DNA from: a virus
Virus record (IMG/VR): IMGVR_UViG_3300036881_000188
Span: 1 to 64,000 of that record
Strand: one strand, 5' to 3'
Length of the DNA stretch: 64,000 bases
This document shows positions 1 through 64,000 of this stretch, one piece after another; position 1 is the first letter of the stretch, and every line of letters starts with the position of its first letter. The notes under the pieces were generated by a model that was not told where the DNA came from, made no database searches, and saw only the letters and a program-made list of their open reading frames with translations. Made by a program: the position numbers and the translations under genes.

Positions 1-705
1 CTAACTTGACGGCCAACCTGTGACCGTGATCTGGATTTTGTTACCGGTGATGACGGCTGCATACTGCAGAGCTTGCGGCACAGATACAGTAGGATCCCCG
101 AGGAGAGGCTCGATGCTCATGTAAAGGTCCTCGACGGAAAATGAGGTCGGATCGATGTCATCTGGAAACAGAATGTCGAACGACTGACTCAAATCCTGGC
201 CAATCCGCCGTCTTGGAATGACCTTGATCTGATCGAGCTGAAGGGCTGGAACTGCATCCAGAAGAGGAGAAACAGGTGGAGGTGTCAGCAGGTTCAAAAT
301 GCCGGTGGTGAATGTCCACTGGTAGCTGACATTCATCGATTCGCCGGCGGGGTTCATCACGTCTTCGGTCGAAAGGGACGCATCAGCGCCCAGCAGCATC
401 GCCGTGTAGAGCGTGTTCTCCTGGAAGTGTCTTGTGGGTGTGAAGGTCGCAATCGTGCGACCTGTTGAGTCATCTGCGAACGACCAGGCTCCTTCAACAT
501 TGAATGTTGAAGGAGCGGCCTCGCCAGCAACGAGCTGGCCCGATGTGAGAACTTGAGTTGGAGCGGGGAACGTCAACGAGAACGTGCTATCGTTCAGCGT
601 CGAGGTGTCGAGCGCCTGGTCGAAAGCGACGATGATCGCCTGGCCAAGAACCACATCAGTTTCTTGATCGGACGGCGTTGCCTGAAGTACGACGGGTGCG
701 GACAT
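1..705 (-). CDS. Ig-like (SbsA/Big_5-type) virion protein
   Basis: Complete 234-aa protein ending at the first bases of the window. Its first ~130 residues follow the pattern of bacterial Ig-like SbsA/Big_5 modules: a P-S-D opening, then IIVAFDQALD, a TFSL strand, and a later AWSFADDSTGRTIATFTP stretch. Such modules decorate capsids and tails and bind surfaces. The C-terminal ~100 residues are not recognised. The start overlaps the end of the upstream gene by 50 bases, so a later start is possible. It is the last gene of the virion block in this window, which fits a decoration or tail role. The family assignment rests on pattern reading only. Confidence 0.6.
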   Translation of the reverse strand: MSAPVVLQATPSDQETDVVLGQAIIVAFDQALDTSTLNDSTFSLTFPAPTQVLTSGQLVAGEAAPSTFNVEGAWSFADDSTGRTIATFTPTRHFQENTLYTAMLLGADASLSTEDVMNPAGESMNVSYQWTFTTGILNLLTPPPVSPLLDAVPALQLDQIKVIPRRRIGQDLSQSFDILFPDDIDPTSFSVEDLYMSIEPLLGDPTVSVPQALQYAAVITGNKIQITVTGWPSS

Positions 706-1276
706 TCTTCTTGGCCTTCTTCGCAGACTTCTTCGCGGGCTTCTTGACAGGCTGTTCGCTGGACTCCACTACCTCTTCGGTAATGGCGCAGAGACCTGTG
801 GTCTCGGTCTCGAAGTCAACGCTCTTGAGCGTGCCAGTCGTCCGGATTTCGCGCTCGAACCGCTTGGCTTCAGTCTTGGATCTGGGAGTTGCGATGTAGA
901 GGTTGCCGCGGCGATCGCGGCCGACGAATACCTTCTTGCCGGTGTCTTCTTCGGTGATTGCCGAGGTCTGGCCACCGGTTCCCTTGAACCCTTTGGTGGC
1001 CATGTCCTTGCCGGTGACGTCAATCAGCTTCTTCTCTTCCAATGCCTTGCGGATCGGAATCTGCTGAGACTGTTCGTCCACAATACCGATGGGCCGGTTC
1101 GGGCCCAGGACGAAGCCGCCACACTGGAAGGTCTTCACCAGGGCGGTGTTCAGCATCAAGGTGTGACCTACGAGGTCGACAGGTTGTACAAGCTTCCGGC
1201 GGCTCGGCGCCTTTGCTATCGAGGCCAGCGTTTTCTTGAACTCTTCGCTGCCGGGCATCACGATCAGACTGGACAT
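656..1276 (-). CDS. Virion-block protein with lysine-rich tail
   Basis: A 206-aa protein of unrecognised family. A GGAG ribosome binding site lies 5-6 bases before ATG 1276. The body contains a repeated ITEE motif, and the last ~35 residues are strongly basic (KKPAKKSAKKAKKNVRTRR), as in nucleic-acid-binding tails of packaged or head-associated phage proteins. It lies just downstream of the capsid gene and a small 78-aa gene. A CTTTGGTA promoter-like motif sits 39 bases upstream of its start. The location suggests a head-completion or internal protein; DNA binding is inference from charge. Confidence 0.7.
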   Translation of the reverse strand: MSSLIVMPGSEEFKKTLASIAKAPSRRKLVQPVDLVGHTLMLNTALVKTFQCGGFVLGPNRPIGIVDEQSQQIPIRKALEEKKLIDVTGKDMATKGFKGTGGQTSAITEEDTGKKVFVGRDRRGNLYIATPRSKTEAKRFEREIRTTGTLKSVDFETETTGLCAITEEVVESSEQPVKKPAKKSAKKAKKNVRTRRTSGNAVRSRN

Positions 1277-1314
1277 AGGATCTCCACTTCCGAGTGTCGA
1301 TAAAGGCGGAGATC

Positions 1315-1322
1315 TACCAAAG
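1315..1322 (-). promoter_or_regulatory. CTTTGGTA promoter-like motif, site 1
   Basis: On the minus strand this reads CTTTGGTAGAT, 39 bases upstream of ATG 1276. A hairpin (GGCGGA/TCCGCC arms around 1338-1367) lies immediately before it in the direction of transcription. One of seven matching sites in the window, all pointing toward a nearby start codon. Confidence 0.45.
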
Positions 1323-1374
1323 ACTCAGGGTTGGCCAGGCGGAAGTTTAAGGCCTCCGCCTGGACATGATTTGG

Positions 1375-1611
1375 TTAGCTGGCCGCGGGAACGGCGGGAG
1401 CTGCGGGTGCAAGCGCGGCCTGGAACTTGGTCACCTCGGCCTGCACCGCCTGCGCGGCGGTCTCAATCGCGGGGTCCACGTTCGGCGAGTTGGCGATGGT
1501 TGTGTTGAGCGTGGTGACCTGTGCTTGAAGACTGGCAAGTCCGGCCAGCACCAGCACATCCTCGGCCTGAAGCGCCGCGACCGCTGTGTTAAGATCGTCG
1601 ATTGCTGCCAT
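1375..1611 (-). CDS. Small alanine-rich helical protein
   Basis: A 78-aa protein starting at ATG 1611, chosen because a strong AAGGAGG site precedes it; the open frame extends 21 codons further upstream without one. The sequence is Ala/Val/Leu/Thr-rich with coiled-coil-like spacing (LNTAVAALQAEDVLVLAGLA) and ends in an Ala-Pro-rich tail. It sits between the major capsid gene and the lysine-tailed gene. Size and position would suit a minor head or fibre component, but no family is recognised. Confidence 0.65.
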   Translation of the reverse strand: MAAIDDLNTAVAALQAEDVLVLAGLASLQAQVTTLNTTIANSPNVDPAIETAAQAVQAEVTKFQAALAPAAPAVPAAS

Positions 1612-1761
1612 GAAAACCTCCTTGGTTACATAGGGTGGGTGTTTGTGTCTAGGCCGATTGAATTTCGTATACATCGGGCCTCGCTGAGAAACGGTTGCAG
1701 GTCACTACACGAAGGGCGGCGGTTGCCCGCCGCCCGATGGTTGCACAGAACTGACTGTTGG

Positions 1762-3087
1762 TTAGGCGTTGACGTTGAGCGGGTTGGCCGGATCGAAGAT
1801 CGGCGCCGTGCCCAGATCGGTGTAGGTGCTGTCCGAATCCGACAGGTTGTACACGGTGCGGGCGGGCATCACGAACTCGTTCGGGCGGATCTTCACGTTG
1901 CGGGCGACCGCGATGGCCTGACCCTCGTTGAGGATGCCGAAGCCGTAGGTCTCTTCGATCGACATGTTCTGGATGTTGTACTGGCCGTCTTCCCAGCTCT
2001 TGACATGAGGCTCTTCAGCCACAATCAGGGCACCGAGGTTGCGGCTGTTGAACATCATGATGTCGGTCGTGCGCTGCTCGGGATCGAAGTTCACGAACGG
2101 GCTGACCAGGATCCGGAAAGGAATGCCGAGGTAGTTCGGCAGGATCGGGGCCGACGTCATGTTCTGGTAGTTGCCAGAAGTCGCCTGCGACACTTCGCCG
2201 CCGGTGAGGTGACCGTTGGTGTACTGCCCGGTCTGGCCTTGGCCGATGCCGAGTCCGCCGTTGTTGTAGAACTTGTTGCCAAGCACAGCGAGGTTGCCGG
2301 TGAAGTTGGCGAAGAAGCTGCCGCCGCCTGCCTGGATGGCAAACTCACGGAGGACAGGATCCTTGACCCACATCAGCCACGCCATCGGGTGGACCAGGAG
2401 CGTGTCGGGCACGAAGCCGTTGAGCAACACAGCCGCGTACATGTCGAACACGTCGTCCACTGTCATGGAGCCGTTCAGCACGCCCTTGTAGTTACGGCCG
2501 GTCGTGACGCCCTTGATCGGCTGCAAAGTGGAGCTGGACAGACGGGAGTTCGGGTCGTTGTCGAAGACCAACGTGCCGAGCTTCGTGATGAAGTCGAAGA
2601 TGTACTCTTCCTTGTGACGCGCGAGAGCATTGCCGGCCAGACGCAGCCAGAAGTTGATCCAGGGATAGGCCGATTCCTCGACGAACCGCTTGGCGATCTT
2701 CAGGCGAAGGCCGTGACGCTTGACGGTCACCCCGAAGGACTGCGCACCACCAATGTTGATGTTGTAGATCGGCAGATCCATACCGTCGCCGGTTTCCTCT
2801 GCACGCAGAGGCTCGACGGCCGGGAATACGGTCATCATGCCGGGCTTGTACTGGATCTTCTGAAGCAGGTGGGTGCCGATCAACATCGGCTCGATCCCTT
2901 CCTGCACGATGGTCGTCATCGCCTTCGGAATCATGAAGGCAGCGTTCTGGATGTCCAGGGCATCGTTGATGTCGACATTCTTATCGGCGACCGGGTCCCA
3001 CCCGTTCGTGCGGAAGATTGTCGCAAACCGATCCTGCAGTTCAAGTTCTGCCTTGAATTGTTCGGGAGTGACCTTGGTCTTTGACAT
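1762..3087 (-). CDS. Major capsid protein (probable)
   Basis: A 441-aa protein starting at ATG 3087, preceded by GAGGAGG; the upstream extension of the frame has no ribosome binding site. Identification rests on context and style: correct size, downstream of terminase, portal and protease-scaffold genes, and mid-protein stretches such as FPAVEPLRAEETGDG and SAYPWINFWLRLAGNALARH that resemble the long spine helix and nearby loops of HK97-fold shells. It would self-assemble into the capsid after proteolytic maturation. A less likely alternative is another abundant structural protein. Confidence 0.65.
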   Translation of the reverse strand: MSKTKVTPEQFKAELELQDRFATIFRTNGWDPVADKNVDINDALDIQNAAFMIPKAMTTIVQEGIEPMLIGTHLLQKIQYKPGMMTVFPAVEPLRAEETGDGMDLPIYNINIGGAQSFGVTVKRHGLRLKIAKRFVEESAYPWINFWLRLAGNALARHKEEYIFDFITKLGTLVFDNDPNSRLSSSTLQPIKGVTTGRNYKGVLNGSMTVDDVFDMYAAVLLNGFVPDTLLVHPMAWLMWVKDPVLREFAIQAGGGSFFANFTGNLAVLGNKFYNNGGLGIGQGQTGQYTNGHLTGGEVSQATSGNYQNMTSAPILPNYLGIPFRILVSPFVNFDPEQRTTDIMMFNSRNLGALIVAEEPHVKSWEDGQYNIQNMSIEETYGFGILNEGQAIAVARNVKIRPNEFVMPARTVYNLSDSDSTYTDLGTAPIFDPANPLNVNA

Positions 3088-3164
3088 GTGAAAAATACCC
3101 TCCTCAGGGCGGTTTGGTCCAACGTGGGCCGGCGGATTGTAAAGGTGTGCGTCAGAGACCGCAG

Positions 3165-3365
3165 TTATCGTTTGGTCTCGACTTGGATATGCTGGCGACA
3201 CCGGCGATCGGGGCATTGGAATGCCCCGGCGATCTCACCTGCTGGGTTCTTCTTGACCACAAGCTTGTCGCAGACGCGGCCTGTGCCATCGGAGCGTTTT
3301 GCCATGCACCGCAGACCGTCGCCCTTGACATACGCTTGCCCATGGGTGATCACGATCTGCGGCAT
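3165..3365 (-). CDS. Small zinc-ribbon-like protein
   Basis: A 66-aa protein starting at ATG 3365 after a GGAG site; an alternative ATG at 3380 lacks one. Four cysteines are arranged as RCMAKRSDGTGRVCDK and FQCPDRRC, a plausible zinc ribbon. Its placement between two structural genes recalls small zinc-binding regulators in phage head operons, but no specific family is recognised. It could bind RNA or DNA. Confidence 0.6.
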   Translation of the reverse strand: MPQIVITHGQAYVKGDGLRCMAKRSDGTGRVCDKLVVKKNPAGEIAGAFQCPDRRCRQHIQVETKR

Positions 3366-3406
3366 GGAGTCTCCAACCAACTGTTAGTAAGGTGAGTGTG
3401 CCTGGA

Positions 3407-5203
3407 TTACAGGAGCACGCGGACCAGGACGTAGGTGCCGTACTCGGGCCGGGCCTGAGTCTTCTGCAACTGAGAGGCCTTGTAGATGCCGTCAGTCGTC
3501 AGATTCAGGTCGTAAGGCAGGCCGGCAGTGGCCGAGCCGCCCATCATGATGGCCGCCGGATTCGGATCGGTCATCGGGCCAACCATGCGAGACGGATCCC
3601 ACAGGGTCTTGATGCGGTTCGAGAACCCGATCTTGTTGATCATGTTCACGACGCCGATGATGCGACCGACCAGATCAACCGGAGAGTTGACTGCCGGGTT
3701 GAACACCGTGTAGTTGCCCTGGTCGTTCTGGAACTGCGAAAAGGTCACGCCTGCGCCGGTGGTGGGAAGGCCTGTGAAGTGGGCAAAGGTGCGTCCATAG
3801 CCCTGCACGTAGCCCTGAATGCCGTCGGTCGTTGCGTCTTGCTGCAGCGTGTTCGGCGTGGCGCCAATCCACGGCACCTTCAGCACATACTGGGTCTGGA
3901 TGGCCGTGCCCATCTCGTGCATGTAATTCATGACCTGGAATCCGATGGGGTTCAGGCCTTCGAGGCGGTACAGGATGCCGCCGGCGAGCGAGGTGTCGAT
4001 GATCTTCACGCCGCCGATGTACTGGAAGACGTTCCGAGTGCAAACGCCGATCGGACGGGCTGTGCCGTACGAGTAAGGGACTGCCGTGCCCACATGGCCC
4101 ACGTCGTCGATGTCGCTGGTGAAGACGAAGGAGTTGGTGCCGGCCAGGAGCGCGCCGTCAACCACACCCGTGAGGGTCAGTGTGGTCGTGGTGGCCGCGA
4201 TGGTCACAGCGTTCAGGTTGAACACTGCGGTGTAAGCAGCCTGTGCCGCAACTTGGGTGGTCTGGGCAGTCGCCAGGTTGGCCAGAGCGGTGTTGTAGGC
4301 CGCCAGAGCCGCAGACTGGTTGGCAAGGTCCGTCGCCGTCACTGTGTTGCCGGCCGTGGTCACAACCACATTCGCGGCGGTGAGAGCGGTGTTGGCAGTC
4401 GTCACAGCGGTGTTGGCTGTGGTCAGCGCGGTGTTCGCGGCGGTGAGAGCCGCGTTGGCAGCAGTCACAGCGGAGGCAGGAGCCAGGGCGGTAATCGCTG
4501 CAGTCACAGCCGTCGCAGCCGCGGCCAGCGTCCCGTTGAACTCAACCGTGGCAGGCGTGCCGGCCGCGCCAACCTGGAAGACCAGCTGACCGACGAAGGA
4601 GTCGCCGGCCGCAGCCAGGGTGTAGACCAATGTCGACTTGGTCGCAGCGGCGGAGGGGGTGAGCACCGGAACCAGCGGAACATTGGTGGCAGACCCGGAC
4701 AGCGTCGTGCCAGTCGTCACGCTCGGGAACAGGGTGCAGTTCCAGGCCCAGTTGATGTCAGTCCAGCTGACTGCAATCACGGTGCCATTGGTCAGAGTGA
4801 CGTTGCCAGGCGCGGCGTCGGCAGGAGCTGCCAGAACGCAATGGTCGCCAGGAGTCACGGCGTTGCCGGTGCGAGGATCAATGGTGAACTGATCGATCGA
4901 TCCCGCTCCCCACTGAATGATGCACCACACGTTGGAACCGGCGGGAGTCTTTCCGCATTGCAGGCCGGAAGGAACGAGCGCGCCACTCTTGTCTTGCCCA
5001 ATCAGATGCTGCGAGCTGAGCACGACAGACGCCAACTTCGGATGGCCTTGATCCTGACGCAGACCCGGCAGATAGGGTGCCGGATACGGAACAGGCAGCC
5101 AGGGCTTCAGGGGCTCAGAGAGCTCCAGGTCCGGGGTCGTCTGACCGATACGGTCCTGCCCGAACAGTTTGCCGGTGTACTGGTTATTGAGATCGACTGG
5201 CAT
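3407..5203 (-). CDS. Large structural protein with Ala/Thr heptad repeats
   Basis: A 598-aa protein directly downstream of the protease-scaffold gene. Residues roughly 240-320 form a low-complexity stretch of seven-residue units of the type TALTTAN/TAVTTAN/TALTAAN, expected to be a helical or coiled-coil insertion. Flanking regions are ordinary globular sequence. The C-terminal ~200 residues (YIGGVKIIDTSLAGG, MVGPMTDPNPAAIMMGG) look like a virion shell or fibre domain. No family is recognised. Position and size suggest a second major virion component such as a head fibre or decoration protein. Confidence 0.6.
   Translation of the reverse strand: MPVDLNNQYTGKLFGQDRIGQTTPDLELSEPLKPWLPVPYPAPYLPGLRQDQGHPKLASVVLSSQHLIGQDKSGALVPSGLQCGKTPAGSNVWCIIQWGAGSIDQFTIDPRTGNAVTPGDHCVLAAPADAAPGNVTLTNGTVIAVSWTDINWAWNCTLFPSVTTGTTLSGSATNVPLVPVLTPSAAATKSTLVYTLAAAGDSFVGQLVFQVGAAGTPATVEFNGTLAAAATAVTAAITALAPASAVTAANAALTAANTALTTANTAVTTANTALTAANVVVTTAGNTVTATDLANQSAALAAYNTALANLATAQTTQVAAQAAYTAVFNLNAVTIAATTTTLTLTGVVDGALLAGTNSFVFTSDIDDVGHVGTAVPYSYGTARPIGVCTRNVFQYIGGVKIIDTSLAGGILYRLEGLNPIGFQVMNYMHEMGTAIQTQYVLKVPWIGATPNTLQQDATTDGIQGYVQGYGRTFAHFTGLPTTGAGVTFSQFQNDQGNYTVFNPAVNSPVDLVGRIIGVVNMINKIGFSNRIKTLWDPSRMVGPMTDPNPAAIMMGGSATAGLPYDLNLTTDGIYKASQLQKTQARPEYGTYVLVRVLL
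4370..4470. repeat. In-gene 21-bp tandem repeats
   Basis: Imperfect 21-bp units (one heptad each) inside the structural gene, built from alternating GCGGTGTTGGC and GGTCAC/GTGAG blocks. Copy number could change by slippage, altering the length of the helical insertion. Confidence 0.6.
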
Positions 5204-5236
5204 GATAGTTTCTCCTGCAACCTAAGTCGTGGTTGC

Positions 5237-7621
5237 TTAGCTGAGCTGCACACGGCCGTAACGAACATCGGCGATGTACCGCTCGCGGTCCGTTGCGTCG
5301 TGAATGTAGGTGAGCATGCGCTGAAGCTTTTGGGTGTCTTGCACCGTGAGCGCAGGGATCAGGGCCGGATCGCGGTCCGTACCATCCACCTCATCTACGT
5401 GAGCGTTGTCGTTTACCGTGGTTCCCTGGTCGGTGCCAGCTTTCCCCGGTTCGGCCGCGGTGCTCCATTGCAGCTCGGCGAAAAGATCGGTCACAGCGTC
5501 TTTCAGACTCTGGATATGGCGTTTGGCGAACTCGGCAATCTTGTCCTGGATCTGCGTGGGATTGAGGCCGGTGTAGCCATCCTTCTTCCGCAGGCAGTTG
5601 TGCATGACCAGGGTTGTTGCCAGACTGGTCTTCGAGTCCATGAGAACGGCGGCGAGCACACGATCCTTGGTGGCGACCGATGTCCTGATCACGGCCAGCT
5701 CGTCGGTCAGGCCGAGGACGGCCTCGTCCTTTTCGGCAAGCTCGTCCTTGGTGACGAGCAGGGAGTCCTTCACATTCTCGGCGAGGTACTTCTTGGCCCA
5801 GTCGACGTAACGGTCCTTGTTCCACCGCTCGCCAATGGCACTGTGAAGATCCTCGATCTTGTACTGCAGGCCGTGAGTGTCTGAGCTAGCCACCTTGTGG
5901 TGCTTGTCCAGGCATTCGTAATGGCCAAGAATCTCCTTGACCACTGCGGCCCGGGTGTCCTTGTCGCCATCTTCGGCGTCGAAGAGATTCAGCCCGGCGG
6001 CCAGAGCCGTGAGTTCGTCACTGATCTCGATGCCCTCGGTGGCCGTGGTATTGATCTTGTCTTCGGTCTTGGAGGCCACGGAACACTTCAACGTCTTGCC
6101 CTTTCTCTCAACGCAGGCCCGGATCTTCTCCTTGGCGCCGTCGCTGATCTTGGCCCGGCCCAGCAGCCGGAGGGCTGCGGTGTGATGCGCGCAGTCTTCC
6201 ACGGGGAAGGTGCGATTCGGGCCACAGAAGGACTTGCCACCCAGTTTCTTGCGGGCTTCCGCATCCAGCTTGGCGTCCTTGATCTGTTCGTCCTTGAGCT
6301 CGCCGCCGGTGCCCGCGGCATCCATCTCGGTGCAAAGCTCGTCGTAAACCTTCTGCTCGTCGGCGAAGAATGCTTGGTCCTCGTCGGTCAATGTGAATCC
6401 CGACCAGTCGCAAACCCCGTCCACGCATTCGGTTGCTTCGGCAACCGCTGTCGTAATGGCAGCCGCATCGTTCACGCCATCGGCTACTGCGGGAACTGCA
6501 GCGAGATCGGCGTTCATGCAGGCATCGTCAATCGCAACCGGATCAGCCTTGCTCGCTTCCCTCTTCCAGCCGTTCTTGCGGATCTTGGCGGTGAGTGTGG
6601 ACTGCAGACTGCGCCGGGAGGTCTTCTCTTCGTCTGACTCAGGTGCCCAGGCCGTGAGTTGATCTTGCAGATCGAATGCTTGCGCTGCCGTCAAATCGGG
6701 GCTCTTGAGAGTCTGTTGTGCGACGGCCACATCAATCGTCATCTTTGGTTCCTCGTATTCAATCACGATGTCCGACTCGTACAGGCTGTCGGTCAGTTTG
6801 AGGCCCCTATCGATAGCAAACTGCTGGTCATCGAGAGGCAGACCAAGGAAGAACATCTTCTCGAGGGAATCCTTCAATTCGTAGGACTTCACCTGAGCAA
6901 ACGGGTCGGCTCCAAAGTTGACGAAGCTGAGTTCCTTGTACTTGAACCTTCCCGAGATCAGGAAGGCCATGCGCCCATCGACGATCTCACCGGGGCGGTG
7001 TTCGCACTTGTCCTCCGATGCCCAGTCGGTGTGGCAGATGGAGCAGGTGGCCGAGTCAGTAATCGCACCGGCAGAAACGCACAGATACTCGTCACGGAGT
7101 ATCTTCTGAATCGCTTCAGGGTTGGTCAGAGTCAAACCCAGTTCGATATGACCGATGCCCTGGTAGCCCTTCACGCGGGCCAGGTTGTCCTGAATCCAGT
7201 CCACCGTCTTGAACACGTTGAACTTGCCGCCGGTCTTTGAATCCCGGTTATAGAAGACTGAATCCTTCAGAACCGGAAAGTCCCTGGCGTACTTCCAGGA
7301 GTCGTCGATGTACTTGGCCTCACGAATCCGGCCCAGCACGTCGCCTTCTTTGTCGTGCCCGCGAAGAACGGGAAGCGGTGCGACCCCTTTGGGAATCCAG
7401 GTCTGAACCGCGTCCTGCATGCAATCGGGACGATAGAACTTGCGATTGCCCGTTACGATGCCGGCGTGAGTCGCGTCCACGCGAACGAGCAGGCTGTGGC
7501 CTGTCTCGGACTTCGAGTCCTTGCACTCGAACAGGAATCTCTTGTTCTCAAGAACCGCGCTCGGACGAAACGTCAGAAAGTCGTGGATCTTGAGCCAACG
7601 GCGTTCGCTCAGCATGTCCAA
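5237..7621 (-). CDS. Capsid maturation protease fused to scaffold (probable)
   Basis: A 794-aa protein between portal and capsid genes, the usual slot for the prohead protease. The N-terminal ~230 residues contain PVLRGHDKEGDVLGRI, with a candidate catalytic His, and later YLCVSAGAITDS, with a candidate nucleophile Ser. This spacing and wording resemble herpes-type phage maturation proteases. A Cys cluster (CSICHTDW, then CEH) lies between them. The remaining ~550 residues are acidic and helical, as expected of a scaffolding core. Such a fusion would assemble inside the prohead and digest itself. No catalytic residue has been tested here; the assignment rests on motif and context. Confidence 0.6.
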   Translation of the reverse strand: MDMLSERRWLKIHDFLTFRPSAVLENKRFLFECKDSKSETGHSLLVRVDATHAGIVTGNRKFYRPDCMQDAVQTWIPKGVAPLPVLRGHDKEGDVLGRIREAKYIDDSWKYARDFPVLKDSVFYNRDSKTGGKFNVFKTVDWIQDNLARVKGYQGIGHIELGLTLTNPEAIQKILRDEYLCVSAGAITDSATCSICHTDWASEDKCEHRPGEIVDGRMAFLISGRFKYKELSFVNFGADPFAQVKSYELKDSLEKMFFLGLPLDDQQFAIDRGLKLTDSLYESDIVIEYEEPKMTIDVAVAQQTLKSPDLTAAQAFDLQDQLTAWAPESDEEKTSRRSLQSTLTAKIRKNGWKREASKADPVAIDDACMNADLAAVPAVADGVNDAAAITTAVAEATECVDGVCDWSGFTLTDEDQAFFADEQKVYDELCTEMDAAGTGGELKDEQIKDAKLDAEARKKLGGKSFCGPNRTFPVEDCAHHTAALRLLGRAKISDGAKEKIRACVERKGKTLKCSVASKTEDKINTTATEGIEISDELTALAAGLNLFDAEDGDKDTRAAVVKEILGHYECLDKHHKVASSDTHGLQYKIEDLHSAIGERWNKDRYVDWAKKYLAENVKDSLLVTKDELAEKDEAVLGLTDELAVIRTSVATKDRVLAAVLMDSKTSLATTLVMHNCLRKKDGYTGLNPTQIQDKIAEFAKRHIQSLKDAVTDLFAELQWSTAAEPGKAGTDQGTTVNDNAHVDEVDGTDRDPALIPALTVQDTQKLQRMLTYIHDATDRERYIADVRYGRVQLS

Positions 7622-7685
7622 CCTTGTATGAAACCAACTGTTAGTTAGTCGCCCGGGTAACAGGTACTGTCCGGCGCCCCACTAT

Positions 7686-7874
7686 CTAACGATTGAGAGG
7701 GATCTCAAGCAGGAAGGGACCTCCCTGCGGGATGGGCTGAATCGATGCATTGCTCTGGAACAGAGCGGACGCATCCTGCGCAAGTGCCTGTTGCAGCGGA
7801 GTCACTCTGGAGTTCTGCATCCCAGGACCGTTAAGCTGCACGACCGGCAATGGCATATTCAAGTTCGGCATCAT
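7686..7874 (-). CDS. Small protein between portal and protease genes
   Basis: A 62-aa protein rich in Pro, Gln and Asn (MPLPVVQLNGPGMQNS), overlapping the 3' end of the portal gene by 44 bases. A CCTATACTAG promoter-like element lies 108 bases upstream, inside the portal gene. No family is recognised. The compact virion operon makes it likely to be expressed, possibly as a minor head component. Confidence 0.5.
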   Translation of the reverse strand: MMPNLNMPLPVVQLNGPGMQNSRVTPLQQALAQDASALFQSNASIQPIPQGGPFLLEIPLNR

Positions 7875-10047
7875 CTACCTCGTCTTCCAATTCCGCTCGA
7901 AGAAGCACGGAAAGAAGCTCAGGATCAGAAGTTTCAGCAATCACGGACTTCAATGAACTCAGTCCGGCGGCTCGTTCCTGTCTAGTATAGGAATCACCAA
8001 CTGAATCGGTGATTTCGCGCTGGTTGAGTCGCGCAACGATCTCATCGATGATCTGACCGCTTGCTTTGCGCCAGTTCTTATCCACATTGAGACCATCGGC
8101 AATCAGTCGGTCCCGACCTTGCACCAAGCCTTCATAGATATCGCTCATGAGGCTGTCACTGTTCTTGCCTGGGCCCAGCTTCGATCCATGCTGGTTGGCC
8201 GGCCGCATCTTATTGGCGGTTGCCGCGGCGGTCTGAGTTGTCTTCTTGGCCGTGCCTCCGCGCGGGTGACCGGCGCCGGTACCCTTGCTGGCCCGGCGTG
8301 AGCTGGCATTGGCCACGGCGACCTTCGCCTTGGCAATGACAGGCAGATGTTTCGCCTGCGCTTCGAGACTCTGTTGTTCGTGGCTGGCCTTGACCTCGGA
8401 CAGCTTGGCCTGGGCTTCCATCAGCTTCATCTGGGTTCCGGCCAACGCCTTCTGGTTCTTCACATCCTGTTCGCCGATCTCAATGGCCGATGCGGTCTTA
8501 TACTTCTGGATCTCGCGTTCAAGGCGAAGCACATGGAGAGCGAAGTGAGTATCGTTCTGCTCCGTCTTGCTCATCGGCTTGAGGTTCATCCGCTTGCGGG
8601 CTTCCGTCTCGGTGAGCAGGTGGGAATTGAAGAGAGCCATCACATGCGTCTCTTCCTTGATCCGATTGTCGAGATCGAGTTCGTGGAATGCCAGCTTGGT
8701 GCGCGCCACGCCCTTCTGCACGGATGTCGAGTAGTTGGCTTCCTGGAACCATTCCTTGAAGATGAACATCCGGATCTGATCGGCCAGCTCGTCGAGGTCG
8801 GCCTTGATCGAATCCTTCAGGTTCTGCGAGATGTTGTCGGCGGTGGCGCGGGTGGCGTCGGCGCCTTCGCCCATATCGATGGCGCTCATGCCCAGGCCGA
8901 TGTAGACCCGGGACTTGAAGTGCTCCACCAGGGCCTTGAAGTCAAGAGACTTGCCGTTGGCACCAACGGCGGTGACGGTGACGCGCTCATCCGTGACAAA
9001 CACGCCCTCTTTGGGCATGTTCTCGATCTGGAAGCGCACCATATCGATCTCGGACTCACCGCCCGGACCATAGGTGCAAGGAGCCTTCTCGTTGCCAACC
9101 TGAACGTGAAACAACGGGAACAGGTGGTTGATGAACAGGAGTTCGATGTTCTCTTCAAGCCGGCGCAAGGCGAAGATGTCATCCCGGACGGCGATGGTGC
9201 GCGGCGTTCCGAAGATGTGACCAGGCTTGACGTCCCACTTCAGGTGGATGATGTCCTCAACCGGGTAATCGATCCACGGAATGCCGTGGTCGAAGATGCG
9301 GCGCCACTTGCTGATCTTCCCCTTCTCCAGATAAGGGTGCATCGTGTGGGCGGGGATGATCACATAGGCAGCGACTGGGACTCTGCCGCCCTCCTTCTTG
9401 CTCACCGGGGAAGCGTCTTCCTTGCGGATCTTGAGGAGGAAGCAGTTGGAACACAGGAACAGGTTGCGCAGAACGCCCTTGATGAAGCTCTCGAAGCTGC
9501 GTTCGGTGACGAATTCAAACGCATTGATGCGAGTCTGGATGTAATCGGCGTCTTCCTCGCGGTCGCTCATGATCTCGTAGCCCGCGCGCGCGGCGAGCGC
9601 CAGCTTGCGAGCCACGGCCTGCTTGACGTAGACCTCGGTGTCAGAGATGGCGTGCGGTTCGCGCATGTCATACTCCGGCATCAGGATGCCGTTCCACATA
9701 TAGTAGGTGCCGATGTAATCGGCTGCCTTGTCGAGCTTGATCTTGTTCAGGTCGCCGTTCAGCATCTTGCCGGCGTCCTCGATCTTCATGCCTTCCATCA
9801 GCTTGTCGCTGATGTTGCGTTCTCCAGTCGACCGTTCAACAGGCTGAAATCCTCTATCGGTATACGAGGCGGTCCTGCGCCCCAGCCCTTTGATGTTGGG
9901 CTCGATGACCTGGCCGGCGATCGTCCGGCGGATCACAGCGGCTTTGCCAGGCTTGGCCTTGGTGGACGTGCCGTCAACAAAGGCCATAAGCCGTTCCTGC
10001 CGGGCCGCCGCATTGTCCTGAAGAGTGGTGTCTGGTGTGCGTGGCAT
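7831..10047 (-). CDS. Portal protein
   Basis: A 738-aa protein starting at ATG 10047, which overlaps the stop codon of the gene before it (TAATG). The frame stays open upstream to 10596, but that part is antisense-like sequence inside the neighbouring gene. Portal-type features include a long helical core, the wing-like stretch AYVIIPAHTMHPYL with WRRIFDHGIPWIDYPVEDIIHLKW, and GLGMSAIDMGEGADATRATADN followed by a long helical C-terminus (EREIQKYKTASAIEIG). The last ~200 residues are basic and Ala-rich. It would form the dodecameric DNA entry ring at one capsid vertex and dock the terminase encoded just upstream. Confidence 0.8.
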   Translation of the reverse strand: MPRTPDTTLQDNAAARQERLMAFVDGTSTKAKPGKAAVIRRTIAGQVIEPNIKGLGRRTASYTDRGFQPVERSTGERNISDKLMEGMKIEDAGKMLNGDLNKIKLDKAADYIGTYYMWNGILMPEYDMREPHAISDTEVYVKQAVARKLALAARAGYEIMSDREEDADYIQTRINAFEFVTERSFESFIKGVLRNLFLCSNCFLLKIRKEDASPVSKKEGGRVPVAAYVIIPAHTMHPYLEKGKISKWRRIFDHGIPWIDYPVEDIIHLKWDVKPGHIFGTPRTIAVRDDIFALRRLEENIELLFINHLFPLFHVQVGNEKAPCTYGPGGESEIDMVRFQIENMPKEGVFVTDERVTVTAVGANGKSLDFKALVEHFKSRVYIGLGMSAIDMGEGADATRATADNISQNLKDSIKADLDELADQIRMFIFKEWFQEANYSTSVQKGVARTKLAFHELDLDNRIKEETHVMALFNSHLLTETEARKRMNLKPMSKTEQNDTHFALHVLRLEREIQKYKTASAIEIGEQDVKNQKALAGTQMKLMEAQAKLSEVKASHEQQSLEAQAKHLPVIAKAKVAVANASSRRASKGTGAGHPRGGTAKKTTQTAAATANKMRPANQHGSKLGPGKNSDSLMSDIYEGLVQGRDRLIADGLNVDKNWRKASGQIIDEIVARLNQREITDSVGDSYTRQERAAGLSSLKSVIAETSDPELLSVLLRAELEDEVDDAELEYAIAGRAA
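7982..7991 (-). promoter_or_regulatory. CCTATACTAG promoter-like element, site A
   Basis: Minus strand reads GATTCCTATACTAGA inside the 3' end of the portal gene, where it could start transcription of the 62-aa and protease genes. An inverted repeat AATCACC...GGTGATT sits directly upstream. Confidence 0.35.
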
Positions 10048-11687
10048 TAGCTCACTGCTCCGATGGTGGGTGCTTGTACAGTCGACGAGGATGCGACGAT
10101 CAGGTTCACGCCGCCCTTGGTCAGAACCGTTTGCACGTTGCTGGGCGGTGCGGGGACTGTGGGAGAAACTGCCTGCATCTGGCCGTTGGTGACAACGAAG
10201 GAAGTGCCTGTCGTCGAACTCATGCCGCTGAGGATCTGGCTCACAGCCGCGGTCTGAGTGACAGAGTTTGTGGCGCCTACCGCAGGTTGGCTGCTGTTGT
10301 AGGTCATCACGGCCTTGGCCAGTTGGGTCAGTGTGTTCAGGGCCTGAGTGCTGGCGATGATGTCCATCTGGGTGTTCATGTCGCCGGTCCGGCGATTCAA
10401 CAGCTTCTGGAACGATTCCTGAAGCACCATGACCCGGTTGCTGACTGTCGTGTTTGCCCAATCGAGGTGGGTAGCCAACGTCATCAGGCCGGGTGTCATT
10501 GGACCCGCCCCGGGAACCTGGAAAGTGCTCGCCGGCACCAGCGCAGACGAACTGACCGGCGCTGTCGGCAGGCCGCTGTTGTAGGCCAGAGAACAACCCT
10601 TGAGTCCGCCGGTGGTGTTGACGAAGCTCTGTCTTGCCCCGTTGACCACCACGTTGGCCATGGCCGCGGCTGCCTGGATCTGCGAGACCATCTGGCCAAT
10701 ATTGGATGTGCTGCCTTTGAGGGGCTGCACCGCGGTCTGCATGAAACGGTCGGCCATGATGACCATCCCGGCCGCTTCAGCGATGAGTTGAACGAACACC
10801 GTGCCAGTCATCCCGTTGACGATCGAGTCCAGGCGAGGCCCTTGTGAGAAGCCTTGAAGTGCCTGCAACATCGGGATCATCCTCACCAGATTGGTGGGAG
10901 GTTCCAGGAAGAACTGGTTCAGGACATTATTGACGTCCTGAGCGACAACTCCTACACCCGCAGTCAGTTGGTAGACCGACGCATAGGAACTTTGGAAGGA
11001 GTCGAGCGAGCTGTTCATGGTGCTCGCCAGCGCCGGCGAAACGTCCTGTCCCAGAATCGAGATCTGGTTTGGATTGTTGATGGCGATCGAAGGGGTTCCC
11101 GGCGATGCAATGACCGGATACTGTGACAGTTGGGCTGTCATGTTGTTGAAGAGGACCGCGTCCCCTTTCAATGGGCCCAGAAGCAGAGCGGTCTGGTATT
11201 GGGATTGTCCGCTGTTGACCAGGCCGCTTTCGATGGCTTGGTTGATTTGAGTGACGGCCGACGCCTGAAACGGATTCGTCTCGTAGGCAGTGCCGGTTCC
11301 CAGGCCCGATTCGATCTGCAATGCCGTCATCTTGGCATCGAGCATCCGGTTGTACATACTGACGGTAAGCGAGGTCGGCACCGGCAGGTTTGAATAGATC
11401 GTTTGCAGTGCCCGCGCGGTCTCCGGATCCACGGAAGGATCGAACTCGATGCCCAGCCCCGTGCTCATTGCAAGGATCACCTGCTGCAGGTACTGATTGG
11501 TGTCCAACAGGTCTGCCAGTCTGGCGATCAGCTTTCCGGCGGCCGACGCGCTCGCCGTGGCATTCCCGGAATTCGCCAGGCTGCCACCTGTGGCCAGACT
11601 CACAGGCACAGCAGCCTGTGCGGCGGGAATCGCCGCCGAGACGGTGGGCGGAGGGGTGTACTTGAACTGGATCGACTCGAAGGCCAT
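10047..11687 (-). CDS. Virion-associated protein of unknown family
   Basis: A 546-aa protein between the 139-aa gene and the portal gene, joined to both by one-base TAATG overlaps. Composition is rich in Ala, Ser, Thr, Gln and Asn with few Cys, and long helical stretches alternate with polar loops (IARLADLLDTNQYLQQVIL, SFQKLLNRRTGDMNTQMD). This is typical of inner-body, pilot or tail-associated proteins. No known family is recognised. The tight coupling to terminase and portal suggests a head or DNA-ejection role. Confidence 0.7.
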   Translation of the reverse strand: MAFESIQFKYTPPPTVSAAIPAAQAAVPVSLATGGSLANSGNATASASAAGKLIARLADLLDTNQYLQQVILAMSTGLGIEFDPSVDPETARALQTIYSNLPVPTSLTVSMYNRMLDAKMTALQIESGLGTGTAYETNPFQASAVTQINQAIESGLVNSGQSQYQTALLLGPLKGDAVLFNNMTAQLSQYPVIASPGTPSIAINNPNQISILGQDVSPALASTMNSSLDSFQSSYASVYQLTAGVGVVAQDVNNVLNQFFLEPPTNLVRMIPMLQALQGFSQGPRLDSIVNGMTGTVFVQLIAEAAGMVIMADRFMQTAVQPLKGSTSNIGQMVSQIQAAAAMANVVVNGARQSFVNTTGGLKGCSLAYNSGLPTAPVSSSALVPASTFQVPGAGPMTPGLMTLATHLDWANTTVSNRVMVLQESFQKLLNRRTGDMNTQMDIIASTQALNTLTQLAKAVMTYNSSQPAVGATNSVTQTAAVSQILSGMSSTTGTSFVVTNGQMQAVSPTVPAPPSNVQTVLTKGGVNLIVASSSTVQAPTIGAVS

Positions 11688-12106
11688 TAAGAACTCGGAA
11701 GATTGTTGGCAACGACTGCGCTGCCGGTTGAATCGGAAAGGTCGTCGGGATTGACCGCGAAGGTCTGCTGGAAACCGACCAGTTGCTGGAAGGCATTGCC
11801 GACCGTTCCCATCGAATCCGTCGTATAGAGGTTCTTCTGCACATCCAGGTTGAGGGGCACTCTGGGCTGGATGAGCTGCCAGGCAATCTGCAGGATGTCG
11901 GCGGCGCTCGAATAGGTCGTCATCTCGTCGAAGAAGTCCTGCAACCCGAGGAATCCTCCCTTCAACCAGCTCAGTTGGCCGTTGTAGCCCAACTGCTGGA
12001 GGAACGGGAACTTGGACAACTTCTCAATGACCGAGACCGCGATCGGCATGTCGTAACTGGCTGCCACACTCGCCGCGATGTTGTCCTGGGGATCTCCGTT
12101 GGCCAT
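11687..12106 (-). CDS. Head-operon protein downstream of terminase
   Basis: A 139-aa protein whose ATG at 12106 overlaps the terminase stop codon (TAATG), implying coupled translation. Sequence is mixed helical (VIEKLSKFPFLQQLGYNGQL) with no recognisable domain. Its position between terminase and portal genes is often occupied by head-completion or terminase-accessory proteins, but there is no sequence evidence for either. Confidence 0.7.
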   Translation of the reverse strand: MANGDPQDNIAASVAASYDMPIAVSVIEKLSKFPFLQQLGYNGQLSWLKGGFLGLQDFFDEMTTYSSAADILQIAWQLIQPRVPLNLDVQKNLYTTDSMGTVGNAFQQLVGFQQTFAVNPDDLSDSTGSAVVANNLPSS

Positions 12107-14214
12107 TAACCACCACCAAAACGACGTCCGGCACTGCCAAATCCAGGCCGGGTTGAATTCTGAAAGAAGCTGGTGCGGGAAGGAACGCGACCATTGCCGG
12201 CGGACCCAGGTGAGTTGACAGGTGCCACGGTGTAGCTCTGTCTCGCCATGTGGAGCAAACGGTACTGCTCCTGCAGGTTGCTTTCTGGTTTGGTTCGCGC
12301 AGGAACACCGGAGGTCTCGCGTTTGAGTTCACGCATCCTCTCGGTGGCAGCCGGGGCTGGCGGCCCTGGTGCCTGGACAGGTGACGCCGCCTGCTGGCTA
12401 ATTACAGTGGACGGCAATCCCCAGCCTGACACATGGGCGATTTGTATCAAACGCCTGACGGTTTCCTTGGTGTGCCAGAGACCGTAGTTCAATTCGATTC
12501 CCAGCATCGACAACATGAAAGCATCGAGATCGTGATCGCCGGAGTCGGCATCAGTCGAGTAGGTGTCGGCAGCTCCGCCCTTGGTCCAGGTCTTGACCCG
12601 GAAGCCACGAAGCTGTTCTTCGAGCAGTGCATACTCGCGCGAAACCTCCACCAACTCCATCTCGAAGGCCATGACCACGCCCTCGACCATGAACGGCTTG
12701 GTGCGCCGTTTGAGAATGTCGTCCTTGGGGTTGGGCAGGTACTTCGAGTCAGGGTCCCGGTTGGGAACCAGAGCGTTGGTCTCCAGCTTGGCGCCGAAGT
12801 CGACGACGTTGATGTACTTCAGCTTCGCGGTGTCCGAATCGAATGTGCCGGCCTGAACGCCGATGTCCTTGATGAGTTCGTCCTGAACGAAGCCGAAGCC
12901 GGCATCGACGTACACATAGTCGCAGTGCCAGAGCTTGTTCAGCTCCACGATCCTGTTGAAGGACTTCTTGGTCGTTGCCTTGTCGTCGTCGATCGCTTCG
13001 TGGTGAACCACGCGCCGTTTGCGGGTGGTGGGGTCGTATTGGGTGACCACAATCCGGGTGCCGGTGCCCTTGCCGTTCCAGTCGATCCCCATCACATGCC
13101 GCTTGTTCGGGTCATAGATGAGAGTCTTGAGGCTGTAGGGCTTCATGGCCCAGTCAACGAAGGCAGACTTGAACACGCCGGCGGTGGGATCGCCGAACTC
13201 GGCCAGCCACTCGTGACGATACTTCTCGAGGGTCTGGGCCTCGGCCAAACAGACTTCCTCGTTCAGCTGATCGGTCCCCCAGTTCGGGTGATCCATGATC
13301 GGGTGGAAGAACTCTTTGTAGTCCGGCAGCTTGTTGCACATCTGCCAGAACATCCCGCGCAGGCCGGTCGGGGTCGAAGAGCCGTGGAAGGTGATGTTCT
13401 TGAACCGACGCATCAGCGGCATGATGGCCTGGTAATCCTTGTCCGCCAGGTAGTCCTGCTCCTCCAGCCGGATACGCCGCGGGGATTGGCTACGGACGGA
13501 ATCTGCGCCCTTGCCGGACTTCGATCCGGCCGTGAAGATCTTGATGACCGATCCGTTGCCGAACCGCATGTAGTAATAAGGTTGCTGCTTCTTCGAGATC
13601 AGGAAGTCGTTGCCGCCAAGCGCCGGCGAGTTCTCGATCTGGAAGACGATCTCATCCCACCACAGCTGGGCTTGCGCCTGGGAAGGCGCCACCACCATGA
13701 CTTCGGTGTTCTTGTTGATGCTGATGAAGTGGAGTTCTTCGATGACGCCGCAGAGGGTCTTGCCCAGGCCACGGCCCCACCTGTCGACCTTGCGCGGGGA
13801 AGTGCAGCGGAGCGCCTCTTCCTGGTATACGCGCGGCGCGCAAGGCTCGATGTTGCCCTGATCGTCGCGCAGAACCATATACCTGGTGGACCAGAACGCC
13901 GGATCGTAGATCTCACGGATCTCGTCCAGCTCCATGTCATCCCCACGGGTGTGCAGGTCAGCCTGCATCGCCTCGTAATCGGGAATGTCATAGACGCCGA
14001 AGCACTTGATTCCGAATGCTTTGCCAGGATGCTTCTGCTTGTAGCCTGCGACACAGTCCTGGCACTGCTTACAGCCCAAGATCCGGCGCAGGACTCCCTC
14101 CTGGTCGGTGCCTGCAGCTTCGAAATCTCGTTTGATGGTGTTGGCAAAGAAGGTCTGATCATCCGGCGTGAGGCCGGCAACCAGATCCGCCAACGGAACG
14201 AATCCGGTACTCAA
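12106..14214 (-). CDS. terL: Terminase large subunit
   Basis: DNA-packaging motor of about 702 aa. Walker A is WGRGLGKT (Lys ~152), and a Walker B-like IRLEEQDYL follows. The C-terminal RNase H-like nuclease shows its acidic residues at GIDWNG (Asp ~378), YVDAGFG (Asp ~437) and GDHDLDAF (Asp ~560-564). The protein would cut concatemeric DNA and pump it through the portal. I chose TTG 14214, which follows AAGGA at good spacing. The frame is open to 14556, but that part overlaps the preceding gene antiparallel in codon phase and looks non-coding. A Cys-rich patch (GCKQCQDCVAGYKQKH) near residue 45 may bind zinc. Confidence 0.9.
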   Translation of the reverse strand: MSTGFVPLADLVAGLTPDDQTFFANTIKRDFEAAGTDQEGVLRRILGCKQCQDCVAGYKQKHPGKAFGIKCFGVYDIPDYEAMQADLHTRGDDMELDEIREIYDPAFWSTRYMVLRDDQGNIEPCAPRVYQEEALRCTSPRKVDRWGRGLGKTLCGVIEELHFISINKNTEVMVVAPSQAQAQLWWDEIVFQIENSPALGGNDFLISKKQQPYYYMRFGNGSVIKIFTAGSKSGKGADSVRSQSPRRIRLEEQDYLADKDYQAIMPLMRRFKNITFHGSSTPTGLRGMFWQMCNKLPDYKEFFHPIMDHPNWGTDQLNEEVCLAEAQTLEKYRHEWLAEFGDPTAGVFKSAFVDWAMKPYSLKTLIYDPNKRHVMGIDWNGKGTGTRIVVTQYDPTTRKRRVVHHEAIDDDKATTKKSFNRIVELNKLWHCDYVYVDAGFGFVQDELIKDIGVQAGTFDSDTAKLKYINVVDFGAKLETNALVPNRDPDSKYLPNPKDDILKRRTKPFMVEGVVMAFEMELVEVSREYALLEEQLRGFRVKTWTKGGAADTYSTDADSGDHDLDAFMLSMLGIELNYGLWHTKETVRRLIQIAHVSGWGLPSTVISQQAASPVQAPGPPAPAATERMRELKRETSGVPARTKPESNLQEQYRLLHMARQSYTVAPVNSPGSAGNGRVPSRTSFFQNSTRPGFGSAGRRFGGG

Positions 14215-14305
14215 GTGGAATTCCTTGGAGAGATCCGCTGATTTGCCAGGCTGGCTCAGCGGACGAAGCCTTTGTAGGGTGCCTACTCTGGGTAAACACC
14301 AACTC

Positions 14306-14758
14306 TTAGCCGGTGCGGCGAACCGAGAGGGTGATGGAGCCGGCGCCGTCGTAGTTCGAGACCTGAAAGACCAGGGAACCACCGCCGATGAGCTTGCGCT
14401 GCTCGGCAAAGCCGGCATACAGGTTGCCGCTGTTGAGAGTCGACACATTGTTCCAGGTGGCGACGACTGTTTCGCCGTCCGCGAGGAAGACCGTGATCGT
14501 GCAGCTTGTGTGCAGATCGCTGAAGGTCGCATCCAACTCGATTGCGTTGGCGGCAACGTCGATCAGCCCCGAAGTTGCATTTGCCGTGATGGCCGTGAAC
14601 ACGGGAAGGCCTGACTCGAATTGGGTGGGCAGATCACCCACGCCGAAGCCGGCAAGGTTCCCGCCGTAAACAGGATGGGGTGTATTCAACACAGCACGCG
14701 GGTAGTTCAGGTACGAACAGCCGGGAGCCGGGTTGGGAATGGTGACGGGAGATCCCAT
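14306..14758 (-). CDS. Beta-rich virion-type protein
   Basis: A 150-aa protein upstream of the terminase gene. Regular beta-strand patterns (TITVFLADGETVVATW, GGSLVFQVSNYDGAGSITL) and Gly/Ser/Thr richness resemble small capsid-decoration or tail proteins. No family is recognised. It ends about 90 bases before the terminase start and probably belongs to the same transcript. Confidence 0.65.
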   Translation of the reverse strand: MGSPVTIPNPAPGCSYLNYPRAVLNTPHPVYGGNLAGFGVGDLPTQFESGLPVFTAITANATSGLIDVAANAIELDATFSDLHTSCTITVFLADGETVVATWNNVSTLNSGNLYAGFAEQRKLIGGGSLVFQVSNYDGAGSITLSVRRTG

Positions 14759-14791
14759 GAGGCACTCACTTTCCGAAGGTTGAAGGTTGGG

Positions 14792-15067
14792 TTAGACGCG
14801 CTTCGCAAGGGCACGAGCTCCGAGCACAGAACCTGCTCCGAGGACACCGAGGGTTGCGCCGATCCGGGCGGACCGGGCCTTATCCTGGTTTCCGCCGTAT
14901 GCCCAGTTCTTGTAGGCGCCGCCGACCCCGCCGGCAATGCCGGCACCGGCGACGATACCTGTGCCAATCGCGGCATTCCTTGCAATTCCAGGTTGTGACA
15001 CCCGGCCAGCCGTCCATTTGGCTGCCGAGCTGAGAGAACTCCAAATTGCATTGAGTGGGTTGTTCAC
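14792..15067 (-). CDS. Glycine-rich small protein, paralogue 1
   Basis: A 91-aa protein with a Gly/Ala-rich, glycine-zipper-like hydrophobic core (GTGIVAGAGIAGGVGGAY, TLGVLGAGSVLGARAL). Its start, MNNPLNAIWSSL, resembles that of the 82-aa gene at 16307-16555 (MNNPFNPIMSTL), so the two are likely paralogues. Such segments insert into or pack against membranes. In a virion operon they could be ejection-related or lysis-related; function is unknown. Confidence 0.65.
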   Translation of the reverse strand: MNNPLNAIWSSLSSAAKWTAGRVSQPGIARNAAIGTGIVAGAGIAGGVGGAYKNWAYGGNQDKARSARIGATLGVLGAGSVLGARALAKRV

Positions 15068-15077
15068 TTTGTCTCCA

Positions 15078-15611
15078 TTACCGGTGAAGGAAGTAGGCCT
15101 CTTGGCCCAGGTAACGGCGGGCCGCCGAAGTGGCGCCGCTCATCTCATAGAAAGCCTGCATACGCAGGCGCTGGGCCGTCTCCGTGTCGGTGTAGTGCCC
15201 ACCAAACTCCAGATGGCGGATCTGCCGACCAAGGTCAGTCACGGCGCGCACAGTGTTTCGGGCTCCCGCTCCGATTGCCGCATCCGGATAGAGGGACGCC
15301 AGCCATGCGAGAGTCCCAATCCCAGGTATAGAAATGCCAATTGCAGCCGCCGCAGTTGAAATCCCCATTGCCATTGCCCCTTGGAGGACCGGAGCAACTG
15401 CTACACCTGCTCCGATCCCCAAAGTCGTCGGAACGATCTCGCCGCGCTGGGCAGAAGACATTTCCTGCGCCATTGATTGGACATCGAGGGTAGAGCCAGG
15501 AAGTCCTACAGAAAGAGCGGCTCTTTTCCAATAGGGCGCTGGGATCGATCCAATGAACTGGACGGTGTTGGTGAAGTTGCTCTGCGCAGACTGAGTGAGC
15601 GTCGCCAGCAT
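15078..15611 (-). CDS. Virion-block protein with hydrophobic centre
   Basis: A 177-aa protein whose start overlaps the stop of the preceding gene (TAATG). The middle (GAMAMGISTAAAAIGISIPG) is strongly hydrophobic and Gly/Ala-rich, while the C-terminal third is polar and basic with many Arg and Tyr. No family is recognised. It belongs to the same string of Gly-rich small proteins as its neighbours and may be membrane-active. Confidence 0.65.
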   Translation of the reverse strand: MLATLTQSAQSNFTNTVQFIGSIPAPYWKRAALSVGLPGSTLDVQSMAQEMSSAQRGEIVPTTLGIGAGVAVAPVLQGAMAMGISTAAAAIGISIPGIGTLAWLASLYPDAAIGAGARNTVRAVTDLGRQIRHLEFGGHYTDTETAQRLRMQAFYEMSGATSAARRYLGQEAYFLHR

Positions 15612-16285
15612 TAGTGCCGCCTTGAATGGAGACCAAAGACCACGTCTCCTGTGGCATTCATCGAACTCATACGCCGGCGCACGCCGGGCTCAGTCTCGTA
15701 TCCTCCGGAACCGTCACTGACGGCGTGATCCTCGGCGGCATAGGAATCTTCGTGCGTAAAGGCGCGCGTCGCAGTACCGGCTCCAATGGCAGCGGCCGCC
15801 ACAAGGGCAGCCTTCGCATACCAGGGAGATCCGCCCCAGAGTTTCGTTGCTCCGCGGGCAGCCAGAGTCGTTACGCCCCCGATGGCCGCGCCGGCGGCGG
15901 CTCCTCTGACGGGGTCGTCACTCAACTTGGAACCGATCAGGCCCCCAGCGACCGCGCCGAAGCCTGCCATGGTGAGAGGGTGACTCAGCATCCCGGTGAG
16001 CCCTTTGGTCTGAAAGGCACGGCTTATGGACCGGGTGGCACTCTCGCCGATGCCTCTGGCCGTTCCCCAGGCTGCGGGAGCCAGGATGTCACGGCTCTTC
16101 CACGCGAACGCTCCGACGCCGGCGGCCACGGCGGCCGTAGCCCCGCCTTGAACAATCGAGAATCCAAGCCGCTCAGGAGCAGGATCATCCTGAGCAGCGG
16201 CACTGGCGCGCGAAAAGCCGAATGCTCCGCCAAGAACTGCGGAGCCGGACATGACGGCGAGTGTTGCTGGAGCAAATCTGGGCAA
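15611..16285 (-). CDS. Glycine-zipper-rich protein
   Basis: A 224-aa protein with three or four Gly/Ala-rich hydrophobic blocks (GSAVLGGAFGFSRASAAA, FGAVAGGLIGSKLSDDPVRG, GAAAGAAIGGVTTLAARGA, AALVAAAAIGAGTATRAF). The G-x-x-x-G spacing is typical of glycine zippers that oligomerise in membranes. It is next to two other proteins of similar flavour. A role in DNA ejection through the host envelope is possible but untested. Confidence 0.65.
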   Translation of the reverse strand: MPRFAPATLAVMSGSAVLGGAFGFSRASAAAQDDPAPERLGFSIVQGGATAAVAAGVGAFAWKSRDILAPAAWGTARGIGESATRSISRAFQTKGLTGMLSHPLTMAGFGAVAGGLIGSKLSDDPVRGAAAGAAIGGVTTLAARGATKLWGGSPWYAKAALVAAAAIGAGTATRAFTHEDSYAAEDHAVSDGSGGYETEPGVRRRMSSMNATGDVVFGLHSRRH

Positions 16286-16306
16286 GTAGCCTTCCGAATC
16301 TATTGG

Positions 16307-16555
16307 TTACGCTGCAGCCCGGAGAGCGCGTTGGGCCCATATAGAGAAGCCAGCAGCACCCACAGCGCCGGCTGCACCTCCGTACAGTGCCCCTCTTCCC
16401 ATGGCACTGACTTTGTGGTTCTTCCGTCCGACGATGGCGCCCACCGCTGCGGAGCCGGCAGCAAACTGAGCACCTCCAGAAGCCGCGGCAAACCCGGCAG
16501 CTCGCCAGTTCGTTGCCCTCAGTGTGCTCATGATCGGATTGAAGGGATTGTTCAC
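16307..16555 (-). CDS. Glycine-rich small protein, paralogue 2
   Basis: An 82-aa protein beginning MNNPFNPIMSTL, resembling the start of the 91-aa gene at 14792-15067. Its body is Ala/Gly-rich (AASGGAQFAAGSAAVGAIVG, GGAAGAVGAAGFSIWAQRAL). It is the first gene of the leftward virion block. A CCTATACTAG element lies 21 bases upstream, a plausible start for the whole transcript. Possible membrane-active or internal virion protein. Confidence 0.65.
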   Translation of the reverse strand: MNNPFNPIMSTLRATNWRAAGFAAASGGAQFAAGSAAVGAIVGRKNHKVSAMGRGALYGGAAGAVGAAGFSIWAQRALRAAA

Positions 16556-16575
16556 TTCGGACTCCTGGAAGCTGT

Positions 16576-16585
16576 CTAGTATAGG
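16576..16585 (-). promoter_or_regulatory. CCTATACTAG promoter-like element, site B
   Basis: Minus strand AACCCTATACTAGAC, 21 bases before ATG 16555 and at the very head of the leftward virion operon. TATACT would serve as a -10-like element; I see no convincing -35 hexamer. Confidence 0.45.
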
Positions 16586-17048
16586 GTTCTGTTGGCGAAT
16601 CCCCGAAGCGGCTTCTGCAAATCAAAACAAACGCCGTTTTACCGGCGTTGCGAAGCAGCAACCGTGATCAAGACGTTCCTGAATGGGTGACTTGGGCTGT
16701 TTTGCACGGCGCATACGACGCGCAAATCTTCACCAACGACCGCGAGAAGCTGGGAGCGGCGCTGGGGCATGATGTCTCGCACAGCAGCGCCCATGTGCCG
16801 GAGATGAAGCTGGAACAGAAGCAGGAGCAGAGCTTCGATTTTGGCTTGGGTCTCTAGTGAAACGGTTTGGGCTTAGAACCCCTTGCTGTGGTCGTGCCTG
16901 AAGTGCCAGTAACGGGGGCTGTTCCGTTGCTTCCCGGACCCCAATACCGCGCGCTTGCAGGTGTATCATTTTCGCAAGCCACTTTCAGGATGACTGGTCC
17001 CGTGCTGGCAGTTCGTCGGGCTGATGTGTGACAGGAAAGGGTAAGGTC
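16586..17048. other. Boundary region without convincing gene
   Basis: This 463-bp stretch separates the leftward virion block from the rightward accessory island. Short frames exist on both strands but none has a convincing start or composition. No tRNA, obvious terminator or integrase-type site was seen. It may be an insertion scar. Confidence 0.5.
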
Positions 17049-17453
17049 ATGAGGCTACAATTCATTCCCATCTGGGCATCCTTGGCGCTGCTGGCGGGGA
17101 CTGTGGGAACATCGGCACAGTCCACCTCTACGGCGGATGCCCGAAAAGGCAAAGATCAACCATCTCCACGCCAGGTCAAGGTCGCAATCGACCCGCGATC
17201 TACGGGGGAAGCGCAATCTCTTTTAATCGTGAAAGGTTTTGGCAACTCATGCCCGAATGTTTCTATCGTTCGTGATGAATCTGAGGCAGAGTACGTCGTT
17301 CTCGCAAGCGAATCCGACCCGTGGCGTGGGTTTTTACTCCATTACTACATCACAGTTTATGACAAACAAGGGAAATTGGTGTTCGCAACCGACAAGAATC
17401 ACGGCAAAAGTGCTTCCGAAGCAGCCTGCCGATTCATCAATGCTCAAAAGTAG
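17049..17453 (+). CDS. Secreted small protein
   Basis: A 134-aa protein starting at ATG 17049, chosen over an in-frame GTG at 17028 because the ATG begins a clean signal peptide (MRLQFIPIWASLALLAGTVG, cleavage likely after TSAQS). The mature part is about 100 residues, with two Cys and alternating strands (YYITVYDKQGKLVFAT). No family is recognised. It opens the rightward accessory island and is transcribed away from the virion operon. Export suggests a periplasmic role in the host rather than a virion function. Confidence 0.65.
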   Translation: MRLQFIPIWASLALLAGTVGTSAQSTSTADARKGKDQPSPRQVKVAIDPRSTGEAQSLLIVKGFGNSCPNVSIVRDESEAEYVVLASESDPWRGFLLHYYITVYDKQGKLVFATDKNHGKSASEAACRFINAQK

Positions 17454-17458
17454 GCCCT

Positions 17459-17619
17459 ATGACCCCGGAATTACAGCTTTTCCAGTCTTTGTTCGAAGTC
17501 CTCAAAGAACAGCGCAAGGATATCCGCTGGGGCGGGTTCTTGCGATTGTTGAGACGTTGCTGACTTCATCCTTGTTTGCGCTGTTTCTGCTTGCGATCCG
17601 GCGGCAGTTCAGGCGGTAG
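17459..17619 (+). pseudogene. Possible frameshifted small membrane protein
   Basis: From ATG 17459 an amphipathic N-terminus (MTPELQLFQSLFEVLKEQRK) runs into a stop after 34 codons. An overlapping frame immediately supplies a transmembrane helix with a basic tail (LAIVETLLTSSLFALFLLAI then RRQFRR). A single-base shift near 17540 would join them into one sensible ~53-aa membrane protein. This could be a real frameshift mutation, programmed frameshifting or a sequencing error. Confidence 0.4.
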
Positions 17620-17642
17620 GGGAGCGCGGAAAGAGGGACACT

Positions 17643-18788
17643 ATGAAATCTCGATTCTTTCTTTGGCTGATTATTTCGTCCCTAATCATCCCAGCGCCCG
17701 GCGCATGGGCACAGCAGAGCGCGTCGCCAACATCTGATCAAAAGAGGGTCGCCGTCATCAAACAGCAAGCAGCCAATGGCGACGCTACGGCGCAATACGT
17801 CCTGGCGGCGATGTACAGCAGCGGGACGGGTGTGCCCCAGGACCGCGCTCAAGCCGCGACTTGGTTTCGCAAGGCGGCTGAGCAGGGCGATGCCTCGGCG
17901 CAAGAGAGACTTGGGTCTTTGTATGAATACGGCAAAGGTGTGTCACAGGACTACGCTCAAGCGGCAGCTTGGTTTCGCAAGGCGGCTGAGCAAGGCGACG
18001 CTGACGCGCAATGGATGCTCGGGGCTTTGTATGATGAGGGCCAAGGCGTGCCCCGAAACTACGCTCAGGCTGCGCTCTGGTATCGCAAGGCTGCCGATCA
18101 GGGAGATGCGGATGCGCAGGCCAGCCTAGGGGACTTGTACTACATAGGCGACGGTGTGCCCCAAGACTACGCTCAGTCTGCGCTCTGGTTTCGCAAGGCT
18201 GCTGAACAGGGCAACGCTCACGCGCAGAAGAGCCTTGGGGATTTGTACAGGGACGGGGAGGGTGTGCCCCAGGACCACGCTCAAGCCACAACTTGGTATC
18301 GTCAAGCCGCAACCTGGTATCGCAAGGCTGCTGAAAAGGGAGACGCATACGCGCAGGAGATGCTTGGGGATTTGTACAGCAGCGGGACGGGTGTGCCCGA
18401 GGACGACGCTCAAGCCGTAACCTGGTACCGCAAGGCCGCTGAGCAGGGAAACCGTAGCGCGCAGTCAATACTTGGGCATTTGTACAGCGACGGCGAGGGT
18501 GTACCCCAGGACTACGCACAAGCGGTTTTTTGGTATCGCAAGGCGGCTGAACAGGGAGACGATTTCGCGCAATACAAGCTTGGGGTTTGGTACAAGGATG
18601 GTCAGGGTGTACCCCAAGATTACGCTGAAGCCTACTTTTGGCTTAATCTAGCGGCCGCGCGCGAGTCGCCAATCCCACTCGCTGCGGGGCGGCGAGATGA
18701 AGTCGCGTCACACATGACTCCCGCGGACCTATCCCGCGAACAGGAACGAGCGCGGAAGTGGTTTGAGGCGCATCAGGCGAAGCCATAA
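17643..18788 (+). CDS. Secreted Sel1-repeat protein
   Basis: A 381-aa protein with a signal peptide (MKSRFFLWLIISSLIIPAPG, cleavage near AWAQQ) followed by about eight Sel1-like repeats of ~36 residues. Each carries the hallmark A-x-x-x-L-G-x-x-Y...G-x-G-V-P-Q-D-x-A-Q-A...W-x-x-K-A-A-E-x-G-D. One repeat has a short duplication (ATTWYRQAATWYRKAAEKG). Sel1 repeats form alpha-solenoids that bind protein partners, often at the bacterial envelope. The protein is bacterial in style and most likely acquired from a host. It sits in an accessory island opposite in strand to its flanks. Confidence 0.85.
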   Translation: MKSRFFLWLIISSLIIPAPGAWAQQSASPTSDQKRVAVIKQQAANGDATAQYVLAAMYSSGTGVPQDRAQAATWFRKAAEQGDASAQERLGSLYEYGKGVSQDYAQAAAWFRKAAEQGDADAQWMLGALYDEGQGVPRNYAQAALWYRKAADQGDADAQASLGDLYYIGDGVPQDYAQSALWFRKAAEQGNAHAQKSLGDLYRDGEGVPQDHAQATTWYRQAATWYRKAAEKGDAYAQEMLGDLYSSGTGVPEDDAQAVTWYRKAAEQGNRSAQSILGHLYSDGEGVPQDYAQAVFWYRKAAEQGDDFAQYKLGVWYKDGQGVPQDYAEAYFWLNLAAARESPIPLAAGRRDEVASHMTPADLSREQERARKWFEAHQAKP

Positions 18789-18982
18789 TCGCTATTTTTC
18801 CCAACCCCTCGAAACTGCTTAATTGGCCTTAACCTAGCGAAGGCCGTTTAGGGGCTGCGCGTGGCGCTTGCGCTCTCTGTCCTCGCTTCACCTGTGCGGC
18901 GGGCTGGGCCACGAGGGGTAGGTTTCGGGACGCGGCAACAACCATGCTGGCTTCCCGATTTTTTGTCCTGTAGCATCGCAAC

Positions 18983-19639
18983 ATGGCAATCAAGGACGCT
19001 ATTTGCTTCGGATGCGACACTGTTCAGCTGATCGATGCAACGCTGTCCGAAGCGCGTTGCAATTGCGGGGGGAACATGCGCCCCCTTTTGAGCCTTGAAG
19101 CTTTCCGCACTGGGCGATTGGCTCATCGGCTTGCGGGCGGGTATTATGTCCATTCCTCGATCATTGATGTTGCGGAGAGCGTTGATCGTAGCCAACCTAT
19201 TAATTGGACTAATACGCGCGAGGTAGAGCGCAAGGACGGCACTAAGCACGTTTTCGCGTTCGACCACTATCTCCGCGAAGCTTTCGAGAACTTGAAAACA
19301 AAAGATGACTTAGATCGTGTTTGGCTAGTCGGGGGATTAATAACGCTTGCTGATGCTCTCGATAAAAATCAATACTTTGATAGGGCTCCGCACCTAGAAC
19401 TTGTCAGACATCTTCGGAATGGCGTCGCTCACGGTGGATTCCGAATTGATCGCCCAGCCCAGTTGGCTAGGCATCCCGCAAACAACTTTTCCGCTTCAGT
19501 CAGATCACCAGTAGGAACTATGTTCGAAATCACGCCAACCACTCAGGGTGCAGTGTTTGACTTTATGGGCGCTGCTGATTTCATTGACCTCTTCATGTCA
19601 GTCGAGGTTCATCTGCTTTCGCTTGCGGTGACGCACTAG
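18983..19639 (+). CDS. Zinc-ribbon plus HEPN-like protein
   Basis: A 218-aa protein. The N-terminus carries a CFGC...RCNCGG pattern consistent with a small zinc ribbon. Residues ~145-150 read RNGVAH in the context VRHLRNGVAHGGF, the R-x4-H signature typical of HEPN-fold ribonucleases and related non-catalytic HEPN proteins. HEPN nucleases commonly act in toxin-antitoxin and abortive-infection systems by cutting RNA. No partner antitoxin gene is adjacent. It lies at the right end of the accessory island. The domain call is by motif only, and a non-nuclease HEPN/apea-like role is also possible. Confidence 0.55.
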   Translation: MAIKDAICFGCDTVQLIDATLSEARCNCGGNMRPLLSLEAFRTGRLAHRLAGGYYVHSSIIDVAESVDRSQPINWTNTREVERKDGTKHVFAFDHYLREAFENLKTKDDLDRVWLVGGLITLADALDKNQYFDRAPHLELVRHLRNGVAHGGFRIDRPAQLARHPANNFSASVRSPVGTMFEITPTTQGAVFDFMGAADFIDLFMSVEVHLLSLAVTH

Positions 19640-19810
19640 GTTTGCAAACTTTAAGAGATTCGCGGCAGAAGTTGCCCGTTGAAAAGACAGGCTTTTTTCG
19701 CCGCGTAAATCTGTCTCGAAAATGTCCTGCAAAGGGTAAGTTTTGACCCACTACCGCTGCCCCGTGTTTTCAAGGGCTTGCATGGGTCAAATGTCAAGGC
19801 CATACAGCAT

Positions 19811-19819
19811 CAGTATAGG
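19811..19819 (-). promoter_or_regulatory. CCTATACTG promoter-like element, site D
   Basis: Minus strand TTTGATTCCTATACTGATG, closely resembling site A near 7982 (GATTCCTATACTAGA). It lies just after the stop codon of a small basic leftward gene, and no leftward gene follows it directly. It may be relict, since the accessory island now separates it from the virion operon. Confidence 0.3.
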
Positions 19820-19821
19820 AA

Positions 19822-19980
19822 TCAAACTCCGCGGAGCCTGCGGGCGCCGGCGGTCCTGGCTGAACGCGCGACTCCGCCGACTACGGACCGGCTTGCGCCT
19901 GTCTTGATGACACGGGTGGGCATCGCGGCCAGTCCGGTCTTTCGTACGGGCTTCTTGATCTGTGCGGAGAAGGGTTTCAT
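19822..19980 (-). CDS. Small basic protein
   Basis: A 52-aa protein, MKPFSAQIKKPVRKTGLAA followed by an Arg/Ser/Gly/Ala-rich tail. Its charge is strongly positive with many Arg and Lys and almost no acidic residues. AGGACAG precedes the ATG. It lies directly downstream of the metallophosphoesterase gene on the same strand. A nucleic-acid-binding or condensing role is suggested by composition only. Confidence 0.5.
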   Translation of the reverse strand: MKPFSAQIKKPVRKTGLAAMPTRVIKTGASRSVVGGVARSARTAGARRLRGV

Positions 19981-20057
19981 GGTTCTGTCCTACCGAATGC
20001 GACAACAGCGCGCCGGTGGTAGGCGCGCTGTCGGTTGGTGCTCCTAACTGTTGTGGG

Positions 20058-21674
20058 TTAGGCCGCCCTCGACCGGTTCTTGATGTTGAAGCCGACGGTG
20101 GTCCGGTTCTGGCGTGCTGAGACGACGAAGTTGGTGGGGCCGTCCTCTTCGTCGAGAATGATCGCAGCCATCGCCTGGCGGTTGAGGTTGTAGCCGCGGC
20201 CTTCATGCCACCGATCTGCCGCCGACAGCGACGGGCAGGTGTAATGCATGATGCCACCGTCGTCCTCAAGCACTTCGCCATGGGTGTGTCCGGTGACAAA
20301 TATCTGATGGTCGGTCTGGGCCCATTCCTGGCGGCGTTCATTGGCCATCAGGGTGGGCAGGTCAGACAGGTTGACATCGTTGCCGTGGGTGGCGCCGATC
20401 AGCGTGTTGTCGCAGACGTAGTAGTTGCGGCTCATCAGGCTGTCGACTATCTGCACGTCGTCGTCTTTGCGGTACCAAGCCTGCAGGTACTTCATCAAGG
20501 CAATGTCGGAGTGGTGATCGTGGTTGCCGGGGCAAGGAAGAAGCACGATTGGTGCGACCTGACGAAGCCAATCGCAGAACTCGACCTTGAACTCGAGGCC
20601 TTCACTGAGGATCATCTCGGGTGTGCCGTCCAGATCCTGAGGCGTGCCGCGCGTGGTGCTGCCGAACTGATTGTCCACATGGAACCAGTCGGAACCGAAG
20701 GGAACGACGATGCGAGTGGGGCGGCCACGCGCCACCAGACTGTTCAGGATGTTCTCGGTGTGGAACTTCAGAAGCTCCTTACAACTCTGCCGTGTGTAGC
20801 TGTGGCCGGCTTCGTCGAACCAGGATCCCTTTCCATAATGGAAGTCCATCGGCAGGAACACGGCCGAGAAGGGCCTCGACGCACGAATGATGTTCACCAA
20901 CTGCGGACGGTAGTCTGGAACGAAGCGGTTGGCCCAGTCGTCGACAACCCGTGACACCGAATGCTCAAAGTTGTCCCACAAGGCAGCCCGTTTCTTGATC
21001 TCCTTCCAGGACTTCTCGTTCATGGCGGTGAAGACCGCCCGGCGCTTCATGTTGTAGAGATCTTCAACCAGGTCGTCGGTGGTCCGCTCGATCAGCTCTT
21101 CGGCTGAGAAGGGTTCCTTGTCGTGGGTGATGCCGTGGATGTGCAGATACTGGATCAGCCAGGCTCTGGGCATGCCGAAGTCGCGCGCAATCTCATTCAG
21201 GGTGGAGCTCTTCCCAACCATGTTGGAATAGGCTTCACAGATAGCGCGGTGCTCGGCGCCGGAGGTCACGATCGGCTCGCCCACGCCGCGGATCACCGTG
21301 ATGTAGCGATCCTGATCCTTGTTGTACCAGTACCGTTGGCGGATGTCGTTGCCCACCACCTTGGAGAGCAGCCACTGCCGTCCATTGACGGAAGTAGTGG
21401 GCTGCGCATCCGATTTCGACAGATCCTCAGCTTCTGCCTCAGCGGTGGTCTTGAAGGTTCCAATGTCGACAGGAGAAGGGGAAGGCTTTGCGGCGGAAGC
21501 ACCATGATGCCCTACACGCTTGTCTTTCCTGCCTGTAGGGTTCGCCCTGCGCTCGACTGTGTCAGGAGAGCAGTTGTACTTCTTGGCGATCTGTTTGACG
21601 TTCAACCCAGTCTTGAATTCGGCTGCAACCTGCTCGCTGGTGATGCTTGCCCTTGGTCTGCCGCGTCCTGACAT
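20058..21674 (-). CDS. Metallophosphoesterase with N-terminal HTH
   Basis: A 538-aa protein. The first ~55 residues resemble a helix-turn-helix (SEQVAAEFKTGLNVKQIAKK, YNCSPDTVERR). The C-terminal half carries the full calcineurin-like phosphoesterase set in order: MDFHYGKG, GSDWFHVDN, PGNHDHH (Asn ~384), ATHGND and VTGHTHG (His ~463). These residues coordinate two metal ions to hydrolyse phosphomono- or diesters. DNA- or RNA-processing nucleases (SbcD-like) and phosphatases share this fold. The HTH suggests a nucleic-acid substrate. It is the main product of the 19.8-21.7 kb leftward segment. Confidence 0.8.
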   Translation of the reverse strand: MSGRGRPRASITSEQVAAEFKTGLNVKQIAKKYNCSPDTVERRANPTGRKDKRVGHHGASAAKPSPSPVDIGTFKTTAEAEAEDLSKSDAQPTTSVNGRQWLLSKVVGNDIRQRYWYNKDQDRYITVIRGVGEPIVTSGAEHRAICEAYSNMVGKSSTLNEIARDFGMPRAWLIQYLHIHGITHDKEPFSAEELIERTTDDLVEDLYNMKRRAVFTAMNEKSWKEIKKRAALWDNFEHSVSRVVDDWANRFVPDYRPQLVNIIRASRPFSAVFLPMDFHYGKGSWFDEAGHSYTRQSCKELLKFHTENILNSLVARGRPTRIVVPFGSDWFHVDNQFGSTTRGTPQDLDGTPEMILSEGLEFKVEFCDWLRQVAPIVLLPCPGNHDHHSDIALMKYLQAWYRKDDDVQIVDSLMSRNYYVCDNTLIGATHGNDVNLSDLPTLMANERRQEWAQTDHQIFVTGHTHGEVLEDDGGIMHYTCPSLSAADRWHEGRGYNLNRQAMAAIILDEEDGPTNFVVSARQNRTTVGFNIKNRSRAA

Positions 21675-21764
21675 TCTTACCTCTTGGGGGATTCACCAGG
21701 CCAACCTTTCAGTTGGCCCGGCGAGTACGGGTGGATTTGGGTCCATCTCCGTGTGGGGATCCGT

Positions 21765-22484
21765 CTAATCCTCGTTGCTTGACTTGATCGCTCTGAGCTT
21801 GTCGGCCCGTGCTGATTGCTTGCTGGCGATGTCCTTGCCAGACCCCTTGCCTTCCGCCTTCTCCCTCTTCCACTTCTGCTCAGGAGTCAGCATCCAATCT
21901 TTCAAGATCATTCTGCGCTGGGTCTGCAGTGTTACCAAAAGCTCGACGTTCGGGTGGATGACTTTCTCCCAGGAGATAGGAAGGAATGTCTCTGGGTGAA
22001 CATCCTTGGGATTGGTCACCGTGAGGCGAGCTTCATCTCCTTTGCTCAGGATGTGCAGCGAACGCTGCATCTGAAGATCGATCCAGCAGAGATCGGAAAT
22101 AGCGACCCGGTCAGATTCCTTCGCCAGGACCGGGTCGGTGGAAAGCTCTCTGCACCAGGCGTTGAAACGCTCTTCGACAATCAGGCGTTCAACGGGACAC
22201 ATCTTGTCCGCCGGGGCCTTGTGCATCCGGAGCAAGGGACACTTCGACGAGTACGGACACTTGTCCTCGTCCGCTACATTCTCCTGGTTGCCGGGACACA
22301 TGAGCACAGCGCCGGCTGCTGGACCAAGAATCCGCAGCGCAGTCTGGTAGTTGTCGAGTTCTTGCTTTTCCTCAACAGTGAGGCCGAGGTCCTCGCTGGT
22401 GGCGAGGAGGCCATTCACATTCTCGGTGGGGACGGGGAAAAGGGCCAGGTCTTCCGAAATCGGAATAAGACCAGGAGTTGCCAT
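21765..22484 (-). CDS. Cys-rich protein of unknown function
   Basis: A 239-aa protein with a cysteine cluster in the first half (LMCPGNQ, DKCPYSSKCPLLRMH, KMCPVERL) that could bind zinc or an iron-sulphur cluster. A basic helical C-terminus follows (EQKWKREKAEGKGSGKD). A CCTATACTAG element lies only 11 bases upstream of ATG 22484, so the mRNA leader would be extremely short. No family is recognised. It precedes the metallophosphoesterase gene and probably shares its transcript; a terminase-accessory role is possible but unsupported. Confidence 0.65.
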   Translation of the reverse strand: MATPGLIPISEDLALFPVPTENVNGLLATSEDLGLTVEEKQELDNYQTALRILGPAAGAVLMCPGNQENVADEDKCPYSSKCPLLRMHKAPADKMCPVERLIVEERFNAWCRELSTDPVLAKESDRVAISDLCWIDLQMQRSLHILSKGDEARLTVTNPKDVHPETFLPISWEKVIHPNVELLVTLQTQRRMILKDWMLTPEQKWKREKAEGKGSGKDIASKQSARADKLRAIKSSNED

Positions 22485-22494
22485 ACATACCTCC

Positions 22495-22504
22495 CTAGTA
22501 TAGG
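22495..22504 (-). promoter_or_regulatory. CCTATACTAG promoter-like element, site C
   Basis: Minus strand AATCCCTATACTAGGGAGG, overlapping the ribosome-binding region of the gene starting at 22484. The best-positioned member of the TATACT set. Confidence 0.45.
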
Positions 22505-22592
22505 GATTATTGCGGGCAGTTAGTCCATTGAGTGGAAGGCTCTTATAAAGAGGAACTCGCCGGCGGGAACCGGCGAGTCGGGGCAGTGCAGA

Positions 22593-22979
22593 TTACTTCT
22601 TTGAAAGAGTGGCGGGCGGCGGTGCTTGGGAAGCGGGAGGATCGGTGGCGGCCTTGACAGCTTCGGCTGGAGCATCGGAAACGATCGTCAAAGTCTTGAA
22701 ATCCAGGTGGTGGCCAGGATGATCGGCGATGATCTGCTCAGCCAGCTTCTCGCCATCCTGATTGACCGAGTCTTCCTCGCGCTGGAGGTCCACCTTGTGC
22801 TGGGTGTAAAGGCTCAGCTTGAGCTTGAGATTCTCGATCTTGAGATCCTCGACCTCGCTGGGCTTGACCGGCGCCGTCGAAGGTTGAGCCGGCGCGGAGG
22901 CCGCGGGTGCAGGCTTCTGCGCGATCGCCGGAACAGCCAGCAGCAGAAGGAACAGAATTGAAAGCAGTGTTTTACGCAT
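22593..22979 (-). CDS. Exported coiled-coil protein
   Basis: A 128-aa protein with a clear signal peptide (MRKTLLSILFLLLLAVPAIA, cleavage after AQ). An Ala-Pro-rich linker, a helical coiled-coil-like segment (EVEDLKIENLKLKLSLYTQH) and a Pro/Ala tail follow. This architecture resembles periplasmic spanin-like or envelope-interacting phage proteins, but no lysis partner is next to it. A CTTTGGTA motif lies 59 bases upstream. Function is unknown. Confidence 0.6.
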   Translation of the reverse strand: MRKTLLSILFLLLLAVPAIAQKPAPAASAPAQPSTAPVKPSEVEDLKIENLKLKLSLYTQHKVDLQREEDSVNQDGEKLAEQIIADHPGHHLDFKTLTIVSDAPAEAVKAATDPPASQAPPPATLSKK

Positions 22980-23002
22980 TGGTGCCTTTCTTCGAGACGG
23001 GT

Positions 23003-23485
23003 TCATCTGCCTATAGTGTGGATGGCAAGCGGGGAGATACCAAAGGCCCGCTTGGCACTGACCAGGACGACAGGTGCAGGCTGCACGATCGGGCGCTGGG
23101 CCTTGATGCGGTCGAGCGCGCGGTCGAAGTCGAAGCCGCAGGTGTAGAGATAGGTCGCAACCAGCACCGGAGACCGGCTGATGCCAGCGTGGCAATGGGC
23201 CAGGACGGTGCCTCCGCCGAGAAGCGCACGGCGGATCCAATCGACAGCCGAGTAGAGCTTCTGGACATCCCAGTCGTGGCCGTCGAGCTGGTCCATCTGG
23301 ATGATACTGGTGACGCATCTGGACGGAATCGTGAGCGGTTCAGTAGTGCAGTTGCAGATGTGGGTGATGTTGTGTGGGTTGCCGGACCTGAGGTCCTCAG
23401 CGTCCTTGAAGCCGCCCAGAAAAAGGCGGTCAAGGACTTTGGTGAGCGGGAAGGTGTTGCGATAGCCGGTTTGATCGAGGGGCAC
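23003..23485 (-). CDS. Dual-specificity protein phosphatase
   Basis: A 160-aa protein with the cysteine-phosphatase signature HCHAGISRS at residues 97-105 (catalytic Cys ~98, Arg ~104). A general-acid Asp lies in the upstream MDQLDGHDWD loop. Length and order match minimal dual-specificity or PTP-like phosphatases, which remove phosphate from Tyr/Ser/Thr or from nucleotides and RNA 5' ends. In a phage it could reverse host kinase signalling. It lies among small leftward genes. Confidence 0.85.
   Translation of the reverse strand: MPLDQTGYRNTFPLTKVLDRLFLGGFKDAEDLRSGNPHNITHICNCTTEPLTIPSRCVTSIIQMDQLDGHDWDVQKLYSAVDWIRRALLGGGTVLAHCHAGISRSPVLVATYLYTCGFDFDRALDRIKAQRPIVQPAPVVLVSAKRAFGISPLAIHTIGR
23038..23045 (-). 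promoter_or_regulatory. CTTTGGTA promoter-like motif, site 2
   Basis: Minus strand GGCCTTTGGTATCT, 59 bases upstream of ATG 22979, within the 3' end of the phosphatase gene. Confidence 0.4.
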
Positions 23486-23623
23486 GGATTCTTCCTAAGG
23501 GTTGTGGAACGGGAGGTCTGCGCTTGCGCGCCATTCCTCCCGTCTTGTACTGAGGCTTGGAATGAGGAACAAAGACGGGAGAGATACAACTGAGAAAGGG
23601 CCTCTGGCGTACAGAGAGCAACC

Positions 23624-24085
23624 CTAGATAGGAAAGACCCGGTGCTCGGAAACATCGGAAAGCGCCGGCGGAACGTGGATCAGACAGCGGTGGGTCCGCA
23701 TCAGCATATCCTTCCCGAAGGCAACCACCCACTCGGCGACCTGGTCGCACTGGACAGCTTCGTGGTTCTTGTACTCGCACATGGGAGCCACATCACGATC
23801 CCAGCAGCCTTCGATGGTTCCAGGCCGGTGGCAGAGTGCGACGTACTTGCCGGCCTTGCGGCGCAGGCGGTATTCCGGCGCCTCGGTATCGTGGCAGTAG
23901 AAGCAGAACAGCGGCGTGTCCGGTGGCACCAGGACGGTGCGGAAGCTGGCGGCCGTTGCCGCAGCGAGATCGGTCAGCTCTGCAAAAAGATGACCGAACG
24001 GCGGATCGCTGAACAGGTCTGCCGGCGTCTCCACAGCATGAACACCCTGCTGGGTGACGGCGGGATTGTTTGAGTTCTCGAGCAC
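23624..24085 (-). CDS. Zinc-binding small protein
   Basis: A 153-aa protein beginning at GTG 24085, which overlaps the preceding stop codon (TAGTG). Cys/His pairs (FCFYCHDTE, LCHRPGTIEGC, MCEYKNHEAVQC, HRCLIH) suggest one or two zinc sites. No family is recognised. It is co-transcribed with the 115-aa gene upstream. Confidence 0.6.
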   Translation of the reverse strand: MLENSNNPAVTQQGVHAVETPADLFSDPPFGHLFAELTDLAAATAASFRTVLVPPDTPLFCFYCHDTEAPEYRLRRKAGKYVALCHRPGTIEGCWDRDVAPMCEYKNHEAVQCDQVAEWVVAFGKDMLMRTHRCLIHVPPALSDVSEHRVFPI

Positions 24086-24432
24086 TACACCACCTCCGCA
24101 GCAGCGAGCAGCTTGACGCCAGTGAGAACGAAGTCGGTCATGCGCAAGCCAGCTTCGAGTTCCCGGTTGAGGATGTACTCACGGACTCGATCCACTGACA
24201 CCTGGGCATCAGGACCGCCGAGAACGGTGACGGTGTCGGCAACCACCCGGGCGTTCTCCAGGCTGGGGTCATGGACCTCGCCACAATCGGGGCACTTCAA
24301 ATCTTCTTCGGTGATCAGTTCAGCCGGCATTTTGGCTTCAAAGTCAACTGCCCAGATGCGGTCCGCTGTGGACACATTGTCGGCTGCAAGCAGCTTGGCG
24401 ATGTCGATGGCTGTGGTGGGGTGGGCGCTCAA
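24085..24432 (-). CDS. Small protein with CxxC pair
   Basis: A 115-aa protein starting at TTG 24432, chosen because AGGAG lies 7 bases upstream; the open frame extends to 24597 through the repeat-rich DNA without a good start. It has one CPDCGEVHD motif and an otherwise mixed helical sequence (VDRVREYILNRELEAGLRM). A CTTTGGTA motif sits 60 bases upstream. Function is unknown. Confidence 0.6.
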   Translation of the reverse strand: MSAHPTTAIDIAKLLAADNVSTADRIWAVDFEAKMPAELITEEDLKCPDCGEVHDPSLENARVVADTVTVLGGPDAQVSVDRVREYILNRELEAGLRMTDFVLTGVKLLAAAEVV

Positions 24433-24491
24433 ATGAATTCTCCTGTGGCCGGTTCCCGGCCTCATGTTGAGAATGCGATTCAAGGGCAATG

Positions 24492-24499
24492 TACCAAAG
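24492..24499 (-). promoter_or_regulatory. CTTTGGTA promoter-like motif, site 3
   Basis: Minus strand CCCTTTGGTACATT, 60 bases before the TTG start at 24432. Confidence 0.45.
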
Positions 24500-24534
24500 G
24501 GAGGGCAGGCTATTCTCGGTTGGACCCTGCTGCT

Positions 24535-24645
24535 TTGAGTAATACTCAATATAAGAGTAGCTCTATAAGAGCTACTCTCTTTTAAGTGTAAACTCAATAG
24601 TAAGTATTACTTACAATTAACAATTGAGTGAAACTCACTATTAAG
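24535..24645. repeat. AT-rich cluster of nested inverted repeats
   Basis: Contains TTGAGTAATACTCAA (24535-24549), AGAGTAGCTC-TATAA-GAGCTACTCT (24554-24578, followed by CTTTT, so possibly a rightward terminator), GTAAGTATTACTTAC (24600-24614) and a TTGAGTGAAACTCACT element (from ~24624). TTGAGT/ACTCAA recurs at least five times. The base composition is far more AT-rich than the surroundings. Candidate operator array or replication-related site. Confidence 0.55.
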
Positions 24646-24813
24646 AAGCATCGCACCTCGACCGGCAGGTGTCAAAGGTTCAAAGGGTTTTTGGGTCAGA
24701 ATAGATGCCAATCTAAGGGGTTCACCCTACTGGACAGATCTGTGAGTAGACCTCAAGCATTGAGTATCCGCCCACCCATCCCCAGTTCCGCCGGCCCCCT
24801 TCCCTCCCCGGGC

Positions 24814-24843
24814 AAAAAAGAACCCCGTCCGAAGGCGGGGTTC
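24814..24843 (-). terminator. Intrinsic terminator (leftward)
   Basis: GAACCCCG...CGGGGTTC hairpin at 24820-24843, followed on the minus strand by six T residues (24814-24819). It would stop leftward readthrough before the repeat cluster. Confidence 0.6.
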
Positions 24844-24860
24844 CAGGGGTTTGGATAGTG

Positions 24861-25345
24861 GGTCTGCTTCCGAGGTGCAGACCAGACGCCCGGAACCTGT
24901 AACGGAAGATCGATAGATCTCTCAGTGAGCGCTACGAGCTGTTGGTGCCAGTGAGAAGATTATGGGGTTCATGAACCCAATGAGGCAAGAAGTCGGCCCG
25001 GCTTAGAAAGCCGATGCTTTATTGCGTGCCTACCTGCCCCGAATGATGGCAGCGTGGCTCAACCTCGCCGGGCAAAAAGCTCTCGGCTATTCCGGGGCAG
25101 GTTGGAGAAAAACAGATTCTTACCCTACCAAAAGACTGCAAAACAAAGTTATGATGACTTTGGGGCGGTCACGCGCCGCCCTGGGGTGTGGAAACCCCGA
25201 ATACGACAAAGGCACGTCGCAAGACGTGTGATCTCCCTTGCCTTTGGGTCGGGGAGCCTGTGACGTATGTCCAGGCTTCGCGGCTAAAGGTCACAGGAGC
25301 CGTGTCGTATCGGCTTTCCAACTCCCCGACCACGGGTTTAAGGGC
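24861..25345 (+). ncRNA. Candidate large structured RNA / leader of the cyclase gene
   Basis: Dense potential stems with no convincing coding frame. Stems read: 24861-24867/24877-24883; palindrome 24965-24978; 24999-25004/25008-25013; long-range 25032-25041/25093-25102; 25163-25168/25176-25181; GNRA-capped CACGTC-GCAA-GACGTG 25213-25228 nested in 25208-25213/25240-25245. A three-way-junction-like element has outer stem 25247-25256/25322-25331 enclosing 25257-25264/25290-25297 and 25298-25302/25311-25315. It ends in an intrinsic terminator just before the cyclase gene. It may be a riboswitch-like attenuator or a free-standing ornate RNA. No known class is recognised, and its 5' end is a guess. 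Confidence 0.5.
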
Positions 25346-25375
25346 CGTTTGCGGGGGCGCACCGCAAACGTTTTT
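25346..25375 (+). terminator. Intrinsic terminator in leader
   Basis: CGTTTGCGG...CCGCAAACG (25346-25370) followed by TTTTT. It lies only ~25 bases before the cyclase start codon, so it either ends an upstream RNA or acts as an attenuator. Confidence 0.75.
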
Positions 25376-25400
25376 CCCTGGCCTCGTTCGAGGAGTTGAG

Positions 25401-26357
25401 TTGATTCCTCCTGAAGACCAACACGAGCCGAGCGGCGCGGTCGAGATCGATTACAAGTTCCTGGCAGAGAACTGCGCCGATATTCTGTGCAGCGTTGGCG
25501 CGGATCATGCGATTCGCTACGTGTCCCCTTCTGCTCTCGACACTCTCAACTGGGACCCCGGCGAGATGATCGGCAAAGATTTCGACGAGTTCGTATTTTC
25601 CGAGGACCTTGCGGTCCTCGAAGATATTGCCACGGGCAGCGCCGAGGATGGCGCTGCCTATTCCCACGTGAGAGTGCGGCTGTTGAAGAAGGACCAAACC
25701 CCGGTTTGGACCAGCATCAATACCCGGTGTGTGCGCGATCCGGTGAACGGCGAGCCCCGCGTCTACGTTTTGTCCATGCGGGACATCACCGGCCGCAAGG
25801 TGCTGGAGGAGAAACTGTCCGCCCTGGCCATGACGGACGCTCTCACCGGGCTCTGGAATCGTCGCGCTTTCGACCAAAGCCTTAGAAGGGAATGGAAACG
25901 AACGGTCCGCGAGGAATCGCAACTGTCCCTGCTGCTACTCGATATAGATCATTTCAAGCCGTTCAATGACCGGTACGGGCATCCTGTCGGGGATGTTTGT
26001 CTGTGCACGGTTGCTTCCGCCATCAGCGACTCCGTGCGCGCTTCAGATATTGTCTGCCGCTGGGGTGGGGATGAGATGGCAATCATCCTTCCCGCTACAG
26101 AGGGGCTCGGTGCGTTCAGGGCCGCTGAAAAAGTGCGCTCTGCCATCCAGACCTTACGCTTTCGCTCGAATAAGAATTCCGGTGATTGGGTGTCGGTGAC
26201 CGCAAGCATCGGTGTTGCCACTACAATGCCCCAGCCGGATGGAACGATCACGACACCTCCAGACCTGCTCCTGGCAGCCGACAGGGCTTTATACAAGGCA
26301 AAGCGTGAGGGGCAGAACCGGGTGGCGACGGCCCTGCCCGCTGCTCCGGCGGCGTAG
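25401..26357 (+). CDS. PAS-GGDEF diguanylate cyclase
   Basis: A 318-aa protein starting at TTG 25401, five bases after AGGAG; the frame is open upstream through the structured leader, which is unlikely to be translated. Residues ~20-140 form a PAS domain (sensor). Residues ~155-310 form a GGDEF domain with active-site GGDEM at 222-226, the metal-binding stretch LLLLDIDHFKPFND, and an intact product-inhibition site RASD at 213-216, five residues upstream. It would convert two GTP into cyclic di-GMP, raising host levels of this messenger. No membrane segment is seen. A hairpin terminator follows the gene. Confidence 0.9.
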   Translation: MIPPEDQHEPSGAVEIDYKFLAENCADILCSVGADHAIRYVSPSALDTLNWDPGEMIGKDFDEFVFSEDLAVLEDIATGSAEDGAAYSHVRVRLLKKDQTPVWTSINTRCVRDPVNGEPRVYVLSMRDITGRKVLEEKLSALAMTDALTGLWNRRAFDQSLRREWKRTVREESQLSLLLLDIDHFKPFNDRYGHPVGDVCLCTVASAISDSVRASDIVCRWGGDEMAIILPATEGLGAFRAAEKVRSAIQTLRFRSNKNSGDWVSVTASIGVATTMPQPDGTITTPPDLLLAADRALYKAKREGQNRVATALPAAPAA

Positions 26358-26434
26358 GCAGCGGGCGTGAAGCCCGCATGTGAGGAGCCAAAATGTATTC
26401 AAGGGATGGGCGGTTCTGCGAAAAGACCGCCCAA

Positions 26435-26493
26435 CGGCACCGACGGCCTCTGACCCCCAGGTCTGCTTGAAGCCGCCGGTGCCGCTTAATTTT
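26435..26493 (+). terminator. Terminator-like hairpin after cyclase gene
   Basis: CGGCACCG-A-CGGC (26435-26447) pairs with GCCG-C-CGGTGCCG (26472-26484), followed by CTTAATTTTATT. A second hairpin, GGGCGGT/ACCGCCC, lies at 26408-26432. Confidence 0.55.
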
Positions 26494-26805
26494 ATTGAGG
26501 TCGTTGCTCCCCAAGAACGGTTAGAGCACATCGGGCTCCACCTCTGTGAAGTCTGTCGGCGCAAGCCGTAGACTAAAGGGGTCCGATGCTTTGTGCCTTT
26601 ATATATGTATCCTTTATCTCATACAAGGCATGAGGGTTACATCCCATACATCAGCGTTCGAGGTTCTCAATTAGCGCGAAATCGCCTTCCCACTCAGGGA
26701 GCGGTGCAGGAGGGCGTTGTGGAAGAGACTCCAATTCTCGAGTTGCGGTCGAGTGCAGGACACGCCGGAAACTGCTCTACTACCGGAGTTTGACATGAGC
26801 GAAGT
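26494..26805. other. Convergent intergenic region
   Basis: About 310 bp between the cyclase gene (rightward) and the leftward small-gene block. Apart from the hairpins just before it, I see no gene, tRNA or clear repeat. Confidence 0.5.
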
Positions 26806-27219
26806 TTATGCGTTCTTGGCTGCCCACTCCTGGGCGGTGTACCGGGTCATAGGGGGTCCGTTGTAGGCAGCCAAGCCCTGGGTTTGGCAGATCTCCTGGC
26901 ACTCGTTGCTGAAGCGCACCATGACATCGGCATGCTTGCCTGTGGCGTGGAGAACCGTGCCGTCGCTGAGGACGACCTTGAACTCGACGATCGTGGGCTT
27001 GGATCCTTTTGGCACCTCAGTTGTGGGAGCAGGAGCGTTCAGGGTATGCTGCTGGCGCAGTTGGAGGGCCTTCCGTACGAGATCGCCGGCAGTAAACTTC
27101 GGTGCCTGCGGTGCTACGACTGCCGGTGCCGCCGCGGGCTCAGTTTTCGCCGTCGGCTTGACCGGCGCCGGCTTGGCCTTCGCCGTGGCTTTCTTGGGTT
27201 GGTTCTTGAGAGGTGGCAT
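26806..27219 (-). CDS. Small protein with Lys/Ala/Pro-rich N-terminus
   Basis: A 137-aa protein starting at ATG 27219, with AAGGAG upstream. Residues 1-50 are a Lys-Pro-Ala-rich flexible segment. The remainder looks globular (TIVEFKVVLSDGTVLHATGK, VMVRFSNECQEICQTQG). No family is recognised. It is the last gene of the 30.6-26.8 kb leftward block. Confidence 0.6.
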   Translation of the reverse strand: MPPLKNQPKKATAKAKPAPVKPTAKTEPAAAPAVVAPQAPKFTAGDLVRKALQLRQQHTLNAPAPTTEVPKGSKPTIVEFKVVLSDGTVLHATGKHADVMVRFSNECQEICQTQGLAAYNGPPMTRYTAQEWAAKNA

Positions 27220-27317
27220 TGGGTTGTTGCTCCTTCTTGGCCCTGTGGGCATTGAACTCGGCGTCGAGTTCGGTGGTATCGAAGAGATCGATCTTGTTGA
27301 GAGAGATGCCAGTCAGC
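27140..27317 (-). CDS. Small overlapping open reading frame
   Basis: A 58-59-aa frame starting at ATG 27317 after GAGGTAAGCC. The N-terminal half is protein-like (MLTGISLNKIDLFDTTELDA). The C-terminal half overlaps the next gene by 80 bases and is low-complexity. The overlap is longer than usual in this block, so expression is uncertain. Confidence 0.4.
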
Positions 27318-27324
27318 ATTTGGC

Positions 27325-27609
27325 TTACCTCGTCGCGGCCGGGCCAGCACAACTGACAGAGTGCTGTGACACCGGAGCATCGGTGAACCGGCCCTTCCCA
27401 TTGCACCGGCCCTGACGGTAGACTTCCTCCGCCGGGGCCCTTAGACAACGGCGAATCTCGCAGAGTTTGTTCAGCCAGCCGCGATCGTCGGTCTTGGTTT
27501 TGGTGATGGTGATGAGGTGGCCGTTGACACGCCAGGCTTCATGCTTGTTGTGCCTGATCTGCTCGCCGTGTTCCTTGAGGAGCTTATATGCTTCTTTCTG
27601 GGCATCCAT
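27325..27609 (-). CDS. Small HicA-like-fold candidate
   Basis: A 94-aa protein. Residues 1-58 (YKLLKEHGEQIRHNKHEAWR, VNGHLITITKTKTDDRGWLN, KLCEIRRCLR) recall the short alpha-beta HicA/YcfA-like proteins, small dsRNA-binding folds used by mRNA-interferase toxins and phage homologues. The usual G-S-H active-site context is not clear, so a toxin role is doubtful. A CTTTGGTA motif lies 29 bases upstream. The C-terminal 35 residues look unrelated to the fold. Confidence 0.45.
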   Translation of the reverse strand: MDAQKEAYKLLKEHGEQIRHNKHEAWRVNGHLITITKTKTDDRGWLNKLCEIRRCLRAPAEEVYRQGRCNGKGRFTDAPVSQHSVSCAGPAATR

Positions 27610-27626
27610 GTGCCCAGAATGAACGG

Positions 27627-28151
27627 CTAGTAGGAAGTACCAAAGGTACAGAGCAGGCCGCAGAGGAAGTCCGTTACTGCTTTATGCAACTTGTAATAGA
27701 GACCTCTCCGCCGAAATCGCGGATGGGTGCAAGAATCCTGGTCGAGTCGTTGAAGCGCAAAAGTATCGTCCCCACCTTCTCGATCGTTGCGAGAAAACGC
27801 TTCTTGGCAGAGGCTTCGGTCTTCTCGGGGACAATCATCTGATCCTTGATAGTCAGGACATTTGTGTCCTGCTTGAACTTGACCTCGAACGTCAAAAGAA
27901 ACAGCTTCATGTCCGGACTCCTTGTTCAGGACTGCAATCAGATGCTGGATGTAGCCACCACGGCGTACATCGATAGTGACGCCGCAGGAACACGCCTTAT
28001 TCCACAGCAGTCCATTCTCTTCACAGATCATGTCGCACTGGTGGTGGGAGAACAGGTGAACCATCTGATCACGAGGGGTGAGCCAGCCGCGCGCTTCACA
28101 CATCGCGGAGAGTTCATTGATCGCTTCTTGCTGAGCGGCAGACATGGTCAT
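27627..28151 (-). CDS. Cys-containing protein with doubtful C-terminal half
   Basis: A 174-aa frame. The N-terminal ~85 residues are protein-like, with LFSHHQCDMICEENGLLWNK and ACSCGVTID as a possible metal site. From about 27910 onward the frame overlaps a better-looking gene in another frame, and the sequence becomes Arg/Cys-rich and less natural. Either two genes truly overlap, or the original gene ended near 27900 and lost its stop codon. Confidence 0.45.
   Translation of the reverse strand: MTMSAAQQEAINELSAMCEARGWLTPRDQMVHLFSHHQCDMICEENGLLWNKACSCGVTIDVRRGGYIQHLIAVLNKESGHEAVSFDVRGQVQAGHKCPDYQGSDDCPREDRSLCQEAFSRNDREGGDDTFALQRLDQDSCTHPRFRRRGLYYKLHKAVTDFLCGLLCTFGTSY
27638..27645 (-). promoter_or_regulatory. 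CTTTGGTA promoter-like motif, site 4
   Basis: Minus strand GTACCTTTGGTACTTCC, 29 bases before ATG 27609. The motif is embedded in a GTACC/GGTAC inverted repeat. Confidence 0.45.
27674..27910 (-). CDS. Small conserved-looking protein
   Basis: A 78-aa protein with an AAGGAG site 8 bases before ATG 27910. The sequence is well-formed alternating strands and helices (MKLFLLTFEVKFKQDTNVLT, IEKVGTILLRFNDSTRIL). No family is recognised. It sits wholly within the overlapping 174-aa frame; its clean start and natural composition make it the better gene in this stretch. Confidence 0.6.
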   Translation of the reverse strand: MKLFLLTFEVKFKQDTNVLTIKDQMIVPEKTEASAKKRFLATIEKVGTILLRFNDSTRILAPIRDFGGEVSITSCIKQ

Positions 28152-28161
28152 AAGGGAGGCA

Positions 28162-28500
28162 TTACTTGCCCCCCAGAATCAGTGAAGACTCCTCGGTGAT
28201 GATGCCGATGACGTGCGACTCGTCCGACAGGACGAGGCAGTCTTCGCCATCGTACTCGACAGTGATCTCGACCTTTGTCTGCAGGACGTAGACGCGATCG
28301 CCAGCCTTCAACTGCGGAGGAATGATCTCGCCGCCTGCAGTGACGAGGCCGCGGCCAACTGCACGGACGGTGCCCATCCGCTTGGGGACGTTGTAGGCCT
28401 CATTGAGCTGGCCCGGTGCAATCAACTTGCTGTTGCCGATGTTCTCATCGGCCGGATCGAGCTTGATGATGAGGTAGTTGCTGATGGGTTGGATCTTCAT
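28162..28500 (-). CDS. groES-like: GroES-like co-chaperonin
   Basis: A 112-aa protein following the Hsp10 plan: an N-terminal strand IQPISNYLIIKLDP, a mobile-loop region (residues ~20-40), then RMGTVRAVGRGLV, LKAGDRVYVLQ, ITVEYDGEDCLVL and a final HVIGIITE strand. GroES caps the GroEL cage, and phage versions (as T4 gp31) let GroEL fold large capsid proteins. No GroEL gene is in the window, so it would work with the host chaperonin. It is encoded on the same strand as, but well apart from, the capsid operon. Confidence 0.85.
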   Translation of the reverse strand: MKIQPISNYLIIKLDPADENIGNSKLIAPGQLNEAYNVPKRMGTVRAVGRGLVTAGGEIIPPQLKAGDRVYVLQTKVEITVEYDGEDCLVLSDESHVIGIITEESSLILGGK

Positions 28501-28544
28501 TCCAGAATGCCTTTCCTGATCAACTGCTGGGACTCGGTTGTGGT

Positions 28545-28766
28545 TTAGTGCTTTCCAAAAATCAGGTCGAACAGGCCGATCACTTCCGTATGCGAGGTCT
28601 CCGGATCAAACTCTTCCGGTGCATGAAACGCACGGAGGAATTCGTGGAACTTGCCTTCCGTTACGAGGGAAAGTGACGATGTGCCTGCCGGCAGGTTGAC
28701 TGTCACGGGCTTGCCGACAATCAACCTGGCAATGATGCGCGGTGTGAGTTTGACCCGAGCCTGCAT
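28545..28766 (-). CDS. Small protein of unknown function
   Basis: A 73-aa protein in the tightly spaced leftward small-gene block, ending 45 bases before the GroES-like gene. It starts with a basic helix (MQARVKLTPRIIARLIVGK) and ends in an acidic helical segment (EEFDPETSHTEVIGLFDLIF). No family is recognised. Confidence 0.6.
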   Translation of the reverse strand: MQARVKLTPRIIARLIVGKPVTVNLPAGTSSLSLVTEGKFHEFLRAFHAPEEFDPETSHTEVIGLFDLIFGKH

Positions 28767-28768
28767 GA

Positions 28769-29020
28769 CTAGACATGCACCTCGACGTGGACATTCACGG
28801 CCGGAGGCGGTTCAATCGCCGCAAGGCCATGAGCCATGGCGAAGCAACCGTTGGTCGTGGTCTCGGGTTCGTCGTAGACCTCGGGGTTCTCGATCTCAAA
28901 GATCGCATCGAGACCTTCGTTGACGGTATCCACCAGCTCCTCGGCGGGGACAAAGGTGCGAAACGTGACTGCGTTGTTGTCCTCGGTCACGACGGTGCCA
29001 GTTACTTCCCAAAATGCCAT
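28769..29020 (-). CDS. Small acidic protein of unknown function
   Basis: An 83-aa protein starting at ATG 29020 after GAGG; a 13-codon upstream extension lacks a ribosome binding site. The acidic sequence has regular strands (MAFWEVTGTVVTEDNNAVTF) and ends NVHVEVHV. Its stop lies two bases from the next start, indicating one operon. No family is recognised. Confidence 0.6.
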   Translation of the reverse strand: MAFWEVTGTVVTEDNNAVTFRTFVPAEELVDTVNEGLDAIFEIENPEVYDEPETTTNGCFAMAHGLAAIEPPPAVNVHVEVHV

Positions 29021-29076
29021 TGCGGAATTCCTCTCAAAACGGGTTGATGATTGGGACAATGTCAGCAGACATCTGA

Positions 29077-29283
29077 CTATTTCGGCGCCTGAACCTGGTT
29101 GAGGGTCAGTTCATAGAACTCACCCACCCGGTAGTCGTCGACGACCTCTTCCTGACCCACCAGGACAACCTTGCTGGTGCCCTTGGCGTTCGCGCTCTCA
29201 AAGGTGACCGTGCCTACGCGGCCGGCTGCCTTGTCACGAACCTTGGTCTCGGTGACGGCAAACAGAATTGCTTCCTTCGACAT
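29077..29283 (-). CDS. Small beta-rich protein of unknown function
   Basis: A 68-aa protein (MSKEAILFAVTETKVRDKAA) with alternating strands and a VGEFYELTLNQV end. It is the first gene after the terminator and CTTTGGTA motif at 29345-29380, so it likely heads a leftward transcript through the GroES-like gene. No family is recognised. Confidence 0.6.
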   Translation of the reverse strand: MSKEAILFAVTETKVRDKAAGRVGTVTFESANAKGTSKVVLVGQEEVVDDYRVGEFYELTLNQVQAPK

Positions 29284-29344
29284 GCTTCATTCCTCACAGC
29301 CCTGGCTGGGCCGTCAATTGCGAGTATGTGGAGGCTAGGGAATG

Positions 29345-29352
29345 TACCAAAG
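29345..29352 (-). promoter_or_regulatory. CTTTGGTA promoter-like motif, site 5
   Basis: Minus strand GCTTTGGTACATTCC, 62 bases before ATG 29283 and directly after a GC-rich hairpin. Confidence 0.5.
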
Positions 29353-29357
29353 CTACG

Positions 29358-29380
29358 AAGCCCGCCAGGGCGGCGGGCTT
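29358..29380 (-). terminator. Terminator-like hairpin
   Basis: AAGCCCGCC...GGCGGGCTT (9-bp stem, 5-base loop) between two leftward genes. The T-rich tail is weak on this strand. It sits just upstream of promoter-like motif 5, a terminator-then-promoter arrangement. Confidence 0.5.
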
Positions 29381-29407
29381 GTAAGGCTTTCACAAAAATG
29401 TGCTGTT

Positions 29408-30055
29408 CTAGCTGGCTGCGGGAGCGGTCGCTGAGGAAGTCGGAGCACTAGTCGTGGAAGAGGTCGTCTCGGCGACAACAGGAGCAGCGGTCTGGGTCGA
29501 TGCGGAAGGATCTACCGTGAGGGTCTTCCGTCCACGTCCACCGGGCTTCAGTGTCGGAGCGGAAACTTCCTGCTGAGTCGTGGTCGTCGTGTCAGTGACG
29601 GCCGTGGAGGCAGCAGGTGAGGCAGTCGCATTGATGACGGACGGAACGGCTGTCGTGGTCTCAGTTGCGGTGCTGGTAGCAGGATCTGGCGTGGCAGCAA
29701 CCGTTGCGGCAACAACTGGAGCCGCGGTGTCCACAGGAGCTTCAGCAACAGCAGCCGGCGCCGAAGTAGAAGCGGCAACAGTATCTGGGACCAAGGTGAT
29801 GTTGGTGACAGAAACAGTCCGGATCGCCCCTGGGACATTCGGAGCGGCAGAACGAAACAGGGTATGCACTCCGTTGATCATCTTGGAGGACATCCCCGAG
29901 CGGCCATAGAACTCCTGGATCAGGGCCTGGGCATCGGTCACATTGGCAGCCAGGACAGCAATGACGAAGGTCGAGGTGGCGAGAGGGGTCTTGTTGTGCA
30001 TCACGGCATCCGTCACCTGGACGTTCGCTGTGTAGTGATTGAGGCTGGAACTCAT
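29408..30055 (-). CDS. Protein with long Ala/Thr/Pro-rich tail
   Basis: A 215-aa protein starting at ATG 30055. Residues 1-~85 are globular (VIAVLAANVTDAQALIQEFY, then GRSGMSSKMING). The remaining ~130 residues are a disordered Ala/Thr/Ser/Pro/Val tract resembling mucin-like linkers or surface fibres. The low-complexity tract may tether the domain to a partner. No family is recognised. It is translationally close to two upstream small genes. Confidence 0.6.
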   Translation of the reverse strand: MSSSLNHYTANVQVTDAVMHNKTPLATSTFVIAVLAANVTDAQALIQEFYGRSGMSSKMINGVHTLFRSAAPNVPGAIRTVSVTNITLVPDTVAASTSAPAAVAEAPVDTAAPVVAATVAATPDPATSTATETTTAVPSVINATASPAASTAVTDTTTTTQQEVSAPTLKPGGRGRKTLTVDPSASTQTAAPVVAETTSSTTSAPTSSATAPAAS

Positions 30056-30065
30056 TGAAACTCCT

Positions 30066-30200
30066 TCAAAGGGTTGGGGTTCGGACGATGAACCGGGACA
30101 TGGTGCCAGCAAGCATGATTGCCCCGCAGGCCGAGATGACATGGCCAGTAGAGAGCAGAACTACTGCCGCAACGACAAGGATGACGACAAGGAACTTCAT
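30066..30200 (-). CDS. Tiny membrane protein
   Basis: A 44-aa protein starting at ATG 30200 and overlapping the upstream stop codon (ATGA), which implies coupling. Nearly the whole sequence is hydrophobic (MKFLVVILVVAAVVLLSTGH, then VISACGAIMLAG), forming one or two membrane helices, with a short basic end. Possible holin-like or envelope-modifying peptide; nothing more can be said. Confidence 0.6.
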   Translation of the reverse strand: MKFLVVILVVAAVVLLSTGHVISACGAIMLAGTMSRFIVRTPTL

Positions 30201-30634
30201 CTTCCAAACCAGGAAGTGAAGAAGGGCCGTGCCAGCATAGCATCCCACCACTTCTGGATGTCCTCGACAAGACGAGCCATCCAGGAGAGCTGGTAGCGCA
30301 GCCACTCATCCCGAACGCACGGATCGGGAAAGAACCGCAGCGTCGGCAGAGTCTCCAGTTCCTCGGCAACGAACATCCCATCGAGCAGATACCTCAGGGC
30401 ATTGCTCTGGAAATATGTGGGCCAGGGATTGAGAGCGCCATTGTAGCTGTGTGGCAAGAGGATACCAGCCCAGATTGCGCGCTTGATGCACTCGACGGCC
30501 GCCTCCTCATTGAGCGCCTCGACGATGAACGTCGTGGGAGGAGTCCCGTAGTGGTTGGGGTTCACTGCCGTGACCTTGAAGAAGATATGTGAGTTCGGGC
30601 CTGGTGCAGGCCAAGGATCGATGGGTTTGACCAT
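30197..30634 (-). CDS. Unknown protein, first gene of leftward block
   Basis: A 145-aa protein beginning at ATG 30634 (MVKPIDPWPAPGPNSH). An ATG at 30676 would lie upstream of the CTTTGGTA motif and is less likely. It is rich in Trp, Pro and Tyr, with a helical second half (LETLPTLRFFPDPCVRDEWL). No family is recognised. The start of the leftward block here faces the rightward block beginning at 30979. Confidence 0.6.
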   Translation of the reverse strand: MVKPIDPWPAPGPNSHIFFKVTAVNPNHYGTPPTTFIVEALNEEAAVECIKRAIWAGILLPHSYNGALNPWPTYFQSNALRYLLDGMFVAEELETLPTLRFFPDPCVRDEWLRYQLSWMARLVEDIQKWWDAMLARPFFTSWFGR

Positions 30635-30662
30635 GTTCCCAGCGTGGTCCCGATTCTCGATG

Positions 30663-30670
30663 TACCAAAG
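30663..30670 (-). promoter_or_regulatory. CTTTGGTA promoter-like motif, site 6
   Basis: Minus strand GGCCTTTGGTACATCG, 29 bases before ATG 30634. It overlaps a hairpin, AAAGGCC/GGCCTTT (30667-30689), that is followed by T residues on the plus strand. Confidence 0.5.
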
Positions 30671-30691
30671 GCCCACACGTGAGGCCTTTTT

Positions 30692-30978
30692 GCTTGTGTT
30701 CTGAGCAGGTTCTGAGATTCATGCGGAGATTGGGATTCCTATTCTCCGCAGCCGGCCTGTAAGAAGATTGCCACAATCTCCTGACTGATCAAGTACCCGT
30801 TAAGTGACTCATACACAGCGCAGCAACTGGTCAGGTGACTCGTTCATGGGGCTTCGTGCGAGGCGCCGCAAGTGATGGGGATGAAGACACCAGGTAACAA
30901 GTAGTACAGGGAGGCTGGCCTATTTGGGTTTTAGCCCACCCGGTCCTAATTCGCTTGCTGCCATTCAAGGAGAATGAA
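30692..30978. other. Divergent intergenic region
   Basis: Separates the leftward 26.8-30.6 kb block from the rightward block starting at 30979, so promoters for both are expected. Only motif 6 on the left side was recognised; no clear -35/-10 pair was seen for the rightward genes. Confidence 0.45.
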
Positions 30979-31251
30979 ATGACCACGAAGAAACAGCTCA
31001 CACCTGAACAGCGTGCCATGTTGAACGAAATCGTCAACGGAGCATTCAGCTCCATCGCCATTCACTTCATCGGCGACAACCTTGCCAAAGGCATTCACTA
31101 TGCCGCCGATGCCACGCAGCGCACCACCGATGTGACAGCCCGTGCGGCTGGCACCGCTCAGGTCTGTGCGATCCCGGCAGCCAAGCAGGCATGGACTGGG
31201 TTCACTGGCCTCTTCGCCAAGAAGACGGCCGCAACGCCTGCCTCCCTCTAA
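30979..31251 (+). CDS. Small protein heading the rightward block
   Basis: A 90-aa protein with AAGGAG 6-9 bases before ATG 30979. The N-terminus is charged and helical (TTKKQLTPEQRAMLNEIVNG) and an Ala/Thr-rich helical body follows. No family is recognised. It immediately precedes the polymerase-like gene and may share its transcript. Confidence 0.65.
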   Translation: MTTKKQLTPEQRAMLNEIVNGAFSSIAIHFIGDNLAKGIHYAADATQRTTDVTARAAGTAQVCAIPAAKQAWTGFTGLFAKKTAATPASL

Positions 31252-31385
31252 GACTACTCAAGGACGCAAACAGGGCATCGGAACTGACTGGCAACAGGAA
31301 GCCCATGCCCGCGGCTTCTGCGCACAAGACCCAGCAAAACTCATTCGTACTCAACCGACCCCGTGGAGGGGGAAGGAGAATCACC

Positions 31386-34300
31386 ATGTCTAACGACAAG
31401 AATCTGTTGAGCGAACTGATCGCTCTAAGCCACAGCCCAATTCACAATCATCTCAAGGAGGAAGACGTGAAGGCATTGCGTCTCGAAGATGAGCAAACGG
31501 CAGAGGAGTTCATCTACTCTGACGGCGAAGCGACTGATGTCGAAGTTCCCTTGTGGAACCACGACAGCCGAATGGCTTTCCACATTCTCTATGACGCAAC
31601 GGACGTAGAGATCATCACTCGTGTGCGCCGGCCGTATCCCGGCAAGCCTGTTCTCTATCAGAAGGACGAGCACTTCATGCAGCATGAGACCCGGCAGGTT
31701 CTCGATGCACTGATGCCCGAAGGTGCCAGGTATGGCATCGTCACATTCGAAGCGTCCGGCAAGGATGGATGCAAGGACATGGCTGAAACGGCGAAGTTCC
31801 TTTGCCGTCACGGCTGGACTGAAGGTGACGAACGCTTCCGCGTCGTCTATGCCGATGTCAATGGCACCGGGACCATGGTCCTGGTGTCAGCTTCGGCCAA
31901 CGTCAAGCGCCTCAAGGATCTGGGAGTGTTCATCTCCTCTGATCCCAAGGCGCCCAAGCGGATGCGCCGTACCATGGCTGCTCACCAGTCCATGCTGGAA
32001 GCCGAGATCATCTCGAGCTATCCGGTGCCGACAGGCCAGGTCACCATGGCCAAGCTGAAGAATGGGAGAGTCATCTCCATTCTCAACTTCAACATGAAGC
32101 TGCTCAACGATCAGGAGACGGCCTTTCTGGACGGCTCTGGCGTCATCAACTTACCCGGCTTTGACGGGTGCGCTGCAACCCTTGTCGGACCATTCGGTCT
32201 CGGCAAAGGCATTTACGCAGCAAACGAGAGGATGGCAGATTATGACATCTATCTCTATGGCTCCAAGGACGAGGTCGTCTTTCATGGCGACCGCATCTAC
32301 ATCGGGCTGCTGTTGAAGACCAGCAAGCACGAACTCATGACCGATCTTCAGACCATCACCAATGCCGGGTTCTTCGAAGAAGACCTCTGCGTACGGTATG
32401 GCCTTGAGGTCATGGACGAGCGTGCCAAGATCCTCTTCGGCGACGACGAAGATGCCATCACTGACTACTTCGCCACTCTGGTGAATGTGTCGGACGCTGC
32501 TCGCCGCGACATGGATATGCCCAAGCCCGAATGGGCGCTGGTGCGTGCCATGAAGCTGCAGCATGAATCGAAGACTCTGCCGGTGCTCTACCGGCGGATC
32601 TTCAAGCATGGCTTCCAGGATTCTCTGGACATTACCCGCGGCCGCATTCCACTAAAGGGTGCGATCCGTGTCTATGCTCGGCCCAATCCACTGGTCATGA
32701 TGCCCAACGGCATGCCCGACTTCACACTCGACACTCTCGGTGGCGAGCGGGATGGGCTGCCTACCGTGTGCATTCCGGATCTCCTGGAAGGCCCGGTGCT
32801 CGTTGGGCGTAATCCCAACACCAACTCAACTGAGATGGTTCTTGTCTGCAACATCCTTGTTCCTGAACTCCTGGAGTCCAAGGGACAGGGCTGGTGCTTC
32901 TTCGGCGCCAACGCCGGCGATCTGCTCGGCAAGCTGAATGGCGGGGATATGGATGACAACTTGTTCGCCATCCAGGACTCTGCCTTCATCGCCAAGTGGC
33001 AGACGATGGACTATCCAGTTCAACCCAAACTCATCGTCAAAGTCCGTGAGGTATCCGCATTCGCCAAGACCAACCGCGAGAAGTGGCTGGGCATCGGCGA
33101 TGAGTGGAACTTCAACTGCTTCGCACAGCAGCTCAGGGAGTTCACCGAGTATTCGGAATCCCTGGGTTCCTTCATCAACAACGGCTGGCTGGACACCCTG
33201 TTGTCTGGCGAACACCGGATCACCATCGGTGAGAGCTTGCAGGCCAAGACGTTCATCGTGCCCGACAACTTCACGGCACCGTTACGGCATGAGCTGATTC
33301 AGCTGCTGCCTGAGGGACTGGCGAAGATCGTGCCGATCGAGTATGAGCCTACGCTGGACTGGTTTGTCTATGTGGCGTCGCTTGTCAACGCCGCCAAGCC
33401 AGACTTCATGTGCGCTCGTGCCATGTCCAATTCGGACCTGGTCATCGATTACACCCAGATGCGTAAAGGCGACAAGCTGACAGTGATGTCGCTCTTCGCT
33501 GAGGCTAAGGAAGCTCTGAAGACCCTGGTCTTTCCGATCTCCTTCGCCAACCGCATGCCCCGTGATCGCAAGAACATGGGCAACTACATCCTGGTGGAAA
33601 CCAAGCTGTGCAAGGCGCTCAATCTGCTGAACACACGTCGTGACCAGCTGCTCGAAGAGAGCCGTCAGGTGGAACACATGATCAAGCGGCCACTGGCAGC
33701 CAAGCTGCTCAATGCCTATCCGGAGGATGAGGCTATTCTCTCGATGGTCAGAGACCTTCGCAGCTGGTGGATCCGTCAGTTCCAGGAAGCCAAGGCCGAC
33801 AACGGCGGCGTGCTCCCTGACAACGTCTATGACCGTATTGCCAATGGCTTCACCGAGACCATCCTGGTCAAGGACGCCACCGGCAAGGTCACCAGCATGG
33901 AGGAAGTTCACACTCCAGGCCTGGTTGATTTCTACACCAACCAGTTCTCCGTATCGGGCACCACTCTCAGTGTGTCCGGACGGCCATGGTCTGTGGAGAC
34001 TCGGCGCAAGTTCGGGATCCACTGGCTCAACACGGTATACAACCGCAACACCGACCCCCTCGTTGGGGAGGACAAGTTCACGCAATCCGTCGGTGACGGT
34101 GTGCCAAACTACATCCTGGATGACGTCCTGTCGGCCGAGGAGGATCTCGGCCTTACCGGTTGCGTCGCATTCATCGACCTCAACGGCTATGCAAAGCGCC
34201 GGCTGGTTAGGCCAGTAGCAGTCAAGGCTCTCGGTGGCAATATCTACCACCGCAGCAATGACAAGCTCCTGTCCCGCACAGCCGATCCAACCATCCCGGA

Positions 34301-34439
34301 CGGCAGCTACATGATGTCGCCCAAGGGCGTGATCCACGTCTATGACTCAGCTCCTGAGCTGCACTCGGACTACAAGTCCAACCTGGTGGCAGAGATTGCT
34401 TCAGAGGACTTCGAGTTCGACGAAAGCACAGACTTCTAA
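31386..34439 (+). CDS. RdRP/YonO-like double-psi-beta-barrel RNA polymerase homologue
   Basis: A 1017-aa protein starting at ATG 31386 after GGAAGGAG; the frame stays open upstream to 31191 without a better start. Two landmarks match the eukaryotic-type RNA-dependent RNA polymerase fold shared by QDE-1 and the single-chain RNA polymerases of phage SPbeta (YonO) and crAss-like phages. They are GPVLVGRNPNTNS near Arg475 (compare V-L-V-x-R-N-P in that family) and LNGGDMDDNLFAI at ~518-530, in the place of the metal-binding D-x-D-G-D loop. An earlier FLDGSGVINL near Asp249, followed by GPFGLGKGI, fits the first barrel. The loop reads D521-M-D523-D-N525, so the third Asp is Asn. Probable phage transcriptase, though altered catalysis is possible. 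Confidence 0.7.
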   Translation: MSNDKNLLSELIALSHSPIHNHLKEEDVKALRLEDEQTAEEFIYSDGEATDVEVPLWNHDSRMAFHILYDATDVEIITRVRRPYPGKPVLYQKDEHFMQHETRQVLDALMPEGARYGIVTFEASGKDGCKDMAETAKFLCRHGWTEGDERFRVVYADVNGTGTMVLVSASANVKRLKDLGVFISSDPKAPKRMRRTMAAHQSMLEAEIISSYPVPTGQVTMAKLKNGRVISILNFNMKLLNDQETAFLDGSGVINLPGFDGCAATLVGPFGLGKGIYAANERMADYDIYLYGSKDEVVFHGDRIYIGLLLKTSKHELMTDLQTITNAGFFEEDLCVRYGLEVMDERAKILFGDDEDAITDYFATLVNVSDAARRDMDMPKPEWALVRAMKLQHESKTLPVLYRRIFKHGFQDSLDITRGRIPLKGAIRVYARPNPLVMMPNGMPDFTLDTLGGERDGLPTVCIPDLLEGPVLVGRNPNTNSTEMVLVCNILVPELLESKGQGWCFFGANAGDLLGKLNGGDMDDNLFAIQDSAFIAKWQTMDYPVQPKLIVKVREVSAFAKTNREKWLGIGDEWNFNCFAQQLREFTEYSESLGSFINNGWLDTLLSGEHRITIGESLQAKTFIVPDNFTAPLRHELIQLLPEGLAKIVPIEYEPTLDWFVYVASLVNAAKPDFMCARAMSNSDLVIDYTQMRKGDKLTVMSLFAEAKEALKTLVFPISFANRMPRDRKNMGNYILVETKLCKALNLLNTRRDQLLEESRQVEHMIKRPLAAKLLNAYPEDEAILSMVRDLRSWWIRQFQEAKADNGGVLPDNVYDRIANGFTETILVKDATGKVTSMEEVHTPGLVDFYTNQFSVSGTTLSVSGRPWSVETRRKFGIHWLNTVYNRNTDPLVGEDKFTQSVGDGVPNYILDDVLSAEEDLGLTGCVAFIDLNGYAKRRLVRPVAVKALGGNIYHRSNDKLLSRTADPTIPDGSYMMSPKGVIHVYDSAPELHSDYKSNLVAEIASEDFEFDESTDF

Positions 34440-35272
34440 ACCATTAACAACTTGGCGGTTCGGCCCTGCTTGAAGGCCGAAATGTCAGGATCATTCCACT
34501 CTGGAACGATTCTGACATTGATGGGTCATGCCCATCCTGATGACCAGGATTCGTCCTGGGAATCGGCAAGTTGGAACCACACATGGGATCGATTGCCTCA
34601 TTGGGCTCAGCCCAGGGTCAGTCAATACCTATATATGGATATGCCAACAGTCAATACCCGCCGCTGGGCAACCAGCCGCAGAACAGCCGCTATGTCCCGA
34701 GGGGCTTCGCCCTCGGGTAGAGGCGTGTCAGGCGAAGTGGTGAGGTAGTCAGGTAAGTGTCTGTCATTCAGATGCTTACAGTGGCTTATGCCCACATGTA
34801 CCACGTCCCCGATGCTCAGATCACGTTAAAGAGCTTTGGAGCGCCGGATTCATTTAAGCCCATAAAAGCCAGTCATGCTGAAACTACCGCCTATTGAACG
34901 GTGGTGAAGCTTGACCGCGGCCTATTGTGGTTTGGCTATTTAAGGGCAATCCTGAGAACCAGCTCCCGCGTGCGCGCGTGTATGTGTTGGTGTCAGGCAG
35001 GACGGAGAGACCTAGTGTAAATCCACTTCTGGCTGTGTTCAGGAGTGGTGGGTGAGTGTAAACCCCATCATCGGCTTTGCTGAAAGCGGAAAGCCGGTTA
35101 TACACCAGAGTCGCTATATCCTGCTCGATCAAGCTTTGTGCCATCTGTGGCACCCATGGGCCTGGTACTCCACTACCAGGCTCATCGCTTTGCTGTAATG
35201 CCTTCCCTCTATGGACTTTACGTCCTGTCTCTCATCCACTCGGTACAACCTGTGTGTTCAAGGAGAATGCTC
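34440..35272. other. 833-bp non-coding, repeat-containing region
   Basis: No convincing gene. It contains hairpins CGGCC/GGCCG (34461-34479), a long imperfect inverted repeat AATGTCAG...CTGACATT (34481-34519, extended inside by TTCCA/TGGAA), and CCCGAGGG...CCCTCGGG (34697-34718). It follows the polymerase-like gene, so the first two hairpins may end that transcript. The rest may carry promoters or a small RNA. Confidence 0.5.
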
Positions 35273-35407
35273 ATGCTGGAGATGCTTGGTTACATCGCTG
35301 CTCGTGTCATTGCCGGGGTAATCACTGCCCTGATTCTCGCTGCCATTTTTAACGCCCAGTGCAACAAGGCCATGCAGGCTGCCGGTGCATCGGCTGCCAT
35401 CTGCTAG
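35273..35407 (+). CDS. Tiny membrane protein
   Basis: A 44-aa protein starting at ATG 35273, 8 bases after AAGGAG; an in-frame ATG at 35267 is too close to that site. A single hydrophobic helix (AARVIAGVITALILAAIF) is followed by a short polar tail with two Cys. First of a long series of small membrane proteins in this block. Confidence 0.6.
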   Translation: MLEMLGYIAARVIAGVITALILAAIFNAQCNKAMQAAGASAAIC

Positions 35408-35416
35408 GAGACTGCC

Positions 35417-35668
35417 GTGCTCAACGGTGATGTCATCATTCTCAATCCGCCGAAGGATCCTTCGTGGTTCTCCGATGCGTCACAGTCTCTCTCCCTGTTC
35501 GTCTGGGAGCACCGTGACTTGATTCCTTTACTGATGGCCGAGGTTGCCCTGGCCGTTCTGATCTTCGCCGGTTTTTTCTGGTGGGAGCGTCGCAAGAACA
35601 AGCAGGCCTTTCAGGTCGGCGAGTTGGAGCGGATGTATTCTGCTGAGCCCATACCTTGGCCACGGTAG
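35417..35668 (+). CDS. Small membrane protein
   Basis: An 83-aa protein starting at GTG 35417 with TAGGAG upstream. The N-terminal ~35 residues are soluble and the helix LIPLLMAEVALAVLIFAGFF is membrane-spanning. A basic, then polar C-terminus (WWERRKNKQAFQ) follows. Topology is probably single-pass. Function is unknown. Confidence 0.65.
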   Translation: MLNGDVIILNPPKDPSWFSDASQSLSLFVWEHRDLIPLLMAEVALAVLIFAGFFWWERRKNKQAFQVGELERMYSAEPIPWPR

Positions 35669-35808
35669 TTATCGTGGCCGGGATCATCATTCACTTTCAG
35701 GTGGCAGATTGAACCTTGTTGTTCTCTGATGCCGCGGTTCCCAACTCCCTCTGTTTCAAATCCCAACAATTCAACCACTTCCACCAGGCTTCAAGGAGAG
35801 CCTCGTCT

Positions 35809-36003
35809 ATGCCCATGCCTCATGCTCGCACTCGTCGCGGTTCCACGTTAGGACAGGACCGCCTGCACGCCATTCACGAAGACCGGATGATCCGCACTCT
35901 CATGCCCCGGACTTTCCAGGCATCGAGAGAAGCTCTGCTCAACGGTTCTGATACCGGTGACACGCTCGCCTATTCGACCGGCTTGATCGGCCGGAAGTTC
36001 TAG
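35809..36003 (+). CDS. Small basic protein
   Basis: A 64-aa protein starting at ATG 35809 with AAGGAGAG upstream. The N-terminal half is Arg/His-rich (MPMPHARTRRGSTLGQDRLH) and the C-terminal half polar. Its net positive charge suggests nucleic-acid binding; no family is recognised. Confidence 0.6.
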   Translation: MPMPHARTRRGSTLGQDRLHAIHEDRMIRTLMPRTFQASREALLNGSDTGDTLAYSTGLIGRKF

Positions 36004-36049
36004 CCCTCAGCCCAACCTCAACATCGTCAACCGCAATGCGGAGTTCGCC

Positions 36050-36349
36050 ATGATCGATGTTCAAGCTCTCGACAGGACCGGCCGTCGGCAGGTCCTCCAT
36101 GGACTGCTGGCCCAGTACAACCTGGGTTCGGAGTCTGCCAAGGTTGCTCTCGGTATGGCTCACCAGAACCTTCCGGGATTCACTGCTCTGATGGAGCGCA
36201 ACGTCCGCCTCATGCGGCCGGGTGCTGCGATGGAGAAGACACTGCAAGCGGTTCTGGGTCGACCGGCCAAGCCCAAGTTTCGCCGGGTTGCACCGGAAGT
36301 CAACCACAACTCAGTCCGCTGCATTGGACTGGACAAGCTGAAGTTCTAA
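36050..36349 (+). CDS. Small basic helical protein
   Basis: A 99-aa protein (MIDVQALDRTGRRQVLHGLL). The predicted helical body has a C-terminal basic stretch (LGRPAKPKFRRVAPEV). It resembles the preceding 64-aa protein in style but not in clear sequence. No family is recognised. Confidence 0.6.
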   Translation: MIDVQALDRTGRRQVLHGLLAQYNLGSESAKVALGMAHQNLPGFTALMERNVRLMRPGAAMEKTLQAVLGRPAKPKFRRVAPEVNHNSVRCIGLDKLKF

Positions 36350-36551
36350 CCTACGGTGTTTGCCGTAGTGCTTCACTGCTCGACCCCATCCACAATGCAA
36401 TTGGGGCAGGGTGCGTGCATCCTGAAAAGCGGAGACCTCCCGCGCTAGAAACAGGCCCGCTGGGTCGGAGCGTTATCTGACCGCTCTTTGGAGCGTCGAG
36501 CTTGCTCCGCTCAATCCACAGAGATTCCCTCGCACTCCACTGCAGAGGGCG

Positions 36552-36583
36552 CCGGGCAGGTTCATCTCCTTGACTGCCCGGCG
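36552..36583. repeat. Inverted repeat
   Basis: GCCGGGCAG...CTGCCCGGC, a perfect 9-bp stem with a ~14-base loop, upstream of the gene starting at 36627. The loop holds CTCCTTGA. No T-run follows, so it is not a classical terminator. Confidence 0.5.
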
Positions 36584-36626
36584 ATCTTTCACGCAACAAC
36601 AACCCGTTGGGTCTGGAGGACTCACC

Positions 36627-37085
36627 ATGAATACTGGTCTACTCAATTCCTTTGCCAGCATGGTTAAGGGCAGCATTCTTGTCACCGATGCGATCAAGGC
36701 TGCCTTTTCCAAGTTCGAGGGTGGAATCCCTTCGGATGACCAAGTGCTGGTCGCCATCAGTGAGGTCGTCTTCACTGTCACCCTGAACAAGGATGCACGC
36801 CAAGTGCTGTCCTTCTACCTGATCCAGCTCTACGCCAACCAACTGTTCATCAGCGATCCGAGCAGTGAGTTCGGTGTCTGCATGCGCATCGCGCGCAGGG
36901 AGATCGACACGCTGCTGAGCTTCTCGGTCCTCGACCGTATCGCCAAATACGTCTGGGAGCATCGGGAACAGTTCCTCTTGCTCTGGACGGTGTTCGCCGA
37001 GAACTCCGCTGCTCATCCGGAAAGCACCTCAGACATCCTGGGAGCAACACTGACTGAAAGCATCCAGCTCCTTGAGGCTGCCTGA
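36627..37085 (+). CDS. Helical protein of unknown function
   Basis: A 152-aa protein starting at ATG 36627 after CTGGAGGA. It is mostly helical (GSILVTDAIKAAFSKFEGG, VLSFYLIQLYANQLF) with no Cys-rich or catalytic motif. Its stop overlaps the next start (TGATG), so both are probably made together. No family is recognised. Confidence 0.65.
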   Translation: MNTGLLNSFASMVKGSILVTDAIKAAFSKFEGGIPSDDQVLVAISEVVFTVTLNKDARQVLSFYLIQLYANQLFISDPSSEFGVCMRIARREIDTLLSFSVLDRIAKYVWEHREQFLLLWTVFAENSAAHPESTSDILGATLTESIQLLEAA

Positions 37086-37462
37086 TGCCCAGCGACTTCA
37101 ACGACTCCGAGTGCAATGACTTCGAAAAGCTGTTGTTTGCTGATCCCGGCTCGACCGGCACCTGCAAGCTGATCGTTGCCTACCATCCCGGATTTCCATT
37201 GGCTCTGGGCCGGATCGAGTGTGCGTCCGGCCTGCCCATCGATGTACGGGTCAACGTCCTTGAAGCGACGCCTGTGCTGCACACAGCCGAGCTGGTATTC
37301 ACCGGCAAGACCACTGATCTTTGTGAGCTGCAGATGCGGCTTACACAGTGGGCTACTCAGTTTCCGCATCTTCCACCCATGCCTGAGGAGGCGTTGTATG
37401 CAAGGGACAATCCGTCTGCCCCGTCCGGTCCTCCCGAGGGAGTTGACCAGTCCGGAGTCTGA
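37085..37462 (+). CDS. Unknown small protein, coupled to its neighbours
   Basis: A 125-aa protein translated from the TGATG overlap with the preceding gene. Acidic N-terminus (MPSDFNDSECNDFEKLLF), mixed alpha/beta centre and a Pro-rich tail. The last 65 bases overlap the next gene. No family is recognised. Confidence 0.6.
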   Translation: MPSDFNDSECNDFEKLLFADPGSTGTCKLIVAYHPGFPLALGRIECASGLPIDVRVNVLEATPVLHTAELVFTGKTTDLCELQMRLTQWATQFPHLPPMPEEALYARDNPSAPSGPPEGVDQSGV

Positions 37463-37742
37463 CCTCACCAAGCTGGTCATCTTTGCCGGCGACATGAGGC
37501 CTGACGAACCGAACCGCCAGGTGATTGTGGCCAAGACCAGGGACTTCCTGCGTCGTGCCTGCCACAGCTACCGCCCATCTTTCGGCAACCTCGAAGTGGT
37601 TTGCCGTTCTGGTGAGGACAACCAAGGCAAGCCATATCGTGGCGATGCCTGTGCCCAATGCCAGGTTGGACAGTTCTCTTCCAACTTGGTGTTCGTTGGC
37701 ACCATCGCTCCGGCTCCTCGGAGACCTCAAGCTCACCAGTAA
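37398..37742 (+). CDS. Unknown protein with Cys pair
   Basis: A 114-aa protein starting at ATG 37398 with GAGGAGG just upstream, inside the 3' end of the previous gene. The centre looks globular (DLTKLVIFAGDMRPDEPNRQ, VIVAKTRDFLRRACHSY) and contains VCRSGED...DACAQCQVG, a possible metal site. Function is unknown. Confidence 0.6.
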   Translation: MQGTIRLPRPVLPRELTSPESDLTKLVIFAGDMRPDEPNRQVIVAKTRDFLRRACHSYRPSFGNLEVVCRSGEDNQGKPYRGDACAQCQVGQFSSNLVFVGTIAPAPRRPQAHQ

Positions 37743-37808
37743 CTGCCTCGGTCTTCGCCGATGCACAACCTCAACCAATAACGCAAATGCCCAAAGGAGG
37801 GCAATCAA

Positions 37809-38294
37809 ATGGCCAGTTCTTTCGTTAGCCGCCAGCGCAATCAGCAGCGCAACACGCCGCCCGTGGCGATCAAGCCGTTCGTTCGTGCCGCGCAGAACTT
37901 CGCACTTCAGACCAAGCAGAACCGTGAGATTCTGGACGGCCAGGGTCTGTCCGTGGGCACCGAGGTGTACACCGAGATCCGGATGCAGGGCACCGTGCTC
38001 GCCGTTCGTGACGAAGGCATCGAGGACGAGTTCGGTCGTCAGTACATCGGCCTCGTGATCCAGATCAATCCCGACAAGGACAGGTTCGTTCAGACCGCCG
38101 ACCCCACCCTGCATGCCCAGATTCTGGCGCTGAAGCAGGGCGATCTGGTCTATGTGACCAGCGAGTGGCATCGCAACTCCAGTGGCCGCGGATTCCATGC
38201 GCGCGCCAAGACCATTACGGTCCTGGCGCCGGCGTCCACGCCCGGCCCGGTCGCCGTCGAAGCCACTGCCGACGCGTTGGCAGCGGCAGCCTAA
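37809..38294 (+). CDS. Beta-barrel-like (possible OB-fold) protein
   Basis: A 161-aa protein. A basic N-terminus (SRQRNQQRNTPP) precedes a strand-rich core (VYTEIRMQGTVLAVRDEG, YIGLVIQINPDKDRF, LVYVTSEWHRNSSG) whose spacing recalls OB-fold nucleic-acid binders, and an Ala-rich tail. The fold suggestion is inference. It is the last gene before a 570-bp regulatory-looking gap. Confidence 0.55.
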   Translation: MASSFVSRQRNQQRNTPPVAIKPFVRAAQNFALQTKQNREILDGQGLSVGTEVYTEIRMQGTVLAVRDEGIEDEFGRQYIGLVIQINPDKDRFVQTADPTLHAQILALKQGDLVYVTSEWHRNSSGRGFHARAKTITVLAPASTPGPVAVEATADALAAAA

Positions 38295-38342
38295 TCTCCT
38301 GCGGATTCACTTCCGCATCGAGGTTCTGGTTTTTGCATGTGA

Positions 38343-38606
38343 GATGTCGGGACATCCCTAGAGTTCCGATCGAGTCTTGATACTTTCGACACACTTTGCC
38401 TTTTTTCTGGTCTGGGATTTCCCGCTCTAGTATAGGCAAATATGTCCCAAGTGGTTAATTCACGATTCCGTTAATCGCTAAATGGAGCGATTGATGTCCC
38501 GACAAGCGGCAGGATTCCACCGGCTGATGGCCTACTCAACCATTCACCGGCTGGATTCGACCGATTCGCGCTGAATGCACATCTCATTGGAGCGAAGATG
38601 TCCCGA
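38343..38606. repeat. Operator-like ATGTCCCGA repeats
   Basis: Palindrome GATGTCGGGACATC at 38343-38356, half-site TATGTCCCA at 38441-38449, and a longer direct repeat TGGAGCGA-(2-3 nt)-ATGTCCCGA at 38484-38502 and 38588-38606. All lie in one intergenic gap upstream of the gene at 38863, consistent with binding sites for a dimeric regulator. Confidence 0.5.
38427..38436 (-). promoter_or_regulatory. CCTATACTAG element, site E
   Basis: Minus strand TTGCCTATACTAGAG in the 38.3-38.9 kb gap. It points leftward into rightward genes, so if active it would make an antisense RNA. Confidence 0.3.
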
Positions 38607-38771
38607 GCACCGCCCGCTTAACGCATCACGGATGTTCTGAAGCAATACCATGTGCGTTTCACGATGTTGAACACCGCCTGTTCGGCCACAGCGTGCCGGT
38701 GTGCGGTGTAGGCAGCCTGCCGAAGGAGATGGATTATGCGCTTGTAGCCAAAGACTACAGCATGGACGGAA

Positions 38772-38795
38772 CAGGCTGGTCGTAAGGCCAGCCTG
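38772..38795 (+). terminator. Terminator-like hairpin
   Basis: CAGGCTGG...CCAGCCTG, a perfect 8-bp stem just before promoter-like motif 7. The following T-run is weak (CCATGCCTTT). Confidence 0.5.
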
Positions 38796-38801
38796 CCATG
38801 C

Positions 38802-38809
38802 CTTTGGTA
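38802..38809 (+). promoter_or_regulatory. CTTTGGTA promoter-like motif, site 7
   Basis: CCTTTGGTACTTTC, the only plus-strand member of the set, 54 bases upstream of the rightward gene at 38863. Orientation follows gene direction. Confidence 0.5.
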
Positions 38810-38862
38810 CTTTCATGAGTTTCTGCACACTGGACTTGAAGTTACAACTTCAGGAGAAATGA

Positions 38863-39522
38863 GTGCCAGTATCCAGAACCAGAACGCCCAAGAAGAACAG
38901 AAACAATCTCGCACCCAAGAGCAAGGAAGCCCAGCGCAAGATCCGTCGCTGGTCGTTTGTGGTCGAAGTCACCGTGGGTGATACCACGAAGACCTTCCAG
39001 CCACCGGCTCTGACCATCGGCAACCTGGGTTCGGCGCGCGCCGCTGCCGAGACCATTCGCGCCGACATTGTCTCGCTCGACCAGTTCAAGGATGCCAAGG
39101 TGGTTGTCAAGCCCCGGGCTGAAGAAACGGTCAGCCTCACCATCCTGAACCAGATCAACGGGCTCAACGAGCAGTCCAGACTGCTTACCTTCGCACTGAA
39201 GCGGGCCGTCACCGATGTCGTCAAGCTCGACACGGCCGGCTGTCCCTGCCACGAGATCGAGGACGAAGCTGCTCGTCAGGTCGAATTCGACCGCCATGTC
39301 ACGGAACGCCTCGGCAAGTACGTGATGGAGGAACAGCAAGCCATGCGCCGTCAACAGATGATCGATGCAGGCATTGACCCCGATCAGGTGCTCAACAACC
39401 AGCTTCCTGCCGAGCAAGTTCCGGCCGAGTTCCAAGCAGCGCCAGTCGTCGAAGAAGCTCCCGCCGAACAGGTCAACACAGATCCTTTCCCCGACGGGGA
39501 GTTCGGTAAAGAGGCAGCCTGA
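38863..39522 (+). CDS. Basic-headed protein with acidic tail
   Basis: A 219-aa protein starting at GTG 38863 with AGGAG upstream; an ATG four bases earlier opens only a 40-codon frame. Residues 1-30 are strongly basic (SRTRTPKKNRNNLAPKSKEA), the middle is globular (WSFVVEVTVGDTTKTFQPP) and the last 60 residues are Glu/Pro/Ala-rich. It contains one CPCHE motif. No family is recognised. It lies directly after the operator-like gap and motif 7, so it is likely a regulated first gene. Confidence 0.65.
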   Translation: MPVSRTRTPKKNRNNLAPKSKEAQRKIRRWSFVVEVTVGDTTKTFQPPALTIGNLGSARAAAETIRADIVSLDQFKDAKVVVKPRAEETVSLTILNQINGLNEQSRLLTFALKRAVTDVVKLDTAGCPCHEIEDEAARQVEFDRHVTERLGKYVMEEQQAMRRQQMIDAGIDPDQVLNNQLPAEQVPAEFQAAPVVEEAPAEQVNTDPFPDGEFGKEAA

Positions 39523-39575
39523 TGGCCGAATTCGCTCTGATCGAGCGGATGACCAATACCGATTGCACTAGGTAG
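39522..39575 (+). CDS. Possible 17-aa peptide
   Basis: An ATG overlapping the previous stop codon (TGATG) opens MAEFALIERMTNTDCTR, ending at TAG just before a terminator. It may be a coupled micro-peptide or chance. Confidence 0.3.
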   Translation: MAEFALIERMTNTDCTR

Positions 39576-39582
39576 TTCCCCT

Positions 39583-39613
39583 GAGCCCCGGCCAATGGTC
39601 GGGGCTCTTATTG
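39583..39613 (+). terminator. Intrinsic terminator
   Basis: GAGCCCCG (39583-39590) and CGGGGCTC (39600-39607) with a 9-base loop, followed by TTATTGT. Confidence 0.65.
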
Positions 39614-39634
39614 TGGAGTCATAAGAGGAGCAGC

Positions 39635-40111
39635 ATGGCCGCAGTCATCACCGCAGAGGTTTCTACGCCCTGGTTACAACAGGCGGGCCTCAAGATTCGC
39701 TCCTGGCACGGAACGGGCATGAGCACGTTCAACGCCTGGCGCCAGCATCGGGACCAGGAAGCTCTTGAAAAGGCTCTGGCCCGAATCATCGAGACAGCCA
39801 ATGGCCATCAGGCCAAGGGACTACCCAAAGGATCGCCTGCGTACTTTGCCCTGCGGGACAAAGCCACGGCCAAGATCGACACCTTCTGCAAGAAGTGGAA
39901 TGTTGATCGGACTGTTATCGAGGCGGAAGCACCCGCACTCAGGGAGATGTATGCCCTGACCATTCCGGACAAGCAGGCACCTGCAAGTCTCAAACTGCTG
40001 GCTGCCTTCCTGGGAGGGATTCTTTCCCTTGTCCTGATTGGCGCGGCGTCTGGCCTCGTCAATGTCGGCCATAACTGGGTGATGCATCTCTTCACCCATG
40101 TCATTCACTAG
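39635..40111 (+). CDS. Protein with C-terminal membrane anchor
   Basis: A 158-aa protein starting at ATG 39635 after GAGGAG. The first ~120 residues are soluble and helical (LARIIETANGHQAKGLPKGS). Residues ~125-145 (LKLLAAFLGGILSLVLIG) form a membrane helix near the C-terminus. It is probably anchored to the inner membrane with the bulk in the cytoplasm. Function is unknown. Confidence 0.65.
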   Translation: MAAVITAEVSTPWLQQAGLKIRSWHGTGMSTFNAWRQHRDQEALEKALARIIETANGHQAKGLPKGSPAYFALRDKATAKIDTFCKKWNVDRTVIEAEAPALREMYALTIPDKQAPASLKLLAAFLGGILSLVLIGAASGLVNVGHNWVMHLFTHVIH

Positions 40112-40120
40112 GAGCTGAAC

Positions 40121-40396
40121 GTGTTCGGATTTCATCGCAGGCCCAAGTGCTCATGCACAGGAGACCATTGGAGTTGGCCAACCACTCGCGCCCACGAGAA
40201 CTTTCATGGACAGGTGGTGACAACAACCACCTGCCTGAAGCACGGCACCGTGCGTCTCTACAACTTCGATGAAATGCGAGTTGCAACCATGGCCGAGGAA
40301 TATGCGGTCCTGGAAGAGATTCAAGCGTATCTCAACCGGCATCATCAGGAAGGAACCCATGCCAATCTGGCTATTGTGGCTCCTGCCGTCGTATGA
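40121..40396 (+). CDS. Small CxC/His protein
   Basis: A 91-aa protein starting at GTG 40121 with TAGGAG upstream. CSCTGDHW and TTCLKHG could form a metal site with nearby His residues; the rest is helical. No family is recognised. It overlaps the next gene by 38 bases. Confidence 0.6.
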   Translation: MFGFHRRPKCSCTGDHWSWPTTRAHENFHGQVVTTTTCLKHGTVRLYNFDEMRVATMAEEYAVLEEIQAYLNRHHQEGTHANLAIVAPAVV

Positions 40397-40688
40397 AGCA
40401 GGATTCTGGTCCGCCCTCATTGCCGGCAAGCTCCGCGACCGTGGCAAGACCCGAGAGCTCCTTGTCTACGGACGTCCCGCACGGACGTGTCTGCCGATCC
40501 TTGATGAGCGGCTCCGCAAAGCTGCGGGAACACCGACGAAGTCGCAGGCACTCGTGGCCCGATGGATTACCACCAGCTTGCGTTGGCTTGCGAATACCCG
40601 AGCCATGGAATACGCAATTCTGCTCGGCCTGAAACGGGTCTGGCCAAAAGGCCAGACCATTTGCACGGAGGTAAAGCTGTGCCTGTAG
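40359..40688 (+). CDS. Small basic, Trp-rich protein
   Basis: A 109-aa protein starting at ATG 40359 after AAGGAA. The N-terminus MPIWLLWLLPSYEAGFW is hydrophobic and may associate with membranes. The remainder is rich in Arg/Lys (KLRDRGKTRELLVYGRPA). No family is recognised. Confidence 0.55.
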   Translation: MPIWLLWLLPSYEAGFWSALIAGKLRDRGKTRELLVYGRPARTCLPILDERLRKAAGTPTKSQALVARWITTSLRWLANTRAMEYAILLGLKRVWPKGQTICTEVKLCL

Positions 40689-40792
40689 GCCTCAAGATCG
40701 CATTACTGCTGTCCTTCGTAGCCATGTACGCCTTCTGCATGTACAAAGCTCGCCACTGTGAGGAGAACACGGATGATTCTGACCCCGTCTAA
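40679..40792 (+). CDS. Tiny membrane protein
   Basis: A 37-aa protein from GTG 40679, with GGAGG upstream (MPVGLKIALLLSFVAMYAFC, then a polar acidic end). One transmembrane helix. It overlaps the end of the previous gene and the start of the next. Confidence 0.55.
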   Translation: MPVGLKIALLLSFVAMYAFCMYKARHCEENTDDSDPV

Positions 40793-41120
40793 TACCGGCA
40801 ACGTCGCGGCCGGTGTCGGTGTCGGCATCTTCGCCTGGGGCGCCTTCCTGAAGGCAGACAAGATTCCCTGGATTCAGAAGCTGCTGACCACCAAACGCAA
40901 GGACGCAACCCTGAAGTGGATCGACAAGAACAAGGGCATCAGCCTGCTCGGGCTGGAGACCATCAACTTCGGCATTCACGGGATCACCGAAGCCAATTCG
41001 GTCATGTTTGCGCTCGGCAATACGTTGCTGAATGTGCTCATGCTTTGGGTCTACCTACCTTTCCGGCGGATGAAGCTCAACAAAGAACACACTCAGAGCG
41101 TATTGAAGGGAACCGCATAG
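40773..41120 (+). CDS. Small protein with hydrophobic segments
   Basis: A 115-aa protein starting at ATG 40773 after GAGGAG. Hydrophobic stretches (AAGVGVGIFAWGAFL near residue 15; VMFALGNTLLNVLMLWVYL near 80) suggest two membrane helices around a basic loop. Its stop overlaps the start of the HNH gene (TAGTG). Function is unknown. Confidence 0.6.
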   Translation: MILTPSNTGNVAAGVGVGIFAWGAFLKADKIPWIQKLLTTKRKDATLKWIDKNKGISLLGLETINFGIHGITEANSVMFALGNTLLNVLMLWVYLPFRRMKLNKEHTQSVLKGTA

Positions 41121-41743
41121 TGACCTATCCCTCCAAAAGACGACCGCGTTCTTCCACAAAAGGCTTTGTTGGCAATTTCATCGGCAAGCTGGAAGTCATT
41201 TGCAAAGGCGGAAAGAACAAGCGAAACGAACAGCTTTGGAATTGCAAATGTTCCTGTGGAAACGCAACCACAGCTTCAACAAGCCAGCTGGTAAATGGAC
41301 AAAAGAAGAGCTGCGGTTGTCTTAACAGGTCGGGAAACCCACTTAGAGGTAAACCTCGTCCTTCCGCCAGCCTTGGCGAGGGAATTGCGGCTCGTAACAA
41401 GCTGATCGCACATTACAAACGGCAAGCTAAAAGCCGAGGTTACCTGTGGAATTTGTCCCAAAACCAATGCCTCGAACTCTTTGCCGGCGATTGCTACTAC
41501 TGTGGCTGTGTTCCAGCTCAGAAGTTCACCACAGGAGTTTCCAACTCCTTCACGGGTGCTTTCGTTTATAACGGCATCGATCGCTGGAACAATGACCTCG
41601 GCTATGAGCCCGACAATGTCGTATCGTGCTGTGGCAAATGCAATGAGGCCAAAAGCACGCTATCAGGCGACGATTTCATCGCCTGGGTTCTTCGAGTTCA
41701 TCACCATTTGCATTCAACTGTTCTCAAAAGAGAGGCAGCATGA
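41120..41743 (+). CDS. HNH homing-type endonuclease 1
   Basis: A 207-aa protein starting at GTG 41120, which overlaps the preceding TAG. The N-terminal ~60 residues have the DNA-binding zinc motif common in phage HNH proteins (W-x-C-x-CSCGN...SCGC). The C-terminal half carries the HNH-type core: FAGDCYYCG, NGIDRWNNDLGY, then VSCCGKCNEAKS. It would make site-specific cuts and spread its own gene. It lies free-standing among small membrane genes. A second protein of the same build is at 50.3 kb. Confidence 0.85.
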   Translation: MTYPSKRRPRSSTKGFVGNFIGKLEVICKGGKNKRNEQLWNCKCSCGNATTASTSQLVNGQKKSCGCLNRSGNPLRGKPRPSASLGEGIAARNKLIAHYKRQAKSRGYLWNLSQNQCLELFAGDCYYCGCVPAQKFTTGVSNSFTGAFVYNGIDRWNNDLGYEPDNVVSCCGKCNEAKSTLSGDDFIAWVLRVHHHLHSTVLKREAA

Positions 41744-41904
41744 CCAAGCTCTCAATCCTTGCAATCCTGTCACTCCTGTTCATCGGAGTCACCCGCATCG
41801 CGCAGTTCGTCATGGCTCTGTTCGTCATCGTGTTCTTCGGATTCACGACGTTCGAGCTTATCCGCACACTCAGACAACCGGCTCGCAGACAGCAAGCCGC
41901 GTAG
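41740..41904 (+). CDS. Tiny membrane protein
   Basis: A 54-aa protein whose ATG overlaps the HNH stop codon (ATGA). Two hydrophobic runs (LSILAILSLLFIGV; AQFVMALFVIVFFGF) and a basic C-terminus (RTLRQPARRQQ). Two-helix membrane peptide. Confidence 0.6.
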   Translation: MTKLSILAILSLLFIGVTRIAQFVMALFVIVFFGFTTFELIRTLRQPARRQQAA

Positions 41905-41927
41905 CACCCGTCCTGGAGGGACGCACC

Positions 41928-42164
41928 ATGAAGCTGATCTTTGGATTCCTGCTGTTTGTTGCCATCGTCGCCATCACAGGCGGGCTCTACCTGATCATCC
42001 GCAAGGAAGACGACAAGAAGTGTGACCTGCAGCGCCTGTACTCCCTACCCAGCCAGATCGCCCGACGCGTGCAATCGCTCGGTGACTATCTGTTCAGCCT
42101 CTTCTGTTCCAAGCCAGAGGCCAACAACGAGCATCCGACAGCCGGAGTAACTGCCGCGGCATAG
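41928..42164 (+). CDS. Small single-pass membrane protein
   Basis: A 78-aa protein starting at ATG 41928 with TGGAGGG upstream. The N-terminal helix MKLIFGFLLFVAIVAITGGL is followed by a basic cytosol-type stretch and an Ala-rich tail. It may be a signal anchor. Function is unknown. Confidence 0.6.
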   Translation: MKLIFGFLLFVAIVAITGGLYLIIRKEDDKKCDLQRLYSLPSQIARRVQSLGDYLFSLFCSKPEANNEHPTAGVTAAA

Positions 42165-42182
42165 CCACGGCCTGGAGTTGAA

Positions 42183-42620
42183 GTGAATCAGCCTGCCAAG
42201 AAATTGGATCAGTACGCCGTTCAATGGCAAACCAGCATGAACAACAGTCGTGTCGAAGACTATCTGGACAACGCAAATAAGATCAAGCATGATTCTGATC
42301 GTCCAGCTCGTCTCAAGGCATTCCTCTGTGTTCTCTGCCACTATCTTGGATCGGGCATTGGCGGAGCTGCCATGACTACGCGGCCCTGCGTCATCTGTCA
42401 CAAAGACGTGCTCTATGGCAGCACCTGCACAGACGCTCTCTGTGATGAATGCGCCAAGCTTCACGACCTGTGCAAGCACTGCGGGGCTGACAGAGAACTG
42501 CGCCGCAACAGACGCAAGTTCGCCTGGATCACTCCAGAACCAGAAAGGACTGTCCCCGCCAAGGGTGTGGTCCAAATGGCTCCAATGATGCTCTTGCCTC
42601 GGAGGAACTCATGCGAGTAG
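42183..42620 (+). CDS. Zinc-finger-type small protein
   Basis: A 145-aa protein starting at GTG 42183. Residues ~48-105 contain repeated Cys pairs (CVLCH, CVICHK, CTDALCDEC, CKHCGAD), enough for two zinc sites in a treble-clef or RING-like arrangement. The N-terminus is helical and the C-terminus basic. It may bind nucleic acid or mediate protein contacts. It overlaps the next gene by 10 bases. Confidence 0.6.
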   Translation: MNQPAKKLDQYAVQWQTSMNNSRVEDYLDNANKIKHDSDRPARLKAFLCVLCHYLGSGIGGAAMTTRPCVICHKDVLYGSTCTDALCDECAKLHDLCKHCGADRELRRNRRKFAWITPEPERTVPAKGVVQMAPMMLLPRRNSCE

Positions 42621-43138
42621 TTCACTGCAAGCGCGAACCGTCCACCAAGTACATTGGTCGTGGCAGCATCTACGGCAATCCGTTCACGCACCTGCCCGTT
42701 GGCAGCACCAAGGCATCTGTTCAGGTTGAATCGATCGACGAAGCAGTCGACTCTTTCGAGGAGTGGCTGCGTGGCGATCCGAAGTGGGCCCATGTCGAAC
42801 CCAAGCGCAGGCTTCAGATCCTGCAAGCTCTATCCACAGATGGGACGTTCAAAGACGACGATATTCTCGGCTGCTTCTGTCGGCCGGCGCATCGCTGTCA
42901 TGGCGATGTGCTCGACAAGCTCTGGCAGGAGATTCACTTCGACATTACAGACGGTCGCAATCGCTACGTGCCGTGCCCCGTCTGTCACAGCGTCGTCGGA
43001 ATGGGCATCAGCACGCGCAACGGTTATCAGTTTGTTCGCTGCACATCCTGCGATCACGAAGGTCCAATGATCCAGTGCATTCAACCGTCCTCCGGTATAG
43101 ACAAACTGACGTTCGATGCCTGGAACCAGCAGAGCTAA
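42611..43138 (+). CDS. DUF4326-like plus Lar-like zinc ribbon fusion
   Basis: A 175-aa protein in two parts. Residues 1-~115 match the DUF4326 plan: YIGRGSIYGNPF, a FEEWLRGD helix, and LGCFCRPAHRCHGDVLDKLW. Residues ~120-175 form a Lar-like zinc ribbon: PCPVCHS, then VRCTSCDHEGP and a terminal FDAWNQQ. Lar (Rac prophage) alleviates restriction by modulating EcoKI methylation, and small phage relatives are common. The DUF4326 role is unknown. A joint role in evading host DNA surveillance is inference. Confidence 0.65.
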   Translation: MRVVHCKREPSTKYIGRGSIYGNPFTHLPVGSTKASVQVESIDEAVDSFEEWLRGDPKWAHVEPKRRLQILQALSTDGTFKDDDILGCFCRPAHRCHGDVLDKLWQEIHFDITDGRNRYVPCPVCHSVVGMGISTRNGYQFVRCTSCDHEGPMIQCIQPSSGIDKLTFDAWNQQS

Positions 43139-43150
43139 CTCAGGTATTCG

Positions 43151-43285
43151 TTGAAGGCATTCGCGTTCCTTTTCACGCTCATCCTTGCACTCGGCGCAGC
43201 CGTGTGCCTGTGCATGGTCAGCTCCGCTCGTCTGAAACGTCAAGTTTCGGAGCTGGCTGCCATGCGTCCAGCGGAGGCTCTATGA
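43151..43285 (+). CDS. Tiny membrane protein
   Basis: A 44-aa frame starting at TTG 43151 (KAFAFLFTLILALGAAVCL, then a charged tail) whose stop overlaps the next ATG (ATGA). Start assignment is tentative because the ribosome binding site is weak. Single membrane helix with a short cytosol-type tail. Confidence 0.5.
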   Translation: MKAFAFLFTLILALGAAVCLCMVSSARLKRQVSELAAMRPAEAL

Positions 43286-43710
43286 AACCAATCGTCATGT
43301 TATGGGCCGCCGCGATTGCGATTGTCGGCAGTTGTTTGTTCTGGCGCAACCGAAGGCGCTACCGTCGGAAGGCATTCCTGTGGGTTGCCATGAAGTCCGC
43401 GGTCGAGCTACTCATCCTGTTTCTGGTTGCAGCTCTCATGCCGGCGCTCCTGATCGTGTGGCTTGTCGTCTGGGTCACCCGGCCCATCAAGACGCCCTGG
43501 GTTCGCACCATTGTCGGTGTGCTCAGTGGCGTTGTGTTCGGGATATTCTCCAGCTTCGCGCTGGAGGCGCTAATCTTCTTTGGCATCTTCGCCATCGATC
43601 TGAAGACAGGCGCGCACGACGGCGGCTTCCTGCATTGCTGGAAGCGTGCCCGCGAGGAAGATGCCGATCGCCACTCAACCATGCTGATGCCTGAAGCGCA
43701 GGCCGCATAG
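43282..43710 (+). CDS. Multi-pass membrane protein
   Basis: A 142-aa protein with three to four hydrophobic helices: MKPIVMLWAAAIAIVGSCLF; VELLILFLVAALMPALLIVW; IVGVLSGVVFGIFSSFALEA; and part of LIFFGIFAIDL. Basic loops (WRNRRRYRRKAFLW) precede the second helix. The tail is soluble. It is the largest of the small membrane genes in this region and could be holin-like or envelope-modifying. No family is recognised. Confidence 0.65.
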   Translation: MKPIVMLWAAAIAIVGSCLFWRNRRRYRRKAFLWVAMKSAVELLILFLVAALMPALLIVWLVVWVTRPIKTPWVRTIVGVLSGVVFGIFSSFALEALIFFGIFAIDLKTGAHDGGFLHCWKRAREEDADRHSTMLMPEAQAA

Positions 43711-44034
43711 GAGCTTTCCTCTATTCAGCCTGCAGTCCATCCATCCTACTGTAGACACAGCTTGAGACACACCAACGAACACATCATGCAGTGGCAATGA
43801 TCCCAGCGCCACGCCTCAGTCCTCGAGGGTGTCCGGTGTTCGACTCGGCTTTAACAAGACGCCCGTAAAACGGCAGATCCAGCACGACTGGGACCTACAG
43901 CGAGTATGCCAGGTTCAGGACACACAGATTGCCTGAAGTGGTCCTGAGTTTACCGACTGCCAGAGAATTGCTGGACATCAAAGTGGGCGGCGTTGGAAGG
44001 CGCCGCCCGCTGAGAGAGCGAGGAGCATTCGGCT
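43711..44034. other. 324-bp intergenic region with strong hairpin
   Basis: No gene recognised. A perfect inverted repeat GGGCGGCG-TTGGAAGG-CGCCGCCC at 43985-44008 lies just before the next gene but has no T-run. Confidence 0.5.
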
Positions 44035-44277
44035 ATGAGAATCGATATTGACACAGCGAGGACGAAGCCCTCGCGGATCAACCTCAAACGGCATGGGACC
44101 GCATTCAAGCACCTCCTGTGCCTGATTGGCTGCATTGGGGCAGCCATCACACTGCACTTCGGAGTGCTGCTCATCTTCCCGAATATGCCGTTCTTCCTGG
44201 CGCTGGTGTTGCTGATCGTTCTCACCTTCGCGTGTGTTTACGGGTATCTCTACCGGGAAACGAGGCCAGCCCAATGA
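44035..44277 (+). CDS. Small two-helix membrane protein
   Basis: An 80-aa protein with a basic N-terminus (RTKPSRINLKRHG), hydrophobic stretches around HLLCLIGCIGAAITLHFGVL and FFLALVLLIVLTFACVYGYL, and a basic end. Two transmembrane helices. Its stop overlaps the next start (ATGA). Confidence 0.6.
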   Translation: MRIDIDTARTKPSRINLKRHGTAFKHLLCLIGCIGAAITLHFGVLLIFPNMPFFLALVLLIVLTFACVYGYLYRETRPAQ

Positions 44278-44378
44278 CCTGGCCCGAAGCATTTCTAGGA
44301 GCTTTCATCGTTGTGGCCGCTGTCCTTTTCTTTGGATTTGTCACAGACGCAATCAAAATCAACATCGGCGGAAGATAG
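44274..44378 (+). CDS. Tiny membrane protein
   Basis: A 34-aa peptide (MTWPEAFLGAFIVVAAVLFF followed by a polar end) starting within the previous stop codon. Single hydrophobic helix. Confidence 0.5.
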   Translation: MTWPEAFLGAFIVVAAVLFFGFVTDAIKINIGGR

Positions 44379-44394
44379 CCGAAATGGAGACTTC

Positions 44395-44895
44395 ATGAGC
44401 CAGGGTAAAGGCATTTCAGACGCCGTCCGCGAATCGATCCGCGACTGGATCACTCCAGACGTGGCTGAGAAGATTCGCAGCGCGGCAAAGGAAGATCAAC
44501 GCAATTTCATATACCAGCTACGAGACGCCAAGAGCTGGGTTCGTCGTGTCCGCCGTGGCATTGCCAACGGCTGGGAGCGGGACTACGACTGCAAGCAGAT
44601 TCCCGGCGGCCGGGTGGGCCTGCGGGTCCACACTGACTCGGCCGATCGCTACATCAAGTACGTCACCTTCCGCGTCGACGGCAAGCTGATCGGCGGCGGA
44701 GTGGTCAATGTGCCCAGTGTTCTGGTCGGACAAGCAAGTCTGATGGGCCGCAGAATCCAGAACGCATCGTTCGCGGCAACTGAGGCAACGCCGCGGTTCC
44801 GTCCATTCACAGCCAGCGAGCTTGCCAAGCTGACCACCGAATTGGAGTACGGTGACAGCGGCATTATCGACAGCATGTTCGAGGAAAGAGCCTAG
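44395..44895 (+). CDS. Unknown protein upstream of conserved pair
   Basis: A 166-aa protein starting at ATG 44395. Charged helical N-terminus (DVAEKIRSAAKEDQRNFIYQ), then a strand-rich centre (GLRVHTDSADRYIKYVTFRV). It ends four bases before the 675-aa gene, suggesting one operon. No family is recognised. Confidence 0.65.
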   Translation: MSQGKGISDAVRESIRDWITPDVAEKIRSAAKEDQRNFIYQLRDAKSWVRRVRRGIANGWERDYDCKQIPGGRVGLRVHTDSADRYIKYVTFRVDGKLIGGGVVNVPSVLVGQASLMGRRIQNASFAATEATPRFRPFTASELAKLTTELEYGDSGIIDSMFEERA

Positions 44896-44898
44896 CCA

Positions 44899-46926
44899 AT
44901 GTTCAGTGTCTTAAAGAAGGCGGTTGCCCTGCAGTTCGATGTCATGAAGGGGCATCAACTATACCGGGTGCAAGTCGACAAGGATCAGCTGTGGGATGTC
45001 TATCTCAGCAGCTTCCCGGCGGGCTCGAACCCACTCTACAAACAGCGGACTGAGCATGACTGCCAGTGCTGCAAGAGCTTCATCCGTGCAGTAGGCGGTA
45101 TAGTCGCCATCATTGACGGACAGCTCGTGAGCCTCTGGGATGTTCGTGTCGGCAATCCCTACCAGCCGGTGGTTGATACGCTGTCCGCCCTGGTCAAGTC
45201 GTCTCCGATCGATAACATCTTCCTGCACACCGAACGCACTGCAGGGACGGATGGGAACCTTCAGCAACTTGAATCAAAGGAAGTTCTGGCCTGGGAGCAC
45301 TTCTTCATCACGCTTCCAACAACCTGTGTTGTCCGTGGCGATGCCATCGGTCCACAACTGTCGGACTTCCGCAGTACCAAGGATGTGCTTCTCCGTGGTC
45401 TCAAGGAGATCACACTGGAATCGATCGACACTATTCTTGAGCTGATCAGCCAGAACTCGTTGTACCGCGGGGAGGAGCACACTTTCGAACTGACCAGCTT
45501 CCGCAAGCTGAAGGTGGAGTTCGCCAAGGTGCGCAGCGTGGAAGCGCAGGATCTGTTCGCCTGGCTGCATGCCAAGGCTGTTCCGGCTGCGGTAACAAGG
45601 ATACGTGGCAACGTCATCGGATCGCTGCTCACAGACTTGTCCGAAGGCCGGGAAATGGATGCCGCCGTAGCTTCGTACGAGTCGAAGGTCGCACCCACCA
45701 ACTACAAACGGCCGACTGCTCTGATCACCAAGGGAATGATCGAGAAGGCGCGTACCACGATCGAGGAGCTGGGGTTCACCTCTGCTCTGGATCGTCGCTA
45801 CGCCACCATCGAAGACATCACCATCAACAACATTCTCTTCGCGGACCGCAAGGCCAAGAAGGCCATGAATGTCTTCGACGGTCTGGCCAGCGCAGTTCCC
45901 GAGAAGGTACCCAACCTGGACAAAATCGAGACGGTGTCCATCGAGGACTTCCTTGCCAACGTGCTGCCCAAGGCAGAGTCGTTGGAAGTGATGTTTGAGA
46001 ACCGTCACGCCGGCAACCTGCTCAGCTTGATCTCTCCCGTCGACCCGACGGCCAAGACCATGTTCAAATGGCCGAACAACTTCTGCTGGTCTTATGCAGG
46101 AGAACTTGCTGATTCCATCAAGGAACGTGTCAAGCGTGCCGGCGGCGCCGTAGACGGCGACCTTCGCTGTTCGCTGTCCTGGTTCAACTATGACGATCTC
46201 GATCTGCATCTCATCGAGCCTGGAGCATCTCGCACGACAATCAATGGCGAAGAGATCTGCTTCAGCAACCGGCGGTCAAGAGCGGGTGGTGAACTCGATG
46301 TGGACATGAATGTGGGATCTGGCGGTAGCCGAAGCGCGGTCGAGAACATCACATATCCCGATCGTAGGACTATGCGCGAGGGCCTTTACAGGCTATTCGT
46401 TTACAACTACAACAAGCGGGAGACCGTGGACGTTGGGTTCGAAGTTGAAATCGAATTCGATGGCGTCGTTCGCACGTTTGCTCATCCGAAGGCTGTTCCT
46501 GCCAACACTGCTGCGGTCGTGGCGGAATTCAATTACACCCACAAGGGCGGATTGGAGATCGTCAAGTCGCTTCCTTCATCGCAGGCGGCCAAGAATCTCT
46601 GGGGTATTCCAACCCAGACCTTCCACAAAGTGTCCGTTCTCATGCTCTCGCCCAACTACTGGGATGAGAAGACCGTCGGCAACAAGCATTACTTCTTCAT
46701 GCTCGACGGCTGCCTCAATGATGGCAAAGCCCGCGGGTTCTTCAACGAGTTCCTGACCGACAGCCTCAACGTGCATCGCAAGGTGTTCGAGGTTGTTGGC
46801 TCGAAGATGAAGACCGAGGAGTCGGATCGCCAACTGAGCGGCATCGGCTTCTCATCCACACAGCGGAACTATATATTGTGCCGCGTGAAGGGCAGCTTCA
46901 CCCGTACCCTCAAGATCACCTTCTAA
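44899..46926 (+). CDS. Large unknown phage protein with YfaP-like C-terminal part
   Basis: A 675-aa protein. The N-terminal 400 residues are mostly helical and unrecognised, with a Cys cluster near the start (HDCQCCKSF). Residues ~425-560 (WFNYDDLDLHLIEPG, EICFSNRRSRAGGELDVDMN, VENITYP, YRLFVYNYNKRE) follow the pattern of the YfaP/DUF2135 beta-sandwich, in which a charged strand and Asn/Asp loops bind metal. The last 110 residues are again unassigned. The next gene (129 aa) is probably its partner. Role unknown. Confidence 0.6.
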   Translation: MFSVLKKAVALQFDVMKGHQLYRVQVDKDQLWDVYLSSFPAGSNPLYKQRTEHDCQCCKSFIRAVGGIVAIIDGQLVSLWDVRVGNPYQPVVDTLSALVKSSPIDNIFLHTERTAGTDGNLQQLESKEVLAWEHFFITLPTTCVVRGDAIGPQLSDFRSTKDVLLRGLKEITLESIDTILELISQNSLYRGEEHTFELTSFRKLKVEFAKVRSVEAQDLFAWLHAKAVPAAVTRIRGNVIGSLLTDLSEGREMDAAVASYESKVAPTNYKRPTALITKGMIEKARTTIEELGFTSALDRRYATIEDITINNILFADRKAKKAMNVFDGLASAVPEKVPNLDKIETVSIEDFLANVLPKAESLEVMFENRHAGNLLSLISPVDPTAKTMFKWPNNFCWSYAGELADSIKERVKRAGGAVDGDLRCSLSWFNYDDLDLHLIEPGASRTTINGEEICFSNRRSRAGGELDVDMNVGSGGSRSAVENITYPDRRTMREGLYRLFVYNYNKRETVDVGFEVEIEFDGVVRTFAHPKAVPANTAAVVAEFNYTHKGGLEIVKSLPSSQAAKNLWGIPTQTFHKVSVLMLSPNYWDEKTVGNKHYFFMLDGCLNDGKARGFFNEFLTDSLNVHRKVFEVVGSKMKTEESDRQLSGIGFSSTQRNYILCRVKGSFTRTLKITF

Positions 46927-46951
46927 CCAATTCACCCAGGAGAAAGAATCC

Positions 46952-47341
46952 ATGTTCGAGAAAGCAGCACGTTTGAAGCTGCGGTTCGATACGTCCAAGG
47001 GCCTCGTCACCGTCGAGGACTTGTTTGATCTGCCGCTGACCGTTCGCAACGGAGGCGCCAGCCTCGACAACATCGCCAAGGGCATTGCTCGTCAGATCAG
47101 GGAAACCGAGACTGAGAGCTTCGTGCTGACCACGACCAAGGCCGACACGATCCTGCAGCTGAAACTGGAGATCGTCAAGCACGTTATCGCCGTGAAGAAG
47201 ACCGAAGCCGAAGAGGCCGAGCAGGCCGCGAATAAGAAGGCCCAGAAGCAGAAGATTCTCGGGATTCTCGCCAAGAAACAGGACGAGGCGCTCGAAGGCG
47301 CTTCCGAAGAGGATCTGAAGAAGCTGCTCGAGACGCTGTAA
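46952..47341 (+). CDS. Helical partner protein of unknown function
   Basis: A 129-aa protein following the 675-aa gene after 25 bases, with CAGGAG upstream. The N-terminus reads RLKLRFDTSKGLVTVEDLFD and LDNIAKGIARQIRE. The second half is a long charged helix ending in repeated Lys/Glu (ANKKAQKQKILGILAKKQDE). Small coiled-coil proteins of this form are frequent in large phages beside such genes; function is not known. Confidence 0.65.
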   Translation: MFEKAARLKLRFDTSKGLVTVEDLFDLPLTVRNGGASLDNIAKGIARQIRETETESFVLTTTKADTILQLKLEIVKHVIAVKKTEAEEAEQAANKKAQKQKILGILAKKQDEALEGASEEDLKKLLETL

Positions 47342-47388
47342 CCCACCAGCCAGGGCCGTTAGACGACGGCCCTGAGCTGAAGGAGCTT

Positions 47389-47628
47389 ATGAAATACCGC
47401 AGCTGGCAGAAGAGACCACATGTGGTCTCAGCCGAGAAGTGGCCGATTCTCAATCACGAACGCGGCCTGCTGATTGACAAGAACATTGCAGGCAAGCTGA
47501 CTCAAGAAGAACAGTACCGGCTGAATCATCTGAACTCTGTCGGCGATCGCTATCTCGACCACTGGTTTACTCCCCAAAGAATCAGGGAACTGAAGGAGCT
47601 GGAACATGCAGTTAGTCGAACTGCTTAA
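47389..47628 (+). CDS. Small protein of unknown function
   Basis: A 79-aa protein (MKYRSWQKRPHVVSAEKWPI) with a helical, charged C-terminal half (QRIRELKELEHAVSRTA). It ends overlapping the next gene by 23 bases. No family is recognised. Confidence 0.6.
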   Translation: MKYRSWQKRPHVVSAEKWPILNHERGLLIDKNIAGKLTQEEQYRLNHLNSVGDRYLDHWFTPQRIRELKELEHAVSRTA

Positions 47629-47863
47629 CAAGGCCAATTCGGCCTACCCGGACAACTATCTCTCCGAGTATTTCGACGACAAAACCGGAGAGCCCACAAC
47701 TCCCATCGCCGGCGATACGTTGGCCAAGTTCATCGTTGCTGAGCTGCGGGAAACCTTTGACCCTAATGCTACTGACGAACAGCAGCATGAAGTGGGCCGC
47801 CAGGTGCTGAACAGGGCAGGCGACACTTTGTACGAAGTGTCGATCGCTCTCGGCACGAACTAA
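47606..47863 (+). CDS. Small acidic protein of unknown function
   Basis: An 85-aa protein (QLVELLNKANSAYPDNYLSE), acidic and helical throughout, with no Cys. It shares the transcript of the neighbouring small genes. No family is recognised. Confidence 0.6.
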   Translation: MQLVELLNKANSAYPDNYLSEYFDDKTGEPTTPIAGDTLAKFIVAELRETFDPNATDEQQHEVGRQVLNRAGDTLYEVSIALGTN

Positions 47864-47891
47864 TCACGTTTGCGAAACCTGCAGGAGGAAC

Positions 47892-48065
47892 ATGCTCTTC
47901 TGGCTGCGGTTCTTCGCTTTGGTCTTGTTGGCAGCAACTGTTAGCGAACCAACAACCAGGCAACCAGTAGCACGACCGTGCTGCATTGCCACAACGCCGT
48001 TCACGGCAAAGGGCCGCGCTAGTCTCCAGGATTGGTCAGCGCCCACCGGCGGAGCTGTGGGTTAA
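47892..48065 (+). CDS. Small exported or membrane-anchored protein
   Basis: A 57-aa frame starting at ATG 47892 after AGGAGGA. The first ~20 residues (MLFWLRFFALVLLAATVS) form a signal or anchor helix. The rest is polar with two adjacent Cys (RPCCIATTP). No lipobox is seen. Confidence 0.5.
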   Translation: MLFWLRFFALVLLAATVSEPTTRQPVARPCCIATTPFTAKGRASLQDWSAPTGGAVG

Positions 48066-48103
48066 AATGCCGCCCCAACAAGGTAATGAGAGATCTTCAG
48101 AAC

Positions 48104-48130
48104 GGCGGGTCTGTAGACTGCAGACCCGCC
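48104..48130 (+). terminator. Terminator-like inverted repeat
   Basis: GGCGGGTCTG...CAGACCCGCC with a short loop; the tail CTGTTCTG is only moderately T-rich. Confidence 0.45.
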
Positions 48131-48147
48131 TGTTCTGCCGGAGACCT

Positions 48148-48393
48148 ATGGCAGCAAACAAGTATTTCGAGTTCAACACCGACGCCGAGTGCCGAGCTTT
48201 CGTCAAGGGCGTCCTCTATGTGAACGATGGAACGATCCGAGTCGAGGGAACTTTTGATGTTCCTGGCGCAGGCAATCGTCGCTTCATCGACACCAAACGG
48301 TATGTCCATATCCTCGATCTCGATGGATCTCGCTCAGATTCGGACAAAGTGCCTCCACGTTGGAGGAATCGTTCCAAGATCGAGCAGGACTGA
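48148..48393 (+). CDS. Small protein of unknown function
   Basis: An 81-aa protein starting at ATG 48148 with CCGGAG upstream. A mixed alpha/beta first part (YFEFNTDAECRAFVKGVLYV) is followed by an Arg/Asp-rich end. Its stop lies just before the start of the next gene. No family is recognised. Confidence 0.55.
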   Translation: MAANKYFEFNTDAECRAFVKGVLYVNDGTIRVEGTFDVPGAGNRRFIDTKRYVHILDLDGSRSDSDKVPPRWRNRSKIEQD

Positions 48394-48395
48394 CC

Positions 48396-48638
48396 ATGTT
48401 CATCCTCTTCATCAAGCTTCTGGATGTCCACCCCGATGGCTTAAAGTCCGATGTGCTTGAGCTGGAATCGCTGGAATTTGAGTCGAAGCCGAACGCAACA
48501 CAGGTAACGGAAGCTGCGATAGCCGCGGCCAAGGCGCTTCACAAGGAACTCGGCGAACCGCCGGAAGCAGATTCAATCTTCCATCACAACACCGATCCCT
48601 GCATTGGCCTGATGGACATCGGAACGCACGATTACTAA
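48396..48638 (+). CDS. Small acidic protein of unknown function
   Basis: An 80-aa protein starting at ATG 48396 (MFILFIKLLDVHPDGLKSDV), acidic and helical. It lies 12 bases upstream of the ligase gene. No family is recognised. Confidence 0.55.
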   Translation: MFILFIKLLDVHPDGLKSDVLELESLEFESKPNATQVTEAAIAAAKALHKELGEPPEADSIFHHNTDPCIGLMDIGTHDY

Positions 48639-48650
48639 ACCGGAGGGCGT

Positions 48651-50315
48651 ATGGGCTTTATCAGAACGTTGGCCCGTGCCGCCATTCTTTGGGGCCAGGA
48701 GAACGCATTGGATGTGCTGAGTGCCGTTGTTCTCCCCAGCACCAGCAGTGCAGTCACACGCGCGCTTGGGCGTACCCCGAGCCGCTGGATTACGAGGAAC
48801 CTCTGGAATGTCAGAACGGTTGATGGAGCTATCCTTGGGGGTTTGGCACCTGTTCAATCAGGTGCTAAATACACTCTCCCAAAAGGGCTGCCAAAAGTCA
48901 GCTCGCGCGTTCTCGCCATCGAGAACGAACCGCATACTGTTGATGGTTTCAGCGGAGTCATCGCGTCCGGCTATGGCAAGGGAACCAAGACCCTCTTAGC
49001 CGACGAGACCGTGGCCGTGAAGATCGGGACCAAGATGTTCTTGTCCCGGATGAACTACCACTTCCATGAGGCTGACAAAGCCGGCCCTCATTTCGACCTG
49101 GCTGTCGCCGATGTGCCTCCTGGCACAGAGCAGTGGGAACTGAACATTCCCCGTGGCGATTACAAAGGCCGGTACGCATTCATCACGACCGAGAAGGGCG
49201 TGATCGTAATTCCCATGAACGACGACGGCCTGGCGTTGGAAAAACCCTCCTACTCTCTCAGGCCCAAAGAGTTCCTGGAACAAGTCGGGCGGGATAACAC
49301 GAAGGCTGCTATTGGCTTTGCCGAGCGCCGCGTCAAGGACGTCATTGTCCCCGCCCAACCTTCACAGCAGTGGGTCATCGAGCATAAGCTCGATGGTTCG
49401 CTTGCCAACTTCACCATTGGCAAGGGCCGTGCTGTATTCCATTCGCACCGGCCAACAGGCGAGACCTATTACGACCGGATTCCTCAACTCGAGGATCTGC
49501 ACAACCACTCCCGGTTCTTCACATCTCGCAAGCTGATGCCTTATCCCGACCTGGAAGGAACCGTCGGTAAGGTCGAACTCTACCATCCCGATGGCGTCGG
49601 CCGCGTGGCTGGCATCTTGAACGCGCTTCCTGAGCGCGCGCAGGAGATCCAGCGGCTTCGTGGCCCAGCAACCGCTCACTGCTGGGACCTGGTCAAGTAC
49701 AAGGGCAAGGACGTAAGTGGTTTGCCGTATGTCCAGCGCCGGTACCTGGCTGAGAAGGTCATAGATGAGATCAGGTTCTTCAACAGCAACTGGAACATGG
49801 TCCGCGCCTGCAAACCCGGGGAGGATCCGATTGCTTTCTACAACGAGATTGTTTCTCTTCCGCTACCTTTTGGCGAAGGTGTTGTCGTCAAAGCAGCCGG
49901 AGATCCCGCTGGCGGAACGTGGTTCAAGGTCAAACAGGTTGACTTCGCTGACCTGGAATTGGTTGAAGTGCTGCCGGGTACGGGCAAGTACAGCGATTCG
50001 GTCGGGCGACTGGTTGTTCGGAATCCGGAAAACGGGGCACTCGGAGAGGTCGGTTCATTCGCAATCACGGATGAGAGGCGTGAATGGATCTGGACTCACC
50101 GAGAGAACGTGGTCGGAGCCGTTGTCAAGATTCGAGTGCAAGAGATAACCGACCGCGGAGCACCGCGTGCCGGTGTCTTCATGGATTTCCATGAAGGCAA
50201 AGGCCCAACCGAAGCAGGCTTGCTCATGTATGCGGAGAGTTTGGCCGGAGCTGATCCGGAGGAGACAACGCGAATCAAGTACAAGCTCATCAGTTCGGCT
50301 GGTTGGAGGCGGTAA
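48651..50315 (+). CDS. ATP-dependent DNA ligase with possible phosphoesterase-like N-terminal domain
   Basis: A 554-aa protein with the nucleotidyltransferase motifs of ATP-dependent ligases: motif I KLDGS (adenylated Lys ~246), motif IV GEGVVVKA (Glu ~409, Lys ~414) and motif V WFKVKQVD (Lys ~426-428). DLEGTVGKVELYHPDG near residue 300 may be motif III. The ~240 residues before motif I include MNYHFHEADKAGPHFDL (134-150), resembling the H-x-x-x-x-x-H-Y-D-F core of the LigD 3'-phosphoesterase. A C-terminal OB-like segment follows. It would seal DNA nicks, perhaps with end cleaning. The N-terminal domain call is tentative. Confidence 0.7.
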   Translation: MGFIRTLARAAILWGQENALDVLSAVVLPSTSSAVTRALGRTPSRWITRNLWNVRTVDGAILGGLAPVQSGAKYTLPKGLPKVSSRVLAIENEPHTVDGFSGVIASGYGKGTKTLLADETVAVKIGTKMFLSRMNYHFHEADKAGPHFDLAVADVPPGTEQWELNIPRGDYKGRYAFITTEKGVIVIPMNDDGLALEKPSYSLRPKEFLEQVGRDNTKAAIGFAERRVKDVIVPAQPSQQWVIEHKLDGSLANFTIGKGRAVFHSHRPTGETYYDRIPQLEDLHNHSRFFTSRKLMPYPDLEGTVGKVELYHPDGVGRVAGILNALPERAQEIQRLRGPATAHCWDLVKYKGKDVSGLPYVQRRYLAEKVIDEIRFFNSNWNMVRACKPGEDPIAFYNEIVSLPLPFGEGVVVKAAGDPAGGTWFKVKQVDFADLELVEVLPGTGKYSDSVGRLVVRNPENGALGEVGSFAITDERREWIWTHRENVVGAVVKIRVQEITDRGAPRAGVFMDFHEGKGPTEAGLLMYAESLAGADPEETTRIKYKLISSAGWRR

Positions 50316-51037
50316 TTCCTAGTTTGGTGAATCTGAGCGGACAGCAGTTCGGGCTCCTCAAAGCCCTCAGTCGCTGCACGAAAGGTGATCATGGCTACTA
50401 TCACTGCGTTTGCAACTGCGGCAACAGGATCGACGTTCGTTCAGATTCGTTGGTAGCGGGCAAGAAGACCTCATGTGGTTGTAACGAGAGCGCTCAGGTC
50501 AAGATCGGCCAGGTCTTCGGCTTTCTGGCAGTTCGCCGGTTCCTGCGTGTCACCAATACTCGGCAGGTTCGCTGGAAGTGTGAATGCGTATGCGGCAAGA
50601 TGGTCGTAGCCCAGACCTTCGACCTCATTGCCGGCAAGATGAAGTCCTGTAAGTGCCGCGGAGTATCTGTCGAAAGCAAGTGCATGGTCCGGGCCATGTC
50701 AGTGCTACCAACGTCGGCAGCGCACCGAGGCCTTGGATTCAGCCTCACAGAGCATGAAGTTAAGAAGCTCATCTTTGGAGACTGTTACTACTGTGGGGCT
50801 ACGCCGGAGGAAGGTCAGGCGTTCAAGCGCAAGAAATACAAGACAAAGAAAATGTATCCGATGAACGGTATCGACCGCTTGAACAGCGACGTCGGGTATG
50901 TGTCAGGAAACTGTGTTTCAGCTTGCTCTGTGTGCAACATCGCTAAAAGCACTTTGACTGTAGACGAATTCCTCGGCTGGACCAGGCGTGTGGTTCACCA
51001 TCAGATTCAAAAAGGCCAGCTCGCAAGAGCTTCGTGA
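50303..51037 (+). CDS. HNH homing-type endonuclease 2
   Basis: A protein of up to 244 aa, overlapping the ligase stop. The true start is uncertain within 50303-50327, since the GGAGG site lies inside the ligase end. Two N-terminal zinc-motif repeats (C-x-CNCGNR...TSCGC, then CECVCGK...KSCKC) precede the HNH-type core: FGDCYYCG, MNGIDRLNSDVGY, VSACSVCNIAKST. It shares its architecture and motifs with the 41.1 kb nuclease, implying common origin. It would cut a specific target and promote its own spread. Its seat next to the ligase may reflect homing into that gene's neighbourhood. Confidence 0.8.
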   Translation: MEAVIPSLVNLSGQQFGLLKALSRCTKGDHGYYHCVCNCGNRIDVRSDSLVAGKKTSCGCNESAQVKIGQVFGFLAVRRFLRVTNTRQVRWKCECVCGKMVVAQTFDLIAGKMKSCKCRGVSVESKCMVRAMSVLPTSAAHRGLGFSLTEHEVKKLIFGDCYYCGATPEEGQAFKRKKYKTKKMYPMNGIDRLNSDVGYVSGNCVSACSVCNIAKSTLTVDEFLGWTRRVVHHQIQKGQLARAS

Positions 51038-51138
51038 CCAAGAACAAATGATGCGGACCAAGTACGCGTTGATCGCGGCCGCAGGATGGAAGAGGTAACT
51101 CACGGTGCATCACACACGGAATGCTATCGGAGGGCGCT

Positions 51139-51453
51139 ATGGGTTCCTTCGTCTTTATAGTGCTGGTCCTGGGTTTTATCTGGATCGTGCGAGGTCTGGC
51201 TAAGGCAGAACAACGCCGTCAACTGGCCCGGCAGGCCGGCTTCACAGAGGAAGAGATCAATCGGATCGACCAGAAGAATCTGGCGATCCAGACATTTCTT
51301 GCCGGGTTGATTGTTGGCCCGGCGACATTCATCGGAATGATCTTTCTGACGTGCTTGTTGGTCTGGGTTCTCTTTCCAGTAGGTCTGCTAGCCACGCTGG
51401 TCCTTTGGTCCTTGTACCTGAAGTGGTTACGCTCATTTTACCGGGGGAACTGA
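51139..51453 (+). CDS. Small membrane protein
   Basis: A 104-aa protein starting at ATG 51139 after CGGAGGG. The N-terminal helix (GSFVFIVLVLGFIWIVRGL) is followed by a charged soluble loop, then two further hydrophobic stretches (LAGLIVGPATFIGMIFLTCL; VWVLFPVGLLATLVLWSLYL). Probably three helices. Function is unknown. Confidence 0.65.
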   Translation: MGSFVFIVLVLGFIWIVRGLAKAEQRRQLARQAGFTEEEINRIDQKNLAIQTFLAGLIVGPATFIGMIFLTCLLVWVLFPVGLLATLVLWSLYLKWLRSFYRGN

Positions 51454-51454
51454 T

Positions 51455-51661
51455 ATGTCCGCATCGCACGCCACGATCGCTGCTGGGTACATCAGCATGG
51501 CAGAGGAGGAACTCGAGCAGGATCTGGCCTCGACAATGAAAACGGTTCTGGACCGAGAACCCAACATCGCACACCGCGCGCTGGTCTTCGTTCTTCAGGA
51601 CGAGTGCCTGGTGACTTTTGAGAAAGCAGACTCTTACATCAAATCGCACCGGGAGGTGTAG
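51455..51661 (+). CDS. Small acidic helical protein
   Basis: A 68-aa protein starting immediately after the previous stop. Helical and acidic (YISMAEEELEQDLASTMKTV). It precedes a much more acidic gene by three bases. No family is recognised. Confidence 0.55.
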   Translation: MSASHATIAAGYISMAEEELEQDLASTMKTVLDREPNIAHRALVFVLQDECLVTFEKADSYIKSHREV

Positions 51662-51663
51662 CC

Positions 51664-51900
51664 GTGTTCATTGAAGGAGATTCAGTCGTTGGCATCGACG
51701 CCAAGGAACTCTTCGACTTCTTCGACGATCTGCTCGATGTAGATCCGGGCCTGGACGACTCCGACCTGGTTGAAGAAGTCAGCGACGAGTACGACCTGGA
51801 TTACGAGGATGCGCTGGAAGCCGTCTCGCAGTACAACATCCATCTCGAAGAAGAGTCGGACTTCGATGACGACGAGGAAGACGACGAAGAGGACTTCTGA
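51664..51900 (+). CDS. Highly acidic protein, possible DNA mimic
   Basis: A 78-aa protein starting at GTG 51664. About half its residues are Asp or Glu, ending in an unbroken acidic run, with almost no Lys or Arg. Two helices are likely (AKELFDFFDDLLDVDPG; LDYEDALEAVSQYNIHLEEE). Phage DNA-mimic proteins such as Ocr and Ugi inhibit restriction or repair enzymes by presenting such surfaces, but this sequence shows no direct similarity. Its stop overlaps the next start (TGATGG). Confidence 0.55.
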   Translation: MFIEGDSVVGIDAKELFDFFDDLLDVDPGLDDSDLVEEVSDEYDLDYEDALEAVSQYNIHLEEESDFDDDEEDDEEDF

Positions 51901-52280
51901 TGGAGATCTTTGTCTTTGGATCGAATCTCGCCGGCAGGCATGGAGCTGGGGCGGCGCTGGCCGCCTTGAAGGATCACGGCGCTATCTACGGCTGTGGTGA
52001 AGGCATCCAGGGTCAGTCGTATGCCATTCCAACGAAGGACCGGACGCCCTGGCCCTCCAAGCCAAAGACACTGCCGCTTTACGTGATTGCAGAGTACATC
52101 ACCGAATTCCTCCAGTTCTCCCAGCTTCATCCGGAGCTGACCTTCAACATGACGCGGATTGGCTGCGGCCTGGCCGGTTACAAGGATCACGAGATCGCTC
52201 CCATGTTCCGCGGGGCTTCTCCCAATGTGATCTTTCCTCCTGAATGGCTGCCTTATATTGAGCGCAGCAAGGCCGCCTGA
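51900..52280 (+). CDS. Macro-domain-like protein (A1S_2505-type)
   Basis: A 126-aa protein with the opening MEIFVFGSNLAGRHGAGAAL, which matches the glycine-rich ligand loop of compact phage macro-like proteins of the A1S_2505 type. Conserved later parts include TRIGCGLAGYKDHEIAPMF. Macro folds bind ADP-ribose and related nucleotides, and some remove it from proteins. Neighbouring genes encode a SLOG-type nucleotide-binding protein and, 6 kb away, NADAR. A role in the host NAD/ADP-ribose defence contest is plausible inference. Confidence 0.7.
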   Translation: MEIFVFGSNLAGRHGAGAALAALKDHGAIYGCGEGIQGQSYAIPTKDRTPWPSKPKTLPLYVIAEYITEFLQFSQLHPELTFNMTRIGCGLAGYKDHEIAPMFRGASPNVIFPPEWLPYIERSKAA

Positions 52281-52281
52281 C

Positions 52282-52866
52282 GTGGACGAGCTGGCAGTTG
52301 CCATCATCGGAACTCGAAACCCTGACCAGCGTCAGGAGCGAAAGGCCCGGTTCCTCGCCTACCACCTGAGCCACCATTACGGCTGCAGGATCAAGACAGG
52401 CGGAGCTTACGGGATTGACCAGGCAGCCATGCTGGGCGCACGGATCGATATGCTGGACATCTGTCTCCCTTGGGCCTCCTACAACAAGGAGATCATTCCC
52501 AAATGCGCGCGCCTTATCATTGCTGACCGTTTTCGGACTGCTAAATGGTTCGAGTCTGTTGAGAACTACCATCCGGCGCCTGACAAGCTGACCAACGGCG
52601 CAAGGGCACTCCACGCACGCAACTTCGGTGTCATCCAACCAGCACATCTGGTAATTGCTTTCCCGAATGCAGATGGTGGCGGCGGAACAGGACAGGGGAT
52701 TCGCATCGCCGAGGCTCTGAACATTCCGGTAATGCAGTTCAACAAAGGGGCTGAGGCAGTCCTGATGAATCAGACCCTGCTCACGGCCGTAAACCATCTT
52801 GGCCTTATTCCCGGCGCCGGCTTAGTCCGTGTCACCGAAAGCGAGAACGTCGATGTCTATGTTTGA
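52282..52866 (+). CDS. SLOG/DprA-like Rossmann-fold protein
   Basis: A 194-aa protein beginning at GTG 52282, one base after the preceding stop. Residues 1-45 show the SLOG plan: VAIIGTRNPDQRQ, then GCRIKTGGAYGIDQAAMLGA. FPNADGGGGTGQGIRIAEAL follows near residue 130, matching the nucleotide-pocket glycine loop. SLOG proteins bind or cut nucleotide ligands such as ADP-ribose-type molecules, and DprA uses this fold to load RecA on ssDNA. Its position next to the macro-like gene favours a nucleotide-handling role. Confidence 0.75.
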   Translation: MDELAVAIIGTRNPDQRQERKARFLAYHLSHHYGCRIKTGGAYGIDQAAMLGARIDMLDICLPWASYNKEIIPKCARLIIADRFRTAKWFESVENYHPAPDKLTNGARALHARNFGVIQPAHLVIAFPNADGGGGTGQGIRIAEALNIPVMQFNKGAEAVLMNQTLLTAVNHLGLIPGAGLVRVTESENVDVYV

Positions 52867-53278
52867 AATCGTCCCACCGGAGCCGGTTGTCGTTTCCGAC
52901 AAGCTGGCTGAGAAGATCCTGCAGTTCATCGGATCCTTTATGCACGCCGACTGTTCTTCCATGGCTGAGGCATTGTTCGCAGCAGTTCCTGAGTTGAAAC
53001 TGGTCGACAACGCGCTCACCACGATGGAAACGGTCTACAACGACTGCCTGCTGACCCAACAGGGAATCAGCGACCTCGACGGAAAGAACCTGGCCGCAAC
53101 CATGGACAACATCCAGGAGAGCTTCCAGGCACTCACTGGCCACGAGTGCCGACCGTGTGACTTCAACATGGACCCCGGCGCCGGCAGAGAGCCGGAAGAC
53201 GGCGAGGACGAGGACGAAGACGCCCAGCAGTCAGTGGGAGAAGACGGCAACCAAGTCGCTCATCCTGCCGAAGACTGA
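52853..53278 (+). CDS. Protein with acidic C-terminal tail
   Basis: A 141-aa protein starting at ATG 52853, overlapping the SLOG gene by 14 bases. The body is helical (VSDKLAEKILQFIGSFMHAD) and the last ~35 residues are Glu/Asp/Gln-rich and disordered. It contains HECRPCDF. No family is recognised. Coupled translation suggests a partner of the SLOG protein. Confidence 0.6.
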   Translation: MSMFEIVPPEPVVVSDKLAEKILQFIGSFMHADCSSMAEALFAAVPELKLVDNALTTMETVYNDCLLTQQGISDLDGKNLAATMDNIQESFQALTGHECRPCDFNMDPGAGREPEDGEDEDEDAQQSVGEDGNQVAHPAED

Positions 53279-53332
53279 AACGGCTAGGTGTTTCACCCTA
53301 TAGACAGATTCGTCCTATTGGCCGGGAAGGCC

Positions 53333-53385
53333 CACGCAGTCCGCGCGCGATCCTCCTCGAGGGAGGCGAGAGCGAGGACTGCGTG
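53333..53385. repeat. Nested inverted repeat upstream of thioredoxin gene
   Basis: Outer arms CACGCAGTCC (53333-53342) and GGACTGCGTG (53376-53385) are perfect; an inner CCTCCTCGAGGGAGG stem is nested. GC-rich structured leader or protein-binding site about 50 bases before the thioredoxin start. Confidence 0.5.
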
Positions 53386-53432
53386 CGCAGGACCGGGTGA
53401 ACTGTTCTGAACTCATAGTCAGGAGAACCGCA

Positions 53433-53783
53433 ATGTCAGTGAAGACTTCGCTCACGAAGATTATGCCGACGTCGGACAAGGACTGGTGCGCCGACGTAAC
53501 CAACTACCCAGGTGCGGTTCTGGTGTTCTTCGCCGCCGCCTGGTGCGGCCCTTGCAAGCAACTGAAAGCTGTAGTTGAGACCGTTGCCGAAAAGCACTCC
53601 AACCTAAAGGTTGTCGAGTACGACGTGGATGCAGAACAGGGCCAGACCATTGCTTATGGTGTCAGGGGTATTCCTACCCTGATCCTGTTCAAGAGCGGCA
53701 GCCGTGCCGAGACGGTCACGGGCTATCAGTCTGTGGCGTCGGTGGAGCGGATGCTCGCCAGGCATCTGGACAAGGCGGCATAG
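53433..53783 (+). CDS. trxA-like: Thioredoxin
   Basis: A 116-aa protein starting at ATG 53433 after AGGAGA. It has the complete thioredoxin plan: VLVFFAAAWCGPCKQLK with active-site WCGPC at 37-41, the cis-Pro loop RGIPTLILF, and GYQSVASVERML at the C-terminus. It reduces disulphides in the cytosol and can act as a polymerase processivity factor in phages such as T7. Here no polymerase partner is visible. A phage-encoded thioredoxin usually supports nucleotide reduction; ribonucleotide reductase genes are not in this window. Confidence 0.9.
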   Translation: MSVKTSLTKIMPTSDKDWCADVTNYPGAVLVFFAAAWCGPCKQLKAVVETVAEKHSNLKVVEYDVDAEQGQTIAYGVRGIPTLILFKSGSRAETVTGYQSVASVERMLARHLDKAA

Positions 53784-54196
53784 TCGAAACTTATTAGAAG
53801 GCTGCAAAAAGCATATTCAATATTCAAAGCACGCAGCGTGCCCGGCTGAGCCGCTACCGGCCCTAGAATGCCATTATTTGCCCCATTTCAAAGCTATTTA
53901 TCAAGTACCCTTCCTCAACTCCCTTCCGTCTTCCAGATTGGTTTCGCCTGGCTGCCGCGTCTATCCGACCGGCAGCGGCAAAGCCTCCATCCGGCGCAGC
54001 ATGATTCCAGACAAATGTCGCGTGAGACGGCTCTCCGCCAACAATAACAGTAGCAGCGAGCATGCCTGATCAGGCATCCGCCCGTCTTAACTTTCAGCGG
54101 CGGCGAACTGGTCGGGGACCATGTTCCGAACCTTCGCTCGCCGGGACCAATCTCGGTCATCCAGCTGTCCCAAACAGGAAACGCAATTCAAGGGCA
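53784..54196. other. 413-bp intergenic region
   Basis: No convincing gene. It contains the perfect 16-bp palindrome ATGCCTGATCAGGCAT at 54062-54077, an operator-type site. Neither strand has a tRNA. Confidence 0.5.
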
Positions 54197-54457
54197 ATGA
54201 ACATGTGCGTATGTCAAAAGTGCTCGTCGAGACGAATGCGACGGGCTGTTTGCGCTGATTGTCACGAACAGATGATGACACGATTAGGAACCGAAATCCG
54301 CAGGCTCCAAGGAGAAATCCTGGAGTTGCAAGTATCAGCAAACCTTCTGCGTGTAATTGGCCAATCTGCTGTTCGTCGATTCAGGCAAGGAAACGCCGAT
54401 GGGAGCTTTGGTAGTTCAACTGATCTTGTCAAACTGACGGCAGATCAAACGCCATAA
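54197..54457 (+). CDS. Small zinc-binding protein
   Basis: An 86-aa protein starting at ATG 54197 (or 54203) after AAGGGC. CVCQKCSSRRMRRAVCADC provides four to five Cys for a zinc finger, followed by a coiled-coil-like helix (EIRRLQGEILELQVSANLLR). Likely DNA- or RNA-binding regulator. Confidence 0.6.
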   Translation: MNMCVCQKCSSRRMRRAVCADCHEQMMTRLGTEIRRLQGEILELQVSANLLRVIGQSAVRRFRQGNADGSFGSSTDLVKLTADQTP

Positions 54458-54794
54458 GGGTTTTCCCTGATGGTGCAACCTGTTCTTGGCCAGTAAAACC
54501 AAGGAGTGGTCCTGATGCCATGAAACACATCAGGTGGTGGAGGATGTCACGAGTTCAACCGTGATGCCCCAAAAGATGCCTACGACGCAGTGCCAGTGAA
54601 GCCATGCTGTACGGCTTCACCTAGCACTCGGATCGGGCATTAAGACCGGTGGGAGCGAGTCCGGCGGAACAAAACGCTCATGACTGGACCACACAGGATG
54701 GATCCCGTCAGTCTCGATCCTGAACACGGTGAAAGAGACAGGAACAACAGTCCTGTGTGGCTCAATCATTAACCCAACCGAAAGAGGAATTCGA
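54458..54794. other. 337-bp region with hairpin leader
   Basis: No gene recognised. A GTGAAGCC...GGCTTCAC inverted repeat lies at 54596-54620. The region precedes a Lys/Ala-rich gene. Confidence 0.45.
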
Positions 54795-55025
54795 ATGGCA
54801 AAGAAAGCCAAGAGCTTTGAGCAGTACCTGGTGGAATACATTGCAACCGCAACCGTCGAGCAAACCCAGACCGCGCTGAACTTCTTTACCGCGATCGCCA
54901 GCCAGAAGATCGCCGCCAACGCGCCGGCGGCCGCAGCGAAGCCCGCCAAGGCAACCAAGGCAGCCAAGCCCGCCGCTTCGGCGCCGACCCCCATCAGCTC
55001 GGTCACGCTGACCGCCGCGGCCTAA
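54795..55025 (+). CDS. Small basic Ala/Lys-rich protein
   Basis: A 76-aa protein starting at ATG 54795. The first ~40 residues are globular (MAKKAKSFEQYLVEYIATAT). The next 25 form a Lys/Ala/Pro tract like that in histone H1-type tails (AKPAKATKAAKPAASAP). It may bind DNA or RNA. It directly precedes the tRNA-containing stretch. Confidence 0.6.
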   Translation: MAKKAKSFEQYLVEYIATATVEQTQTALNFFTAIASQKIAANAPAAAAKPAKATKAAKPAASAPTPISSVTLTAAA

Positions 55026-55660
55026 CAAGTTCTTCAACCGGAAGGTTGGCTTGATAGCAGCCATCCTCCAAGGAGTGAGTCGTGACACGGGGACTGCCGG
55101 AGACGTATCGGAATGGTATGCGTGGCAGTTCGGGGTGCAGAGATGAAGCAGGCCGGCTGCTCGCCGGGAATTGCTGCATTCACGCCAAACGCTATTGGCA
55201 CGCGGGTCGCAGTTCACACGTTTCTTGCTACGCAAACTGCGGCTGGCCTGGTAAGGCGAGACATGGACTCTTTAGCGTAACAGCACACCGGTTGAAGTAT
55301 TGAGTCGGGAGTAGCTCAAGAAGTAGAGCGGCCTGCGGAGACGCGTTAATCCGCCGGAGAGATGACGGTGACAAATCCGTCCCCTGGCACGAGATCGGTT
55401 CTTCGGAACCAACGAAGCAGAGGTGGGAGAATGCCCCAACCAGCCGTGGTACGCGCTCTGGTAAGTCTTCGGACGGCCCAGGAAGTGAGCTGTCAATTCA
55501 TAGCGCGCATGGAGCTAATCGGTGAATCACAGCATTCTGGCGATTGTGGGTGGCGAACGCAGCGTAACCCTCTGATGGTTTGATAGGTGACCCAATTTCG
55601 GAACCTTCGGAGCCGGGCTCGGGCTGGCCTAATAAGCCTTCTGGGCTCGGCTCCTCAAAT
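55026..55660. other. 635-bp structured, gene-poor region before a tRNA
   Basis: Several hairpins: UUCG-capped GGTTC-TTCG-GAACC (55397-55410); GGAGCCG...CGGCTCC (55609-55654) enclosing GGC-CTAATAA-GCC; and a degenerate tRNA-like fold around 55304-55392 whose anticodon-arm-like hairpin resembles tRNA-Asn but carries extra bases. No protein gene is convincing. Possible non-coding RNA cluster or decayed tRNA genes. Confidence 0.5.
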
Positions 55661-55791
55661 GGGGCGATGGTGAAACTGGTAGACACACCGGACCGATAAT
55701 CCGGCGCAACAGTGCTCAACCCTGCAGGATAGGCGCAACCGGGCTGCATGACCGGCGTTGCATGGAGGTTCAAGTCCTCCTTGCCCCACCA
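55661..55791 (+). tRNA. tRNA-like gene, anticodon GAT (Ile), ultra-long variable region
   Basis: Acceptor GGGGCGA/TTGCCCC, D-arm with GGTAGAC loop, anticodon stem CCGGA/TCCGG, T-arm GGAGG-TTCAAGT-CCTCC, discriminator A and encoded CCA all fit. The anticodon loop reads CCGATAA (anticodon GAT; position 33 is C, not the usual T). The region between anticodon and T arms is 59 bases, closed by CGCAAC...GTTGC, far beyond the usual 4-24. The body is Leu-like in its D-arm. It may be a non-standard tRNA or tRNA-like RNA; charging identity is uncertain. Confidence 0.6.
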
Positions 55792-55805
55792 TGAATGGAG
55801 AAACA

Positions 55806-56153
55806 ATGCAGGACGAGTATGCGTTAAAGAACGGTATCAACTATCGAGTTGATGGCTATGCGTTCTGCGATCGCTGCGGCTGCAATCAGATTGTCAACGA
55901 CCGCTGTCTTAAATGCGATGTGACGCCGACTGAAGCGGATCGGAAATTGGCCGACGAGATCAGAAGCCGTTGCTATCGGACAAGCACTGGGAGAATTCCA
56001 GGCTGCTACGACGGCCGTCCCGAGAGCTTTGATACAGAACGGGCTGCTCGTATTCTCGCGGCGATGAGAGAGCCGGGAAGCAAATTTGTTCCGGTGCAGC
56101 CGGAGCCACAAGCGGGCGTGAATACGGGTTGTGAATCCCGTCCTGGTGCGTAA
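55806..56153 (+). CDS. Zinc-finger protein following tRNA
   Basis: A 115-aa protein starting at ATG 55806 with GGAGAAAC upstream; an earlier in-frame start would fall inside the tRNA. CDRCGCNQIVNDRCLKCD near residue 20 is a four-Cys zinc site. Two further Cys follow (RCYRTS...GCYDG). It may bind nucleic acid. A strong hairpin follows the gene. Confidence 0.6.
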   Translation: MQDEYALKNGINYRVDGYAFCDRCGCNQIVNDRCLKCDVTPTEADRKLADEIRSRCYRTSTGRIPGCYDGRPESFDTERAARILAAMREPGSKFVPVQPEPQAGVNTGCESRPGA

Positions 56154-56187
56154 GCTCAGGTCGTCCAAGATCAAGGACAACGCCACC

Positions 56188-56228
56188 CTCCCGCCGGGTT
56201 AGCCCGGTGAACCGTTTCCCGGCGGGAG
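56188..56228 (+). terminator. Terminator-like hairpin
   Basis: CTCCCGCCGGG...CCCGGCGGGAG, a perfect 11-bp stem; the following ATTTG is only weakly T-rich. Confidence 0.5.
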
Positions 56229-56253
56229 ATTTGAACCAGAAAGTGAGTGCCAA

Positions 56254-57267
56254 ATGCAACTTGGAAGTGCATTCGTTTGCGATTGTCGTGTGAAGATCTT
56301 CGGGTTTATCCCAACCCCATGGGTGTGTGGCGGCATCATGAAGCCCGTTACCCCCGAGCGCACCAAGCTGCGGTGCATTGAGTGTGGACATGAGAAGGCT
56401 TTTCCATGTGCCCTCAGCCAAGTCAAGAGACTCTGCCGCGGCCTTGGCTTTGCTGTGGCCGTTGCCATGGTCGCCCTGATCTTCGCACCCACTGTCTACT
56501 CAGTTCCTCCAGAACAGCCCCTCAGCTCCTGTCATCCGTTCGTTCCCTATGGGACACCTCTGACCATCAGGGGAGAATTGCTCCCGGCTGACAGCACGCA
56601 CGCCTATATTTGCCGGCGAGCCTATCTGGTATACAGCGATGAGGTGGCCAAGCTTCCGGAGTGGGTGTCTTACACTCTGACGCCTGAACATGCGGTTGGC
56701 TGCGAAGTGCGCAGCAATGCCTTTGCTGCCGACGATACCCTCCCGGAGGGCGGTCGCGCCAAGCCGGCTGACTATGTGGGCAACGGATTCGATATGGGCC
56801 ACATTGCTCCGGACGGCGACATGCGCTGGGATCCGGATGTGGAACGGGAGAGCTTCATGCTCTCCAATATGACGCCCCAACTCCCGGGTTTGAACCGAGG
56901 GTTGTGGAAGCTGCTCGAGACGGCGGTTCGCGCCGGCGCCTACGAGAGCGGTCATACCTATCTGATCTATGCCGGGCCAGTCTATGACGTGGCCACGGAC
57001 AAGAAGATCGGCGCCGACCAAGTGGATGTGCCCACGGGTTTCTACAAGATCGTGGTCGATACCGTGACGGGCCAGTACGTCGCCTTCCTGTTTCCTCAGG
57101 CAGGCGATCTGGGCAATGACCTGGAGAGTGTCCACACGATGCTGACCAACGTCGAGGCCAAGGCTGGGATCACTTTCCCATTGCCGCCGAATGCCGTCGA
57201 GTCGAAGATCTGGGTCTACGACTTCAAGAAACTGACCGTGGACACGAAGGCCAAATGTCACAAATAG
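56254..57267 (+). CDS. Membrane-anchored or secreted non-specific nuclease (NucA/Serratia type)
   Basis: A 337-aa protein. The catalytic DRGH-type motif reads FDMGHIAP (Asp180, His183) and the metal-binding Asn follows in LSNMTPQLPG (Asn205), the pattern of DNA/RNA non-specific endonucleases. Residues ~60-85 form a membrane or signal helix (GLGFAVAVAMVALIFAPTVY), and the N-terminal ~50 residues carry VCDC and RCIECGHEK. Export would place it in the periplasm or outside. It could degrade competing or host nucleic acid. Start ATG 56254 is the longest; 56338 is possible. Confidence 0.8.
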   Translation: MQLGSAFVCDCRVKIFGFIPTPWVCGGIMKPVTPERTKLRCIECGHEKAFPCALSQVKRLCRGLGFAVAVAMVALIFAPTVYSVPPEQPLSSCHPFVPYGTPLTIRGELLPADSTHAYICRRAYLVYSDEVAKLPEWVSYTLTPEHAVGCEVRSNAFAADDTLPEGGRAKPADYVGNGFDMGHIAPDGDMRWDPDVERESFMLSNMTPQLPGLNRGLWKLLETAVRAGAYESGHTYLIYAGPVYDVATDKKIGADQVDVPTGFYKIVVDTVTGQYVAFLFPQAGDLGNDLESVHTMLTNVEAKAGITFPLPPNAVESKIWVYDFKKLTVDTKAKCHK

Positions 57268-57611
57268 GCGAGATTCCCATGAGCTGGGTGAGCTTCAGTT
57301 CCCATGGACGATGGGACGCTCCGTTCTGGCTCAAAGTGGCCGATGTTCTGGCTGCTCGGGTGAAGGGCCGTCCCTTCACCGAAGCAGAAGTCAAGAGTGT
57401 GGTTGAAGAGATTGAGGCGCGCAAGGAGTTTCCTGGCGGCTCGATGCTTCGACCGTTACCAACACATGTGGAGTGTCCGAAATGCCTCAGCTGGAATGTA
57501 GATTCAGTCGAGATAACCATTCGGACAACCAAGAATGATGTGCGGACCACCGAGACCGCGGCACAATACAACTGCCGTCATTGTCTCAACGAGTGGACAG
57601 CACAGGGGTGA
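57255..57611 (+). CDS. Small protein with zinc ribbon
   Basis: A 118-aa protein overlapping the nuclease gene by 13 bases. A globular N-terminus (HGRWDAPFWLKVADVLAARV) is followed by a C-terminal zinc ribbon (ECPKCLSW...YNCRHCLNEW). The stop codon lies inside the 5' end of a tRNA gene. Possible nucleic-acid binder. Confidence 0.6.
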   Translation: MSQIGEIPMSWVSFSSHGRWDAPFWLKVADVLAARVKGRPFTEAEVKSVVEEIEARKEFPGGSMLRPLPTHVECPKCLSWNVDSVEITIRTTKNDVRTTETAAQYNCRHCLNEWTAQG

Positions 57612-57693
57612 TGTGCAATCCGGTTCGGCACAGTGGTCTCCAAAGCCACGGAACGCAAGTTCACTGCAGGTTCAAATCCTGTCGCCCCTGCCA
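57604..57693 (+). tRNA. tRNA-Trp (CCA) with class-II-like variable arm
   Basis: Acceptor AGGGGTG pairs with CGCCCCT, with discriminator G and encoded CCA. D-arm GTGC/GCAC; anticodon stem GTGGT/GCCAC around loop CTCCAAA (anticodon CCA, T33 present); T-arm GCAGG-TTCAAAT-CCTGT. The acceptor and anticodon loop match bacterial tRNA-Trp. Unusually, the variable region is 16 bases with its own hairpin (GAAC-GCAA-GTTC), whereas tRNA-Trp normally has 5. The gene begins inside the last codons of the upstream CDS. Confidence 0.85.
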
Positions 57694-57708
57694 ATTTGAA
57701 GGAGCACG

Positions 57709-58041
57709 ATGCCAGACAATTGTGATTTCTGCAGCCAGCACTTAGCCACACGACATTATGACGCGGGCCGGGACATCTTGGTGCGCATGTTTGTGGAGTC
57801 CGGGCCGGAAGTCGGCCCCGCTCACAACTACACGCGTGTCTGGGCTGCCTGCGAGCGGTGCTCGGAGTTCATCGACCGTGGCGACATCGCCGGCCTCAAA
57901 GCGCTGGTCTTCAGCCTGTGGAACGAGAGTCCGGAGTTTGTGGCTCTGATGGCCGATCCGGATGGACGAGCCTTAGCCAAACAGATGCTGGACACCGTCT
58001 ACGACACCCTCGCTACAACGACGATGGTGCGAGTGAAGTGA
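57709..58041 (+). CDS. Small protein with split zinc site
   Basis: A 110-aa protein starting 16 bases after the tRNA CCA. CDFCSQH and CERCSEF, ~43 residues apart, could make one zinc site (treble-clef style). The remainder is helical (ALVFSLWNESPEFVALMADP). No family is recognised. Confidence 0.6.
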   Translation: MPDNCDFCSQHLATRHYDAGRDILVRMFVESGPEVGPAHNYTRVWAACERCSEFIDRGDIAGLKALVFSLWNESPEFVALMADPDGRALAKQMLDTVYDTLATTTMVRVK

Positions 58042-58161
58042 AATGACTTTGGAATCCCATCCTGTTGGATGAAGCCTGCTTGCGCGAAGGCGCGCGCCGC
58101 TTCCTGATGAAGGCCGACGACCTTCACGAAGCCTACGAAGTACCCTGCAACGGAGGAACCG

Positions 58162-58404
58162 ATGGCAAGGTTTGAGATCGAAGTACCCGAGCTTCACTGG
58201 GCCACCAAGGAAGTGGAAGCCGAGACCATCGAAGAGGCTTTCAAGAAAGCCCTCGAAGGTGACGAGGACGCGGAAACAGCGTGTGAATACAGCCGAACCT
58301 TTGAGCCCAGCGAAGTTCACTGGGAAGGCCGGCAGCTACCCAAGACCATGAAGGCTGAACCCGCAACACACGTTTGGACGGGCACTGAGGTTAAACCTCG
58401 GTAG
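58162..58404 (+). CDS. Small acidic protein of unknown function
   Basis: An 80-aa protein (MARFEIEVPELHWATKEVEA) with strand-helix-strand pattern and an acidic centre (ALEGDEDAETACEY). GGAGGAA precedes the ATG. No family is recognised. Confidence 0.6.
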   Translation: MARFEIEVPELHWATKEVEAETIEEAFKKALEGDEDAETACEYSRTFEPSEVHWEGRQLPKTMKAEPATHVWTGTEVKPR

Positions 58405-58532
58405 CCTCAAGCTGCGGAAAGAGACTATGTACCGGTCGCGCCAACGATCCGGTCTCACCGCCCGTGCCCTGTGTTTCTGACGGGAACGTTTGGCGATGCT
58501 CCTATCGGGACACAGGGACGGAAAGGTTGAAG

Positions 58533-59036
58533 ATGATCGATTCATTCATGGGCGAATATCGTTGGTTGTCGAACTTCCATGAGGCGCCGCTGTGGCATAG
58601 CGGCCATCTGTACCAGAACGGCGAAAGCGCCTACCAGGCGGCCAAGCTGCTGCCGCAAGATGAGGAATACAGGCTCAAGTACGAGAGCACGGATGGCAAA
58701 GGCGCCAAGAAGCTTTCGAAGGAGCTGAAGCATCTCACGCGGCCGGACTGGAAAGAGATCAGTCTGATCGTCATGTCCGAGGTGGTTCATGCCAAGTTCA
58801 CCCAGAACAAGGACATTCGCATTCAGCTGGTGAATACCTTCCCTCACGATCTTGTTGAGGGCAACACCTGGCACGACTACTTCTACGGTGTCTGCAATGG
58901 CCAAGGCACGAACTGGCTGGGCCGGATTCTGATGGCCGAGCGGATCTACTGGCTTGACCTGATGGCGAACAAGAGTTGGGAGCGCAATGATCAAGGCATT
59001 TCTGGAGTGGTGGCGCTGGAACAAACTGCGGCGTGA
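58533..59036 (+). CDS. NADAR (YbiA-like) family protein
   Basis: A 167-aa protein with the NADAR pattern end to end: SFMGEYRWLSNFHEAPLWHS, GESAYQAAK with the catalytic-region Glu, KHLTRPDWKEISL, KFTQNKDIRIQLVNT, VEGNTWHDYFYGVCNGQGTN and LGRILMAERI. NADAR enzymes process N-glycosidic bonds in ADP-ribose-type or riboflavin-precursor compounds, and some remove ADP-ribose from DNA. With the macro-like and SLOG genes it suggests phage handling of ADP-ribose signals. The substrate here is unknown. Start ATG 58533 chosen at the family N-terminus. Confidence 0.85.
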   Translation: MIDSFMGEYRWLSNFHEAPLWHSGHLYQNGESAYQAAKLLPQDEEYRLKYESTDGKGAKKLSKELKHLTRPDWKEISLIVMSEVVHAKFTQNKDIRIQLVNTFPHDLVEGNTWHDYFYGVCNGQGTNWLGRILMAERIYWLDLMANKSWERNDQGISGVVALEQTAA

Positions 59037-59110
59037 ATACAGCCGAAAGGTGAAACGCGCGAACAAGTGGTGGACCGGATGAAACGGTACCGCGACTAGG
59101 AGAGAACCAC

Positions 59111-59551
59111 ATGGCAAACTGGTACGGCAGTGCACGCAGCAACTACTTTGCGGTAAAGGATGAGGCTGCTTTCCGCGCGTGGGCAGCCAAGCGCGGTCTG
59201 GAGGTTTGGGAAGAAATGGAAGAGAAACCGGCCGACGGCAAAGATCCCAGAAAGCTGTTTGGAGTTGCGCCGGATGACGCTGTCAACGACAGCGGCGGTT
59301 GGCCGACGGTCGATCTCGGTGCAGACGAGGACAATGATGAAGTCGATCTTGTAGCCGAGCTGGCAGAACTGATTCAGGACGATCAGATCGTTGTCTTTGA
59401 GCAAATAGGCAGTGAAAAGCTGCGCTACCTCAACGGGCATGCAACGGCCTTCAACAGCGCCGGCGAACGAATCGATCTCGACCTGAACGACATCTACGAC
59501 GAAGCCAAGCGCCGGTTCAACGTCACGGAAATCACACTCGCACAATACTGA
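59111..59551 (+). CDS. Unknown phage/plasmid-type protein
   Basis: A 146-aa acidic protein (WYGSARSNYFAVKDEAAFRA at the start). Such small proteins with a W-Y-G-x-A-R-S-N-Y-F-x-V-K opening are common in mobile elements, but function is unknown. GGAGAGAA precedes the ATG. It forms an operon with the methyltransferase gene seven bases later. Confidence 0.6.
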   Translation: MANWYGSARSNYFAVKDEAAFRAWAAKRGLEVWEEMEEKPADGKDPRKLFGVAPDDAVNDSGGWPTVDLGADEDNDEVDLVAELAELIQDDQIVVFEQIGSEKLRYLNGHATAFNSAGERIDLDLNDIYDEAKRRFNVTEITLAQY

Positions 59552-59557
59552 GGAATC

Positions 59558-60199
59558 ATGGCAACTGACGCACTGAGAGCTGAGAAATGCGGATGTCTGT
59601 TTGAAGGCAAGAAGGTACTCAGGCGTTGCCTACAGCACGGCGCCCGGCTGCCGCTGCAAGGCAGCGGCGTCGTTCTGGTGAACCCGAAATACGTCCGCAA
59701 CGTTGGTGGTGTCCTGCGCACCTGTTCCTGCACGGGAATCGACAATCTGCTGTGGACAGGAAAGCGGGTCAATCCCCATGACTATGACCGGCTGCCGCGG
59801 GAAGAACGTATGCGCGGGTATGCCGATGTTCAATGGGGCACCAGCGATAAGCCTCTCGACCTGTTCGAGCCCGGGATTACACCGGTGGCGATCGAGGTCG
59901 TAGAGAACGCAGAACCACTGAACGACTTCATCCATCCCGACCGGGGAGTTTACCTCTTCGGACCCGAGGATGGTTCCATTCCACAGGTCTACCGCGCGCT
60001 CTGCCATCGGTTCATCAAGATCCCGGCCTACCACTGCTTCAATCTGAGTGTGGCTGTCGGAATCGTCTTGACCCACAGGCTGTGCCAACGAATCACGATG
60101 GGCATACAAGACCCGGTGACGGTCGGCCAGGCAGAGCTTCGCGGTTACGAGCATCACGATACCGACGTGATCGAACAGATCGGCTGGGATCCCCAGTAG
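59558..60199 (+). CDS. SpoU/TrmH-family RNA ribose methyltransferase
   Basis: A 213-aa protein with the three SPOUT signature motifs: motif 1 NPKYVRNVGGVLR (~42-54), motif 2 LFGPEDGSIP (~133-142) and motif 3 IPAYHCFNLSVAVGIVLTHR (~155-174), which together form the SAM-binding trefoil knot. Members methylate the 2'-OH of tRNA or rRNA. Neighbouring tRNA genes make the phage's own tRNAs attractive substrates, but the target cannot be read from sequence. Full length for a minimal SpoU domain, with a short N-terminal extension. Confidence 0.85.
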   Translation: MATDALRAEKCGCLFEGKKVLRRCLQHGARLPLQGSGVVLVNPKYVRNVGGVLRTCSCTGIDNLLWTGKRVNPHDYDRLPREERMRGYADVQWGTSDKPLDLFEPGITPVAIEVVENAEPLNDFIHPDRGVYLFGPEDGSIPQVYRALCHRFIKIPAYHCFNLSVAVGIVLTHRLCQRITMGIQDPVTVGQAELRGYEHHDTDVIEQIGWDPQ

Positions 60200-60207
60200 G
60201 AGCACAC

Positions 60208-60552
60208 ATGTCGGATAGCATTTCGATCATTCGCAGTTATCAAGATGGTGTTTGCCCAGACTGTGGTCTGGAAATCCCTCTTGAGGTCGTGGCCGGCCAA
60301 GCGTGCCAGAACTGTGGCCATGTATTTGTTCCGCCACACCCTTCAGATGATGAGGAAACCTCCATGCTAGACGAAGCGAAATGCCTGATCAAGACCATCA
60401 AAGAGTTCGACGTGGCCAAGGAAGGCGATTCTGGCGATGCGGAATACGATGCCGCATTGGAGATGGAAGAAGCATCGAAAGCATTTCTGCGCGCGGCGAG
60501 CGCCCGGAACATAGAGCTGGCAGAGCTGATCGATCAAGAGCTGCCGGAATAG
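60208..60552 (+). CDS. Small protein with N-terminal zinc ribbon
   Basis: A 114-aa protein starting at ATG 60208 with AGGAGC upstream. VCPDCGLEI and ACQNCGHVF form a classic zinc ribbon near residues 16-40. An acidic linker and a helical C-terminus follow. It may be a transcription or RNA-binding factor. It ends just before a tRNA-like gene. Confidence 0.65.
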   Translation: MSDSISIIRSYQDGVCPDCGLEIPLEVVAGQACQNCGHVFVPPHPSDDEETSMLDEAKCLIKTIKEFDVAKEGDSGDAEYDAALEMEEASKAFLRAASARNIELAELIDQELPE

Positions 60553-60557
60553 ATGTG

Positions 60558-60699
60558 GGAGATGATGGGCGGTTGTATCGGATAGCCCGCCGGTCTTGCG
60601 CCGGTTTCCTGGGTCACGCATGGTGACCGCGAGCGATAATGTTGCGGGGAAATGCAACTGACCTGGGAATTGCAGGTTCAAATCCTGCCATCTCCCCCA
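60558..60699 (+). tRNA. tRNA-like gene, anticodon TTG (Gln), ultra-long variable region
   Basis: Acceptor GGAGATG pairs with CATCTCC; discriminator C and CCA are encoded; T-arm GCAGG-TTCAAAT-CCTGC is canonical; D-stem GGGC/GCCC. An anticodon-like arm GCCGG-TCTTGCG-CCGGT gives anticodon TTG with C at position 33. About 66 bases lie between that arm and the T-arm, with hairpins GTCAC/GTGAC and GTTGC/GCAAC. The architecture parallels the gene at 55661. Non-standard tRNA or tRNA-mimic; decoding identity is uncertain. Confidence 0.5.
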
Positions 60700-60773
60700 A
60701 AACCTAAGCAGTTTCCCTTATCCCAATTTGCAAGCTCACAGTTCAGTCTGGTTGTAGCCAGACAAGGAGACCC

Positions 60774-61355
60774 ATGCTTCGTCCCACCAAATACAAGAGC
60801 CCTGCCTACGTGCTGTGCAAGCACGTTTGGAACAGGAATCAGGAGGCCACACCCGGACATGCGTGGCAACGCCTAAACCATTCCATGCACTCGGCAGTCG
60901 TGCTTGCGATCACCAGCGGCATGAGATTTATGAAGTGCGACTTCAAGAAACTCATGGACGACTTTCGGGGCGGTTATTGGTTTGGCTGTGAACACGAGCG
61001 GTTTTACAGCGCCGCGGTGGACGTTCGCAACATCTCCGCCTGCCAGGCCTACGAAGAATGGGCCGGTCGGAAGCCCTTCATCCTCGAGGGTGAGCGCATG
61101 TTTGTCGGCCGCCAGTTCATCTGGGACGGACATCGAGTGACCTGCACCAGTATCACGCCAGACCACTTCATCGCCGTAGAACCGCGGGGAGCAACAGAGG
61201 ATCATGTGTGGGTCGACAAGGTGGAGCGATTCACTCGATATGACCGTACACCGAAACGGCGATTCAAGATCACCCGTCCGATGGTGAAGGCTCTCAACAG
61301 CACATCAAGGGCTGCAAAGTGCTCTCAAAAGCAGACGGAACAGGTTGCGGCCTAA
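60774..61355 (+). CDS. Unknown protein
   Basis: A 193-aa protein with mixed alpha/beta content, six scattered Cys and no recognised motif. The N-terminal part is basic (MLRPTKYKSPAYVLCKHVWN). A central stretch (MFVGRQFIWDGHRVTCTSIT) looks like a small beta-barrel, and the tail is basic. AAGGAG lies upstream of the ATG. Its stop overlaps the next start (TAATG). Confidence 0.6.
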   Translation: MLRPTKYKSPAYVLCKHVWNRNQEATPGHAWQRLNHSMHSAVVLAITSGMRFMKCDFKKLMDDFRGGYWFGCEHERFYSAAVDVRNISACQAYEEWAGRKPFILEGERMFVGRQFIWDGHRVTCTSITPDHFIAVEPRGATEDHVWVDKVERFTRYDRTPKRRFKITRPMVKALNSTSRAAKCSQKQTEQVAA

Positions 61356-61690
61356 TGGCTAAAGCACTCGGCGCAGAGATCATGGAGTTCTACGACCATC
61401 ATTGGCCGGAGGGCTACTACCACGACGACAGCCAAATCGAATTCCACGATCAGAACCCGCCGCCGGAAGCAACAGACGACATCTGGATTCTTGAGCCAGA
61501 GACAAAGTACGATCTCGAGCAGTGTGGCGTTCTGATAAGCGAAAAGGACGGCGAAGCAATTGATTTCGCGCTGGCCTTCAATCGGTGGAAGAGAACCCGG
61601 GATGTTGCGATTCTGGCTGTTCACGTCCCCAAGGCCCGCGAACAAGAGATTCGTGACTACCTGAAGCTGCAAGGCTGTAAGGTCCAATGA
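61355..61690 (+). CDS. Small acidic protein
   Basis: A 111-aa protein translated from the TAATG overlap (MAKALGAEIMEFYDHHWPEG). Acidic with His-rich patches, followed by a helical C-terminus (KAREQEIRDYLKLQGCKVQ). No family is recognised. Confidence 0.6.
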   Translation: MAKALGAEIMEFYDHHWPEGYYHDDSQIEFHDQNPPPEATDDIWILEPETKYDLEQCGVLISEKDGEAIDFALAFNRWKRTRDVAILAVHVPKAREQEIRDYLKLQGCKVQ

Positions 61691-61779
61691 ACCCGAAACT
61701 CTTGCCAACCGTAATGGTGGCGCTCTCCTTGGATTCGTCCATCGGCTATCTGCTGGAGAAGATCTACGCCAAGGTGTGA
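61687..61779 (+). CDS. Possible 30-aa peptide
   Basis: MNPKLLPTVMVALSLDSSIG followed by YLLEKIYAKV, starting in the previous stop codon (ATGA). The start is hydrophobic and the end charged. Coupled translation makes expression plausible. Confidence 0.45.
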   Translation: MNPKLLPTVMVALSLDSSIGYLLEKIYAKV

Positions 61780-61837
61780 CCGCTGCGGTAGCTTTCGTAG
61801 TCGGCGAGACTCTGCTGAACTGAACACTGGAGAAATC

Positions 61838-62143
61838 ATGGGGAAACAAGTCGTATTCACAGACCTCGAATGGGAGTTCTTCCAGCAGCAGACCCATCAG
61901 GGTCTCCTTAACCTGGCCATGGACGCCTATGCCCCAGGACTGCCCACATCTGCGCTCCCTCCTTCGCGGGAGGAGCTGGTGGAAGACAACCTGGCTGAAA
62001 ACTGCTTGGCCCGGTTGGCAGCGGCAATCACAGTACCAGATCCAGGCCCCCCGGTAGCATCTCCCGGCGCTCCGCAGGCGATGGGGCCTGAGGTGGTTGG
62101 CTATGTGGCGCCTCCGCCGGAGCCGCCTCCAACCTTTTACTAA
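61838..62143 (+). CDS. Small protein with Pro-rich tail
   Basis: A 101-aa protein starting at ATG 61838 with TGGAG upstream (MGKQVVFTDLEWEFFQQQTH). Helical N-terminal two-thirds, Pro/Gly-rich C-terminal end (VAPPPEPPPTFY). No family is recognised. Confidence 0.6.
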   Translation: MGKQVVFTDLEWEFFQQQTHQGLLNLAMDAYAPGLPTSALPPSREELVEDNLAENCLARLAAAITVPDPGPPVASPGAPQAMGPEVVGYVAPPPEPPPTFY

Positions 62144-62183
62144 GCGTTTGGAATCGCTCAATTGGTTGGATCAGGAGAAGACG

Positions 62184-62396
62184 ATGGATTTCGACATTGA
62201 AGTTGCAGGTACTGGGATTTACTCAATTCAAGGCCGAAGCGAAGAAGGGGCCGCCTGGGTTCGGAATAACGTTCAAGATTCCGATCCTCAAGGTTTAGCC
62301 TATACCGACGATTCCCGACTCGCATTGGAAATAGTGAAAGGCGCATCGAACGATGGCCTTTCTGTTTCGATCGACGGTCGCAAATACACGGAGTAA
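62184..62396 (+). CDS. Small acidic beta-rich protein
   Basis: A 70-aa protein starting at ATG 62184 (MDFDIEVAGTGIYSIQGRSE) after AGGAG. Strand-rich with a helix in the middle. Last protein gene before the tmRNA. Confidence 0.55.
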   Translation: MDFDIEVAGTGIYSIQGRSEEGAAWVRNNVQDSDPQGLAYTDDSRLALEIVKGASNDGLSVSIDGRKYTE

Positions 62397-62789
62397 TCGA
62401 GTTTGGGTGCGGATGGGTAGCGGGCGACGGGTTGATATTCCCGCCGGCGAAGTCAGAGCAGGAGCCGAAAGGCGTTGACTGCAAGGACTTCGTGGCTGAC
62501 CAGTGCACGGGAAACCAAGAGTAGGCCAAACGCAAAGTAGATTCAGTTCGAAACGCAAAGTAGCCCAGACGGAAGTACCTTCGACACACAGCGGACGAGG
62601 CTTTGGCTGCACCCAAAGCAAATTGGGCACGGAACAAGGCACCAGGTGGGCGACGCACACCACGATAAAAACGTTGACACTGTGCCCACAGATGCGGGTC
62701 TTGCCGTGGAGATTCCGGAAAGAACCGGCTCCAAAGTTGATTAAAGGCTCACTGGCGAGAGTCTCCCGCATCAAGTTTCCTCAGAAATG
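62397..62789. other. Gene-free region before tmRNA
   Basis: No protein gene. It carries a direct repeat AAACGCAAAGTAG at 62528-62540 and 62551-62563 and many short stems. It may contain the tmRNA promoter and the 5' leader of its precursor. Confidence 0.45.
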
Positions 62790-63180
62790 GGGAGTATAAC
62801 GCTCGTGAGAAGACAGATCGTCTTCACGATTTCGGACGAGGGTTCGATTCCCTCCGGGTCCACCAAAGCCCTCATGCTTTAGCTGAAGTTCACCGAACTT
62901 CGGGGGAATGTAAGTCAGAGAGGGCTTTGGTGGGCCCGTCACGGTTTCGACGGAATCAGTGACGGATAGAGATGACGAGCCGGGTGGTGTGGCTGCCGTG
63001 TCGATCTCTGGATCGGCAGAAGGACACACAGACGCATATATGCCAACACTGGGTATGTCGCCAGCATGACGTTTGAGGTCTTCGAACCGGCCACGGCCGC
63101 GGAGAACATCCTGGGCGTTCTTGCTGCTGTCTAGTCCGAAAGACTAGACGGGGCCAAGTCTGCTTGGCCTGGCAACAGAA
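62790..63180 (+). ncRNA. ssrA: Circularly permuted (two-piece) tmRNA
   Basis: The acceptor half comes first: T-arm GAGGG-TTCGATT-CCCTC (62838-62854), acceptor 3' strand CGGGTCC, A, then CCA ending at 62865. A 66-base intervening segment follows, with its ends paired (CCAAAGCCCTC/GAGGGCTTTGG). The coding half starts with GGGCCCG (62932-62938), which pairs with CGGGTCC, then the signature TTTCGACGG D-loop. ACGAGC (62975-62980) can pair with GCTCGT (62801-62806). The tag frame runs from GCC 63060 (or in-frame GCC 63042) to TAG 63132-63134, inside hairpin GTCTAGTC/GACTAGAC. The last tag residues are GVLAAV. tmRNA rescues stalled ribosomes. The outer ends are approximate. Confidence 0.8.
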
Positions 63181-63198
63181 GGGCGCCTTCGGGCGCCC
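63181..63198 (+). terminator. UUCG-capped hairpin after tmRNA
   Basis: GGGCGCC-TTCG-GGCGCCC perfect hairpin just after the tmRNA coding half; no strong T-run. It may be a terminator or 3' processing boundary. Confidence 0.5.
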
Positions 63199-63255
63199 AG
63201 CAGACCGGACGCGCATTATACAGAAACATCATGTATTCCATGTCACAAAAGATTC

Positions 63256-63273
63256 ATAGGGGCTTTCCCCTAT
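63256..63273. repeat. Palindrome upstream of response regulator
   Basis: ATAGGGG-CTTT-CCCCTAT perfect inverted repeat about 50 bases before the start codon, followed by GGCC-ATCTTCC-GGCC. Candidate operator or attenuator. Confidence 0.45.
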
Positions 63274-63325
63274 CCTCAATACGGCCATCTTCCGGCCTGA
63301 TATTAGCTGAGAGGAAAAAAGGCCA

Positions 63326-63949
63326 ATGATTCGATGTGTAATGGCGGACGACCATGTTCTGGTCCGTGAAATTCTGTGCAAGATCATGGAACAGACTTCC
63401 ACGATCCGAATCATCGGGGATCATGGAGATGCGCGCGAGGCAGCAGAACATGCTGTCGACCAGAAGGTCGATGTTCTCATCCTCGATGTGAATATCCCAG
63501 GCGCCGATCCATTTGAAGCGGCTCGATGGGCCAAGTCTTCTCACTTTCCACTGAAAGTGATGTTTCTTACCGGATCAACCGAAGAAGAGCATATCCTCAA
63601 TGCAGTCGAAGCTGGAGCCTCGGCCTACCTGACGAAGACGTGTGGTTTCGATGAGCTGCAGAAAGTGATTGCCAAGATCTATCGCGGCGATTCCCACTTT
63701 TCCATTCAGCCCAGATTTACCGGACATGAACACTCTGCCGGCTTCCATCGGCTGTCTCCTCGACAGAATGAGGTTCTAAAGATGCTCGCCGAGGGAAACA
63801 GCGTCAAGGAAATCTCCATCCTCCTCGGTTTGAGCGCAAAGACCGTGGAAGTGCATAAGTCGACCTTGATGGAGAAGATCGGGTGCCACAACAAAGTTCA
63901 ACTCGTCATGTACGCGGTTCGCCACAAGCTGGTCTCCGTCAGTGTCTGA
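63326..63949 (+). CDS. NarL/FixJ-type response regulator
   Basis: A 207-aa protein with a receiver domain in residues 1-~120: acidic pocket DDH at 8-10, phosphoacceptor Asp54 in LILDVNIPG, Thr82 in FLTGS and Lys104 in YLTKT. A LuxR-type helix-turn-helix follows in ~140-205 (RLSPRQNEVLKMLAEGNSVK, then EISILLGLSAKTVEVHKS). Phosphorylation by a histidine kinase would drive DNA binding. No kinase gene is adjacent, so it may tap host signalling. A hairpin-bearing leader and GAGAGGAAAA precede the ATG. Confidence 0.9.
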   Translation: MIRCVMADDHVLVREILCKIMEQTSTIRIIGDHGDAREAAEHAVDQKVDVLILDVNIPGADPFEAARWAKSSHFPLKVMFLTGSTEEEHILNAVEAGASAYLTKTCGFDELQKVIAKIYRGDSHFSIQPRFTGHEHSAGFHRLSPRQNEVLKMLAEGNSVKEISILLGLSAKTVEVHKSTLMEKIGCHNKVQLVMYAVRHKLVSVSV

Positions 63950-63967
63950 CGAAGGTGCGAGGCGGCG

Positions 63968-64000
63968 ATGAAACTGAAGATTGAACAGCTCGACTCTTCC
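63968..64000 (+). CDS. Start of a truncated gene
   Basis: ATG 63968 opens MKLKIEQLDSS and continues beyond the window edge; GAGGCGG lies upstream. Too short to identify. Confidence 0.4.
   Translation, partial: MKLKIEQLDSS

Follow-up and report, generated by a model that had tools for sequence, protein, structure and literature searches.

The tmRNA rescues stalled ribosomes and tags unfinished proteins. Its two-piece form is well known from Alphaproteobacteria, Betaproteobacteria and Cyanobacteria; a 2025 database contains 11,946 permuted sequences and, counting every form, 79 sequences from phages (PMC11915505). The 2022 work on phage Melnitz reported two-piece tmRNAs from phages and assigned this form to 53 out of 133 unique tmRNA structures of phages (PMC9004378). 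Here, we analysed a window of 64,000 nucleotides, i.e. positions 1 to 64,000 of the IMG/VR virus record IMGVR_UViG_3300036881_000188 (124,053 bp, linear and therefore possibly incomplete), and found a complete circularly permuted tmRNA gene at 62790-63221 on the plus strand, both ends being approximate. It is no first, as phage two-piece tmRNAs were already known; what it adds is the 30-aa tag, the relationship to phages of Acidobacteriota and the module exchange discussed below. A preliminary description of the window had regarded a copy within phage-type genes as notable; the gene does lie in a phage, but with 53 of 133 structures in the 2022 survey and with 93 and at least 120 viral contigs retrieved by our two pattern scans, adding about 200 two-piece tmRNAs, this is less notable than was assumed.

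The gene resembles the Rfam permuted tmRNA family RF04321 and the bacterial families alpha_tmRNA, beta_tmRNA and cyano_tmRNA (RF01849-RF01851) in gene order, tRNA-like domain, intervening segment (IVS), inter-piece helix P2 and tag frame, and it differs from the three bacterial families in scoring below their clade-specific cut-offs, in its 30-aa tag and in its phage location. The expectation that Rfam covariance models recognise the gene holds for RF04321, which matches with 70.8 bits against a gathering cut-off of 47 (E = 1.4e-11 for the 64 kb searched), but not for the clade-specific models: beta_tmRNA (RF01850) reaches 47.6 bits against a cut-off of 84, covering model positions 76-172 only, and alpha_tmRNA (RF01849) gives no gathering-level match in the window. 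A related locus, L253, reaches 53.6 bits with alpha_tmRNA against a cut-off of 50. Like the OM43 phage Melnitz and related marine phages (PMC9004378), the window phage encodes a complete permuted ssrA gene. The Melnitz tmRNA, compared here by its description, shows SAR11/alphaproteobacterial affinity and linkage to a glutamine riboswitch (PMC9004378), whereas the window tmRNA is placed with those of Acidobacteriota phages and of further uncultivated viral contigs.

ARAGORN independently calls a permuted tmRNA at 62773-63225. In 5' to 3' order the gene comprises the acceptor half, the IVS and the coding half with the tag, i.e. the 3' half of the tRNA-like domain precedes the 5' half. The acceptor piece (62790-62865, its 5' end approximate) is defined by the RF04321 alignment and ARAGORN and contains the P2 3' strand, the T-arm, the 3' acceptor strand and an encoded CCA; the coding piece (62932-63221, its 3' end approximate), supported in addition by inverted repeats, contains the 5' part of the tRNA-like domain, the pseudoknot-1 region, the tag and the 3' pseudoknot region. 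All these features lie on the plus strand. RNA folding gives a z-score of -7.0, none of 100 shuffles folding equally well, and the covariance model, the shuffles and the covariation described below rule out chance or a mis-call. The identity as a tmRNA gene is well supported, and the earlier recognition of a circularly permuted tmRNA in a phage-like genome is confirmed by RF04321, ARAGORN, covariation and synteny as well as by the IMG/VR record and its PHROGs matches. The extent first given, 62790-63180, hits the right locus but stops about 40 nt short of the 3' end at about 63221. A scan for promoters and terminators around the gene returned nothing exceeding chance.

The acceptor stem is formed by the 5' strand GGGCCCG (62932-62938) and the 3' strand CGGGTCC (62855-62861), all cells of which are paired (100%), followed by A73 (62862) and CCA (62863-62865). 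The preliminary description correctly placed the CCA half before the tag half and paired these two strands; the pairing includes a G3-U70 wobble with 62859. This wobble and A73, together specifying alanine identity, are invariant in 12 of 12 relatives. Both hallmarks it had named are present, i.e. the T-loop TTCGATT (62843-62849) within a T-arm at 62838-62854, whose stem GAGGG/CCCTC is aligned by RF04321 and shows both-sided changes at four of five pairs, and the D-loop-like TTTCGACGG (62945-62953), evident from the sequence and RF04321. The P2 helix connects the pieces through its 5' strand ACGAGC (62975-62980) and its 3' strand GCTCGT (62801-62806). The IVS (62866-62931, 66 nt, with an inner hairpin at 62885-62901) is, by analogy with known permuted tmRNAs, presumably cut from the mature tmRNA. 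It is closed by a stem of exactly 11 bp, as reported before, between CCAAAGCCCTC (62863-62873) and GAGGGCTTTGG (62920-62930), in which the CCA is buried; this stem and the acceptor stem are continuous, forming a single 19-nt inverted repeat (95%). Two relatives, L239 (G014 75193-75494) and L253 (3408-3851), encode CCT instead of CCA at the end of the acceptor half, so that CCA would need to be added after processing. The near-identical locus L248 has an IVS of 62 nt where that of L254 (4474-4950) comprises 117 nt; the additional sequence resembles the first part in inverted orientation.

To these helices we applied a covariation analysis, for which 12 sequences were aligned in the order of the mature RNA and 18 pairs of the acceptor stem, P2 and the T-stem were scored. 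96.3% of cells are paired, both-sided changes occur at 9 of the 18 pairs, and the covariation score is 0.384 versus a shuffled mean of 0.113 and slid controls of at most 0.113. Within P2, 90.3% of cells are paired and two pairs show compensatory changes, one occurring as GC, AU or UA and the next as UA or AU; the outermost P2 pair as named here fails in 6 of 12 sequences.

The tag frame called by ARAGORN (63042-63131, stop codon TAG at 63132-63134) encodes the 30-aa tag ANTGYVASMTFEVFEPATAAENILGVLAAV, starting with the alanine resume codon GCC at 63042 and ending with LAAV-stop, a small hydrophobic C-terminus. In the related viral contig G006 29 of 30 residues are the same, a single residue differing, and a second related contig, G014, encodes the homologous tag ANTTGYLASKTAEVLAFPAPAAAFEAAYLAAA. 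The end LAAV departs from LAA or VAA, and the tag is three times as long as the usual 10 aa. SsrA variants ending in AAV remain subject to degradation in E. coli, at a slower rate. The most frequent tag length is 10 aa (PMC11915505), which is also the commonest length (101 cases) among 207 permuted tmRNAs called by ARAGORN, a biased sample in that its loci were chosen by pattern and the window was counted twice; about 45 of these tags have at least 22 aa. An A is present at position -4 of the resume codon in the window gene and in all family members read, corresponding to A86 of E. coli, which is required for tmRNA function (PMC2481249). A hairpin, GTCTAGTC/GACTAGAC (63129-63149, inverted repeat I3), contains the stop codon. 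A candidate 3' pseudoknot at 63152-63205 combines GGCCAAG/CTTGGCC with GTCTGC (63158-63163) and GCAGAC (63200-63205) and encloses a hairpin at 63181-63198; candidate pseudoknots 3' of the tag agree with the inverted repeats, here I9, I22 and I24.

The source record is a large, uncultivated tailed phage, having PHROGs matches to terminase, portal, major head protein, tail fibre, DNA polymerase, primase, a UvsX-like recombinase and ribonucleotide reductase. Within its 124 kb no SmpB, tyrosine integrase or RF-1-domain protein was found; as a tyrosine integrase is lacking, the tmRNA gene is no obvious attachment-site fragment, and with phage genes on both sides bacterial contamination or a prophage edge is ruled out. 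Downstream, a LuxR-type response regulator gene (63326-63949, plus strand; Pfam Response_reg and GerE; 90% identity to G006 and 49% to G014) adjoins the tmRNA gene in all three related phages, i.e. the window phage, G006 (178 kb) and G014 (214 kb), and is followed in all three by a gene similar to peptidyl-tRNA hydrolase 2 (PTH2), located just past the window at 64221-64835 of the record (L216 221-835) and kept in G014 (44%) and in phage Tunturi_5 (gp176, 50%). The G014 protein scores 27.9 bits with Pfam PTH2 against a cut-off of 23, the window phage's protein 22.6 bits, just under it; such a neighbour is in keeping with ribosome rescue. The next gene, in G014 as in the window's record, is a tRNA-Gln. 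Relatives of the terminase occur in 18 viral contigs, with the permuted tmRNA only in the two longest, G006 and G014; the remaining ones also lack an adjacent response-regulator gene and may simply not cover the region. The tmRNA gene keeps the same position in phages with a terminase identity of only 70%.

Further features of the window were noted. A tRNA at 57604-57690 is called as Trp (anticodon CCA) and has a long variable arm of class II type (GAACGCAAGTTC), G006 having a tRNA-Trp call at the corresponding position. An odd tRNA-like gene of 128 nt at 55661-55788 combines a Leu-like D-arm, the anticodon loop CCGATAA and a variable region enlarged by about 55 nt; it reaches 47.4 bits with RF00005 and is not called by ARAGORN. 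The phage also encodes a PAS-GGDEF protein, a diguanylate cyclase (25188-26357; GGDEF E 1.3e-48), which together with the response regulator suggests phage interference with host signalling.

Two signature patterns retrieved 9 and 12 viral contigs, respectively, in overlapping sets. Among isolated phages, we identified permuted tmRNAs by RF04321 in Tunturi_5 (PP885688.1, 86.4 bits) and Tunturi_4 (PP885687.1, 79.2 bits), both unannotated in their records. These Arctic soil isolates infect Tunturiibacter (Acidobacteriota), and their published description does not use the word tmRNA in its main text (PMC11924767). Their tmRNAs share the P2 layout of the window's and have long tags (34 and 33 aa); otherwise the two phages are distant from the window phage. 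Of 50,697 phage records, moreover, Tunturi_5 alone contains a relative of the PTH2-like protein, with 50% identity along 139 residues, this gene lying about 34 kb from the tmRNA gene, in contrast to its close position in the window phage. On account of the tmRNA relatives in both phages and the PTH2-like relative in Tunturi_5, the window phage probably infects Acidobacteriota. That the host might be an alpha- or betaproteobacterium or a cyanobacterium, as hinted at earlier, is not borne out, the clade-specific Rfam models staying below their cut-offs and the nearest isolated relatives infecting Acidobacteriota. The response regulator (plasmid matches) and the terminase, ribonucleotide reductase and portal proteins (phage matches) gave no host-pointing matches, and we found no publication on the tmRNA form of Acidobacteriota hosts. 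Scanning 84,980 species with both signature patterns revealed no bacterial donor; as the same patterns also miss Tunturi_4 and Tunturi_5, this is weak evidence for a phage-only lineage.

In Tunturi_4, a release-factor-like gene with an RF-1 domain directly precedes the permuted tmRNA gene (L258 1119-1466), possibly another ribosome-rescue pairing. A 32-nt match to Myxococcus phage Mx1 was rejected as a sign of relationship, as it covers the T-arm only and the Mx1 tmRNA is one-piece. This unannotated Mx1 tmRNA (OR576727.2, L002 2656-3033; RF00023, 117.7 bits) encodes the tag VNTNVFGSQMMAAA. The record assigns the end of this tmRNA gene to a CDS labelled 'Hef-like endonuclease', and a gene for an HNH endonuclease follows.

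The window and G006 are 96-97% identical across most of the compared stretch, with a divergent tract from about 62617 to 63032 (plus strand), the right junction of which lies at 63023-63033, just 5' of the resume codon. Identity amounts to 69% in the acceptor half, 63% in the IVS and 55% in the pseudoknot-1 region, versus 99% in the tag and 98% in the 3' region. The mirror case is provided by loci L119 (2841-3054) and L155 (8229-8442), which share a block of 214 nt with 98.6% identity as the only nucleotide match in 12 kb. This block consists of the acceptor half, the IVS and the 5' tRNA-like half; beyond it the tag and 3' region are wholly different, the tags having 10 and 31 aa, respectively. 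A chimeric assembly is unlikely for this pair, each form recurring in a second contig from another sample (L119 and L204; L155 and L104), while each form of the window/G006 mosaic is known from one assembly. These comparisons suggest the tRNA-like part and the tag part being swapped at a junction beside the resume codon. We tentatively extend this to a lineage of long-tagged two-piece tmRNAs carried by phages, the hosts of which (Acidobacteriota) lie outside the three classical two-piece lineages, and which may evolve by whole-module exchange, an extension for which we see somewhat less than even odds.

We consider the gene to encode a functional two-piece tmRNA with a probability of roughly 0.8, based on the complete permuted gene, the covarying stems and P2, G3-U70 and A73, the open tag frame and its being kept in place in three phages. 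Most likely it would act in trans-translation with SmpB, AlaRS and proteases of the host, host SmpB being needed as the 124-kb record has no SmpB gene. According to this model, a single transcript would fold so that the IVS stem hides the CCA, the tRNA-processing enzymes of the host would remove the IVS, and the two pieces would stay joined via the acceptor stem and P2. Upon charging with alanine by host AlaRS, the tmRNA would be delivered by host SmpB and EF-Tu to ribosomes stalled during infection, which would switch to the tag at GCC 63042 and add the 30-aa tag ending in LAAV, marking the protein for proteolysis. The phage may thereby keep up ribosome turnover and clear broken proteins while it degrades or displaces host mRNA.

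The same lack of an SmpB gene would also suit an RNA acting as decoy or modifier, which would bind to SmpB, AlaRS or the ribosomes of the host and inhibit or divert its trans-translation. A precedent exists in the RNA of mycobacteriophage DS6A consisting of the tRNA-like domain only (PMC11915505, PMC4131195), and the tag is unusual; yet a pure decoy could dispense with the long tag frame, the resume context and the structured 3' region, all of which are retained, and 29 of 30 tag residues are kept in G006 where other parts diverge, making this reading unlikely. Slightly less probable still is a tag serving a job other than degradation, for instance directing proteins to another protease or place, which would drive tag diversity. 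The share of long tags in the biased 207-tmRNA set is in line with it, as are loci L161 and L248, being 89-99% identical outside the tag and 68% inside, whereas most tags end in small hydrophobic residues typical of degrons (LAA, MAA, VAA, AAV). That tmRNA genes are common integration sites and that parts of permuted tmRNA genes do recombine would allow for a passenger, i.e. functionless host tmRNA DNA acquired via imprecise excision or recombination. We judge this very improbable given the complete gene with covarying stems at the same place in phages with 70% terminase identity and without a tyrosine integrase, the covariation indicating conservation above neutral expectation.

The window gene belongs to a well-supported group of phage two-piece tmRNAs that includes isolates with culturable hosts, Tunturi_4 and Tunturi_5, making it possible to test in the laboratory how a tmRNA benefits phages, and permuted tmRNA genes escape annotation in published phage genomes. 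If the module exchange holds true, the permuted layout would turn the acceptor half, the IVS and the 5' tRNA-like half into one contiguous cassette of about 200 bp, replaceable in one event with its own pairs intact and the tag module untouched, or the reverse, which suggests why a permuted gene could suit phages.
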